A stretch of DNA of 44,785 nucleotides, taken from Magnetococcales bacterium. Lineage in GTDB: Bacteria > Pseudomonadota > Magnetococcia > Magnetococcales > JADFZT01. A program made the translations under genes and the position numbers. Under the pieces are notes generated by a model, which worked only from the letters and a program-made list of their open reading frames with translations, was not told the DNA's origin and did no database searches. Below are positions 1-44,785 of the stretch, in pieces. The stretch is from contig JADFZT010000038.1 in assembly GCA_015232395.1 (NCBI GenBank), positions 1 to 44,785 on the forward strand, given 5' to 3'. Each line of letters opens with the position of its first letter. Within the stretch, counting starts at the first letter, position 1.

Positions 1-280
1 TCACAAGACTTTCTCCCGATTTGCCTGGTGGATCAAGAGGCTGGGGCATGTACGTACGCCCAACTGCCGGATTTAGGTTCAAGGGGGAAGCCACCAAGCC
101 AAAAGATTTGGCAGATCCCCTGGTTACAACGCTGATTGCCGGAAAGGCCCAACAGGGGAATAGAAACCGAATAGACCGAAACAAAAACAGGGATGGAGAG
201 CCCGCTGCCGCCTTCGCAAACCAACTGGCTGGGGAGTGGGACGTGCCTTCAAACGCAACCAACCGTGAAACAGCCGGGGA
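1..280. other. Non-coding stretch downstream of pilin 1
   Basis: No convincing gene is seen here; the short open frames lack a ribosome-binding site or family resemblance. The only structured feature is a copy of a short repeat at about 43-82 (a GGGGCATGT block, then a 22-bp block) whose second copy lies at 29100-29131. No clear terminator for the upstream pilin gene is visible. Confidence 0.5.
43..82 (+). repeat. Short dispersed repeat, copy 1
   Basis: A GGGGCATGT block (43-51) is followed after 9 bp by a 22-bp block (61-82, beginning CAACTGCCGGATT). The 22-bp block recurs at 29110-29131 with a single mismatch, again preceded by GGGGCATGT but with only one base between. Shared order with a variable spacer suggests a dispersed element or remnant rather than chance. 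What it belongs to is unknown. Confidence 0.55.
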
Positions 281-694
281 TCAGCGGCAACTGGCTGGCA
301 GATAGCGGTCTGACAGAGAACCGGAGCAGGTCCAGGTAACGCTGCCATCGTCGCTTTGGGGGGTCAGAGTGACAGTTTGCCCGGTCAAACGAGGAGAGCC
401 GGTATAGTTGATGGTAATCGTGCCACTGGTACCCACATCGATGGAGGCGACATAGATGCCGGTGATGGAGGTGGAGGCAGGGAGTCCCGTTTCGCTGATA
501 CTATCAGGAAAGCGGCCCTGGAATTGGTGATATTCGGCAACGCTGTTTTTGGGATAGGAAGCCAACACGATGCCACCCCCCACTTTGGTACGCACCACAT
601 AATCCTGATAGGCCGGAATCCCCACAGCGGCCAAAATGCCGATGATGGCGATCACAATCATCAGCTCAATCAGAGTAAATCCGCGTTCTTTCAT
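281..694 (-). CDS. Type IV pilin (PilA-like), copy 1
   Basis: Major or minor type IVa pilin subunit, assembled into the envelope-spanning pilus after cleavage by prepilin peptidase. The start at 694 gives a short leader MKERG followed by the cleavage and alpha-1 motif [20 protein letters not shown], with Gly at -1, Phe at +1 and Glu at +5. A G-rich stretch just upstream of the ATG can serve as ribosome-binding site. The mature protein ends in a disulfide-type D-region, with one Cys in WTCSGS and one in the last four residues (PASCR). The 137-aa length is typical. It lies downstream of a paralogous pilin on the same strand, separated by a hairpin, so the pair looks like a tandem duplication that has diverged in the exposed C-terminal half. 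Whether both are expressed is not visible. Confidence 0.93.
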
Positions 695-832
695 GGCCAC
701 CCCCCGGTTTATCCAGCTGGACAAAAAAAACACTTATACAAAGAATTGCGCGACAAAAAATTCCTGAATGAAATCAAAAAAATACGGACTTAACCTGAAT
801 AAAAACACGAAAATACCGGCTTAAAATGCAAC

Positions 833-860
833 GGACCCCATGTGTTGCCACATGGGGTCC
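833..860 (-). terminator. Hairpin between the two pilin genes
   Basis: A perfect 12-bp stem (GGACCCCATGTG pairing with CACATGGGGTCC) with a 4-nt loop lies 21 bp past the stop codon of pilin 2. On the minus strand it is followed by the moderately T-rich GTTGCATTTTAA. This fits an intrinsic terminator or attenuator reducing read-through into pilin 1, or a 3' stabilising stem. The T-tract is weak. Confidence 0.7.
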
Positions 861-881
861 GAGGTTCAGATCAACTGGGCA

Positions 882-1316
882 TTAGCTGCGGCAGTTGTTA
901 GGCAGATAGCGGTTGTCCAGGGAGCTGGCGCAAGACCAGGAGATGGAGCCGCCTTCGTTGGTGGGGGTCAGGGTGATGGTAGCCGAACCGATGTTGCTGT
1001 CGGTGGAGCTGAAGGTCACCGTGATCACACCAGCAGCGCCCACTGCGACGGTACCCACGTCTTGACCGGAGATCGAGGTGGAATCCGCGATACCGGCGGT
1101 GCTGTTGGTGGTGGGAAACGCACCGGAGCTGATGAAGGTTTCCGACACGGCAGCCTTGGCACCGGCGGAAAGATTCATGCCCTCACCGACTTTGGCGCGG
1201 ACCACATAGTCCTGGTAGGCCGGGATGGCAACGGCAGCCAGGATACCGATGATGGCGATCACGATCATGAGTTCAATCAGAGTGAAGCCGCTTTCGTCTT
1301 TACGTTGCTGTTCCAT
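882..1316 (-). CDS. Type IV pilin (PilA-like), copy 2
   Basis: Type IVa pilin of 144 aa. A 10-residue leader ending in Gly ([10 protein letters not shown]) precedes [20 protein letters not shown], the prepilin-peptidase site and hydrophobic alpha-1 helix with Glu5. A C-terminal disulfide loop is indicated by WSCASS and PNNCRS, and the sequence between them (DNRYLP) resembles that of pilin 1. The start is well supported by GGAGGGG about 8 nt upstream of the ATG. A strong sigma-54 promoter match lies about 180 bp upstream (1494-1511), as expected for a PilS/PilR-type controlled major pilin. The middle of the protein is rich in Ser, Thr, Ala and Gly, like other major pilins. I infer this copy is the major pilin. 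Confidence 0.95.
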
Positions 1317-1345
1317 GATGATACCCCTCCAAATGATGAAATGGT

Positions 1346-1361
1346 GCTCCGTTAGTGGAGC
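1346..1361 (-). promoter_or_regulatory. Small leader hairpin near the pilin 2 start
   Basis: A 5-bp stem (GCTCC pairing with GGAGC, 6-nt loop) sits about 30 bp upstream of the pilin 2 ATG, just before the ribosome-binding site. It could affect translation or mRNA stability. The stem is short and may be incidental. Confidence 0.3.
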
Positions 1362-1434
1362 GTTTTGAGCCCATTCGATAGTGGCATAAACCTAAATCGC
1401 TGGAGCTCCTGCCTGTCTTTAACGTCTACTTCAC

Positions 1435-1477
1435 CGGTACTGTTTGATCTCGTTTGATCTTTGCTGCTTCAGTACCG
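1435..1477 (-). promoter_or_regulatory. Inverted repeat enclosing a tandem repeat in the pilin 2 leader
   Basis: CGGTACTG (1435-1442) and CAGTACCG (1470-1477) are a perfect 8-bp inverted repeat. Between them TTTGATCT occurs twice (1443-1450 and 1453-1460), 10 bp apart. The block lies just downstream of the predicted sigma-54 start site, so it would be transcribed into the leader RNA. It may be an RNA hairpin or a protein site on DNA; the sequence alone does not decide. Confidence 0.45.
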
Positions 1478-1493
1478 CTGTTGGGTAACTATT

Positions 1494-1511
1494 AAGCATT
1501 ACCCGTACCAA
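1494..1511 (-). promoter_or_regulatory. Sigma-54 promoter for pilin 2
   Basis: On the minus strand the site reads TTGGTACGGGTAATGCTT. It has the invariant GG and GC exactly 10 nt apart and matches the -24/-12 consensus (TTGGCACG-N4-TTGC) at all but two fixed positions. Transcription would start near 1484, giving a leader of about 170 nt. Sigma-54 control of pilA through PilR is established in several proteobacteria, which fits the gene downstream. Confidence 0.72.
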
Positions 1512-1604
1512 GTCAAAACATGTTTTTCAAATAAGGGTATTAGCGCAGTGTTTTCAACAAGATACAATAAACCAAAAAAAGTCTTCCCCCTCATTCCAAT
1601 GGAA

Positions 1605-1623
1605 CTGTAACGGCGTATTACAG
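1605..1623. promoter_or_regulatory. Dyad upstream of the pilin sigma-54 promoter
   Basis: CTGTAA and TTACAG form a perfect 6-bp dyad with a 7-bp centre, about 120-140 bp upstream of the predicted sigma-54 start site. That is the usual distance for an enhancer bound by a sigma-54 activator. The binding protein is unknown. Confidence 0.4.
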
Positions 1624-1661
1624 CCCCTCCTCCCTGTCATGTGACCAATCAGGGCAGCGGC

Positions 1662-1676
1662 TGACAATAATTGTCA
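1662..1676. promoter_or_regulatory. 15-bp palindrome at the end of the TusA-like gene
   Basis: TGACAATAATTGTCA is perfectly palindromic around a central A and includes the stop codon of the TusA-like gene. It could be an operator, a second upstream site for the pilin promoter, or a weak transcript-end stem. No T-tract follows. Confidence 0.35.
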
Positions 1677-1910
1677 CTCCCCCCCTGCCGGAACCCGGGC
1701 CAAAAGCTGGAAAGCCTCCCCATCGGGCCAGGGACCGCTCACTTCGAATCCTTGATCCTTGAGGGAGCGGGGGACATTTTCCAGGGGCTCGCCCCCATTG
1801 AGGCGGATTTTCAGGCTCTCTCCAGGCCCCATCTGTTCCAGCTGAAGCTTGACCCGCACAAAGGTCATCGGGCAGGTCAGATTGGTGATATCGATGGATT
1901 GGTCGCGCAT
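1674..1910 (-). CDS. TusA/SirA-family sulfurtransferase-like protein
   Basis: Small 78-aa protein with the TusA/SirA fold signature: a beta strand, then TNLTCPMTFVR with the sulfur-carrying Cys at about residue 13, then an amphipathic helix and a GESLKIRLNGGEP strand region. TusA-family proteins carry sulfur as a persulfide. The usual CPxP motif reads CPMT here, so the second proline is lost but the cysteine is kept. The ATG at 1910 is preceded by AAGGG about 5 nt upstream; an earlier in-frame start would add 15 poorly conserved residues. It is last in a minus-strand cluster with cysteine synthase, a ThiF-like enzyme and an Rrf2 regulator, so a role delivering sulfur for cysteine or cofactor synthesis is likely. 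It need not be the tRNA-thiolation TusA. Confidence 0.85.
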   Translation of the reverse strand: MRDQSIDITNLTCPMTFVRVKLQLEQMGPGESLKIRLNGGEPLENVPRSLKDQGFEVSGPWPDGEAFQLLARVPAGGE

Positions 1911-2008
1911 GCGCCCTTGCTTCCCCTTTGATTGACCCACAAACCGGGCACACACTCTCTCCCACCCCGGAGTTGACCCACGGAGTGATCAAAAAGAGGT
2001 CCATAAAA

Positions 2009-2947
2009 TCAGGCTGAGGTCGGAAAATCGAAAAGCTCTGTGGAAAGATAGCGTTCAGCAAAGCTGGGTAGGATCATAACAAACCGTTTACCCCGGTAAG
2101 CCGGTTGCTCAGCCAACTCCAGAGAGGCCGCAACCACGGCACCGGATGAAATACCGCAGGGAATCCCCTCTTCCCGGGCACAACGACGAGCCGTCTCCAT
2201 GGCCCGCTCATCCCCCACCGGCACCACCAGATCCACCAGACCCCGATCAAACACCTCGGGAACAAATCCCGCACCGATTCCTTGAATACGATGGGGGCCT
2301 GGCATACCACCGGAAAGCACGGGAGAGTTTTCCGGCTCCACCGCCACCACCTGAAAACCGGGAATGCGCTCTTTCAATACCTGGGCAATCCCGGTCAGGG
2401 AGCCGCCTGTGCCCACCCCGGCCACCAAAACATCCGCCTGGCCATCGGTGTCCTGCCAGATCTCTTCAGCGGTGGTTTGGGCATGGGCCAGAGGGTTGGC
2501 TGGATTGTCAAACTGATTGGGAATGAAGCCCTTTTTTTCCTTCTCCAGGAGTTCGTAGGCCTTATTGATGGAACCTCGCATCCCCTCCATGGCCGGCGTC
2601 AGGACCAGTTCAGCCCCCAATATCTGAAACATTTTACGCCGCTCTTCACTCATGGATTCCGGCATGGTCAAAATCAACCGATAGCCCCGAGCAGCACAAA
2701 CAAAGGCCAGTGCAATGCCGGTATTGCCCGAGGTGGGTTCAATGATGACGGTATCCCGATCCACCTGTCCCGCTTTTTCAGCGGCTTCGATCATGGCAAG
2801 CCCAATGCGGTCTTTGATCGAAGCCAGAGGATTCATAAATTCCAGCTTGGCCAAAAGTTCCGCATCCAGGTGTGTTGCCATGCGATTCAACCGAACCAGG
2901 GGAGTTCCCCCGATAGCTTCGGTGATGTCTTTGAGAATGCGCCCCAT
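2009..2947 (-). CDS. cysK: Cysteine synthase (O-acetylserine sulfhydrylase)
   Basis: PLP enzyme that makes L-cysteine from O-acetylserine and sulfide. The 312-aa protein carries the landmark motifs in order: the Schiff-base Lys in [11 protein letters not shown], the substrate loop [11 protein letters not shown], and the phosphate-binding [10 protein letters not shown] loop. A conserved GISSGA motif lies near the C-terminus. The ATG at 2947 is chosen because GGGAGGA lies upstream and the family begins just before [14 protein letters not shown]. It is in a minus-strand cluster downstream of an Rrf2 regulator and a ThiF-like protein and upstream of a TusA-like protein, suggesting sulfur may reach it through a carrier as well as free sulfide. 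CysK and CysM are hard to separate by eye; the family assignment itself is firm. Confidence 0.93.
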
Positions 2948-3255
2948 GTCCTGAATTCCTCCCAATTGTCATCCTCATGCACGCCGGTCCCGGGGCCAGG
3001 CCGTCAGATCGACCCAAGGCCCTCCACCACCCATCTGAACCGGCTTTTTTTCGGAAACTGCAGCCAAAGCCGTCTCCGAGCAATCGCCCCCATGGGTTAC
3101 GGATTTCCCCCAACAGGATTCCCGCAAACCCCCCTTTTTTACGACAACAACATTCAACACCTGTTCAATTTTTTTCCTGCACACCGATTTGATCTGCCGA
3201 CGACTTTTGTCTGATCATCACTCTGGGGCCTGTTCAATCCCCTTCTCTTACGTTG
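2948..3255. other. 308-bp gap inside the sulfur cluster
   Basis: No recognisable gene lies between the ThiF-like gene and cysK. A GTG-initiated frame (3184 down to 2975, 69 codons) is open on the minus strand and ends 27 bp before cysK. It lacks a clear ribosome-binding site and a Gly-Gly C-terminus, so it does not look like a ThiS/MoaD-type sulfur carrier. The gap may hold a cysK promoter, but none stands out. Confidence 0.4.
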
Positions 3256-3912
3256 TCAGCTGCAAGCCGGGCAACGGGGATGCTTACGAAAGGGTACCTC
3301 CCGACGTATGCCCCGCAAACCATCGATGGTCAACAAGCGACCCAGGAGCGGTTTTCCTTCACCCCTCAGGAGTTTGACTGCTTCCATCGCCATCAGCCAA
3401 CCCAGTTCACCAGCCATGGGGCCCAAAACCCCCTCATCCACACAGCTGCCCCCGGCGACCGGTGGGGGAGCTCCAAACAGGCAACGCAGACAGGGTGAAG
3501 ATCCTGGCACCACACTCATCACCTGCCCCTGAAATCGCACCACCGCCCCATGGACCAAAGGGCGGTTGAGAGCCAGGGCGGCGTCGTTGGCGGCAAAACG
3601 GGTGGCAAAATTATCTGAGCCATCGATGATGACCCGATACCCTTCAGCCACCTCTGAAATACCGGCCACCCCCTCCAGACGTATGGGATGGGTGCGGATG
3701 GTGAGCCCCGGTTGCCGCTGGCTGAGGTGATGCTGACTTTGGGCTACCTTGGATAGACCGATATCGGCTTTTTGGTAGAGCACCTGGCGCTGAAGGTTGG
3801 AGAGAGCCACCGTATCGGCATCGGCCAGCCCCAAACGCTCCACACCCGCTGCGGCAAGAGCCAGGGCAGCTGCACTCCCCAAACCTCCGGCTCCGATCAA
3901 AAGAACATCCAT
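3256..3912 (-). CDS. HesA/MoeB/ThiF-family adenylyltransferase (E1-like), short form
   Basis: E1-like enzyme that would adenylate the C-terminus of a ubiquitin-like sulfur carrier. The protein starts almost directly in the nucleotide loop (LLIGAGGLGS at residues 4-13). It continues with the conserved LADADTVALSNLQRQ segment, DGSDNFATR, a Cys in GGSCVDEGVLGP, and two zinc Cys pairs, CLRC and CPAC. At 218 aa it is shorter than typical MoeB/ThiF (about 250) because the N-terminal helix with the usual RYxRQ motif is absent; a stop codon lies 11 codons upstream in the same frame, so no longer form is possible here. It is 32 bp downstream of the Rrf2 gene and probably cotranscribed with it. Its carrier-protein partner is not evident in the window. 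Confidence 0.85.
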   Translation of the reverse strand: MDVLLIGAGGLGSAAALALAAAGVERLGLADADTVALSNLQRQVLYQKADIGLSKVAQSQHHLSQRQPGLTIRTHPIRLEGVAGISEVAEGYRVIIDGSDNFATRFAANDAALALNRPLVHGAVVRFQGQVMSVVPGSSPCLRCLFGAPPPVAGGSCVDEGVLGPMAGELGWLMAMEAVKLLRGEGKPLLGRLLTIDGLRGIRREVPFRKHPRCPACS

Positions 3913-3944
3913 TTTCAGCCGCCGGGATGATCGTCAAACCCGCT

Positions 3945-4406
3945 TCAAATGGAGTAGGTGATACGGTTGTAGACCTCGCTGGGCACCCCGCTGCGAAAGG
4001 CCCGGGTGGTCAACTCCTCGACACTCACCCCATCCATCATCACCAAAATCTGGGATTGAAACTCCGCCCACAGGGGGCGGATGACCCGTTTGCCGATGGG
4101 GCCTGTGGCCATGTCGTCCGGCAGCCCCGATTCTCCCTCTTCCCCCACCTCCATGACCACCCGGGCAATATCCCCGACACTGATTTTGGAACGCTCCCGG
4201 CCCAAAAGATAGCCTCCTCTAGGCCCCCGAATTCCCTTGAGAATTCCCGCTTTGACCAAGCGTTGCATCACCTGCTCCAGATAGCGCTGCGGCACCCCCT
4301 GACGACTGGTTACCTCACGAAATTGTACCGGCTCCCCACCGGAATTGTAGGCAATGTCCACCACCGCCTCGATGGCATACAATAATTTTTTCGAAAACTT
4401 GAGCAC
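3945..4406 (-). CDS. Rrf2-family transcriptional regulator (CymR-like, no Fe-S cysteines)
   Basis: Winged-helix regulator of the Rrf2 family, about 153 aa. From a GTG at 4406 it reads LKFSKKLLYAIEAVVDIAYN, then the helix-turn-helix (REVTSRQGVPQRYLEQVMQRL) and the wing GPRGGYLL, all typical. The GTG has GGGGATC upstream; an in-frame ATG 40 codons earlier would add unconserved sequence. The loop that carries three Fe-S cysteines in IscR (around VVMEVGEEGESGLPDD) has none, so this is not an IscR-type cluster sensor. Firmicute CymR, a cysteine-less Rrf2 protein, represses cysteine genes in complex with CysK. Its position at the head of a thiF-cysK-tusA cluster makes control of cysteine synthesis the best guess. 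Confidence 0.88.
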   Translation of the reverse strand: MLKFSKKLLYAIEAVVDIAYNSGGEPVQFREVTSRQGVPQRYLEQVMQRLVKAGILKGIRGPRGGYLLGRERSKISVGDIARVVMEVGEEGESGLPDDMATGPIGKRVIRPLWAEFQSQILVMMDGVSVEELTTRAFRSGVPSEVYNRITYSI

Positions 4407-4641
4407 GCCACAGATCCCCTTTAGCTGACAAGCGTTTACAGTTTGTGGGGCCAACCCCCTCCCCAACCCTGTTTTAGTTATCGTCTCTCTATTTTTAATC
4501 GTGCACCAAGAGCTTCCCCCCGGCATTTCTTCGGGCAGCCCCCCAAAGCCCCACCCATGTTCTTCAAAAAGCCTCGCCCTTGTTCTTCAATCGGCAAAAA
4601 AAGTCTCCTCCCGACCTTGATTTATCTGCTCAGATCCACCT

Positions 4642-5094
4642 TTACCGACCCGTGTGACCAAACCCCCCGGTGTTGCGTTCACTCTCTTGTAGCTGCTCAG
4701 TCAACTGCCACTGGGCCTGGACAACCGGAGCGATGATCAATTGGGCAATACGCTCCCCCCGGGTAATTTCAAAGGGGGCGTCGCCGGTATTGATCAGCAC
4801 CACCCCCACTTCCCCCCGATAATCCGAATCCACCGTGCCTGGCGCATTGAGAACCGTTACCCCATGACGCAGGGCCAAACCGGAACGGGGCCGCACCTGG
4901 GCTTCGTAGCCTGTCGGCAGGGCCATGGTGAGACCGGTAGGCACCAAAGCCCGTTTTCCCGGCATCAGAGTCACAGGCTCAGCCACCGCCGCTGGCAGGT
5001 CCATCCCTGCCGCCCCCGGTGTCACATAACGGGGTAGAGGCAGCCCAACACCATGGGCCAGCACTACCAAAGGAACGACGACCGTTTTTTCCAT
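4642..5094 (-). CDS. dut: dUTP diphosphatase
   Basis: Trimeric dUTPase that hydrolyses dUTP to dUMP and pyrophosphate, keeping uracil out of DNA and feeding thymidylate synthesis. The conserved motifs appear in order: [33 protein letters not shown] with the catalytic Asp, RGERIAQLI, and the C-terminal [10 protein letters not shown] arm. The 150-aa length is exactly normal when the ATG at 5094 is used (GGGAGAG upstream). The frame stays open for another 61 codons, but that extension shows no family resemblance. It lies downstream of coaBC on the same strand; coaBC-dut neighbourhood is common in proteobacteria. Confidence 0.96.
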
Positions 5095-5289
5095 CCAACC
5101 CGCTCTCCCATCCCCTGAACGGTCCAGCTTGAAGACCAAACAAACCGACCCGCCTGCCCCAGCCACAATCCAGCCTCGTTTCAAGCCACGATCCGGATCA
5201 TTTTCAAAATCCGATCTACTTTGACAAACCATGTAAAATTTATTTAACCAAAATTGTGTGTAGCTTAACCGAAACAATCAAAGCCTGCT

Positions 5290-6519
5290 TCAAAACAGCT
5301 CAGCCAGAGCCTGAATCAGCCGGGTGCCCACCAAATCCTTGGAGAGCAGAGGCCAGGGCTCCTCAGGGGCGTTGGGACGCAACAGCGTCACTCGGTTGGT
5401 ATCAGTGTTGAATCCGCTACCTTCTTCCAGCACATCGTTAACCACCAGCAAATCACACCCCTTGCGCGCGAGCTTTTCCCGTCCCCGCTCCAGGGAATTT
5501 CCTGTTTCAGCCGCAAAACCGATGAGGGGTTTGCGAAGCGTTCCAGGCTCTGCCTGCCGCCGATGGGCTTCCTGTTTGACCAGGGTGGCCAGGATATCCG
5601 GGTTGGGCACCATCTCAACGGTTATTCCGTTGCTTTTCTTGCCCTTTTTTATTTTTTCCTCCAGAATTTCCACGGGCCTGAAATCAGCCACGGCTGCGGT
5701 CAACACCCCCCCATCACACCCGGGCCAAACCTCTTCCACCACTCCCAGCATCTCTCTGGCTGAAATCACCGGTATGGCCTCTACCCCTGACGGCGGCGAA
5801 AGCTCAACGGGTCCATGGACCAGGGTCACCCGAGCCCCGGCATCCAGAGCGGCCCGACACACCCCCCACCCCATCCGGCCACTGGAGTGATTGGAAAGAT
5901 AGCGCACCGGATCCCACCCTTCCCGGGTAGGCCCTGCTGTAATCAAAATCCGTTTGCCCGCCAACAGTTTCGGCGTCAGCACCCCCCGGGCAGCAGCCAG
6001 GATCTGTTCCACTGGTGCCAAGCGCCCCTCCCCCTCCACCCCACAAGCCAGGGTACCCTGCTCCGGCCCGACAAAATGGACCCCATCTTCCGTCAGGGTC
6101 CGGATATTACGTCGGGTAGCGGGATGGTGCCACATCACCGGGTTCATGGCGGGTGCTGCCAGGATGGGGCCCTCCCGAGCCAGCAACATCGCCGTCAGCA
6201 GATCATCGCTGCGCCCCCCCGCCATCCGCGCCAAAAGATCTGCCGTGGCCGGAGCCAGGACAATCAGATCCGCTTCCTGGGGCAGGCGGATATGTTCCAT
6301 CCCGGATCCCGGGTTGAGATGGAAAAGATCGTCATACACCTGGCCATCCGTCAGCGCTTCCAGGGTGAGTCGGGTAATAAAACGCAACGCCCCGGCGGTA
6401 GCCACCACCGACACCTGCCCCCCCTCTTCCCGGAATCGGCGTATCAGGTCGAGGGATTTATAGGCTGCTATCCCGCCACTGATACCGATGACCACTTTTT
6501 TCTCTGTCCAATAACGCAA
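5290..6519 (-). CDS. coaBC: Bifunctional phosphopantothenoylcysteine decarboxylase/synthetase
   Basis: Two-domain coenzyme A biosynthesis enzyme (Dfp). The C-terminal CoaB domain joins cysteine to 4'-phosphopantothenate using CTP, and the N-terminal FMN-dependent CoaC domain decarboxylates the product. CoaC is seen from GISGGIAAYKSLDLIRR through the catalytic-His region GMEHIRLP, the APAMNPVMW motif and a conserved Cys in GTLACGVEGEGR. CoaB follows with ILITAGPTREGWDPVRYLSN, SSGRMG and, near the end, KGCDLLVVNDV. The 409-aa length matches the family. The ATG at 6519 begins just before the first beta strand, leaving no room for a different start. It is followed by dut. Confidence 0.96.
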   Translation of the reverse strand: MRYWTEKKVVIGISGGIAAYKSLDLIRRFREEGGQVSVVATAGALRFITRLTLEALTDGQVYDDLFHLNPGSGMEHIRLPQEADLIVLAPATADLLARMAGGRSDDLLTAMLLAREGPILAAPAMNPVMWHHPATRRNIRTLTEDGVHFVGPEQGTLACGVEGEGRLAPVEQILAAARGVLTPKLLAGKRILITAGPTREGWDPVRYLSNHSSGRMGWGVCRAALDAGARVTLVHGPVELSPPSGVEAIPVISAREMLGVVEEVWPGCDGGVLTAAVADFRPVEILEEKIKKGKKSNGITVEMVPNPDILATLVKQEAHRRQAEPGTLRKPLIGFAAETGNSLERGREKLARKGCDLLVVNDVLEEGSGFNTDTNRVTLLRPNAPEEPWPLLSKDLVGTRLIQALAELF

Positions 6520-6622
6520 CTTTCATACCCCGTCCAAAATATGGGTAGAATTTTTATTATCCACCATTATCGGTGTAAGTCAATTCCTCCTCCAAAAAAA
6601 ATCACCCAAACAAATCGCAGAA

Positions 6623-6652
6623 TTGACAAATATCGGATAATCACCCTAAATT
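6623..6652 (+). promoter_or_regulatory. Candidate sigma-70-type promoter for queF
   Basis: A perfect TTGACA (6623-6628) is followed after 18 bp by TAAATT (6647-6652, four of six consensus bases), about 55 bp before the queF start in the AT-rich gap between the divergent coaBC and queF genes. Spacing and position are reasonable, but the -10 box is weak. Confidence 0.4.
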
Positions 6653-6706
6653 CCCCCCACGCAGAAAACTCTCACCAACCCCTGACGGCCAAAAACAGAC
6701 CCAACC

Positions 6707-7039
6707 ATGCTGGAAACCTTTGCCAACCCCCACCCGGAGCGGGACTACCGGGTAGAGATGACCTGTCCCGAATTTACCTGCCTTTGCCCCAAAACCGGGC
6801 AGCCGGATTTTGCTGAAATCCGCATCTCCTACATTCCGGATCAGCTCTGTGTGGAGTTGAAATCCCTCAAACTCTACCTATGGCATTTTCGGGAAGAGGG
6901 GGCGTTTCATGAAGCGGTGATCAATCGAATTCTGGACGATCTGGTGGGGGCGGTCTCACCCCGCTCCATGACCGTGGTGGGAGATTTTAACGTACGTGGC
7001 GGTATCCGCACGGTGGTGACGGCACAACACCCCAACTGA
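6707..7039 (+). CDS. queF: NADPH-dependent 7-cyano-7-deazaguanine reductase
   Basis: Unimodular (YkvM-type) QueF, which reduces preQ0 to preQ1 in queuosine biosynthesis for tRNA modification. The catalytic Cys lies in [11 protein letters not shown] (Cys27). The family motif E(S/L)K(S/A)hK(L/Y)(Y/F/W) appears as ELKSLKLY at 50-57, and [10 protein letters not shown] matches the conserved C-terminal strand. The 110-aa length is slightly shorter than typical 130-165-aa members, with little sequence before the substrate-binding region, but all key motifs are present. It is transcribed alone, divergently from coaBC. The ribosome-binding site is weak. No other queuosine gene is in the window. Confidence 0.94.
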
Positions 7040-7171
7040 GGGCAACAGGAATGTTTTGGCAAAGTTCAGCCAGGGGGGGCAAGAGAGATCGGTGGAAATC
7101 CAAGACAGCTGCCAAAATCATTCTCAGATTGCAGCAACCCGATAAAAGCCGCCCCCCCTCTATGGCTCGAA

Positions 7172-7483
7172 TCAATCATCCATCCTGCCACCGACGAAGA
7201 CCGGTTCACCCATTTCGGTAAAATCAAAGTTGGCAAAAACGTGATGACCAGCCAGATCCACCATGCGGATGTCATCCTCCCCCTGCAAACGGCTGACAGC
7301 CCCCTCATACCGCTCCCCATAGCGGGCCTGGACCACCTCGGCTGACACCTCAAAGGCGATAAATTTGCGGATGCCCTTGTTGGCCAGTCGATCCCTCGCC
7401 GCCTCGGACTGCATACCGTCAGAGAGTCGGGTAACCACCAGAATGGGACCGGTACCGCTGAAAATCATATAGCCTCTGACCAT
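7172..7483 (-). CDS. Conserved small cytosolic protein of unknown function
   Basis: A 103-aa protein from an ATG at 7483 with a good AGGGAG ribosome-binding site. It begins MVRGYMIFSGTGPILVVT and contains GIRKFIAFEVSAEVVQARYGERY, a polar middle segment (QGEDDIRMVDLAGHHVF) and the ending MGEPVFVGGRMDD. I recall short cytosolic proteins with the same N-terminal strand pattern and the same MGEP ending in other bacteria, but no function is known to me. No signal peptide, transmembrane segment or metal motif is visible. It is transcribed alone on the minus strand between queF and gatC. The frame extends 55 codons further upstream, but those residues look unrelated. Confidence 0.72.
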   Translation of the reverse strand: MVRGYMIFSGTGPILVVTRLSDGMQSEAARDRLANKGIRKFIAFEVSAEVVQARYGERYEGAVSRLQGEDDIRMVDLAGHHVFANFDFTEMGEPVFVGGRMDD

Positions 7484-7741
7484 GACCGTTCTCCCTGTAA
7501 GATAGAAAGTCTGCTCGCGTAAATCGGAAAAAAATGGTTCTCCCAGGGAACGGCCTACCGAACAGAACAGTCTCACCCCCCAAAACCGGAAGAGTTGCCA
7601 GGAGAGGGCTTCGTAAGAGAGGAAAACCCTGAAAATATGATCTGCCAAGCCCTGGCTATCGGTTGCTGCCCTGGATCACCCCATGTTACGCTTATGGGTT
7701 TAAATTTCAATCCCATTTTTGCCTCGAGGAAACCCCGCCAA

Positions 7742-8029
7742 ATGGCCATTGAGCCGGATGTCGTCAAAAAAGTCGCAACCCTTGCCCGCCTGGATATTTC
7801 AGAGCAGGAAGTGGCCACCTACACCGGGCAGCTTTCGAATATTTTGGGGCTGATGGAGCAACTCAACAGCCTGGACACGGATAAGGTGCCACCCATGTCC
7901 CACGCTGTGGAAATGCGCATTCCCGAACGGGCCGATCAAGTGGTCAATGGGGACCAGAGAGAGGCCATGCTCGCCAATGCACCGGAAGCGGACAGCGGCC
8001 ATTTCCGGGTACCCAAAATCATCGAATAG
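7742..8029 (+). CDS. gatC: Asp-tRNA(Asn)/Glu-tRNA(Gln) amidotransferase subunit C
   Basis: Small scaffold subunit of the GatCAB amidotransferase, which wraps around the GatA-GatB interface. It starts MAIEPDVVKKVATLARLDIS at 7742 with GAGGAAA about 8 nt upstream. The family signature follows: an N-terminal helix, LSNILGLMEQLNSLDTDKV, and the C-terminal segment ERADQVVNGDQREAMLANAPE ending in GHFRVPKIIE. Its 95 aa are standard length. It heads a plus-strand operon gatC-gatA-gatB, though 129 bp separate it from gatA, more than usual for this operon. Confidence 0.96.
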   Translation: MAIEPDVVKKVATLARLDISEQEVATYTGQLSNILGLMEQLNSLDTDKVPPMSHAVEMRIPERADQVVNGDQREAMLANAPEADSGHFRVPKIIE

Positions 8030-8158
8030 CCAAAACAGCCCTATCCGGATCCCTGAACCACTCCAGCTGAATTCCTGAACCACTTCGGGATCTCTCTGGG
8101 ATCAAGTGTAACAGCCTCACCCGCCAACAGATAACGGAACAATACGGAAGACCGCCCC

Positions 8159-9628
8159 GTGGAACTTAGCTCTTTGACCCTGACCCAGGCTGCCCAGCTT
8201 CTTCAAAAGCGTGAAATTTCCGCTTTGGAGCTGACCCAAAACCATCTGGAGCGCATCGCCCGCCTGGAATCCCAAATCAACGCCTATGTCACGGTGGATA
8301 CCCAAGGGGCCCTGGCTGCGGCCAAGGCTGCCGATGAGCGATTGCAAAGGGGAGATGCCACCCCCCTGACCGGCATTCCCATCGCCCACAAGGATCTTTT
8401 CATCACTCAAGATCTGGCCACCACCTGCTCCTCCCGCATGCTGGCAGAATTCAAGCCCCCCTACGATGCCACGGTGACCCGACGCATCAAGGAGGCCGGT
8501 GGCGTTATTTTGGGCAAAACCAACATGGACGAGTTCGCCATGGGCTCCTCCACCGAGAGTTCCTACTTTGGCCCCACCCACAATCCCTGGGATCTGGAGC
8601 GCATTCCCGGGGGCTCTTCCGGGGGATCAGCCGCAGCGGTGGCCGCCGATTTTTGTGTGGCCGCAACCGGCACCGATACCGGTGGATCCATCCGGCAACC
8701 AGCGGCTTTAACAGGCATTACGGGACTCAAGCCCACCTATGGCCGGGTCTCCCGGTTTGGCATGGTGGCCTTTGCCTCCTCCCTGGATCAAGCTGGCCCC
8801 ATGACCAAAAGTGCCGCCGACGCCGCCCTGCTCCTCCAGGCCATCGCCGGTCACGATCCCCTGGACGCCACCTCCATCGACACCCCGGTGCCCGATTATG
8901 CCAGTCTGATCGAAGGGGATATTCGGGGCAAACGCCTGGGCATTCCCGCAGAATATTTCGGTGACGGCTTGGAGCCGGATGTCCGCAAGGCCGTGGAAGA
9001 GGCGATTGAGGTGTTTCGCGGGCTGGGGGTTGAAACCATCCCCATTGAGCTGCCCCACACCCAACACGCCATCCCCACCTATTATATCATTGCCCCGGCG
9101 GAAGCCTCTTCCAACCTGGCCCGCTACGATGGTGTTCGCTACGGCCACCGCTGCGACGACCCCAAGGATCTCAGGGATCTCTATTTCCGAACCCGGGCCG
9201 AAGGGTTTGGTGAGGAGGTCAAACGGCGCATCATGCTGGGTACCTATGTGCTCTCATCGGGCTACTATGACGCCTACTACCGCAAAGCCCAACGGGTGCG
9301 CCGCCTGATCGCCGGGGATTTTACCGCTGCCTTCAAAAAAGTGGACTGGATCCTCACCCCCACCACCCCGGGAACAGCTTTCAAGCTGGGGGAAAAAACC
9401 CAGGATCCCGTGCAGATGTATCTGTCGGATATTTTTACCATCAACGTCAATCTGGCGGGATTGCCGGGACTTTCCATCCCCTGCGGCCTGGATCGGCAAG
9501 GTCTGCCCATCGGGGTGCAGCTGATCGGCCAGGTTTTGGACGAAGGGGGGCTTCTGACAGCGGCCCACGCCTTCCAAAAAGCCACCGATTTTCACCTGAA
9601 ACGTCCAACCCCTCTGAGCGCCCCATGA
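8159..9628 (+). CDS. gatA: Asp-tRNA(Asn)/Glu-tRNA(Gln) amidotransferase subunit A
   Basis: Amidase-signature subunit that releases ammonia from glutamine and channels it to GatB for conversion of Glu-tRNA(Gln), and often Asp-tRNA(Asn). The Ser-cisSer-Lys triad is visible: Lys in [10 protein letters not shown], the glycine/serine loop [11 protein letters not shown], and the nucleophile region [13 protein letters not shown]. The 489-aa length is normal. A GTG start (8159) fits, because the protein begins [14 protein letters not shown], where GatA proteins normally start, and CGGAAG lies upstream. It is the middle gene of gatCAB and implies indirect charging of tRNA-Gln, tRNA-Asn or both in this organism. 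Confidence 0.97.
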
Positions 9629-9719
9629 GCACGCTTCCAAAAGCATCCCATGAACGCGCCTCAACATTGACAGGTGGTTGCACGATGAACGATTCCCAAC
9701 AAAAAATGGTCCCTGGACG

Positions 9720-11174
9720 ATGATTGATTCCCGATATGAGATGGTCATTGGACTGGAAGTCCACGTCCAAATGCAGACCCGTTCGAAAATTTTTTGCGGC
9801 TGCTCCACCCAGTTCGGCCAAGGGGCCAACACCCAGATCTGCCCGGTCTGCTCGGGCTTTCCCGGAGTGCTGCCGGTGCTCAACCAGGAAGCCGTGCAGA
9901 TGGCCATCAAGACCGGCATCGCCATCCACGGCCAAGTGCGCCCGGTGAGCGAATTTTCCCGGAAAAACTATTTTTATCCGGATCTGCCCGCAGGCTATCA
10001 AATCACCCAGTTTGAGCTGCCCATCGTCGAACATGGCCACCTGGATCTACACACCGAATCCCGGGGCGCCAAACGGATCGGCATCACCCGCATCCATATG
10101 GAAGTGGATGCGGGAAAATCCCTCCATGAAGGCATCGTCGGCGGCTCCTGGGTGGATCTCAACCGTACCGGCACGCCACTCATGGAGATCGTCTCCGAGC
10201 CGGACATGCGCTCTTCGGCAGAGGCGGGGGAATATCTGAAAAAGCTTCGGGCCATCGTCCGTTATCTGGGGGTGAGCGACGGCAATATGGAGCAGGGCTC
10301 CTTCCGCTGTGATGCCAACGTTTCCGTCCGCCTGAAGGGGGCGGAAAAGTTTGGCACCCGCTGTGAGCTTAAAAACATGAACTCCATCCGCAACGTCATG
10401 CGGGCTATCGAATATGAAGCCGAACGCCACATCGATGTCATTGAATCCGGCGGCCACATCGTTCAGCAAACCCGGCTCTGGGACGCCAACGCCAACCTCA
10501 GCCGCCCCATGCGAGGCAAGGAAGAGGCTCACGACTATCGCTATTTTCCCGAACCGGATCTGCCCCCCCTGCACCTGACCGAAGAGCGCATCGAGACCAT
10601 TGCCAGCTCGATGCCAGAGCTTCCAGAGACCAAAAAAGAGCGCTTTATCGAGGAGTATGCCCTCTCCGACTATGACGCCGAGGTACTCACCAACAGCCTG
10701 GAGCTGGCGGATTATTTTGAAGCTGTGGCCAGGACTGTGGCGGAAAAAGGCCAGGCCGACCCCAAGGCCGCCGCCAACTGGGTTACGGTGGAACTATTGG
10801 GAGTGCTGAACAAAGAGGGCCTGGAGATCACCCAATCTCCGGTGCCAGCTGCGCATCTGGGCAAGCTCATCTATCTCATCCAAAACAACACCATCTCCGG
10901 CAAGATCGCCAAACAGGTGTTTGCCACCCTGTTCGAAACCGGCAAGGATCCCGAAATCATCGTCTCAGAAAAGGGGCTCAAACAGGTCACCGACTCCTCA
11001 GCCATTGAAGAGGAGGTGGAAAAGGTGCTGGCAGCCAACGCCAAAGAGGTGGAGCTATATCGGGGGGGCAAGACCAAGCTCATCGGCTTTTTCGTAGGCC
11101 AGGTGATGAAGGCCACCCGGGGCAAGGCCAACCCCGGCTTGGTGAATTCAATCCTCAGGCAGAAGCTTGGCTGA
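9720..11174 (+). CDS. gatB: Asp-tRNA(Asn)/Glu-tRNA(Gln) amidotransferase subunit B
   Basis: tRNA-binding kinase-like subunit that phosphorylates the misacylated glutamate or aspartate and accepts ammonia from GatA. It opens with YEMVIGLEVHVQMQT and the zinc cysteines (CGCST and CPVCSG). It continues through SRKNYFYPDLPAGYQI and ends in the helical and YqeY-like tail with TRGKANPGLVNSILRQKLG. The ATG at 9720 gives 484 aa, normal for the family; a TTG 14 codons earlier is possible but unlikely. Its stop codon overlaps the next gene's ATG by one base (TGATG), so the downstream AsmA-like gene is probably translationally coupled to it. Confidence 0.97.
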   Translation: MIDSRYEMVIGLEVHVQMQTRSKIFCGCSTQFGQGANTQICPVCSGFPGVLPVLNQEAVQMAIKTGIAIHGQVRPVSEFSRKNYFYPDLPAGYQITQFELPIVEHGHLDLHTESRGAKRIGITRIHMEVDAGKSLHEGIVGGSWVDLNRTGTPLMEIVSEPDMRSSAEAGEYLKKLRAIVRYLGVSDGNMEQGSFRCDANVSVRLKGAEKFGTRCELKNMNSIRNVMRAIEYEAERHIDVIESGGHIVQQTRLWDANANLSRPMRGKEEAHDYRYFPEPDLPPLHLTEERIETIASSMPELPETKKERFIEEYALSDYDAEVLTNSLELADYFEAVARTVAEKGQADPKAAANWVTVELLGVLNKEGLEITQSPVPAAHLGKLIYLIQNNTISGKIAKQVFATLFETGKDPEIIVSEKGLKQVTDSSAIEEEVEKVLAANAKEVELYRGGKTKLIGFFVGQVMKATRGKANPGLVNSILRQKLG

Positions 11175-13408
11175 TGGCTACCCGCCCCAGGGCTACGATG
11201 GCTGCCGGCTTGTTGCTGGCAGCGCTGATTGGTGGTTTTCTCTATGTCGCGAGAACTGTGGATCTCTCGGAACATCGCGGGCGGATCATCCAGATTTTGG
11301 AGGCGGTGACCAGCCATAAGATCTCTCTAAAATCGGTCCAGTGGGCTCCGACGGGGGGGCTTACCACTCTGGAGCTGACTGAATTTGAAGTCCACGCCCT
11401 GGATCCTTCAGAACCGCCGGTTTTGCAGGTAAATCAAGCTTTTCTCGGCATCAGCCCCACCACCTTTTTCCACAAAAAACTAAAAATCTCCTCCATCACC
11501 CTGGTGGCGCCCCAAATCAATATCGTCAAACGGGGGGGAACCAAGCTCATCAAACGGGCCCAGGAAACAGCAGAACTGAGCAATCTCAAGATGAACCGGG
11601 AGCTTGGCTTGGGATTGACCGATCTGGCTGTGGGTGGGGTGACCATCCGGGACGGCATCCTGACCATTATCGACTGGGAGCACCCCGACGGTCAGACCCT
11701 CATTTTTGATCACCTGACCATGCGGGTTCACGATCTTTCTCCCCACGGGGCCTCCCCCCTCACCGCCTCGGCCCGTTTTCAATCGGTTCCCTTTACGGTC
11801 AACGGCCAGGTCGGCCCGCTGCCCAAATCACTGGATCCCAAGGAAATGCCGGTGATGTTGAGCCTGGAGGCCAAATCCCTGGGGCTTTCCCATCTTTCCG
11901 ACACCATCCCGAATATCCCCATGGACCCCCGGGCGGCCCGGAGCTATTTTTCAACGATGTTTCACGGCTCCCTGACGGAGGGATTGCAAACCAGCTCCTG
12001 GCTGGAGCTGGACCGCTTGGTTTTAACGCCGTCAGAAATCCCACCCGATCAGGCGCACTCCAACGAACCGATCCCCTTGGATATCGCGGTGCGGCAAAAA
12101 TCGCTCCTGAAGTTGAAGGATGCGGTGCCGACCCTGGAGATCCAGGAGCTGTTTGTCTATCTGGATGGATCCCCCCTCCTGGACGTCAAGGGACAGATGG
12201 GTTGGGATCAGACCCGGCAGCTCGATCTGACCCTGGTCACCTTGGATTCGGTGGGCTTTGACCGTTTTCCCCTGCCCTACAGCTTTCCCCTTTCGGGCAA
12301 CAGCCCGGACGGCATGGCCCACATCAAGGGGGAGTGGCCCCAGAGTGTGGTAGTGGATGCCAACCTGGATTTGACCCGCCCGGCCATCGCCTGGCCCGTC
12401 TCAGCCACCGGCCCCTCCCCGATCCAAAAGAAAGCCGGAATTCCCCTTTCAGCCCAAGCCAAATTCGGCATTTCCCATGGCAGCATCACCCTTTACGAAA
12501 CCGCCTTCACCCGCCCCAGCGTTCCTGACAACCGTCTTGAATTGGCGGGTCCGCTCTGGCCTGTGGCCAATTTTGACGCCAGCGGCAAATGGGATCTGGC
12601 GCTCTTGGCCGACTATTTCCCCGTCGCCATCCCCTGGGATGTGGAGGGCTTGACCCAGGTGGCGGTGCGCATCGAAGGAGGACAGGGGCAGCCCCTCTTG
12701 GCTTCAGGAAAATTAACAGCCAAACGCCATCGTTTTGGTCCCCTCACCCTGCAACAGGTCACTCTCCCCTTCAGACTGGAAAAGGATCGCCTGCACCTGC
12801 GGCAGGTCCAGGCTGAAATGGGTGGCGGATTGCTGGAAGCAACCATCGTGGTGGATCAACTGGAAAGCGACCCGGTTTACAACGCCCTTGTCGCTCTCTC
12901 GGGCACCTCTCTGGAACGCTTGGCACTCTTCCCCTTCCAGGATCGTTTTAAATTGGAGGGGCTGCTCTTTGGTCAGGGCAGCGTGATGGGGGCATTGGAC
13001 CGGGAGCTGATTCCAACACGACCTTTTTCCGGTCAGGCCAGCCTCAGGCTGGAGCCGGGTCGAGCGGAAGGATTGGATGGAGCGGTCTTTTTGAGCCCCA
13101 TATTGGATGGCACTTCTCTGTCATCAAAGAAAAAAAGCTTTTTCTGGAATCGTTTAGAGACCGATCTGATATTTCAAAACGATCACCTCACCTTCCAGGA
13201 TCTCACCATCGATGCCGGTGGGTTACATATTCGGGGTGAGGGGGGCAAACGCGAGGCAGACAAAAAGAAAAAAAATGATCAGGACCACTACTGGTTTCAG
13301 CTGATGGTAGAGCCGGAATGGCTGGCCACCCCCCCTTCCCCCATCGAAGTGGAAGGCCCCCTGGAAAAACTCATCATGCGCACCATCGCTGTCTCTCCCG
13401 AACCCTGA
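11174..13408 (+). CDS. AsmA-like/DUF748-type envelope protein
   Basis: A 744-aa protein with one N-terminal transmembrane anchor (MAAGLLLAALIGGFLYVA, about residues 9-26) and a long beta-rich periplasmic part. The repeated pattern of short amphipathic strands (for example FDHLTMRVHDLS, LDVKGQMGWD, FQDLTIDAGGLHIRGEGG) is that of AsmA/TamB/YhdP-like proteins, thought to form lipid-conducting grooves between the membranes. The blocks before the C-terminus resemble the DUF748/AsmA C-terminal layout, but the exact subfamily cannot be fixed by eye. It starts inside the gatB stop codon. A structured inverted-repeat element begins 26 bp downstream. The function in phospholipid transport or outer-membrane assembly is inferred from fold type only. 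Confidence 0.7.
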   Translation: MATRPRATMAAGLLLAALIGGFLYVARTVDLSEHRGRIIQILEAVTSHKISLKSVQWAPTGGLTTLELTEFEVHALDPSEPPVLQVNQAFLGISPTTFFHKKLKISSITLVAPQINIVKRGGTKLIKRAQETAELSNLKMNRELGLGLTDLAVGGVTIRDGILTIIDWEHPDGQTLIFDHLTMRVHDLSPHGASPLTASARFQSVPFTVNGQVGPLPKSLDPKEMPVMLSLEAKSLGLSHLSDTIPNIPMDPRAARSYFSTMFHGSLTEGLQTSSWLELDRLVLTPSEIPPDQAHSNEPIPLDIAVRQKSLLKLKDAVPTLEIQELFVYLDGSPLLDVKGQMGWDQTRQLDLTLVTLDSVGFDRFPLPYSFPLSGNSPDGMAHIKGEWPQSVVVDANLDLTRPAIAWPVSATGPSPIQKKAGIPLSAQAKFGISHGSITLYETAFTRPSVPDNRLELAGPLWPVANFDASGKWDLALLADYFPVAIPWDVEGLTQVAVRIEGGQGQPLLASGKLTAKRHRFGPLTLQQVTLPFRLEKDRLHLRQVQAEMGGGLLEATIVVDQLESDPVYNALVALSGTSLERLALFPFQDRFKLEGLLFGQGSVMGALDRELIPTRPFSGQASLRLEPGRAEGLDGAVFLSPILDGTSLSSKKKSFFWNRLETDLIFQNDHLTFQDLTIDAGGLHIRGEGGKREADKKKKNDQDHYWFQLMVEPEWLATPPSPIEVEGPLEKLIMRTIAVSPEP

Positions 13409-13433
13409 GTTATTTCTCCCCTCTTCCCCTGTT

Positions 13434-13659
13434 TATAGTCAATCCAAACCAAAATCGGACAGAATCCTCCAAGAGCCAAAGACAAGGCCAAGACCTTGAG
13501 GGCTCCGCCCTCAAACTCCTCGGGGGGGAAAAGACAAGGTCAACGGCCTAAAACCTTGGGCTCTGCCCAAACCCGCCAAAGGGTCCAGACCCTTTGGAAT
13601 CCCGACAAAATCACGTTGTGATTTTGTCATGTGTCTGATTTTGGTTTGGTATGTCTATA
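13434..13659. mobile_element. MITE-like element with 28-bp terminal inverted repeats
   Basis: The 28-bp ends, 13434-13461 and 13632-13659, are inverted copies matching at 24 of 28 positions; both outer ends read TATAG inward and share the core CCAAACCAAAATC. Inside lie four perfect hairpins: 13496-13514 (8-bp stem), 13556-13570 (6 bp), 13576-13597 (9 bp) and 13604-13628 (11 bp). Two related sub-units, each beginning AAAGACAAGG, are arranged in tandem. There is no coding potential. The structure is that of a non-autonomous miniature transposon; the outer TA bases could be a target duplication of the Tc1/IS630 type. It may also act as a two-way terminator between the convergent flanking genes. 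Confidence 0.7.
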
Positions 13660-13663
13660 TTTT

Positions 13664-15454
13664 TCAACGAAGAAGTTTTTTAATCACATCCGGGCGGTTG
13701 TAGGTTTTGCCAAAGCTTGAGGAGGGGTGAAAATAGGCGGCTCTCCCCCGGCCCCGATTGACATGCCAGCCGATCAGCTCCTCAGCCCCGGGGGAGGCGG
13801 CGAAATATTTTTGGGGAGTCCAAACCACCCAGCGTTTTTTATCGTAGTGGGGGAAAAAAGCCAGCAGCTCCTTTTGATGACCGATCCGAAACCAACGGAT
13901 GGTGCCATCCCCAAAAGCCGCTACCGCCAGCTTGCCATCTTGGCTGAGGTTGACCCCCCAGGTGGGGCCAGGGGCGGCATATTTCCACATTTCCCGGCCA
14001 TTGCGGGCATATAGACGCAGGTAAAAAGAGCTGCCCAGCAGAAAAAAGCGGCCATTGGGAGCGATGGCAACAGAGTGCACCACCTCGTTGCGCTTCAACT
14101 CCAACTCCCGACCATTGACGTGAACCACCTTGCCCTTATCCAGCCCCTTGATCTCAACCTTCGGATGTTGGGTCAAAGGCGCCAGCCAGCCCTTCTGGCC
14201 CTTGGCTTGGTTCTTCTGATTTCCAGACAACCCGCTGGCCTTTGTCTCGCCCCCACCCCCGCCCTTGCCCTGTTGCAGCTGAAGATGGCGTACCGAAAAA
14301 TGGGCCGGGCTCCCACCCCCCGGGTCATAGCCAAACTGAACCTGGGTCGCATCAGGAGAGATCAGCAAACGCTGACCGATTCTCTGAAAAGCCGCCGTCG
14401 CCCGGCCATTATGGAAAACAGGAAACCCTTGGGCATCAAGAAGCCCCACCGCCGGATCAGCCGAAGCGTAGGCCACCCTACCGTTGGGCAGAGCCAAAAT
14501 GTGGGTGATGGTGGACTTGGAAGCTGGAAAGTCCACGAAGGCCCCCACCCCCCGCTCACTCCAACGCCGCACCGCTCGCATTCCCTTGGACCAGTGGCTC
14601 CCCGCCGCCAAAATGGAACGGCCATCCCGGGACCACGCCACCGCCCGCAGGTTTCGGGTGACCCCCGTGGTGTCCGGCACCTGTAAGGCCTTCAAATCCT
14701 TACCGGAAAAAACCATTATTCGGGCCAAATTGCGAAACCCCACCAAAATCCGCCGACCATCCGGAGAAAACTGGGCTGAATAGGGCTTGCCCTTGCCCAA
14801 ATCTTTTTTGGCACTCAGGCGATAGCTCGCATCATAGAGGCGTAGAAAACCATCCTCACTGGCGGTCACCAGGCGGCCCGAAGGATCAAAATCGACCCAG
14901 TTGACATAATCCCCATAGCTCTTGTCCCGAGCCAGCAAGGCCCCATCCGCTGCCCGATAAACCCGAAGCTCACTCTCCTTGGCTGTCACCGCTGCCAGAT
15001 AGTTGCCACTCCTGGAAAAAGCCAGATGGCTCACCACCCCCGGCAGATTGGGAATGCGCCGGGTGATCTCACCGCTTTTAAAATCAAACAGATAAATGGA
15101 TATTTTTTGTTCCCACGCCCAACCGGTCAACCCTCCCACAGCCACCTTTGCGCCATCCGGGGAGACCGCCACCGCAAAGAGCTTGCCCTCCGCCCCCTGA
15201 CCGATAGGCACCCGCAACACCTTGAGCAGCCGTCCATCCCTGAGAGACCAAATCCGCAGGGTTTTATCCCCCCCCACCGAGGCCAGATAACGCCCGCGAT
15301 AATCGGTGGCGATGCGCCAGACAATACCCGCATGCATCTCCCCTTCAATGCGGGGCATGGGCGATTTGGCCACCTGGCCATACTCTCCCCAAGCCGCTTG
15401 GAAAGGGAGCAGGCAGAGCAGAGCAAAGGCCAAAAACCGGAATCCGCGAGGCAT
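13664..15454 (-). CDS. Secreted WD40 beta-propeller protein, probably C-terminally shortened
   Basis: A 596-aa protein with a signal peptide (MPRGFRFLAFALLCLLPFQA, cleavage probably after AWG) and about seven or more WD40-type blades, for example GGDKTLRIWSL, VAVSPDGAKVAVGG, SEDGFLRLYDA and FGDGTIRWF. A Gly/Lys-rich linker interrupts the propeller near residue 400. The C-terminus carries a conserved segment (ASPGAEELIGWHVNRG, then FHPSSSFGKTYNRPDVI). I know this segment from WD40 proteins where it is followed by a caspase-like (peptidase C14) domain. Here the protein stops right after it, and the stop codon is only 4 bp from the inverted-repeat element. Start at 15454 chosen from the signal peptide and an AGG upstream. 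Function unknown; a periplasmic protein-protein platform is a guess. Confidence 0.85.
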   Translation of the reverse strand: MPRGFRFLAFALLCLLPFQAAWGEYGQVAKSPMPRIEGEMHAGIVWRIATDYRGRYLASVGGDKTLRIWSLRDGRLLKVLRVPIGQGAEGKLFAVAVSPDGAKVAVGGLTGWAWEQKISIYLFDFKSGEITRRIPNLPGVVSHLAFSRSGNYLAAVTAKESELRVYRAADGALLARDKSYGDYVNWVDFDPSGRLVTASEDGFLRLYDASYRLSAKKDLGKGKPYSAQFSPDGRRILVGFRNLARIMVFSGKDLKALQVPDTTGVTRNLRAVAWSRDGRSILAAGSHWSKGMRAVRRWSERGVGAFVDFPASKSTITHILALPNGRVAYASADPAVGLLDAQGFPVFHNGRATAAFQRIGQRLLISPDATQVQFGYDPGGGSPAHFSVRHLQLQQGKGGGGGETKASGLSGNQKNQAKGQKGWLAPLTQHPKVEIKGLDKGKVVHVNGRELELKRNEVVHSVAIAPNGRFFLLGSSFYLRLYARNGREMWKYAAPGPTWGVNLSQDGKLAVAAFGDGTIRWFRIGHQKELLAFFPHYDKKRWVVWTPQKYFAASPGAEELIGWHVNRGRGRAAYFHPSSSFGKTYNRPDVIKKLLR

Positions 15455-15762
15455 ATCGACCTGGCTGATAAAAAAACGGGGTTGGATTATAGAAAGGATT
15501 TTTCTGGAAAATGGTGCCATGGACCGACTCCGGATGGTTGCCATGGTAGGCCTGACAAAAGGCCCGGGGGGAGTGGCTGACGGCTACCTGCCATCTTTTC
15601 AGAACCACCCTGTTTCAGCCCCTTGCAGCCTCATTATTCATCAGGCTGACCGAGCTTCCACAAGCGGGCTCATTTTTTTTTCAATCATCCCATCAGCCCA
15701 GTCATAGACAGAGCCAGGGAGATAAAAAAAGCCGAAAACAAACCAGCCTTCCAAGACACAAA
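15455..15762. other. 308-bp gap with no recognisable gene
   Basis: Separates the WD40 gene from the exonuclease gene on the same strand. I see no gene, tRNA or strong hairpin. Minus-strand T-runs (for example near 15724-15730) just after the exonuclease stop codon could help end transcription. The sequence next to the WD40 start is A/T-rich and may hold its promoter. Confidence 0.4.
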
Positions 15763-16413
15763 TCAGGAAGGGTGGGACTTTTGGGCGTCGGCGTTTTCAG
15801 GTGCTTCATTAAAAAATCCGAGCTTATGCATCAGGAGATAGATTTCCCGACTGATCCAGGCATCGGTTGCGGCATAGGTGATCTGGTAATCCTTGAGATC
15901 CCAACGTGCCCAGTTGGAACATTGGGCTCTTTTGGAGATGCGAATGCTGAAAAAGCGGGCAGCCATATTGCGCAGGCCGGTTTTATTCAGTCCCCGCTCC
16001 CGGGCCGTCTCACCGATATCCACAAAAGCGCTGTGTTCAAACGCAAAAACATCTTGCAGATCCCGGGTATCCCCATCCAACCCCACCCCTACCTTGAGTA
16101 TTTCAGAGGACTCGAAAAGCTGAATCAGCTGACTGTAATCCTTCATTCGGTTCAGCTGAAACAGATAGACCGCCTCAGAGGTGGCCAACTGTATGAGGGA
16201 AGGCTTATGGGTGACCCCTTTTTTAAAAACCGGTTTGGTCTCGGTATCAAATCCCAGGACTTTTTCCCGCCACAAGGCAGGCGCCACCGCAGCCATCTGC
16301 TCCGATGACTGCACCAAATGCACCGCCCCTTCCCATCGCCTGACCGGCAGCCGATTGATCTCTTCTTTGGAAATATCGCAGGCAAATTTCGGTGGCAGGC
16401 CCATTTCGGCCAT
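15763..16413 (-). CDS. 3'-5' exonuclease, RNase D-like (DEDDy)
   Basis: DnaQ-fold exonuclease of the RNase D/WRN-exonuclease type. Exo I is LGFDTETKP (Asp and Glu), Exo II is VGVGLDGDTRDL, and Exo III is YAATDAWISREIY with Tyr and Asp, giving the DEDDy set. It has only the catalytic domain, about 216 aa, without the HRDC domain of true RNase D, matching bacterial single-domain '3'-5' exonuclease domain' proteins. The start at 16413 has AAGGGGA upstream; an ATG 14 codons earlier (16455) is an alternative. It follows the PAS-GGDEF-EAL gene by 111 bp on the same strand. Likely substrates are RNA or DNA 3' ends; the specific role is unknown. Confidence 0.88.
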   Translation of the reverse strand: MAEMGLPPKFACDISKEEINRLPVRRWEGAVHLVQSSEQMAAVAPALWREKVLGFDTETKPVFKKGVTHKPSLIQLATSEAVYLFQLNRMKDYSQLIQLFESSEILKVGVGLDGDTRDLQDVFAFEHSAFVDIGETARERGLNKTGLRNMAARFFSIRISKRAQCSNWARWDLKDYQITYAATDAWISREIYLLMHKLGFFNEAPENADAQKSHPS

Positions 16414-16524
16414 AACAGTCCCCTTCTTGGGACTTACGGGTTGGGGATGGTTCATGGGAAGTTCAACACCCTTCGTTTGATGCGGTCATGATCTCATTGA
16501 AGATGGATTCATACCGACAACATC

Positions 16525-18264
16525 CTATTCAAAAAGCCGTTTACCCTCTTTCAGCATCCGGGTCAACTCATCCACCGGCACCGGGGCGCTAAACAGGAAC
16601 CCTTGCATCTCGTTACAATCCAGATCCCGAAGAATCGTCAGCTGGGCCTCGGTCTCCAAACCTTCCACAATCACGTTTTGACCCAGACCATGGGCCATGG
16701 CGATAATGGCTCGAACAATGGCTGCATCCCCGGGATTATCCTGGATGAAGCGCACGAATGAGCGATCTATCTTGAGGGTTTTGAAAGGAAACTGACGCAG
16801 TTGGCTCAAGGAGGAGTAGCCCGTGCCGAAATCATCGATGGAGAGCTTGACCCCCAAATCGCTGATCCGATTGAGCATGGTGACCGCCTTTTGCACATCC
16901 TCCATAATGGCGCTCTCGGTGATTTCCAGATCCAGGCACTCCGGCGGAATGCCTGTCTCCTCCAAAACCTTGGAGACGACCTGGGCCAGATCCTGCCGCT
17001 GAAACTGAACCGCAGAAAGGTTGACCCCAATCCGCAAAGAGGGCAGATCCATGGCCAACCATTTGGCCAACTGCTGACAGGCGCTACGCAACACCCATTC
17101 GCCGATGGGCACAATCAGGCCGCTCTCTTCAGCCACCGGAATAAAGTCGGCCGGAGAGATCATCCCCCGCCCCGGATGCTGCCAGCGAATCAAAGCTTCG
17201 GCTCCAATCACCCGACCATTCACCAGATCCACCTGGGGCTGGTAATAGATCCGAAGCTCATCCCGCTCCAGAGCGTGACGGAGATTGTTTTCCAGGGCAA
17301 AACGGCGACGGGCCGTTTCGGTCATTTCGGCAGAAAAAAATTGATAGCTGTTGCGCCCCTTACGCCGGGCATGGGCCAGAGCGGTATCGGCATTTTTCAT
17401 CAACACCCGGGCTGAATCCCCATCCTGGGGAAAGAGGGTGATACCCATGGCGGCGGAAACCTCTACCTCTTCGTCATCCATCACCACCGGAATACCCATG
17501 GATTCGTAAATTTTGCGCGCCACCACCCCGGCATTGCGCACCGCTCCCTCAGCATCGTCGATATCGGAGAGTAGCAAAGCAAATTCGTCGGAGCCGATGC
17601 GTGCCACACTGTCACTGGTGCGCAGGGTTTTGGAAAGTCTCCGGGAGACCTCTTTGAGCACATGATCCCCCATCCGCCGTCCCAGGGTGTCGTTGACCAT
17701 GGAAAAACGGTCCAGATCCAAAAACAGCACCCCGACACAGTTGCCATGGCGTCGGGATTGGGAGATGGATTGTTGCAGGCGATCTTCAAAAAGCATTCGG
17801 TTGGGCAGTCCCGTCAGAGGATCCTGGGAAGAATCCTCCGACTGAAGCAGACCGGATTCGCTACGAATGGTTCCAGTCAACTGCCCCAGATAAAACTGCA
17901 CCGGACCAGCGGGAGGCAGCACGGCATTGACTCGCAGAAAAGCTTCGATCACGAGCCCGTTTTTATTCAGCAGCGCCACACTTCCCTGCCAAAAACCGTC
18001 CTGCCACAGGGTTTCGACAATCTCATCGACGGCCTCCATTCCTTCGGACTCAGGCACGTAGCGCCGAATATTTTTACCCCGGAGATCGTGGGCGGCATAA
18101 CCTGTCAGCCGGGAAAAGGCTTGGTTGACCTGACGGATATTGCCTCTGCGATCCATCAAAAAGACCCCCTCCATGGAATTTTCCAGGAGGACTTTCAGAA
18201 TATTTGCAAAATTTTCCGGACCGCGTTCCAGCATCCTTTGGGCTTGTTTGCTCAGTTGGTTCAT
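16525..18264 (-). CDS. PAS-GGDEF-EAL protein, likely c-di-GMP phosphodiesterase
   Basis: A 579-aa cytosolic c-di-GMP signalling protein. It has a PAS domain (about 20-135, from LLENSMEGVFLMDRRGNIRQ), a GGDEF domain (about 145-310) and an EAL domain (about 325-570). The cyclase signature reads GSDEF (224-228) instead of GGDEF, so synthase activity is doubtful; the inhibitory-site motif RTSD (215-218) is intact five residues upstream. The EAL domain has all the catalytic landmarks: GAEALIRW, NLSAVQFQ, DLEITESA, IDDFGTGYSSL, KIDRSFV and VIVEGLET. It is therefore probably a phosphodiesterase with a regulatory GGDEF domain. The start at 18264 has AAGGGAT in front; an ATG six codons earlier is possible. 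It lies 39 bp after the M48 protease gene. Confidence 0.93.
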   Translation of the reverse strand: MNQLSKQAQRMLERGPENFANILKVLLENSMEGVFLMDRRGNIRQVNQAFSRLTGYAAHDLRGKNIRRYVPESEGMEAVDEIVETLWQDGFWQGSVALLNKNGLVIEAFLRVNAVLPPAGPVQFYLGQLTGTIRSESGLLQSEDSSQDPLTGLPNRMLFEDRLQQSISQSRRHGNCVGVLFLDLDRFSMVNDTLGRRMGDHVLKEVSRRLSKTLRTSDSVARIGSDEFALLLSDIDDAEGAVRNAGVVARKIYESMGIPVVMDDEEVEVSAAMGITLFPQDGDSARVLMKNADTALAHARRKGRNSYQFFSAEMTETARRRFALENNLRHALERDELRIYYQPQVDLVNGRVIGAEALIRWQHPGRGMISPADFIPVAEESGLIVPIGEWVLRSACQQLAKWLAMDLPSLRIGVNLSAVQFQRQDLAQVVSKVLEETGIPPECLDLEITESAIMEDVQKAVTMLNRISDLGVKLSIDDFGTGYSSLSQLRQFPFKTLKIDRSFVRFIQDNPGDAAIVRAIIAMAHGLGQNVIVEGLETEAQLTILRDLDCNEMQGFLFSAPVPVDELTRMLKEGKRLFE

Positions 18265-18303
18265 TATCCCTTGGACCATCATTTGCCAAAAATGACGCCT
18301 TCC

Positions 18304-19566
18304 CTATCTGGTGGCGTCCTGTTCTCGACCTGCAATCACCCGCTGCAAAGCGGCAATCCGCTGGGCAAGGGGGGGATGAGAGTAGTGCAGGATAACGTAA
18401 AAAGGGTGCGGAGTCAGATTGGAAAGATGACTTCCCGACAATTTTTTCAAGGATTTGACCAATTGGGAGGGATCATCCAAGCTCCGGGCGGCAAATCGGT
18501 CCGCTTCATATTCAAATTTGCGCGTCATCCACTTCATCGCCGGAGTCACTATCAACTCTACCGGAGTAAAGAGCAGGGAAAAAAACACCAACCCCCCATA
18601 AACCGATGGCTGCTCCAAGCCCAAGGCCATCAACCAGCCAGACTCCGAAAGAAAAAGGGACATCAGATAAAACATCCCCCCCAGATGGAGGATCGAAAGA
18701 AGCGTGCCCTTGGGAATGTGCCCCATTTTATAGTGACCCACCTCATGGGCCAAAATGGCGACCAGCTCCTCCACGCCATGGTTGGCGATCAAGGTGTCGA
18801 ACAGGGCGATGCGTTTTTGCTTGCCAAAACCGACGAAAAAGGCGTTCCCCTTGCCGGAACGCCGGGAGCCATCCACCTCGAAGAGATTGCTCAGGGGAAA
18901 ACGCACCCTCTTGGCATAGGCGATGATCGCCTCACGCAGCTCGCCCTCCGGCAGCGGGGTAAAACGATTAAAAAGGGGCAGCAGCCAGGTCGGGGCGATA
19001 TATTGCACAAAAACCATAAATAACCCGGCGGCCCCCCAACAATAAAGCCAAGCCCACGGACCGCTCTTTTCGAAAAACAGCAGTATGACGGCCAGCAACG
19101 GCCCCCCCAAAACCAGAGCCAACAGCCACCCCTTGAGCCAATCCCCGACAAAGGTGGCGGGGGTGGTCTTATTGAATCCAAATCGCCCCTCAATGACAAA
19201 AGTCCCATAGAGATCAAAAGGCAGCCCCAGCAACTGCATAAGCAACATCAACCCACCGATATAGGCGGTCCCCGTCGCCACCAGCCCCCAGCCAAACCCC
19301 CGCACCAGTTGATCCAAAAGATTAAACCCACCGGCAAACCAAAAGAGAAGAACAGCGATGAGAGAGAGGGTTGACTGCCAGATCTCCAATTGGGTTTTAG
19401 CTCGGGTATAGGCGCAGCTTCGTTGCCGCTGATCCTTATCCTCCAGATCGGCAATCTCCGGAGCCGGGGGCTGTTTCAATGCCGAAAGATTGAGCAGATT
19501 GGCCACCAACTCCAATAGATAGGCCAACACCAGGATCGTGGGAATGAGCCAGGAAGCAGCGTTCAT
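18304..19566 (-). CDS. M48 (Ste24/CAAX-type) membrane zinc metalloprotease
   Basis: A 420-aa multi-pass inner-membrane protease. The zinc-binding HEVGH motif is at about 274-278 (ILAHEVGHYKMGH), and the third ligand lies in FEYEADRFA about 80 residues later. The upstream EGRFGFNKTTPATF segment is typical of Ste24-like proteins, as is the hydrophobic N-terminal half with several membrane helices. Bacterial members of this family are full-length relatives of the yeast a-factor-converting enzyme and are linked to membrane-protein quality control rather than prenyl processing. It is followed closely by the PAS-GGDEF-EAL gene, so the two may be cotranscribed. The ATG at 19566 precedes the first membrane helix. 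Confidence 0.93.
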   Translation of the reverse strand: MNAASWLIPTILVLAYLLELVANLLNLSALKQPPAPEIADLEDKDQRQRSCAYTRAKTQLEIWQSTLSLIAVLLFWFAGGFNLLDQLVRGFGWGLVATGTAYIGGLMLLMQLLGLPFDLYGTFVIEGRFGFNKTTPATFVGDWLKGWLLALVLGGPLLAVILLFFEKSGPWAWLYCWGAAGLFMVFVQYIAPTWLLPLFNRFTPLPEGELREAIIAYAKRVRFPLSNLFEVDGSRRSGKGNAFFVGFGKQKRIALFDTLIANHGVEELVAILAHEVGHYKMGHIPKGTLLSILHLGGMFYLMSLFLSESGWLMALGLEQPSVYGGLVFFSLLFTPVELIVTPAMKWMTRKFEYEADRFAARSLDDPSQLVKSLKKLSGSHLSNLTPHPFYVILHYSHPPLAQRIAALQRVIAGREQDATR

Positions 19567-19718
19567 AAGCCCTCATTTCCCCTCATGGGGCGCCTTCCCT
19601 CATCCAAAACAAGGGGAGAAAAATCAACCAGATGGAATGACTAAAAGAGATGGAGACCGATACAACGACCCGTTTGAAAAAAAAGAGCTGGCCGGGAGGG
19701 AAGAAGCAAAAAGGGGGG

Positions 19719-19773
19719 AAAAAAAATCGGAGAGCCCAAGCCCGCCGGCTTGAGAAAAACTCAAACACCGGCG
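19719..19773 (-). terminator. Hairpin and T-tract at the end of the cNMP/GGDEF gene
   Basis: On the minus strand CGCCGG (19768-19773) pairs with CCGGCG (19743-19748), and an inner TTGAG pairs with CTCAA around a T-rich loop. The stem contains the stop codon. A run of eight Ts (19719-19726) follows about 16 nt later, further away than ideal but plausible for an intrinsic terminator. Confidence 0.5.
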
Positions 19774-20732
19774 TTTTTCTTGCGGAATATGGAAAATTTA
19801 CGATGCCGCCGCTGGATGGTGTGGTCATCCTCACGGGCCTTACCTTTCGGTTCGTCTGCATTTTTGAGGCCGGGGTCGGCCAAAATGACCCGGTTTTTAC
19901 CCTCTTCCTTACTGCGTATGAGGGCCTTGTAGGCAGCCTGCCCCAGTTTGGAGGCTTTGAGATGCTCGGGAAAGATGGCAATACCGCAACCAAAAGTGGC
20001 TTTAAAGCGAGCCTCTCCCTCCCCGTGGCTGTAGGCGGCAAAGGCGCGGCGGACATTTTCCATCACCCGGGAGGCAGCCGTGCCATCGGCCTCATAAAGC
20101 AGCACCCCAAAGCGATCATCCCCATAACGGGCGATCACGTCGCTGCGACGCAAATGCTCCCGAAGAATATCACCCAATACCTGAAGAATCCCCTCTCCAG
20201 CACTCTCGCCATATTTTTCCTTGGTGGCCTTGTAGTCGTCCACATCGATGATGGCAAACGCCAGGGATTGATAGAGCTGGGTCGCCCGGCTTACTTCGCT
20301 CTCCAACATCATGGCCAAGTCGATATAGCTGGCAAAACCGGTAAATTGGCAGGGTTCCCCCATATCGTGGAGACCCCGCATGATTTCGTGGTCTTGATCG
20401 TAGATGCGCTGGGCCATCTTGCGGATGATGCCAAAGGCCAGGGAGGGATCCTGGTGAAGCTTGGCGACAAAGGTCTTTTCGTCCAGCTTCAAAATCCGGG
20501 CATCTTTGGTGGCCCGGGCTGTGGCAAAGCGATTTTTTCCGGCAAAAAGGGAAACCTCACCAAAAATATCCCCTTTTTTCAGGGTGATAAAGGTGTGGTT
20601 GGTCTCAGCGGACTCCAAAAAGATTTCCACCCGCCCCTTTTGGATCACATACATGCAGTTGGCTGTATCCCCCTGACGAAATATTTTTTCGCCCTTTTTA
20701 TACAGCTTGCCCAACTCTCTTTTGGCCGCCAT
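19761..20732 (-). CDS. cNMP-binding domain fused to a degenerate GGDEF domain
   Basis: A 323-aa cytosolic protein. Residues 1-115 form a CRP-type cyclic-nucleotide-binding beta barrel (YKKGEKIFRQGD, MYVIQKGRVEIF, KGDIFGEVSLFAGKNRFATARA). A helix leads into a GGDEF-fold domain (about 130-285) with the usual LAFAIIDVDDYK strand. The active-site motif reads GDDRF (204-208), so cyclase activity is probably lost. The inhibitory c-di-GMP site RxxD is kept as RRSD (195-198), at the correct five-residue distance. There is no helix-turn-helix, so it is not a CRP-type transcription factor. The tail (about 290-323) is basic. It most likely responds to one or two nucleotides and passes the signal to a partner protein. 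Start at 20732. Confidence 0.9.
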   Translation of the reverse strand: MAAKRELGKLYKKGEKIFRQGDTANCMYVIQKGRVEIFLESAETNHTFITLKKGDIFGEVSLFAGKNRFATARATKDARILKLDEKTFVAKLHQDPSLAFGIIRKMAQRIYDQDHEIMRGLHDMGEPCQFTGFASYIDLAMMLESEVSRATQLYQSLAFAIIDVDDYKATKEKYGESAGEGILQVLGDILREHLRRSDVIARYGDDRFGVLLYEADGTAASRVMENVRRAFAAYSHGEGEARFKATFGCGIAIFPEHLKASKLGQAAYKALIRSKEEGKNRVILADPGLKNADEPKGKAREDDHTIQRRHRKFSIFRKKNAGV

Positions 20733-21139
20733 TTAACCAGACCCTCAAAAACGATGATGCCGTGGCTGTAAGTAGAGCGGCCCACTCCCACTCCCCCGCC
20801 CACTCCCTCGATGTCCAGGCTCCCTCAAAAAAACACCCACGCCCAAACAAAGGCTTTACAGCCACCCGTCGTAACCGGATCAGAAAAATCCGCAGGTAGA
20901 AGTATTTATCCATAGCCCCCAAATCGACAATCCCTCCGCGCTACTCTGGCAGGAGAGTCCCACTGCCGTGATTTTGGCGCACGGCGACTGGGCTTGGGGG
21001 AGAGTCACCCGCCCTCGATCCATAGCCCAAATACCAGGAAGCACACATTCACACCGGCAAAAAAACAAGGGAGCCTTTGTGAAATGCAGCTTTTCCATCC
21101 CAGGCAGTGCAGCCAAAGCAGACTTGGGCTTATACCGGA
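20733..21139. other. 407-bp gap upstream of the cNMP/GGDEF gene
   Basis: I see no gene or strong hairpin here. Short minus-strand frames are open but lack ribosome-binding sites and family features. It must hold the promoter of the cNMP/GGDEF gene and the 3' end of the PII transcript. A small RNA cannot be excluded. Confidence 0.4.
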
Positions 21140-21517
<378 letters not shown>

Positions 21518-21530
21518 TCAGTCCAATTTC

Positions 21531-21567
21531 AAACCGCATCTCATAAAAATTCAAGCCAATGCGGTTT
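21531..21567 (-). promoter_or_regulatory. 9-bp inverted repeat upstream of the PII gene
   Basis: AAACCGCAT (21531-21539) and ATGCGGTTT (21559-21567) are perfect inverted copies 19 bp apart, about 50-90 bp before the PII start. They could form a leader hairpin or a regulator site. They do not match the NtrC consensus. A direct repeat of GCCTTAAC (21612-21619 and 21626-21633) lies a little further upstream. Confidence 0.4.
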
Positions 21568-21628
21568 CGACCTGATCGTTATGTGTTTCTATTCCTAAAC
21601 ACCCCATTCGGGCCTTAACTGTATAGCC

Positions 21629-23254
21629 TTAACCGTGGTCAACCTGGGAGAGACTTTGGGCTGGGGAGGCGCCATCCTTGAATAGCTTATAGATCACCGC
21701 CTCTACCATGGCATCGTAGGAGGCTGCGATGATGTGGTCCGAAACCCCCACCGTTCCCCAGATCCGATTTTGATCCCGCCACTCGATCTGAACCCGTACC
21801 GTAGCCCCAGTCCCGCCACCATTCAAGATGCGCACCTTATAATCCACCAACTCCATGTCGTTGATGGTGGGATAGGTGCGCTCCAAGGCTTTACTCAAAG
21901 CGCCATGGAGGGCATCCACCGGCCCCGCTCCCTCGTCGATCAGATGTACCTGCTTCCCAGCCACCTCCACCTTGACCGCCGCCTCGGCCCCAAACCAGCG
22001 TTCGCCATCGTCCCGAACCCGGCGCTCATCAATCACCCGGAACCCCTTGAGGCTGAAATAATCAGGCATCTCACCCAAAGCCCGGCGGGCACGGATTTCA
22101 AAGGAGGCTTCCGCACCGTCGAACTGATACCCCCGATGCTCCAGGGTCTTGATCTCCTCCAAAAGCTTTTTGACCCGGGGATCCTTGGCGCTCACTTCCT
22201 GAAGGCCAAACTCCTGAAGCTTATAAAAAAGATTGCTGCGCCCAGCCTGCTCCGAAACCAAAATCCGCCGCTGATTGCCAACAGATTCGGGATCAATATG
22301 CTCATAGGTGATGGGATCCTTGAGCACGGCGGAGACGTGAATTCCCCCCTTGTGGGCAAAGGCGGAAAGCCCTACGAAGGGCTGATTTTTTCGAGGCTGG
22401 CGATTGGAAATTTCGTTTAAAAATCCGCTCACCGCTTTCAGCTGCCCCACCTGATCCCCGGTGAGGGTGGTGGGTCGCTTCATTTTGATGGCCAAGTTGG
22501 CGATGACGGCGGTGAGATCCGCATTACCGCAACGCTCGCCAATGCCATTGATGGTGCCTTGAACGTGCAGCGCCCCCGCTTCCACCGCTGCCAGAGTGTT
22601 GGCGACGGCGAGTGCGGTATCGTTATGGCAGTGAATACCGATACTCCCCCCTCTGGCTACCGCAAGGGCGGTGATTTCGGCCACCTCCGATACCATGGAG
22701 CCGCCGTTGGTATCACACAAAATCAGGGCATCCGCCCCCGCCTCCCGGGCGCTATCCAATACTTTAAGGGCATAGGGGGCGTTGGCCTTGTAGCCGTCGA
22801 AAAAATGCTCGGCATCAAAAAAGACCGTCTCTACCCGGGATTTTAAAAAGGCGATGGAGTCAAAGATGAGTTCCAGATTTTCTTCAAGAGAGATACCCAA
22901 AGCCCGGGTAGCGTGGAGATCCCAACTTTTGCCAAAAATGGTGATGGCTTGGGTTTGGGCTCTCAGGAGACCAGCCAGAACGACATCTGCTTCGGCCTTG
23001 ACCCCGGCGCGGCGGGTAGAGCCAAAAGCCACCAGACGGCTTTTGTTCAGGGTCAAACCCCGAGCTTTCTGAAAAAACGCCTCATCCTTGGGGTTGGCCC
23101 CGGGCCACCCCCCTTCGATAAAATCCACCCCCAAACCGTCCAACTTTTGGGCAATACGGAGCTTATCTTCGACAGAAAAGAGGATATCCTCACCCTGAGA
23201 CCCATCCCGAAGGGTGGTGTCATAGAGGGTGATGGGGTGAGCGCTCTGGGTCAT
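21629..23254 (-). CDS. cimA: (R)-citramalate synthase
   Basis: Condenses pyruvate with acetyl-CoA to (R)-citramalate, the first step of a threonine-independent route to 2-oxobutyrate and isoleucine. It belongs to the DRE-TIM metallolyase family: YDTTLRDGSQGEDILFS at the N-terminus, FIEGGWPGANPKD (characteristic of the cimA branch rather than LeuA), the metal HxH in GIHCHNDTALA, and GERCGNADLTAVI. A LeuA-type allosteric domain follows from about residue 390, with DYKVRILNGGGTGATVRVQIEW. The 541-aa length fits CimA type 2. The ATG at 23254 begins just ahead of the conserved TLYDTT strand. It lies 77 bp downstream of lysC, so both genes of aspartate-family and isoleucine supply may be coexpressed. 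Confidence 0.92.
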   Translation of the reverse strand: MTQSAHPITLYDTTLRDGSQGEDILFSVEDKLRIAQKLDGLGVDFIEGGWPGANPKDEAFFQKARGLTLNKSRLVAFGSTRRAGVKAEADVVLAGLLRAQTQAITIFGKSWDLHATRALGISLEENLELIFDSIAFLKSRVETVFFDAEHFFDGYKANAPYALKVLDSAREAGADALILCDTNGGSMVSEVAEITALAVARGGSIGIHCHNDTALAVANTLAAVEAGALHVQGTINGIGERCGNADLTAVIANLAIKMKRPTTLTGDQVGQLKAVSGFLNEISNRQPRKNQPFVGLSAFAHKGGIHVSAVLKDPITYEHIDPESVGNQRRILVSEQAGRSNLFYKLQEFGLQEVSAKDPRVKKLLEEIKTLEHRGYQFDGAEASFEIRARRALGEMPDYFSLKGFRVIDERRVRDDGERWFGAEAAVKVEVAGKQVHLIDEGAGPVDALHGALSKALERTYPTINDMELVDYKVRILNGGGTGATVRVQIEWRDQNRIWGTVGVSDHIIAASYDAMVEAVIYKLFKDGASPAQSLSQVDHG

Positions 23255-23331
23255 GGGCTTTTTGAAGACCAATGGCGACTGACGACCTGAGGGGAATTCC
23301 GCCTCAGGTGTCCCAAGAGGCGAAAATGCGG

Positions 23332-24573
23332 TCAGCCCGCAATCCGGTCGCCGATCTCCTTATCCAACTGGAAGGCTTCGTGGAGGGCACGCACAGCCAG
23401 TTCGGTATATTTTTCGTTGATGACCACCGAAATTTTGATTTCCGAGGTAGAGATCATTTCGATGTTGATCCCCTCCTCAGCCAAGGCCGTGAACATCCTC
23501 CGGGCGACACCCGTGTGGGAACGCATGCCGACGCCGATGGCCGAAACCTTGGCAATATCAGAATTGCCCCGAACGTCCCGGGCTTTCATCTCGCGGATGG
23601 GCTCTGCCAACACTTCCAGGGCTTGGCGATAGTCCCCCTTGGGCACCGTAAAGGTGAGGTCGGTCTCTTTGCCGCTGGGAGCGATATTCTGGATAATCAT
23701 GTCCACGTTGATGTTGGCATCCGCCAGGGCTCCGAAAAGCTGGGCGGAAACACCGGGCCGGTCAGGCACACCCAGGACAGTGATCTTGGCCTCGTCCTTG
23801 TTAAAGGCAATCGCGGAAACCTCAACTTTTTCCATTTCCTTGTCTTCCCCCGTAAGCAGGGTTCCACTTCCCTCTTCCATGGAGGAGAGAACCCGGAGCG
23901 GCACCGAATATTTTTTGGCCAGTTCAACCGAGCGGGTTTGCAGGACCTTGGCCCCCAGAGAGGCCATCTCCAACATTTCGTCGTAGGAGATGCGATCCAG
24001 CTTGCGGGCCTGTTTGACCATGCGTGGGTCGGTGGTATAAACCCCATCGACATCGGTATAGATGTCGCAACGATCCGCCTTGAGGGCAGCCGCCAGAGCT
24101 ACCGCCGAGGTGTCGGAGCCGCCACGACCCAAAGTCGTGACGTGACCGGCATCGTTGACCCCTTGGAAGCCCGCCACCACCACGATACGTCCCGCCTCCA
24201 GATCTCCCTGGATGCGAAACTGCTCGATTTCGCGGATGCGGGCCTTGGCATGGGCGTCGTCGGTGCGAAACCGCACCTGCCACCCCAGGTAGGAGCGGGC
24301 TGGATGGCCCATGGATTCAATGGCAATGGCCAAAAGGCCGATGGAGACCTGCTCACCAGCCGCCACCACCACGTCATATTCCCGGGCAGACGGGGTTTCG
24401 GTCAAGCCATCTACCAGGCCTACCAGCCGATTGGTCTCCCCGGACATCGCTGAAACGGCCACCACAACCTGGTTGCCCGCTTCCTTTTCGGCAATTGCCC
24501 GGGCAGCCACGTTGCGAATCCGCTCCAGGGTGCCTACCGAGGTACCCCCGAATTTTTGTACGATCAGGCTCAC
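23332..24573 (-). CDS. lysC: Aspartate kinase
   Basis: Phosphorylates L-aspartate, the entry step to lysine, threonine, methionine and diaminopimelate. The catalytic N-terminal half starts LIVQKFGGTSVGTLERI and includes VAAGEQVSIGLLA, GFQGVN, TTLGRGGSDTSAVALAAAL and YTDVDGVYTTDPR. Two ACT domains follow from about residue 265 (ITVLGVPDRPGVSAQLFGALADANINVDMI and IGVGMRSHTGVARRMFTALAEEGINIEMIS). The 413-aa length is normal for a monofunctional enzyme. It starts with GTG at 24573, only 5 bp after the stop of a small membrane-protein gene and without a clear ribosome-binding site, suggesting translational coupling. Feedback control by lysine or threonine is expected through the ACT pair. Confidence 0.96.
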   Translation of the reverse strand: MSLIVQKFGGTSVGTLERIRNVAARAIAEKEAGNQVVVAVSAMSGETNRLVGLVDGLTETPSAREYDVVVAAGEQVSIGLLAIAIESMGHPARSYLGWQVRFRTDDAHAKARIREIEQFRIQGDLEAGRIVVVAGFQGVNDAGHVTTLGRGGSDTSAVALAAALKADRCDIYTDVDGVYTTDPRMVKQARKLDRISYDEMLEMASLGAKVLQTRSVELAKKYSVPLRVLSSMEEGSGTLLTGEDKEMEKVEVSAIAFNKDEAKITVLGVPDRPGVSAQLFGALADANINVDMIIQNIAPSGKETDLTFTVPKGDYRQALEVLAEPIREMKARDVRGNSDIAKVSAIGVGMRSHTGVARRMFTALAEEGINIEMISTSEIKISVVINEKYTELAVRALHEAFQLDKEIGDRIAG

Positions 24574-24578
24574 GTCGT

Positions 24579-24773
24579 TTATTTTTGGTTTTGGTTTTTG
24601 AATTGGAGTTTTTTACGGCGGCGTTTTTTCTTCTTATTACGCTCCTGGATGAGATAGCCGATCAGGAAAAAGGCACCCACGAACATGAAGGCAACCATTA
24701 CCCAGCCGACTGAAGTCTCCGACACCATGCTGGAGTAACCTTTGGAGGCATACTCAATGCGATTCATAGCCAT
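24579..24773 (-). CDS. Small single-span membrane protein with a basic tail
   Basis: A 64-aa protein starting at 24773, with GAGGAG about 10 nt upstream. A short N-terminal part leads into one membrane helix (VGWVMVAFMFVGAFFLIGYLI, about 22-42), followed by a strongly basic tail (ERNKKKKRRRKK). By the positive-inside rule the tail faces the cytoplasm. I do not recognise a family. It sits between the isoaspartate methyltransferase gene (36 bp) and lysC (5 bp) on the same strand, and its good ribosome-binding site suggests a real gene whose translation may also serve lysC. Confidence 0.6.
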   Translation of the reverse strand: MAMNRIEYASKGYSSMVSETSVGWVMVAFMFVGAFFLIGYLIQERNKKKKRRRKKLQFKNQNQK

Positions 24774-24809
24774 GATAAGAGACTCCTCATCACCTGACTG
24801 AACGGAAAC

Positions 24810-25460
24810 CTACAGCACAAAAGCCGCTTTGGATGCCTCCACCAGAGGGTGGACAACGGTCTCGAAAAGTGGCTCGGCGCGATCACCGCCAGAGATGCCC
24901 CGCACCCGCATGGCCCGCATCAGGGGGCTGCCAGGGGTACCGATCACCACCACCAGGCGGCCGGAAAGACCCAACTGCCCCACCGCCTTGCCAGGCATGG
25001 CAGAGAGCGCCCCGCAGTAGAGAATGGCATCGAAGGGGGCTTCGTCCGGCAAACCCTCCTCCGGATCCCCTACGTGCCATTGGACATCCTCACCACTGGC
25101 AAGTTCCTTGCCCTTATCCGCCAGGGCGGCATCGGCTTCCAAGGCGTATACCTTCACACCCATATTGGCAAGCAGGGCCACCTCATATCCCCGGCCAGCT
25201 CCCGCCACCAACACCCGATCCCCGGCTTTGATCTCCAGCGCCTCGATCATCCAAGCGGCTTGCAGGGGTTTCAGGAGTTTGCGCGAGCTTTCCTGGGAGA
25301 GGGGCAACGCCATATCAGAGTAGGCGAAATCCTGCTGTCCCACCGCCACGAACGCCTCCCGGGGTACCTCCATGAGGCTCCCCAGCAGGTTGGGATCGCG
25401 GACCCGGTTGGGGGCCAGCTGGGACTTGACCATATTGGTACGGGCCAGGTCGAAATCCAT
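24810..25460 (-). CDS. Protein-L-isoaspartate O-methyltransferase family protein
   Basis: SAM-dependent methyltransferase of the Pcm/PIMT family, which in general methylates isoaspartyl residues in damaged proteins. Family features are the N-terminal ARTNMVKSQLAPNRVRDPNLL, EVPREAFVAVGQQDFAYSD, the post-I helix and the SAM loop RVLVAGAGRGYEVALLANMG, followed by VYALEAD. The 216-aa length is normal. The classical motif I reads AGAGRGY rather than the usual GTGSGY, and the methionine/proline-rich region differs, so this belongs to the divergent branch common in alphaproteobacteria, whose substrate is less certain. GAGGGAAAAAGG precedes the ATG. It heads the minus-strand run with the small membrane protein and lysC. 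Confidence 0.82.
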   Translation of the reverse strand: MDFDLARTNMVKSQLAPNRVRDPNLLGSLMEVPREAFVAVGQQDFAYSDMALPLSQESSRKLLKPLQAAWMIEALEIKAGDRVLVAGAGRGYEVALLANMGVKVYALEADAALADKGKELASGEDVQWHVGDPEEGLPDEAPFDAILYCGALSAMPGKAVGQLGLSGRLVVVIGTPGSPLMRAMRVRGISGGDRAEPLFETVVHPLVEASKAAFVL

Positions 25461-25619
25461 GCCTTTTTCCCTCTTTTATCTGGTAAAAGTTCTGCCTAAT
25501 GACAATCCAGAAATCTCTTCTACCCCATCAACCGCTCAATTGCAACGCACCTTTTTGGGATTATACATACCACTTCCGCACTTTTGGCCCCGTTTGGAAC
25601 CGACTTGCCATCAGAAACA

Positions 25620-26315
25620 TCACCCCAAAGAGGGGTCCGGCTCCCCCCACATCCGCCGGGCTTCAAGAAGGCGATCCGGGGCCCCCATGTCGGCCCAGCA
25701 CCCTTCCAGAGCCAAGCCAAAAAGTCGCCCAGCCCCAAGGGCCTGATCGTAGAGACGGTTGAGGGAAAAAGGTTCCAGGGGGAAAGCGGCGACCGCTTTG
25801 GGGTGCACGATCTGAACCCCGGAATAGGTGCGGCTGCCCGCTCCACCCGGGGTGCGTTTCAGGGTGCCCTGGTCATCCATCAGGGTAAAATCACCCCCAT
25901 GATGGAAGGGGTTGGCCACCAGCCCCAGAAGCGCATCCATTTTTTCCGGGTCGAAACGATCCAACAGGCCACGAAGATCGAGATCCCACATAATATCGCC
26001 GTTAACCGCCAGAAAGGGCTCCTCACCCAATAGAGGCAGCGCCTGACGCACCCCGCCGCCGGTATTCATCAACCCCTCTTCCCGACTCCAGATGATCTCC
26101 ACCCCCCAGGTAGAACCATCTCCCACCTGATCCATCAGTTTATCCGCCAGGTGATGGGCATTGATCACCACCTGCCGAAAACCCAAAACCGCCAGACGCT
26201 CCAGGGTGTGGGCAATCACCGCTTTTCCCGCCACCGGCACCAGAGGCTTGGGGGTGTGATCGGTCAAGGGTTGCAGCCGCTCTCCCCGTCCAGCTGCCAA
26301 AATCATCGCCTTCAT
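25620..26315 (-). CDS. murU: N-acetylmuramate alpha-1-phosphate uridylyltransferase
   Basis: Nucleotidyltransferase that makes UDP-MurNAc from MurNAc-1-phosphate in the cell-wall recycling shortcut. The N-terminus MILAAGRGERLQPLTDHTPKPL is the sugar-nucleotidyltransferase signature (GxGxRL and the PKPL lysine). NTGGGV and the metal-binding FLAVNGDIMWD follow, and the C-terminal YSGVQIVHP region fits MurU. The 231-aa length is typical of MurU and shorter than GlmU or RfbA. The assignment rests on this and on the upstream kinase amgK, its pathway partner, 67 bp away on the same strand. The ATG at 26315 is preceded by a GGGGAGGTGTGAGG region. Confidence 0.92.
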   Translation of the reverse strand: MKAMILAAGRGERLQPLTDHTPKPLVPVAGKAVIAHTLERLAVLGFRQVVINAHHLADKLMDQVGDGSTWGVEIIWSREEGLMNTGGGVRQALPLLGEEPFLAVNGDIMWDLDLRGLLDRFDPEKMDALLGLVANPFHHGGDFTLMDDQGTLKRTPGGAGSRTYSGVQIVHPKAVAAFPLEPFSLNRLYDQALGAGRLFGLALEGCWADMGAPDRLLEARRMWGEPDPSLG

Positions 26316-26353
26316 CGCGCCTCACACCTCCCCTTCCATGGGTTTCATACACT

Positions 26354-26385
26354 TCCCAAACTATAATCATCCCAAACTATAATCA
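26354..26385 (+). repeat. Perfect 2 x 16-bp tandem duplication at the amgK stop codon
   Basis: The unit TCCCAAACTATAATCA occurs twice without interruption (26354-26369 and 26370-26385). The second copy contains the amgK stop codon, so the duplication gives a repeated TGA just after the gene. Perfect identity suggests a recent slippage event. The unit contains TATAAT on the plus strand, but no -35 box was found. Confidence 0.8.
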
Positions 26386-27408
26386 GGCCGCCTCCAAAGG
26401 GGCGTAGCGATCCAGGAGATGCCCCAGATCGGAAAGCTCCGGGTAGCGCTCCAGGGTCTCTCGCACATAGCCCATGGTGCGGGGAATGTCGTTGAGATAG
26501 CCATGCTTGCCATCCCGCAACGATAGACGGCCAAAAATACCGATGGCTTTCATGTTTCGCTGGATCGCCATCCAGTCAAAATCCCGCTCAAACCGCTCCC
26601 AGGAGGGCTCATACCCCAGCCGCGCCCCGGCTCCGGCCAACCACTGGGTCATCACCCGACGGCGAAAATCGCCATCCCAGGCCACATAGCAGTCCCGCAG
26701 CAGGCTTGCCAGATCGTAGGTGACCGGACCCATCACGGCATCCTGAAAGTCGATCACCCCCACAGCGGCCGCGCCCCCCTCACCCCGCCACATGAGATTG
26801 CGACAGTGATAGTCCCGATGGACAAACACCTCAGGCTGGCTTAAGGCTTGATCCAACAGAAGCTGAAAAATCTCTTCGAATCGATCCCGGTCCGGGGAAG
26901 AGATAGGCGTTTTGCGGATCCCTTCCACATACCAGTCGGTAAAAAGAGCCAACTCCCGCCGCAACATGGGCCGATCATAGGTGCGGCGATGGGCAATGGA
27001 GCTGCTGTCGTTGGGGGTGGCCTGGATATCCAAAAGGGTGGTGACCGCTTCCTGGTAGAGCACGCCAGGATCAACCCCCTCGGCCAATGCCTTGAGATAG
27101 GTCACATCCCCCAAATCCTCCAGCAACAGGTGGCCATCTCCCAAACGTGCCTCATGGATCCGGGGAACCGGCACCCCATGAGTGGCCAAAAAACGGGCAA
27201 TATCTACAAACGGGCTGGAATCCTCCTTATCCGGCGGGGCATCCATAAAGATAAACGGCCCCCGCTGGGAGTGAACCCGATAATAGCTGCGAAAAGAGGC
27301 ATCTTCGCTGGCCCGAGCGACCTTAAAATCGGCCCCGAAAATCTCCCCCAAAAAGGCATTCGCTTCAGGTGTCAGGGCAACCTCTGCCCCACCAGAACTG
27401 GAACTCAT
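26383..27408 (-). CDS. amgK: N-acetylmuramate/N-acetylglucosamine kinase
   Basis: Anomeric sugar kinase of the aminoglycoside-phosphotransferase (APH) fold. It phosphorylates MurNAc and GlcNAc at C1 for peptidoglycan recycling and works with MurU. It has the APH sequence ASFRSYYRVHSQRGPFIFMDAPP near the N-terminus, the catalytic loop FVHRDYHCRNLMW and the metal site GVIDFQDAVMGPVTYDLASLL. The 341-aa length agrees with characterised AmgK. Start 27408 is chosen for AAGGAGAG just upstream; longer in-frame options exist up to 27519 but add low-complexity sequence. It sits between tsaE and murU, the arrangement seen in pseudomonads and alphaproteobacteria. Confidence 0.93.
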   Translation of the reverse strand: MSSSSGGAEVALTPEANAFLGEIFGADFKVARASEDASFRSYYRVHSQRGPFIFMDAPPDKEDSSPFVDIARFLATHGVPVPRIHEARLGDGHLLLEDLGDVTYLKALAEGVDPGVLYQEAVTTLLDIQATPNDSSSIAHRRTYDRPMLRRELALFTDWYVEGIRKTPISSPDRDRFEEIFQLLLDQALSQPEVFVHRDYHCRNLMWRGEGGAAAVGVIDFQDAVMGPVTYDLASLLRDCYVAWDGDFRRRVMTQWLAGAGARLGYEPSWERFERDFDWMAIQRNMKAIGIFGRLSLRDGKHGYLNDIPRTMGYVRETLERYPELSDLGHLLDRYAPLEAA

Positions 27409-27478
27409 CGACTCTCCTTGATCTACTAACCCACCGGTCTCTTGTTTCATGCCTGCCCTAAAAACCGCATCCCCTTCT

Positions 27479-27973
27479 CTAAAGATGAACCCCACGCACC
27501 TCTTCAAGAAAAGCGGCACTCACCTCACCCAAAGCCCGAAGGTGAATCTTCCGCTCTTCATCCCCCCCAGCCCCAAAATCGATCTCCACCACCAGACGAT
27601 CTTCAGGCAGCCAGCCATCGGCCCGCTCCGGCCACTCCATCAACACCACTCCACCTCCCTCCAGATAGCTCTCAGCCCCCATCAGGGTGAGATCGTCCGG
27701 ACCCTCCAGGCGATAGAGGTCAAAATGATAAACCGGCAGCCGCCCCCCTTCATAGGGGTTAACCAGGGTAAAGGTGGGGCTGGTAATATAGGGTTCATTG
27801 ATACCGAGCCCCCGAATCACCCCCCGGGCAAAAGCGGTTTTACCCGCCCCCAATCCCCCATGGAGGGCAATCACACAGCCGGGACCAAGCCCACGGGCCA
27901 GGGCTCCCCCCCACCGTTCGGTCTCTTCTTCCGAACCACTTACCAGGGAAACCGGTGCTCTGTCACTCCCCAT
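27479..27973 (-). CDS. tsaE: tRNA threonylcarbamoyladenosine biosynthesis ATPase TsaE
   Basis: P-loop ATPase needed with TsaB and TsaD to make the universal t6A37 tRNA modification. Walker A is ALHGGLGAGKTAFARG; TSPTFTLVNPYEG, VYHFDLYRL and LMEWPERA are the other family motifs. The 164-aa length is normal. The ATG at 27973 lies inside the end of the CBS-domain gene (11-bp overlap), so the two are translationally coupled. It is followed 70 bp later by amgK on the same strand, a common arrangement. Confidence 0.95.
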   Translation of the reverse strand: MGSDRAPVSLVSGSEEETERWGGALARGLGPGCVIALHGGLGAGKTAFARGVIRGLGINEPYITSPTFTLVNPYEGGRLPVYHFDLYRLEGPDDLTLMGAESYLEGGGVVLMEWPERADGWLPEDRLVVEIDFGAGGDEERKIHLRALGEVSAAFLEEVRGVHL

Positions 27974-28418
27974 TCTCCACCACCATCGCTCGAATGATAT
28001 CCCGCTTGCCGATAATCCCCACCAGGTCATCCCCTCGCATCACCGGCAGCAAAGGAAAATCTTCGTCCTGGATAATGGTGGCGATCTCTTCCATTTCGGT
28101 CTCCTCATCCACCATCACCACCTCCAGGGTCATGATTTCCGAGGCGGTGAGAGCCGCCATCTTGCGAAGATCCTCTTCATATTGACGCTCCCCGGCGATG
28201 GGAATCACCGCATCGAACAGGGTCACCAGAGTTGGCAGGTGGACCCTTTTGACCCGATCCACCAGATCCCCCTCGGTGACAATGCCCACCAGCTCTCCCC
28301 CATCCATCACCGGCACACCGCTGATCTTTTTTTCGGTCAACAGCTTCGCCAGGGCCTGAACCGACAGCTCCGGAGAGGCCGTTACCACCTCGCGGGTCAT
28401 GATATCCTTGGCTTTCAT
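27963..28418 (-). CDS. CBS-domain-pair protein
   Basis: A 151-aa cytosolic protein made of two CBS motifs. The first starts KAKDIMTREVVTASPELSVQALAKLLTE and ends GIVTEGDLVDRV; the second starts ASEIMTLEVVMVDEETEMEEIATII and ends GIIGKRDIIRAMV. CBS pairs bind adenosine nucleotides and regulate partner proteins, but stand-alone ones have no fixed role. Between the two motifs lies a segment (RVHLPTLVTLFDAVIPIAGERQYEEDL) found in many stand-alone pairs of this type. A GAGGGAG ribosome-binding site precedes the ATG. It overlaps tsaE by 11 bp, so it heads the tsaE-amgK-murU operon. Confidence 0.9.
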   Translation of the reverse strand: MKAKDIMTREVVTASPELSVQALAKLLTEKKISGVPVMDGGELVGIVTEGDLVDRVKRVHLPTLVTLFDAVIPIAGERQYEEDLRKMAALTASEIMTLEVVMVDEETEMEEIATIIQDEDFPLLPVMRGDDLVGIIGKRDIIRAMVVENGE

Positions 28419-28505
28419 TGTGCAATCTCCCTCTCGCCATGGCCAACACAGTAGCGTGTATGGTACGGTGCTTTGTCGATACTCTCAACTTTTCCAAATG
28501 AAATC

Positions 28506-28904
28506 ATGCTGTTCAAAATTCTCATACCAGCCATCGTTATCGCCGCTGTCTATTTCCTGGGCAGAAACCACGCCCATGACCCCAAACGTCTGCAGGTTTT
28601 GCCTCCCGTTGTCACATCCGATCCGGAGTCTGGCAGCCTGGAAAAAAGCCGCGCTTTTCAACTGGCGGCATTTGGTTCAGCGGCGGCAGTGGTGCTGGTG
28701 ACCGCCTGGCTTGTTTATGATGGCTGGCGGGAAGAGCGGCAGGTGGTGATTATCCGGGTGGTCAACACCCAAACCGGTATAGCCGCCAGCTATCGATCCC
28801 GGCAGGGGGATGTCCATCTGCGCACCTTCCTCACCCTGGATGGCCGCCGGGTCACCCTGGCAGATGTGGAACGCATGGAAGTGGCCCCAGCCCCAACGCC
28901 CTGA
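28506..28904 (+). CDS. Predicted membrane protein, unknown function
   Basis: A 132-aa protein with two hydrophobic segments: MLFKILIPAIVIAAVYFLG at the start and LAAFGSAAAVVLVTAWLVY at about 59-77. A soluble C-terminal part follows (VVIIRVVNTQTGIAASYRSRQGDVHLRTFLTLDG). The C-terminal part looks like a small beta domain with a final conserved-looking DGRRVTLADVERMEV. I do not recognise a family. It is transcribed alone, divergent from the CBS gene and convergent with the histidine kinase gene. The ATG at 28506 has no strong ribosome-binding site; a TTG 11 codons upstream is possible. Confidence 0.65.
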   Translation: MLFKILIPAIVIAAVYFLGRNHAHDPKRLQVLPPVVTSDPESGSLEKSRAFQLAAFGSAAAVVLVTAWLVYDGWREERQVVIIRVVNTQTGIAASYRSRQGDVHLRTFLTLDGRRVTLADVERMEVAPAPTP

Positions 28905-29099
28905 CTTACTGCAAGCCCCCCGAATCACCCTCTTCCCTTAGACACCCTGAAAGGGGCTCTTGTTTCAAACAACCGCCTTCCAACCTGATGGTAACCCCAG
29001 ATTTCACAGTGATCCCAGGCTGTGCCCCATCCAACCAGTCCCAGCAAACCCCATTCAACCTCGCCAAGCTTTGGCAAAATTCAATCTGGATTCGATAGT

Positions 29100-29131
29100 G
29101 GGGCATGTGCAACTGCCGGATTCAGGTTCAA
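29100..29131 (+). repeat. Short dispersed repeat, copy 2
   Basis: GGGGCATGT (29100-29108), one base, then the 22-bp block (29110-29131) that also occurs at 61-82 with one mismatch. It overlaps the stop codon of the histidine kinase gene, so the element either supplied or tolerates the 3' end of that gene. Confidence 0.55.
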
Positions 29132-32100
29132 CCCTCTTCAGCCTTGGCACGGTTCAAATCCTCATAAAGCGCCTTGACCAACACCTCAGCCTCTCTCTCC
29201 AATCGGGGCCACAAGGTGTCGTCCTCCGGCGGCCGATGATGTATCGCTCCCCTCTCCAACTCCCGACAGAGCGCACCCAACCCCTCGCCACCCAAGGCCT
29301 CCGACGAACCTGTCAGCTGGTGGGAGATGATTTCCAGCTGCGGCCAATCCCTCGCAGCCATGGCGGTTGCCATTTTCTTCAAGCGCCCAGGCAGGCTCTC
29401 CAGAAACATCTCTATCACCGGGGCGATATCCTGGCCCAACTCCTGGCGCAACATCTCCAAAACCATCGGGTTGAAATGGCCGGCTGGGGGAGGTGAGGTG
29501 CGCTCGTCAAGGGAAGCCACCGATTCATCATGAACCTTTTCGGAGCTTTCGTTGGTGGTTTCCAACCCCGCAGAAGACCATTCAGCCCCCTCACGCTCTT
29601 CAGCCCCACCCACTCCCTCTTCAACCGCTTTGGATGCTGCCCCCTGCTGGCCAAACCCGTGGATCATCTCCAACAACCGTCCTCGACGAATCGGCTTAGT
29701 CAGATGCATGTCACACCCCGCCTCGACGGTCTTCCACTGATCCTCTTTCATGGCGTTGGCTGTGAGCGCCACGATGGGGGTAGGAGAGATGCCTTGGGCG
29801 GTTTCCCAGGCACGAATCCGGCGGGTGGCCTCATAACCATCCATAATCGGCATCTGCACATCCATCAACACCAGATCAAAGGATTGGGCCTGAAAAAAGC
29901 GTACCGCTTCATCGCCATTTTCCGCCATCTGGAGATGGTGGGGTGTTTTCCGCAAAAAAGCCGCCATCAAATCCCGATTGTCCTGGGCATCGTCGGCCAG
30001 CAAAATGAACAACCCCTTGCGCCTCTCCCGCTCCTGATGCCCACGCCGCACCTTCACTGAGGAAGGGATATCCAAAACAGCCTCATCCAGCCCGTCCGGT
30101 TCATCAGGCTCATGCCGCATCCGCCGCTCCACCTGGACCAGGCTTTCCACCCGGGGAAGTTTGGCGGTAAAGAGAAAACGGCTTCCCTGGCCTTCGACAC
30201 TCTTCACCCCGATCTCCCCCCCCATGAGAGCCACCAACTGGGTACAGATCGCCAACCCCAGGCCGGATCCCCCAAAACGCCGACTGGTGGACTCCTCAGC
30301 CTGGGAAAAAGGGTGAAAGATTTCCGACAGACGTTCAGCTGCAATGCCCACACCCGTATCGCTGATCTGGAAACGCACCAGATCCTGATCCTCAGCTCCA
30401 GGCATCACCGTAAGCTCTATCCGGCCCTGATCGGTAAACTTGATGGCATTGCCCAATAGATTGAGCAGCACCTGACGCAGCCTCAGGGGATCCCCCCGGA
30501 CCCAATCATGAACCCCCGGCTCAATGTGAAAATCGAGGGCCAGACCCTTGTCTCTGGCTTGAGTGAGGAGAATTTTTTCCGTTCCCAATATCAACTCAGC
30601 CAGATCAAACCCCACCTCTTCCATCTGCATCTGGCCCGCTTCGATCTTGGAAAGATCGAGAATATCGTTGATCAGGGCGAGAAGCCCCTCCCCTGCGTGG
30701 TGCAACACCTCCAGATAGTGGCCCTGCTCCTTGTTCAACCCGCTGTGGGCGAGCATCTCCCCCATCCCGAGAATCGCATTCATGGGAGTGCGGATATCGT
30801 GACTCATGGCTGCCAGAAAAGCGCTCTTGGCCTGGCTGGCCTTTTCAGCGGCCTCTTTGGCTTCCCGCAGTTGCGCCTCCAACTCCTTGCGGCGACAGAT
30901 ATCGACAAAAAAGCCCCGCAAGCCGGTGACCCCCTCCTCTCCCCGGACAATGGTCACCACATCCCGAACCCAAACGGTACGCCCATCCGCCGTGATCACC
31001 CGATATTCAAGATCGTGATCCTCACCCTGGGCTGTCGCCATCTGACAATAGGAGCTGGCCTCCTCCCGATCCTCCGGGTGAAGTCGATTTTCCCAATCAT
31101 CCAACCCCTGCCACGATTCCGGGGGATAGCCCAGGAAGGCGGTTACCTGGGGCCCCATATAGATAAACCGCCCCTCTTTGAAGCTGAATTCCCAGGGGAT
31201 GAATTTGGAGGTTTCCACCAACCGCCGATAGTGCTCCCGACTCTCCTTAAGCGCCTCCTCCCGAATGATACGCTTGGTAATCTCCTGCTTGACGGCGGCA
31301 AAATGGGTGATTATTCCGGTGTGGTCCCGCACCGGGGTGATGATGGTCTCTTCGTGATAAAGGGTGCCACATTTACGTTTATTGACCAACTCCCCCCGCC
31401 ACACCTCCCCGGAAAGAATCGTTCTCCAAAGATGGGTAAAAAAAGCGGTTTCATGCTTGCCGGAATTCAATAATGCGGGGGTTTTACCCAGCACCTCTTC
31501 GGGGAGATAGCCGGAACATCGGGTAAAGGCGGGATTGACCCATTGGATGACTCCGTTTACATCGGTGATAATCACGGTGCTGGCGGTGGCATTGAGCACC
31601 GCCCCCCGCAATCTCAACTCCTTCTGGGTTTCCAATTCATCGGTGATATCAAAAAAGACACAGTGGGTCTGTTTAAAATGCTGTTGTGCATCCCGACTGA
31701 CCGCACCTTCGAACGAGACTGTGCGCAGTTGACCATCCTTGCGCTCTATCTGAAATTCAGCGGCGTTGACGGATCCTTTCTCTTTGAAGCTGGGAAAGCA
31801 CTGATTGAACAGAACTTTATCACTCTCCGGCAAAAAATCCCCAAACCAGCGATTATAAACCTCATGACGCTCATAGCCCAAGGTTCGCAGCCAAGCCTCA
31901 TTCACCTCAATGATCCGGCCATCGGCATCCAGGGATTGATAGCTGATGGGAATCCCCTCATAGAGGGTACGAAATCGCTCCTCGCTGTCGACAAGGGCTT
32001 TTTGGGCCGCCTCTTTTTCCCGCACCACCCGCTCCAGGGGCTCTACGGCGGTCTTGCGCAACACCCACCAGAGCGCCCCTCCCAAAAGAGCCGTCAGCAC

Positions 32101-32553
32101 CACCGAAATCCCCCCCAACTTCCAACCCATTTTGGCAGTCGCCTGGTTGATCCGGCTCATATCGTGCTTCACATCCAGCCGAAAAAGGGGATTATCCTCC
32201 AATGCAACGGTGGCTTGATGCACAAAAAGCTCAGAATCGAATGCGGGGCGGGAATAGTGACTGATGACAAAACCGTTGGGGAAGGTGACTTTGGCCTCAA
32301 TAATATCCGAACGTTCTTCAGCCCAGCCAACAACCGCCTCTTCTATCACCACCAAATCCCGACGCACCACGGCATCCCGGATCATGAGACCCAGGAGTTG
32401 CATTTCCCGCTGTATGTGTTGATGAAAAGTTTTCCCCACCTCGATCCGGTGATCGGCGACAATGAGGGTGCTGTTGATGGCGAGAAAAATAATGAGCACC
32501 AGCAAAAAAGCTGGAAGCCCCGGATATCTGATCAGGAATGCCGGTTTTCTCAT
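29128..32553 (-). CDS. Hybrid sensor histidine kinase (PAS-PAS-PAS-HisKA-HATPase-REC-HPt)
   Basis: A 1141-aa membrane-bound hybrid kinase. Two transmembrane helices (about 6-33 and 148-166) bracket a roughly 115-aa periplasmic sensor domain. Three PAS-type domains follow (about 188-305, 315-430 and 440-560), the third with a PAC-like end (WVRDVVTIV). HisKA has the phosphoacceptor MSHDIRTPMNAILG (His about 585). HATPase motifs are NLLGNAIKFTD, DTGVGI and GGSGLGLAI. The receiver has ILLADDAQDN, the phospho-Asp in VLMDVQMPIMDG (about 898) and LTKP. A C-terminal HPt domain carries SHQLTGSSEALGG (His about 1078). The ATG at 32553 is preferred over an upstream TTG. It lies 106 bp downstream of an HTH-receiver gene, a probable partner. 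The ligand is unknown. Confidence 0.94.
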   Translation of the reverse strand: MRKPAFLIRYPGLPAFLLVLIIFLAINSTLIVADHRIEVGKTFHQHIQREMQLLGLMIRDAVVRRDLVVIEEAVVGWAEERSDIIEAKVTFPNGFVISHYSRPAFDSELFVHQATVALEDNPLFRLDVKHDMSRINQATAKMGWKLGGISVVLTALLGGALWWVLRKTAVEPLERVVREKEAAQKALVDSEERFRTLYEGIPISYQSLDADGRIIEVNEAWLRTLGYERHEVYNRWFGDFLPESDKVLFNQCFPSFKEKGSVNAAEFQIERKDGQLRTVSFEGAVSRDAQQHFKQTHCVFFDITDELETQKELRLRGAVLNATASTVIITDVNGVIQWVNPAFTRCSGYLPEEVLGKTPALLNSGKHETAFFTHLWRTILSGEVWRGELVNKRKCGTLYHEETIITPVRDHTGIITHFAAVKQEITKRIIREEALKESREHYRRLVETSKFIPWEFSFKEGRFIYMGPQVTAFLGYPPESWQGLDDWENRLHPEDREEASSYCQMATAQGEDHDLEYRVITADGRTVWVRDVVTIVRGEEGVTGLRGFFVDICRRKELEAQLREAKEAAEKASQAKSAFLAAMSHDIRTPMNAILGMGEMLAHSGLNKEQGHYLEVLHHAGEGLLALINDILDLSKIEAGQMQMEEVGFDLAELILGTEKILLTQARDKGLALDFHIEPGVHDWVRGDPLRLRQVLLNLLGNAIKFTDQGRIELTVMPGAEDQDLVRFQISDTGVGIAAERLSEIFHPFSQAEESTSRRFGGSGLGLAICTQLVALMGGEIGVKSVEGQGSRFLFTAKLPRVESLVQVERRMRHEPDEPDGLDEAVLDIPSSVKVRRGHQERERRKGLFILLADDAQDNRDLMAAFLRKTPHHLQMAENGDEAVRFFQAQSFDLVLMDVQMPIMDGYEATRRIRAWETAQGISPTPIVALTANAMKEDQWKTVEAGCDMHLTKPIRRGRLLEMIHGFGQQGAASKAVEEGVGGAEEREGAEWSSAGLETTNESSEKVHDESVASLDERTSPPPAGHFNPMVLEMLRQELGQDIAPVIEMFLESLPGRLKKMATAMAARDWPQLEIISHQLTGSSEALGGEGLGALCRELERGAIHHRPPEDDTLWPRLEREAEVLVKALYEDLNRAKAEEG

Positions 32554-32659
32554 GGAATAATCCGCCCGCAACCCATCCCCACAATTTTACCGTGGATTCT
32601 CCGCATCCCCCAAATTCCCGGTTCCCAGACCAGGCCGAACATTGAACCGATTTCTGAAA

Positions 32660-33259
32660 CTACATAACCACACTCCGCTCGCCAACGATGGCCTTGAGTT
32701 GATCCATGGGAGCCGGTTTTCGAAATACTGTCACCTTATCCGGCAACCCGCCTTGCCGTTGGATTTCTCGTTTATCCAAAGCGGAAACCACCACGATGCG
32801 GGTATCGGCCAGTTCAGGCTTTTCGTTCAGAATCCAGATCATGCGAAAACCGTCCATTCCCGGCATGACCAGATCACTGATGATGATGCCCGGCTGTTTG
32901 CGACCGATCTGAATCAAGGCATCAAAACCGTTGGAGGCTGTGACCAGGTCCACCTCGAAAGACCAGGTCTGTATCTGGGAGCGGTAGAGGGCCACCATGG
33001 CGGGGTCATCTTCCACCACCAACAGGGTGGGTGGGGCGGGGTGGGCCTGGGAGTCCGGCCCCTTGGCGAGGGCCACTTGCCGCTCGTGGAGCATTTTATC
33101 CAATGAACTCCGGGCAATGCGGCGGTGCCCCCCGGCGGTTTTCCAGGCACGCAAAATCCCTTTTTCGACCCATCCCTGCACGGTAGGCAGAGCGACCCCC
33201 AGAATTTTGGAAGCCTCCCGGGTGGTGAGGAAAGTCTCTTGATCGGTATTTTTGTCCAT
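32660..33259 (-). CDS. HTH (excisionase/MerR-like) plus receiver-domain regulator
   Basis: A 199-aa response regulator with reversed order. Residues 10-53 form an excisionase/MerR-like winged helix-turn-helix (FLTTREASKILGVALPTVQG, then WKTAGGHRRI). A Pro-rich linker follows, then a receiver domain (about 78-195) with the acidic pair VVEDDP, phospho-Asp129 in IISDLVMPGMDG and the switch Lys181 in FRKPAP. Most response regulators carry the receiver first and the DNA-binding domain last. It is followed by the hybrid histidine kinase gene on the same strand, so it is probably the transcriptional output of that phosphorelay. It is divergent from xseA across an AT-rich gap that probably contains its promoter. 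Start 33259. Confidence 0.9.
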   Translation of the reverse strand: MDKNTDQETFLTTREASKILGVALPTVQGWVEKGILRAWKTAGGHRRIARSSLDKMLHERQVALAKGPDSQAHPAPPTLLVVEDDPAMVALYRSQIQTWSFEVDLVTASNGFDALIQIGRKQPGIIISDLVMPGMDGFRMIWILNEKPELADTRIVVVSALDKREIQRQGGLPDKVTVFRKPAPMDQLKAIVGERSVVM

Positions 33260-33292
33260 CCACTCGTCTCATGATGATAGAATTTACCTATG

Positions 33293-33320
33293 ATATTATC
33301 AGATTTTTTACGATTTCCAA
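33293..33320 (-). promoter_or_regulatory. Candidate promoter for the HTH-receiver/kinase operon
   Basis: On the minus strand TTGGAA (33315-33320) and TAATAT (33293-33298) are 16 bp apart, four of six consensus bases each, about 35 bp upstream of the HTH-receiver start. The surrounding 33260-33431 gap is markedly AT-rich with long T-runs on the plus strand, and also serves the divergent xseA gene. Confidence 0.35.
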
Positions 33321-33431
33321 CATTATTTTCATTTTCTTCATTTTTTTTGTTTTTATGTTTTTTACGCATAGAGACACGATGTTACCTTGGCTGATCTTGC
33401 AGCGGCGGCCATAAATTGGGATCATGCTGGC

Positions 33432-34784
33432 ATGTCTCAAGAAACCACCCTCCCCTGGCAAGAGTGGCTGAGTGTCGCCGAATTGAACGACCGCATTCAG
33501 ACTCTTCTGGAAGAGAGCTTCCCCTACGTCCGCGTCCGGGGGGAAATCTCTTCACCCAGAACCCCCTCCTCAGGCCACTGCTATTTCAGTCTGATCGACG
33601 GCAACTCCCGCTTGCGGGGGGTGATCTGGCGTACCACCCTTCGGCGACTGCCCGTCCCTCCCCGGGAAGGGGACGCCGTACTCATCACCGGTCGCATCAC
33701 CTGCTATCCCCCCAGGGGGGAGTATCAACTGGTGGTGGAAGGGCTGAAGATTGATGGGGCTGGCAGAGAACGGGATCGGCTCATGGAACTCCACGACCGA
33801 TTGCAGGCGGAGGGGCTTTTTGAGGCACAACGCAAGCGCCCGCTCCCCATGTTGCCTCAAACCATCGGGGTGGTGACCTCTTCCACTGGCGCTGCCATCC
33901 ACGACATCACCCGGGTTCTCACCCGCCGTTTTCCCGGCTTCCAGTTGATTCTGGCCCATGCCCGGGTGCAGGGAAGCGAGGCACCGGCAGAAATTGTCCA
34001 CGCCCTGGAAAGCCTGAATCGGGATGCACGGGCTGAGGTGATTATCTGTGGCCGTGGCGGGGGCTCTGCACAAGATCTGGCCTGCTTCAATGCTGAAATC
34101 GTCGCCCGGGCCATCGCCGCTTCCACCATTCCGGTGGTGAGCGCTGTGGGCCACGAAGTGGATCTCACCCTGGCGGACCTGGCAGCCGACGCCCGAGCCT
34201 CCACCCCCTCGGCAGCGGCTGAACTGATTATGCCCGAACGGAGTGTGCTCCTGGAGCGGCTCGCCACCCTGAAACAGCGTCTCATCCAGGCCGCAGGCCA
34301 ACAACTCCACCAGCGACAGAGTGGACTCCAAGGCCTGAAAAAACGCCTGATCCACCCCCGACGCACCATCGAAAACACCCGAATGCGCCTGGATGAACAC
34401 CACGAACGCCTGGTCCGCAAAATGCGCAGCCATCTCCAGTATAAAGGGGAGCGCCTCGAAGGGATGCGTCATCGGCTCCACCTCTGGGGACGCAGCCCGA
34501 CATTTCAACCTCTGACAGCCCGCACCCAACTTCACCAGGAAAGGTTGAATACCAGCCTGGGCCACCTGCTCAACCACAAACGTACCCAGCTTGATCATTT
34601 GACCACCCGACTTCAGAATGCCTCCCCCAACGCCATTCTGGGGCGGGGATACGCCATTGTCCGGGATGAGGAGGGGCGGGTGATTGACCGAGCCGCTGCC
34701 ACCACCCCTGGAGACACCCTTGCCATCACCCTCGCCGAAGGATCCGTCCAAGCCCGGGTGACCCACGTAACAGAGGCCCCATGA
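33432..34784 (+). CDS. xseA: Exodeoxyribonuclease VII large subunit
   Basis: Large subunit of ExoVII, a processive single-strand DNA exonuclease that works with XseB. The N-terminal OB fold (SVAELNDRIQTLLEESFPYV, GEISSPRTPSSGHCYFSLID) is followed by the catalytic domain with IGVVTSSTGAAIHDI, IICGRGGGSAQDLACFN and SAVGHEVDLTLADLAADARASTPSAAAE. A coiled-coil region and the C-terminal ILGRGYAIVRDEEGRVI complete it. The 450-aa length is normal. Start 33432 is the ATG closest to the first conserved helix; a TTG 15 codons earlier is possible. Its stop overlaps the following M23 peptidase start by 4 bp (ATGA). Confidence 0.96.
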   Translation: MSQETTLPWQEWLSVAELNDRIQTLLEESFPYVRVRGEISSPRTPSSGHCYFSLIDGNSRLRGVIWRTTLRRLPVPPREGDAVLITGRITCYPPRGEYQLVVEGLKIDGAGRERDRLMELHDRLQAEGLFEAQRKRPLPMLPQTIGVVTSSTGAAIHDITRVLTRRFPGFQLILAHARVQGSEAPAEIVHALESLNRDARAEVIICGRGGGSAQDLACFNAEIVARAIAASTIPVVSAVGHEVDLTLADLAADARASTPSAAAELIMPERSVLLERLATLKQRLIQAAGQQLHQRQSGLQGLKKRLIHPRRTIENTRMRLDEHHERLVRKMRSHLQYKGERLEGMRHRLHLWGRSPTFQPLTARTQLHQERLNTSLGHLLNHKRTQLDHLTTRLQNASPNAILGRGYAIVRDEEGRVIDRAAATTPGDTLAITLAEGSVQARVTHVTEAP

Positions 34785-35659
34785 GACACTTTTCCCGCGC
34801 ATCTTTTATCTCAACACTCTCCCTGCTGCTGGGGCTGTTTTCACTCTGGCTGCCCACTTCTGCCTCTGCCAAGGGGGTGGAGATGCATCTCTCAGGACCC
34901 CTGGAACCCGGTTCGGCCGCCCTGCTCCGCGTTAAAAATTTTCCCGCCAACTCCGTGATTCAGGCGACACTTGGCGGCATACTTTTTCCCATCACCGACG
35001 AAGGCGTGGGATTGGTCGCCGTCGACATGGAAGCCAAGCCCGGCCCTCTCACCTTGCGGGTCACGGTGGATCCACCCCAGGGAAGACGCACCACCCTGGA
35101 ACAGACCATCCAGCTTCCCAGCCGTCAGTATAAGGAAGAACGCATCGATGGCCTGCCAGGCAAAAAGGTGGACCTTAACAAGCCCGATCTCACCCGGGCG
35201 GGCAAAGAGACCGCCGCGATCCGGGCCACCTATAAACGCCGGGGAGGCATGCCAGGTTATGGTGATGGTTTCGTCAAGCCCGTGGAGGGACGCCTCTCCG
35301 GGGTGTTCGGCAGCCGCCGCATTTTGAATGGCAAACCCCGCAAACCCCACTCCGGCATTGATATCGCCGCCCCCAAAGGCACCCCGGTGCGCTCCACTGC
35401 ATCAGGCAAGGTGGCTTTGGTGGGGAACGACTATTTTTTTACCGGCAATACCGTCATCGTTGACCATGGCGACGGCGTCATTTCCCTCTATTCCCATATG
35501 GACTCCATCGCGGTGAGCGAAGGCATGTGGGTGGCCAAAGGCTCCACCATCGGCACTGTGGGCATGACCGGGCGCGCAACAGGCCCCCACCTCCACTTTG
35601 CCGTACTGGTGCGCAAAGCCCGGGTGGATCCCCTGCTCCTGCCGGGTATTCGGGAATAG
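34781..35659 (+). CDS. M23-family peptidase (LytM/peptidoglycan endopeptidase-like)
   Basis: A 292-aa periplasmic protein with a signal peptide (about residues 1-30, ending SASA before KGVEM). The N-terminal half is an Ig-like or beta-sandwich region with no catalytic motif. The M23 domain (about 170-285) has the zinc ligands in HSGIDIAAPKGTPV and HLHFAV, and SHMD between them, so it should be an active DD- or LD-type endopeptidase rather than a degenerate activator. It overlaps xseA by 4 bp (ATGA), so its translation is coupled. This xseA-M23-xseB neighbourhood occurs in several proteobacteria. Envelope remodelling is the likely role. Confidence 0.9.
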   Translation: MRHFSRASFISTLSLLLGLFSLWLPTSASAKGVEMHLSGPLEPGSAALLRVKNFPANSVIQATLGGILFPITDEGVGLVAVDMEAKPGPLTLRVTVDPPQGRRTTLEQTIQLPSRQYKEERIDGLPGKKVDLNKPDLTRAGKETAAIRATYKRRGGMPGYGDGFVKPVEGRLSGVFGSRRILNGKPRKPHSGIDIAAPKGTPVRSTASGKVALVGNDYFFTGNTVIVDHGDGVISLYSHMDSIAVSEGMWVAKGSTIGTVGMTGRATGPHLHFAVLVRKARVDPLLLPGIRE

Positions 35660-35960
35660 TTCAACACCATCAACCCCCAAGGATTTCCTCCCACCAGGAT
35701 TTTTTTTACCGGTGTGGCCACCCCCCGGGGAGAATTCATCACGGGCTTGCCCCCCTTGCCAGGCCTTTTTCCAAGGGAGCCAAAACGCTCTTTTGAGAGG
35801 GGTTTGCAACCGGGTGGTTTCTTTTTACCCCCACTCGGGATATGATGGGGGGTTCTTCATTCAAACCGACACGGCAGGAAGGGATGGCTTTTTTGGGTTG
35901 ATCAATCCCCCCTATCCCGCCTTAATTTGTCTGTAAAAACACAAAACTCCGGAAAGCTCC
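35660..35960 (+). other. 301-bp gap between the M23 peptidase and xseB
   Basis: No gene or strong terminator is visible. There are runs of C and G, a few weak stems and a GGAAAGC ribosome-binding site for xseB at its right end. A promoter for the xseB-ispA-dxs-tlyA run probably lies here, but I cannot place it. Confidence 0.4.
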
Positions 35961-36191
35961 ATGCCGTCACGCGCGCCCAAGCCATCATTGGATTTTGAAC
36001 AGGCCATCCACCGGCTGGAAGAGGTGGTGGAGCGCCTGGAACGGGGAGATCTGCCCCTGGAAGAGGGTTTGGCTGCCTTTGAAGAAGGGGTTGGATTGGC
36101 CCAGGCCTGCCAACAAAAACTCGAAGAGGCGGAAAAACGCATCGAAACCCTCGTGACCACCCCCCCTGGTCAAGCCAGTAACGGCACCTGA
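35961..36191 (+). CDS. xseB: Exodeoxyribonuclease VII small subunit
   Basis: A 76-aa helical subunit of ExoVII. It shows the family signature SLDFEQAIHRLEEVVERLERGDLPLEEGLAAFEEGVGLAQACQ in its helical hairpin and a short charged tail. GGAAAGC lies just upstream of the ATG. It is 4 bp ahead of the ispA GTG, so the two are cotranscribed, and its partner xseA lies about 1.2 kb upstream on the same strand. Confidence 0.96.
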   Translation: MPSRAPKPSLDFEQAIHRLEEVVERLERGDLPLEEGLAAFEEGVGLAQACQQKLEEAEKRIETLVTTPPGQASNGT

Positions 36192-36195
36192 TATC

Positions 36196-37080
36196 GTGAA
36201 TCTCAGCCAATATCTCAGCGAACGGCGCTCTTTGGTGGAAAAAGCCCTGGATAGTCATGTGCCCAGTGTGAACAAACCGCCTGCCCGCCTCAACGCCGCC
36301 ATTCGCCACAGCCTGATGGCCGGTGGCAAGCGCTTGCGCCCCATCCTGGTATTGGCCGCCTGCGAGGCGGTGGAGGGGCCTGTCGCCAATCTTCTCCCCT
36401 TTGCCTGTGCCCTGGAGTGCATCCACACCTACTCCCTGATCCACGACGATCTGCCCGCCATGGACGACGACGACCTGCGCCGAGGCAGGCCTACCTGTCA
36501 CAAGGCGTTTGACGAAGCGACGGCGATTCTGGCCGGTGATGCCCTTTTGACCCTGGCCTTTGAGCTGGCTGCCTCCCCCATGAAGGATATCGACCCCGGC
36601 GATCAACTCACCATGATCGCCCAACTGGCCCGGGATGCCGGTATTTTTGGTATGGTGGGGGGACAAATGCTGGATATTGAGGCCGAAAACCGGGAAGTCA
36701 CCCTGGTGGAGCTACAAAACGTCCACATCCACAAAACCGGCGCCCTCATTCGCGCGGCCTGCTTGGCCGGGGGAAAACTGGGGGGTGGCGACCGGGAGCA
36801 GGTTAAACGCCTGAAGCGATACGGCGAAGCGATAGGGCTGGCCTTTCAGGTGATGGACGACATCCTGGATGAAGTGGGTGACAGCGCCGTCATGGGCAAA
36901 AGCGCCGGATCCGACCGAGCCCGCTCCAAGGCGACCTATCCCCACCTTCTAGGTCTCCCCCAGGCCCGGGAGGAGGCACAGTTTTTGGTGGATGAAGCCC
37001 TCAGCCAATTACAGCCATTTTCTGCCGCCGCCGATCCTTTGCGCGAGCTGGCCCGTTTCATCGTTTCCCGAACCCATTAG
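36196..37080 (+). CDS. ispA: Farnesyl/geranyl diphosphate synthase
   Basis: Prenyltransferase that condenses IPP with DMAPP and GPP to make C10-C15 isoprenoid diphosphates. The first Asp-rich motif is LIHDDLPAMDDDDLRRGRPT and the second is AFQVMDDILDEVGD. GGKRLRPIL precedes them, GGQMLDIEAE lies between, and KATYPHLLGL comes late. The 294-aa length is typical. The GTG start at 36196 follows the xseB stop by 4 bp; the ribosome-binding site is weak. It sits directly upstream of dxs, which supplies its precursors. Confidence 0.95.
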   Translation: MNLSQYLSERRSLVEKALDSHVPSVNKPPARLNAAIRHSLMAGGKRLRPILVLAACEAVEGPVANLLPFACALECIHTYSLIHDDLPAMDDDDLRRGRPTCHKAFDEATAILAGDALLTLAFELAASPMKDIDPGDQLTMIAQLARDAGIFGMVGGQMLDIEAENREVTLVELQNVHIHKTGALIRAACLAGGKLGGGDREQVKRLKRYGEAIGLAFQVMDDILDEVGDSAVMGKSAGSDRARSKATYPHLLGLPQAREEAQFLVDEALSQLQPFSAAADPLRELARFIVSRTH

Positions 37081-37090
37081 ATATTCCGCC

Positions 37091-38974
37091 ATGGCCTCTC
37101 TGCTGGACACCATCAACGAACCGAAGGACCTCCGGGCACTCCCCGAGGAGGACTTGATCCAATTGGCCCGGGAGGTGCGGGAGTTTACCATCGACACCGT
37201 CGCCCAGACCGGCGGCCATCTGGGGGCGAGCCTGGGGGTGGTGGAGCTGACCATTGCCCTTCACCATGTCTTCAACACCCCGGAAGATCGCCTTTTTTGG
37301 GATGTGGGTCATCAATCCTACCCCCATAAAATATTAACCGGTCGTCGAGAGCGCATGCACACCCTGCGCAAGCGCCACGGGTTGTCCGGCTTCACCAGCC
37401 GCAAGGAGAGTCCCTTCGATCCCTTTGGCATGGGCCACTCCTCCACCTCCATTTCGGCGGCGTTGGGCGCGGCGTTGGGCCACCGCCACAAAGGACTCCC
37501 CCACCGGGGAATTGCCGTCATCGGTGATGGAGCGCTCTCCGCTGGCATGGCTTTTGAGGCGCTGAACAACGCTGGACGCTACGATTGCAATCTGATTGTC
37601 GTTTTGAACGACAACGAAATGTCCATCTCCCCCAACGTGGGCGCCCTCTCCAGCTATCTTTCCCGCATCTTGAGCGGTCGGGTTTATACCCGCCTCAAGG
37701 GGGGAACGGGGCGCGTGCTGGAAAAAATCTCCCCCCCCCTGCTTGATGCCGCCCGCAAGGCCGAAGAGCACATGAAGGGCATGTTGACCCCGGGCACTCT
37801 TTTCGAAGAGCTGGGATTCAACTATCTGGGACCGGTGGATGGTCACGACTTTGGCCAGCTGCTGCCCACCCTGAAGAACATTCGCAATCTCAAAGGGCCG
37901 GTGCTGCTCCATGTGGTCACCAAAAAGGGGAAGGGATTTCTCCCCGCCGAGGCCAACCCCTGCACCTATCACGGGGTCTCCCCCTTTGATCGTCAAACCG
38001 GACGCATCCAGAGCGCCAACGGCGCTCTTCCCAGCTACACCAAAGTCTTCTCCTCCTCTCTGGTGGCCCTGGCCCAGGAAAACCCCAAGATTATCGCCAT
38101 TACCGCCGCCATGCCCGAAGGGACCGGACTCGACGCCTTTCAGGAACGTTTTCCCCATCGGTTTTATGATGTCGGCATCGCTGAGCAACATGCGGTCACC
38201 TTTGCCGCAGGCTTGGCTTGTGAAGGATTCGTACCGGTGGTGGCGATCTACTCCACCTTCGTGCAACGGGCCTACGACCAGATCATTCACGATGTGGCTC
38301 TGCAAAATCTCCCGGTGGTGTTTGCCCTGGATCGGGCAGGCCTGGTGGGGGCTGACGGTCCTACCCATGCGGGCACCTTCGATCTCTCGTTCCTGAGGGC
38401 CATCCCCAACATCACCCTCATGGCCCCAGCGGACGAAAATGAGCTGCGACGGATGCTGGCGACAGCCGTTGCCATGGGCAAACCGGTCGCCATCCGCTAT
38501 CCCCGGGGGAGCGCTCTGGGACTCCAAGAAGAACCTGCCGACATCATCCCCACAGCCCAAGGGCGCTGCCTGAAAAAAGGCCAACAAGTCGCCCTGGTCG
38601 CCGTTGGTCATCCGGTCCATCAGGCGCTACAAGCCGCTGAAAAATTACAGGATGAAGGCCTCTCCGTTGCAGTCTACGATGGCCGTTTCATCAAACCCCT
38701 GGATGAACGCCTGCTGCGGGAAGCTGCCAAATGCCCGGTGGTGATCACCCTGGAGGAAAATACCATACGGGGCGGTTTTGGTGCCGGTGTGCTGGAATTT
38801 TACGCCCAGGACGGCCTTCTGGACAAAGGCCAAACCGTGCGCACCTGGGGCTTGCCGGATCGTTTCATCCCCCATGGCAGCCAGGGGGAGCTGCGGGCTG
38901 AGGTAGGCATCAGCAGCGAGGAGATCGCCCGCCGTATTCGGGAACTCCTGGCCAAAGTTGCCCCCCCCCAATAA
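37091..38974 (+). CDS. dxs: 1-Deoxy-D-xylulose-5-phosphate synthase
   Basis: ThDP enzyme that condenses pyruvate and glyceraldehyde-3-phosphate to DXP, the first step of the MEP isoprenoid pathway and a precursor of thiamine and pyridoxal. Key motifs are GGHLGASLGVVELT, FWDVGHQSYPHKILTGRR, the ThDP/Mg motif GDGALSAGMAFEALNNAG with LIVVLNDNEMSIS, DVGIAEQHAVTFAAGLA and DRAGLVGADGPTHAGTFD. The 627-aa length is standard. The start at 37091 lies 11 bp after the ispA stop. Together with ispA it gives an isoprenoid sub-operon inside the xse/tlyA run. Confidence 0.97.
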   Translation: MASLLDTINEPKDLRALPEEDLIQLAREVREFTIDTVAQTGGHLGASLGVVELTIALHHVFNTPEDRLFWDVGHQSYPHKILTGRRERMHTLRKRHGLSGFTSRKESPFDPFGMGHSSTSISAALGAALGHRHKGLPHRGIAVIGDGALSAGMAFEALNNAGRYDCNLIVVLNDNEMSISPNVGALSSYLSRILSGRVYTRLKGGTGRVLEKISPPLLDAARKAEEHMKGMLTPGTLFEELGFNYLGPVDGHDFGQLLPTLKNIRNLKGPVLLHVVTKKGKGFLPAEANPCTYHGVSPFDRQTGRIQSANGALPSYTKVFSSSLVALAQENPKIIAITAAMPEGTGLDAFQERFPHRFYDVGIAEQHAVTFAAGLACEGFVPVVAIYSTFVQRAYDQIIHDVALQNLPVVFALDRAGLVGADGPTHAGTFDLSFLRAIPNITLMAPADENELRRMLATAVAMGKPVAIRYPRGSALGLQEEPADIIPTAQGRCLKKGQQVALVAVGHPVHQALQAAEKLQDEGLSVAVYDGRFIKPLDERLLREAAKCPVVITLEENTIRGGFGAGVLEFYAQDGLLDKGQTVRTWGLPDRFIPHGSQGELRAEVGISSEEIARRIRELLAKVAPPQ

Positions 38975-38995
38975 CCTTCATCCCCAGATCTTCCC

Positions 38996-39739
38996 TTGCC
39001 CCCTCCCAAGCGCCAACGTCTCGATCAAGCTCTTTTGGATCGGGGGCTGGTGGCCGATATCAAAGAGGCCCGAAGCCTGATCATGACCGGTCAGGTGCTG
39101 GTGGCTGAAGGGCGTATCGATAAACCCGGTCACCCCATCTCCCTGGAGACCCCCATTCGTTTAAAAGAGCAGAAGTGCCCCTGGGTCTCACGGGGTGCCT
39201 TCAAGCTTCTCCAAGCCCTTGATACCTTCAAAATCGACCCCACCGGTTGGCGCTGTCTGGATGCCGGGGCTTCCACGGGGGGGTTTGTCGAAGTATTGCT
39301 GGATCGGGGGGCCGCTCAGGTCACTGCGGTGGATGTGGGGTATGGACAGCTGGCCTGGAAGCTGGTTCAGGATCCACGGGTGCAGCTGCTCGACCGCACC
39401 AACATTCGCCACCTCACTCTGGAAAAGATCCAGCAGCCGGTGGATCTGGTCACCATGGATCTCAGTTTTATTTCCCTGACCCGGGTGCTGCCGGTGGTGG
39501 CCAAGCTCCTGAAACCCCATGGCCGGGGTATCGCCCTCATCAAGCCCCAATTCGAAGTAAAAAAAGAACAGGTCAGCCAGGGGGGACTCGTGGAAGATCC
39601 TCTCCTGCACCAGCAGGCTATTGAAAAAATCCACCAATGCGCCACCGAGATGAACCTTCAGGAACAGGGCCTGACCCCCTCTCCCATCAAAGGCCCGGCG
39701 GGCAACGTGGAGTTTTTGTTTTATTTCGGCAAGCCCTGA
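38996..39739 (+). CDS. tlyA: TlyA-family rRNA 2'-O-methyltransferase
   Basis: Small S4-domain plus FtsJ-like methyltransferase (TlyA/hemolysin A family), which in other bacteria methylates ribose in 16S and 23S rRNA. The S4 domain (about 5-65) starts KRQRLDQALLDRGLVADIKE. The SAM loop is CLDAGASTGGFVEVLLDRGA, and LVTMDLSFISLTRVLP and ALIKPQFEV follow. The 247-aa length is normal. The start appears to be TTG (38996): the conserved S4 sequence begins immediately after it and no ATG or GTG fits. It lies 21 bp after dxs, the order seen in many alphaproteobacteria. Confidence 0.93.
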   Translation: MPPPKRQRLDQALLDRGLVADIKEARSLIMTGQVLVAEGRIDKPGHPISLETPIRLKEQKCPWVSRGAFKLLQALDTFKIDPTGWRCLDAGASTGGFVEVLLDRGAAQVTAVDVGYGQLAWKLVQDPRVQLLDRTNIRHLTLEKIQQPVDLVTMDLSFISLTRVLPVVAKLLKPHGRGIALIKPQFEVKKEQVSQGGLVEDPLLHQQAIEKIHQCATEMNLQEQGLTPSPIKGPAGNVEFLFYFGKP

Positions 39740-39812
39740 CCCTCCCCCCCCTACTGCCTCCAGCCACAAAAAAGCCCCTGCTTTTCATTCAAAACAGGCT
39801 ATCATCCCCATC

Positions 39813-40106
39813 ATGGCCATTCCCCAAGCCCTTGAGGCAATCATCCAGCAACTTGCCGCCCTCCCCCATGTGGAGCGGGTGATTCTATTTGGCTCCCGGG
39901 CCAGGGGGGATCATGATGAGCGAGCTGACATCGATCTGGCGGTGGCCTGCCCGAATGCTTCAGAAAGCCAATGGAGCGACATCTGGCATCTAACCGACCA
40001 AGCCCCCACCCTGCTTGAAATCGACTTGGTAAGACTGGAGGGAGCCCAGCCAAAACTTCTGGAAAACGTTCAAAACGAGGGAGTGGTTTTGTATGAACGC
40101 CCCTGA
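39813..40106 (+). CDS. MNT-type nucleotidyltransferase (MntA-like antitoxin)
   Basis: A 97-aa minimal nucleotidyltransferase. The active-site motif GSX10DXD is exact: GS at 27-28 and DID at 39-41 (FGSRARGDHDERADIDLAV). In the MntA/HepT system the antitoxin of this fold adds AMP to the HEPN toxin to silence it. It overlaps the HEPN gene downstream by 14 bp and so belongs to the same two-gene cassette, antitoxin first, like HI0073/HI0074. No strong ribosome-binding site is visible upstream. Confidence 0.9.
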   Translation: MAIPQALEAIIQQLAALPHVERVILFGSRARGDHDERADIDLAVACPNASESQWSDIWHLTDQAPTLLEIDLVRLEGAQPKLLENVQNEGVVLYERP

Positions 40107-40506
40107 CATCAAGGTCAAGACCTCCCTTGCAAATCTTGAGCGGGCCTTGAATCGACTGGGTGAGGCACTGGCGGAACCCGAGGAAAACCCCCTCAGGGTG
40201 GATGCGGTCATTCAGCGTTTTGAATTTGCCTGGGAGATTTTCTGGAAAAGTCTCAAACGAATCCTGGCACAGGAAGGCATCGAGACCCACACCCCCAGAG
40301 AGGCCTTGAAAAAGGCTTTTGCTGCCTACTGGCTTAAAGATGAGACCGTCTGGCTCAACATGCTCAAAGATCGCAACACCACCTCCCATGTTTACGATGA
40401 AGCTGTGGCCAAAAAAATCGTCGAGAGAATAAACGACCACTATTATGGAGAGATGCGCCAAGCCCAAGGGGGGCTAACTGCACGGTTTGGCAGGAGAGAG
40501 TCCTGA
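40093..40506 (+). CDS. HEPN-domain protein (HepT/HI0074-like toxin)
   Basis: A 137-aa helical protein of the HI0074/HepT type ('nucleotidyltransferase substrate-binding protein'). The RNase motif RX4HXY is exact in RNTTSHVYDEA (Arg94 and His99). HEPN-fold helices and a typical RFEFAWEIFWKSLKRIL segment precede it. HEPN toxins with this motif cleave RNA, and the cognate MNT protein modifies the Tyr. The gene starts inside the MNT gene (14-bp overlap), so translation is coupled. This is most likely a toxin-antitoxin module; an alternative is the HI0074-type complex of unknown role. Confidence 0.9.
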   Translation: MNAPDIKVKTSLANLERALNRLGEALAEPEENPLRVDAVIQRFEFAWEIFWKSLKRILAQEGIETHTPREALKKAFAAYWLKDETVWLNMLKDRNTTSHVYDEAVAKKIVERINDHYYGEMRQAQGGLTARFGRRES

Positions 40507-41048
40507 GGCGTTCTACCAGCAATCCTCATCGTTACATCAAAAAACAACGCTCCCTGGCCACGTTGACGACAAGACTGAAAAGCCTGCAAACCTCATTTGA
40601 CTTTTTATCCAAACCGTCAGCCAACATAATCCTATCCATCCCCTTTTCACACACCAGGCTGAAAAACTTCAACAGCCATTGTCCATGGTGACAATCATGG
40701 GCCACAAGTAAACACGAAGCCAACCAACCCGCCCGAAGCAAGAATAAATTCCAATCACAATATTGCCGCAAACGTTTCAGCATTTCACAAAATTGTCAGG
40801 AGTATAATCAACTGGTTTTTCATGGCAGTTTCTGGCAAAGTGCTATTAAAATATTGACACTTTGAAAAAACTGGACCCGCGAGCGTCTAAACAAGAATCA
40901 TTCACTTCTTATGGGTGCTCACAAAAGTATCACCAATTCTGTAACGATTTGCCTGCTAACAGGGTGGTTAGACGAACTTTATTATGGACGCAACAGGCAA
41001 ATCCTTTTAGAGCGTTGAATTAACTCGACGATTATTTGAGGGGAAAAA
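40507..41048. other. 542-bp gap upstream of the chemoreceptor gene
   Basis: No confident gene. A minus-strand frame (40783 down to 40532, 83 codons) is open but lacks a ribosome-binding site and family features. Near the right end a 10-bp inverted repeat (GATTTGCCTG at 40946-40955, CAGGCAAATC at 40994-41003) lies 46-100 bp before the chemoreceptor start. It could be a leader hairpin. The middle is AT-rich, and a TTGACA at 40852 has no good -10 partner. Confidence 0.4.
40946..41003 (+). promoter_or_regulatory. 10-bp inverted repeat in the chemoreceptor leader
   Basis: GATTTGCCTG and its exact reverse complement CAGGCAAATC lie 38 bp apart, followed by CTTTTAG, upstream of the chemoreceptor ATG. 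It resembles a leader stem-loop or operator. It does not match the conserved core of known c-di-GMP riboswitches. Confidence 0.35.
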
Positions 41049-43322
41049 ATGAACGTGAAACATTGGAACATTGGCCCAAAACTGGCTCTCAGTTTTGGCA
41101 TCATCTGCCTGCTGCTCCTGGCTGTTGCAACCCGCTACCAAACGACCCTGTGGCAGACACAATCCAACTTCCAAAACATTCTCGACCAGGCAGAGCCTGC
41201 AAAAAGCCACGCCCTGACCATCGGCCACCTGATGCTGCAATCCCGTCGGGCCGAAAAAGATTTTCTCCTACGCAAAAAAACCAAATATATCGACAAGGTG
41301 GATAAACTGGTGGGGGAAGTACGATCCGAGGCCGATAAAATCATTCGGATCGGTGAATCCATGGGGGGTGATGACGGCAACGCCCTGATCAAAGACAGCA
41401 AGGCGATTCAAGGCGCCATGGCTGACTATGGGAAAGCTTTCAAGGAAATGGCCCAGAGTTGGCAGATCAAGGGACTGGGACCAAAATTGGGATACCAGGG
41501 GGCCTTTCGAAAAGAAGCCCACAATCTGGGACAATTGCTGAACGATTTTGATGTCACCCAGCTGAATATTTTTCTACTGCAATTGCGCCGGGCTGAGAAG
41601 GATTTCAGGCTGCGTGGCAAAAGCAAGTATGTGGAAAAGCATCGCCAACTGATCAGCACGTTCGTGGCGACCGTGGATGGCAATGCCATGAGTGCCGCCC
41701 ACAAAAACCAAATCAAGTCCAACCTGACCACCTACCAAACCGCCTTCGCCACTTTTCTAAAGGAAAATGCCACCGACCGTGGGGCCTCCAAATCAACGAT
41801 TTCCGCCTTGAGCAAAACAGCCGGACAGCTGGAAAAGGAGCTGTATAAATATTATGTGCCGGCCATCTGGCGGGATTTTTTGGAGATTCGGAAACACGAA
41901 AAGGACTATCTCTTACGTGGTGCTGACAAATATGTGAAAAAGCTGGATGCCACCATCGATAAAATTTTGAAAAAGGTGGCTGCATCCAAACTGGAAGAGT
42001 CCACCCGCAAGAGCATTCGCACCTCCCTCACCAGCTACCAGGATGCCTTTCACGCCTTGGTGGGTGAAGACAAAAACATCGCCCGGTTGACGGAAACCAT
42101 GCGCCAAACAGTGCATGCCATTGAACCGATGATCGAGGAAATCATTCAAAACAGTGAACGAATGATGGTTCGGACACAAACCCAAATCCAGAAACAGGTG
42201 GACGCGGATTCAACACTGGCCATGAGCCTGACGGGTGGAATCCTTATGATTGCGTTGCTGCTGGGCGTCATCATCACCCGGCACATCATTGCGCCCCTGC
42301 ACGGCTGCATTGGCAACATCAAGGAAATGGCGGAAGGCAACCTGACCGTTCAGTGCACCACAGACCGACAAGACGAACTGGGACAAATTTTAAACAGCCT
42401 GCAGCAAATGATTCTCTCCTTGCGCCGTGTCATTCTGGAAATTCGCACGGCTTCGGACAATGTCGCGGCTGGTAGCACGGAGTTGTCCCAATCGGCCAAC
42501 ACGCTTTCCAACGGTGCAACGGAACAGGCTGCTTCGGTGGAAGAGACCTCCTCAGCCATGGAAGAGATGTCCTCAGGCATTGAACAAAACACCAGCAATG
42601 CCCAGCAGACCCAAACGATCTCCTCCAAAGCATCCATAGATGCCGAAGAGACTGGTAGTTCGGTCACCGAGGCGGTGACCTCCATGAAGGAGATCGCCAC
42701 CAAAATTTCCATCATTGAGGAGATCGCCCGCCAGACCAATCTGTTGGCCCTGAACGCCGCCATCGAAGCGGCCCGGGCTGGTGAGCACGGCAAAGGGTTT
42801 GCTGTGGTGGCTGCCGAGGTGCGTAAACTGGCCGAACGGGCGCAAAGCGCTGCTGGTGAGATCACCCAGCTCGCTTCCTCCAGCGTCCAGGTGGCTGAAA
42901 AAGCCGGAAACAATCTGGTCGCCCTGGTGCCGGACATCCAAAAAACCGCCGAACTGGTTCAGGAAATCGCTGCCGCCAGCCAAGAACAAAACAGCGGTAC
43001 CGGCCAGATCAATCAAGCCCTGCAACAGCTCGACCGGGTCATCCAGCAAAATGCCGGCGCCTCGGAAGAGATGGCGGCGACAGCTGAAGAGCTTTCAGGG
43101 CAGGCGGACAAGCTTCATGATGCCGTCGGATTTTTCAAGCTTGGGAATGAAGGTTCCAGCCCCTCCCAAAACCAAGGAACTTCCGCAGCACAGAGACCCA
43201 AGCAGATCCCTGCCAGAAAAGCGCCTGCTGCCCTGCCTGCCCCCGGAGGCCAGTCATCCCAAGGCGGAGCCAACCTGGATCTCGGTAGCGGTTCTGGAGA
43301 TGATGCGTTTGAAACATTTTGA
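41049..43322 (+). CDS. Methyl-accepting chemotaxis protein with a three-unit helical sensor
   Basis: A 757-aa transmembrane chemoreceptor. TM1 (about 10-28) and TM2 (about 392-410) bracket a long helical periplasmic domain. The sensor contains three related units, each with an RxxEKDxxLRxxxKY motif (66-80, 180-194, 281-295) followed about 42-51 residues later by an (A/T/S)xYxxAF motif. This resembles the helical bimodular (HBM) sensor but with three copies. HAMP (about 411-463) and a signalling hairpin follow ([20 protein letters not shown], then [18 protein letters not shown]). After a Pro/Ser/Gly-rich linker the protein ends in AFETF, a CheR-tether-like pentapeptide. GAGGGG precedes the ATG. 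No other chemotaxis gene is adjacent. The ligand is unknown. Confidence 0.93.
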
Positions 43323-43380
43323 TGGCAAGAGGATCAGAGTCGAAATCCGATGAAGGCTGAATGATCTTTTGACACGACAT

Positions 43381-43423
43381 CCACCCCCGGCAGGGAAACC
43401 CATGATTCCCCTGCCGGGGGTGG
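43381..43423 (+). terminator. Strong hairpin downstream of the chemoreceptor gene
   Basis: A perfect 15-bp GC-rich stem (CCACCCCCGGCAGGG at 43381-43395 pairing with 43409-43423) with a 13-nt loop lies about 60 bp after the stop codon, between convergent genes. No T-tract follows directly (only GTTTTT around 43440-43445), so it may act as a two-way terminator or as a 3' barrier. Confidence 0.6.
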
Positions 43424-43524
43424 GTGGCATCCACGGCTAGGTTTTTGGATAGGTGAGGATCCCCGACTGGCCAGACAATTTTCCGGGAGCGCCTACCATC
43501 TTGAATACTCCTCAAACGCCCCGA

Positions 43525-44121
43525 TCATCCTCCAACCATCTCTCCGGAAGATTGCGCCAGCCTCTTGAGTGTATCCAAAAAATAGGTGGCGCTGGGGCAG
43601 GCGGGGTGCCGGGCTGCGCGTTCGATGGAAAAATCGTAATAGTTGATCATTCTTTTGGCAAAAGTCAGCTTTCTCTTGCCCGGACCAGCTGTATTCAGAC
43701 GATCAGCGATTTTTTTTAGGTGATTCCATGGAAGATCGGACATCTCCTCAGGTGATTCCATTGAAAATGATTTTCCCAACCATTTTTCCATCGCTTTAGC
43801 ATCAGCCAGAAACCAGGATTCTAAGGCTTTTTTTGCGAGGCAAACAGCATCACCATCATTTCCAACACGCATTTTTGTGGCTGCAACACATGGATCACAT
43901 TCCAAATCGGCCAGAATGAGCACGAATTCTGGCTCTGCCTTGGTTCGGCAATCCTCAACGAACGAAGAAAGATTTTTTTGACAGAGGTTGCCGTTCCCCT
44001 CTGCATTGATGATCGGATCACAAACGAAAATGCCATTTTGGGAAGCCCAATTACGGAAGTTTGAAGATTCCAGAAAAACCTTTTCCGAAGCTCCTTCCAC
44101 AACGAATCCCACTTTTACCAT
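43525..44121 (-). CDS. DUF4276/TOPRIM-like protein (predicted nuclease partner)
   Basis: A 198-aa protein from the ATG at 44121, which lies inside the end of the ATPase gene (7-bp overlap). The N-terminus KVGFVVEGASEKVFLES carries a conserved acidic residue, and FVLILADLECDPC a later acidic cluster, the pattern of the TOPRIM-like DUF4276/OLD-associated fold (Glu, then DxxxD). ALESWFLADAKAMEKWLG is a typical follow-up segment. Such proteins pair with AAA ATPases of the OLD type in predicted anti-phage systems, where the TOPRIM partner may act as a nuclease. The DNA is AT-richer than most of the window. Function is inferred from the pairing. Confidence 0.75.
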   Translation of the reverse strand: MVKVGFVVEGASEKVFLESSNFRNWASQNGIFVCDPIINAEGNGNLCQKNLSSFVEDCRTKAEPEFVLILADLECDPCVAATKMRVGNDGDAVCLAKKALESWFLADAKAMEKWLGKSFSMESPEEMSDLPWNHLKKIADRLNTAGPGKRKLTFAKRMINYYDFSIERAARHPACPSATYFLDTLKRLAQSSGEMVGG

Positions 44122-44785
44122 GGGAGGCCACCACCGAACACATTGCAGAGCCAACCATCCACCATGGAGAGTGAATCACTAGCACGAGCTGGCGCTTGTT
44201 TGATCTGGGTACGCCCCTCTTTTTTATCCACCAGCCACAACTCACCGGGCTTGCACTTGCGGACCACCATTTCGTTGTGGGTGGTCAGCCAGATCGGTCC
44301 ATTATTGTTGGCTTCCTCCCGAAAAACATCGACCATTTCACCAGCTACCTGGGGGTGAATCTCCCGTTCGGGTTCCTCTATCAGAGTCATGCCCGGATTC
44401 TTCCGATCTAATATAGCCACCAGCAAGCTTAAAAGGTGAATGGTCCCATCCGAAATCAAATGAGATGGGAAAGGACGAGAGGAATGCTCTTCAATGAAAG
44501 TCAGTACCCTACTACCATCCAATCTTGCAGTCTCAGCCTTGATACTACTCAAACCCGGCACGAAGAGTTCCATCAAATCCAGGATTTCTTCCCGGATGCT
44601 TTCATCCTTTTCCAAGCGAGCCATCACAGCAGCCAGATTTGATCCCTCCTGATTAAGTTTGGAGGGATCCATCTTGAAGCTGCTTGCACTGCTGGCTAGC
44701 ATAGATTCGATCCGAAAAAAACCTGACCCTCTCAGAAGATGTCCCAACCCTAAGGGGACACGAAGTAAACGGAAGGCGGATAGAG
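44115..44785 (-). CDS. AAA ATPase, OLD/SMC-like (partial, 5' end outside window)
   Basis: The C-terminal part of an ABC/AAA_21-type ATPase; the reading frame runs open to the right edge, so the start and the Walker A loop are outside the window. Visible motifs are the signature-like SHLISDGTIHLLSLLVAIL, Walker B with the catalytic Glu in MTLIEEPEREIHPQ, and the switch His in IWLTTHNEM. This layout is that of the ATPases that pair with DUF4276 or other TOPRIM proteins. Its last codons overlap the DUF4276 gene start by 7 bp, so the two are coexpressed. Without the N-terminus the exact subfamily is open. Confidence 0.82.
   Translation of the reverse strand, partial: LSAFRLLRVPLGLGHLLRGSGFFRIESMLASSASSFKMDPSKLNQEGSNLAAVMARLEKDESIREEILDLMELFVPGLSSIKAETARLDGSRVLTFIEEHSSRPFPSHLISDGTIHLLSLLVAILDRKNPGMTLIEEPEREIHPQVAGEMVDVFREEANNNGPIWLTTHNEMVVRKCKPGELWLVDKKEGRTQIKQAPARASDSLSMVDGWLCNVFGGGLPW

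Follow-up and report, generated by a model that had tools for sequence, protein, structure and literature searches.

This locus raises the question of whether a short stretch with inverted ends and several internal hairpins is a transposable element and, if it is, what moves it and what its hairpins represent. The window, i.e., the whole stretch of DNA that was analysed, is contig C38 (44,785 nt) of a 4.94-Mb genome in 170 contigs. The detailed locus reading of this genome was carried out on a 0.84-Mb sample that includes the window. Our answer is that the element is very probably a non-autonomous MITE of the IS630 type (Tc1/mariner superfamily), mobilised in trans and carrying a conserved hairpin cargo. 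The features of the element are listed in Table 1.

Table 1. Features of the element and its neighbours in the window
Feature	Position	Strand	Basis or remark
MITE proper, TAG...CTA, 222 bp	13436..13657	+	Copies elsewhere in the genome; boundaries set by the C25 empty-site comparison
Left TA target duplication	13434..13435	.	C25 filled site against array units
Right TA target duplication	13658..13659	.	C25 filled site against array units
Left terminal inverted repeat (with TA), TATAGTCAATCCAAACCAAAATCGGACA	13434..13461	+	Repeat search; same end class beside IS630-type transposases
Right terminal inverted repeat (with TA), TATAGACATACCAAACCAAAATCAGACA	13632..13659	-	Repeat search and end matches
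Hairpin H1, TTGAGGGC(tcc)GCCCTCAA	13496..13514	+	8 bp, perfect
H1 mirror tail, ACTCC (parallel complement of TGAGG)	13515..13519	+	Next base (13520, T) breaks the rule
Hairpin H2, TTGGGC(tct)GCCCAA	13556..13570	+	6 bp, perfect; also dispersed outside the MITE
H2 mirror tail, ACCCG	13571..13575	+	Fits fully, five bases
Hairpin H3, CCAAAGGGTC(ca)GACCCTTTGG	13576..13597	+	10 bp, perfect
Hairpin H4, GACAAAATCAC(gtt)GTGATTTTGTC	13604..13628	+	11 bp, perfect
AsmA/DUF748-like protein, left neighbour	11174..13408	+	3' end toward the MITE, 25-bp gap
WD40-repeat protein, right neighbour	13664..15544	-	3' end toward the MITE, 4-bp gap

The sequence-only reading had described 28-nt inverted ends with an outer TATAG at 13434-13659 and no coding capacity between them. 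Both descriptions were confirmed: the arms 13434-13461 and 13632-13659 are complementary at 24 of 28 positions (86%), each starts with TATAG, and the element contains no ORF of at least 80 aa. On either side, the outermost TA represents the target duplication; therefore, the element proper is 13436-13657, not 13434-13659. The left end (13434-13461) also carries an outward TTGACT, which resembles a -35 box and could make fusion promoters with a flanking -10. The promoter scan returned no site using this TTGACT, and reading the flanks of the C38, C25, C113, and C67 copies by eye revealed no correctly spaced -10. One further weak end-like match (26362-26389, + strand, score 23.2) lies alone, with no partner above threshold in the window.

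The suggested genome-wide search for copies resulted in seven places with an E value of 1e-33 or better. Two copies are complete (C38 and C25:37415-37641) and 97% identical, one is truncated (C1:112916-113072), and four are partial (C96, C93, C113, and C67), all at contig ends. Those on C93, C113, and C67 match exactly 77 bases at the contig end, as expected if the assembler breaks at a repeat, and the C96 match starts 8 bases in. From this contig-end pattern, the real number of elements in the genome is probably five or more. The flanks vary between copies and TATAG is common to them, except on C96, which has TAAAG. Searching with the ends gave seven matches against none in the reversed control, and a scan of the genome collection with the end pattern matched ER1bin7 alone.

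The target site was resolved at the C25 copy, which sits within a tandem hairpin array. The empty array units read ...GGGGGTG-TA-AATCAAGATCAA, and the filled unit reads ...GGGGTATG-TA[TAGACATACC...GGATTGACTA]TA-AATCAAGATCAA (in short form, GGGGTATG-TA[TAGAC...TTGACTA]TA-AATCAA against ...GGGGGTG-TA-AATCAA). Similar units at L010, L017, L019, and L121 end ...TTG-TA-AA. The neighbouring array unit thus supplies an empty site, paralogous rather than orthologous, and the comparison indicates that the target is TA, duplicated upon insertion, as had been anticipated. IS630/Tc1-mariner elements likewise use a TA target that is duplicated (PMC2170065).

A search for an autonomous transposase with matching ends had also been suggested; candidates were found in relatives and none in the genome itself. 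In five related genomes (G007, G009, G023, G030, and G005), IS630-type transposase reading frames are directly preceded by ends of the same class, for instance TATAGTCATTCCAATCTAAAATCTAACA in G007, TATAGCAGTTCCAAACCAAAATCTTACA in G030, and TATAGTCACCGCAAACCATAGCTAGACA in G023. The G007 frame (MSYDIDLRKRAV...), the only one checked against PF01710, matches this model (HTH_Tnp_IS630). The relatives' copies of the transposase are incomplete, truncated at contig ends, or have disrupted frames. In the own genome, a search at E <= 1e-6 and a second search found no IS630-type transposase with matching ends. The five DDE_3 matches of this genome were examined as candidates, and none has matching ends. 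A frame-disrupted IS630-like element on C59 (locus L082) adjoins a TATAG-type end; it was rejected as the partner, as its own inverted repeats are TTACTAAG..AAGTAAGCGACC, not TATAG. With no partner found there, the copies in the genome look orphaned, and a partner may be hidden in an assembly gap. From end similarity, an IS630-family transposase is predicted to recognise these ends. The seven genome places, the natural empty site with its TA duplication, and the same-class ends at the relatives' transposases together support the assignment as a MITE. The outcomes named beforehand as refuting it, lack of a second copy and of any empty site, did not occur.

Inside the ends, the four perfect hairpins H1 to H4 were found where the earlier reading had placed them. 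Its two tandem sub-units fared less well: a direct repeat exists, but it is weak (13460-13491 and 13512-13543; 32 nt at 72%) and is due to the shared spacer AAGACAAGGYCAA. The fold of the element has a z-score of -8.4 on the plus strand and -6.0 on the minus strand, and none of 200 shuffles was equally stable. Taken with the seven genome places and the end matches (7 against 0 in the reversed control), these z-scores show that the structure is beyond chance.

The hairpins are followed by tails that obey a simple rule: read in parallel, each tail complements the 5' arm of its hairpin, i.e., it forms a mirror repeat. Arm/tail examples are TTGAGGGC/ACTCCCG, TTGGGAC/ACCCTG, TTGAGGAC/ACTCCTG, and TTGGAGGC/ACCTCCG. 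Over 61 distinct arm/tail pairs, with kinship ignored, the rule fits 86% of positions versus 70% in permuted pairs, and none of 10,000 permutations was as high; the result was unchanged with one tail per distinct arm. The three segments have a triplex-capable geometry, in full at H2 and over five bases at H1. Together with their tails, H2 and H1 match the geometry of the intrastrand-triplex motifs BoxC/PIT and could fold in the same way. For the BoxC/PIT/TM motifs, PMC4666352 describes triplex formation by oligonucleotides but no stable triplex inside cells.

The cargo is also found in relatives. G018, from another family of Magnetococcales, has MITEs of approximately 245 bp with the series H1-H2-ACCCG-H3-AATCCC-H4 between different ends, and G008 has a MITE with a three-hairpin version. 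The earlier view that the number of stems is unusual is supported, and the four-stem order is kept in relatives. In a stem alignment of two own and six G018 cargoes, 98.9% of the cells were paired versus 28-51% with slid partners. Seven of the 35 pairs changed on both sides, and these lie in all four helices; with two genomes compared, such compensated pairs may represent few evolutionary events. The alignment indicates that the hairpin set is kept paired in the order's relatives despite sequence change. The unit pattern occurs in 26 of 48 Magnetococcales genomes versus 1 of 350 from the rest of the phylum. Additionally, hairpin units separated by AAGATCAA-like spacers form tandem arrays at L136:13304-13776, L021, and L083 near position 3640.

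Two other explanations of the cargo were weighed. Template switching is known to correct imperfect palindromes, and functionless hairpins could owe their perfect pairing to it. In keeping with this, compensated changes are found only in the stems, which are perfect; however, this explanation does not readily account for a single-stranded tail that is a mirror copy of the stem, nor for the conserved hairpin order and linkers between genomes. We consider it possible but rather unlikely. Somewhat doubtful, too, is the view that the MITE picked up, once and by chance, a piece of the order's dispersed hairpin repeats, so that ends and hairpins are two unrelated things. Many hairpin units do occur without these ends, for instance as tandem arrays on contigs C36 and C6 and as numerous copies in G028, where the loci read show no end in the vicinity. 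Against a single pickup, the four-hairpin order recurs in the G018 MITEs with different ends and the three-hairpin version in G008; therefore, the partnership of ends and hairpins would be old or repeated.

The position of the copies bears on a further explanation, namely that the hairpins form a terminator or attenuator cassette kept at gene 3' ends to end transcription on both sides. Neighbouring ORFs were called by length, and Pfam matches back all eight own-genome neighbours. In six own-genome copies, the 3' end of the neighbour faces the element at all eight determinable sides; at the truncated C1 copy, this holds for one of two neighbours. In the relatives, gene 3' ends point toward the element at 15 of 21 sides. 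Copies that lie between converging genes or at the 3' ends of genes would fit a terminator; yet selection against promoter or gene insertions gives an equal positional bias, and the simplest cause is that harmful insertions are removed by selection. The terminator activity suggested earlier found no support, as a hairpin with a T-run occurs on neither strand (0 versus 1.2 expected by chance), and an earlier study cited in PMC4666352 found a related E. coli motif to be without promoter or terminator activity. This explanation is thus improbable. The RNA processing suggested alongside it is a plausible, putative role that fits the stable fold. A structured non-coding RNA or riboregulator duplicated by recombination, with no transposon, would share the stable fold and compensated stems but is highly improbable, given no Rfam match at gathering score in the window, the precise TATAG boundaries with TA duplication, and the TA empty site that refutes it for the C25 copy.

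For the trans-mobilised MITE, the following course is proposed. An IS630-family transposase acting in trans would bind the 28-bp ends and excise the element, which would then insert at a TA, the TA being duplicated; the ends and the duplication are observed, and the transposase would supply the action. The cargo is the series of four GC-rich hairpins conserved among the order's MITEs, with the mirror tails allowing an intrastrand triplex on the single strand, fully at H2 and over five bases at H1. The copies lie mainly downstream of genes in this small sample, probably since selection removes insertions elsewhere. If transcribed by read-through, the element would fold as a single long terminal stem enclosing the hairpins, and this may alter the stability of the mRNA 3' end.

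Several known systems resemble the element in part. RUP of Streptococcus pneumoniae, a MITE of IS630-Spn1, is likewise small and non-coding, with IS630-like ends and a TA target (PMC2229807). However, RUP has 107 bp against 226 bp here, a four-hairpin cargo is unreported for it, and the partner transposase of the present element has been found in related genomes alone. The Correia/NEMIS elements of Neisseria are alike in TA termini, similar inverted-end length, and a stable RNA fold (PMC2229807, PMC10969869); the comparison covered ends and fold. For Correia elements, there is evidence on promoters, IHF, and RNase III, whereas ours is known from sequence alone. In the BoxC/PIT/TM motifs, too, a mirror-related third strand comes after a hairpin, and these motifs are likewise GC-rich and dispersed. 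By inspection, our hairpins do not follow the TM(ECO) pattern, 5'-CCCTCNCCC N3-6 GGGNGAGGG N3 GGGNGAGGG, from which they differ in strand order and sequence and in having shorter stems; the available part of the paper contains no report of these motifs as MITE cargo (PMC4666352). ISY100 and IS630-family insertion sequences have the same TA target and duplication (PMC2170065), whereas the present element lacks a gene for a transposase. REP/BIME and pneumococcal BOX are alike as dispersed palindromes in modular arrays; unlike them, the hairpins here have no GTAG or CGTC tag, and IS630-type ends bound the element.

Other repeats of the genome have related ends. A second MITE family of approximately 244 bp with the same end class contains a head-to-head pair of CGTC-1 REPs (L114, L120, L130, L134, L137, L142, and L149), and this family has no 3'-end bias (8 of 14 sides). 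The 0.84-Mb sample contains 13 CGTC-1-like REPs; every one adjoins an end of this class, nine are enclosed by a pair of ends, and in the whole genome 94 of 122 have a TATAG 25-55 bases upstream. As a general rule for CGTC REPs, carriage by TATAG-ended MITEs was rejected, as the count is 26 of 245 in G009 and other REP-rich genomes are at or near chance. A 140-bp element at L144:11061-11200 has TATAG ends around the repeat GATGCGGTTCGCG...CATCCTACG, which also occurs elsewhere in the genome.

More broadly, it is conceivable, though we regard it as speculative and unlikely, that IS630-type MITEs act as vehicles by which triplex-capable hairpin modules under selection reach the 3' ends of genes across Magnetococcales, with the modules rather than the ends being conserved and acting on the single strand in replication or transcription. 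The element links transposase-dependent MITEs with dispersed structured palindromes of unknown spread mode, which are usually handled separately. The authors who described the CGTC REPs found no dedicated transposase for them (PMC3733652). In this genome, the MITEs of this end class carry triplex-capable hairpins in one family and CGTC REPs in another; with both cargoes on MITE ends of the same class, the spread of palindromes becomes testable in at least one lineage.
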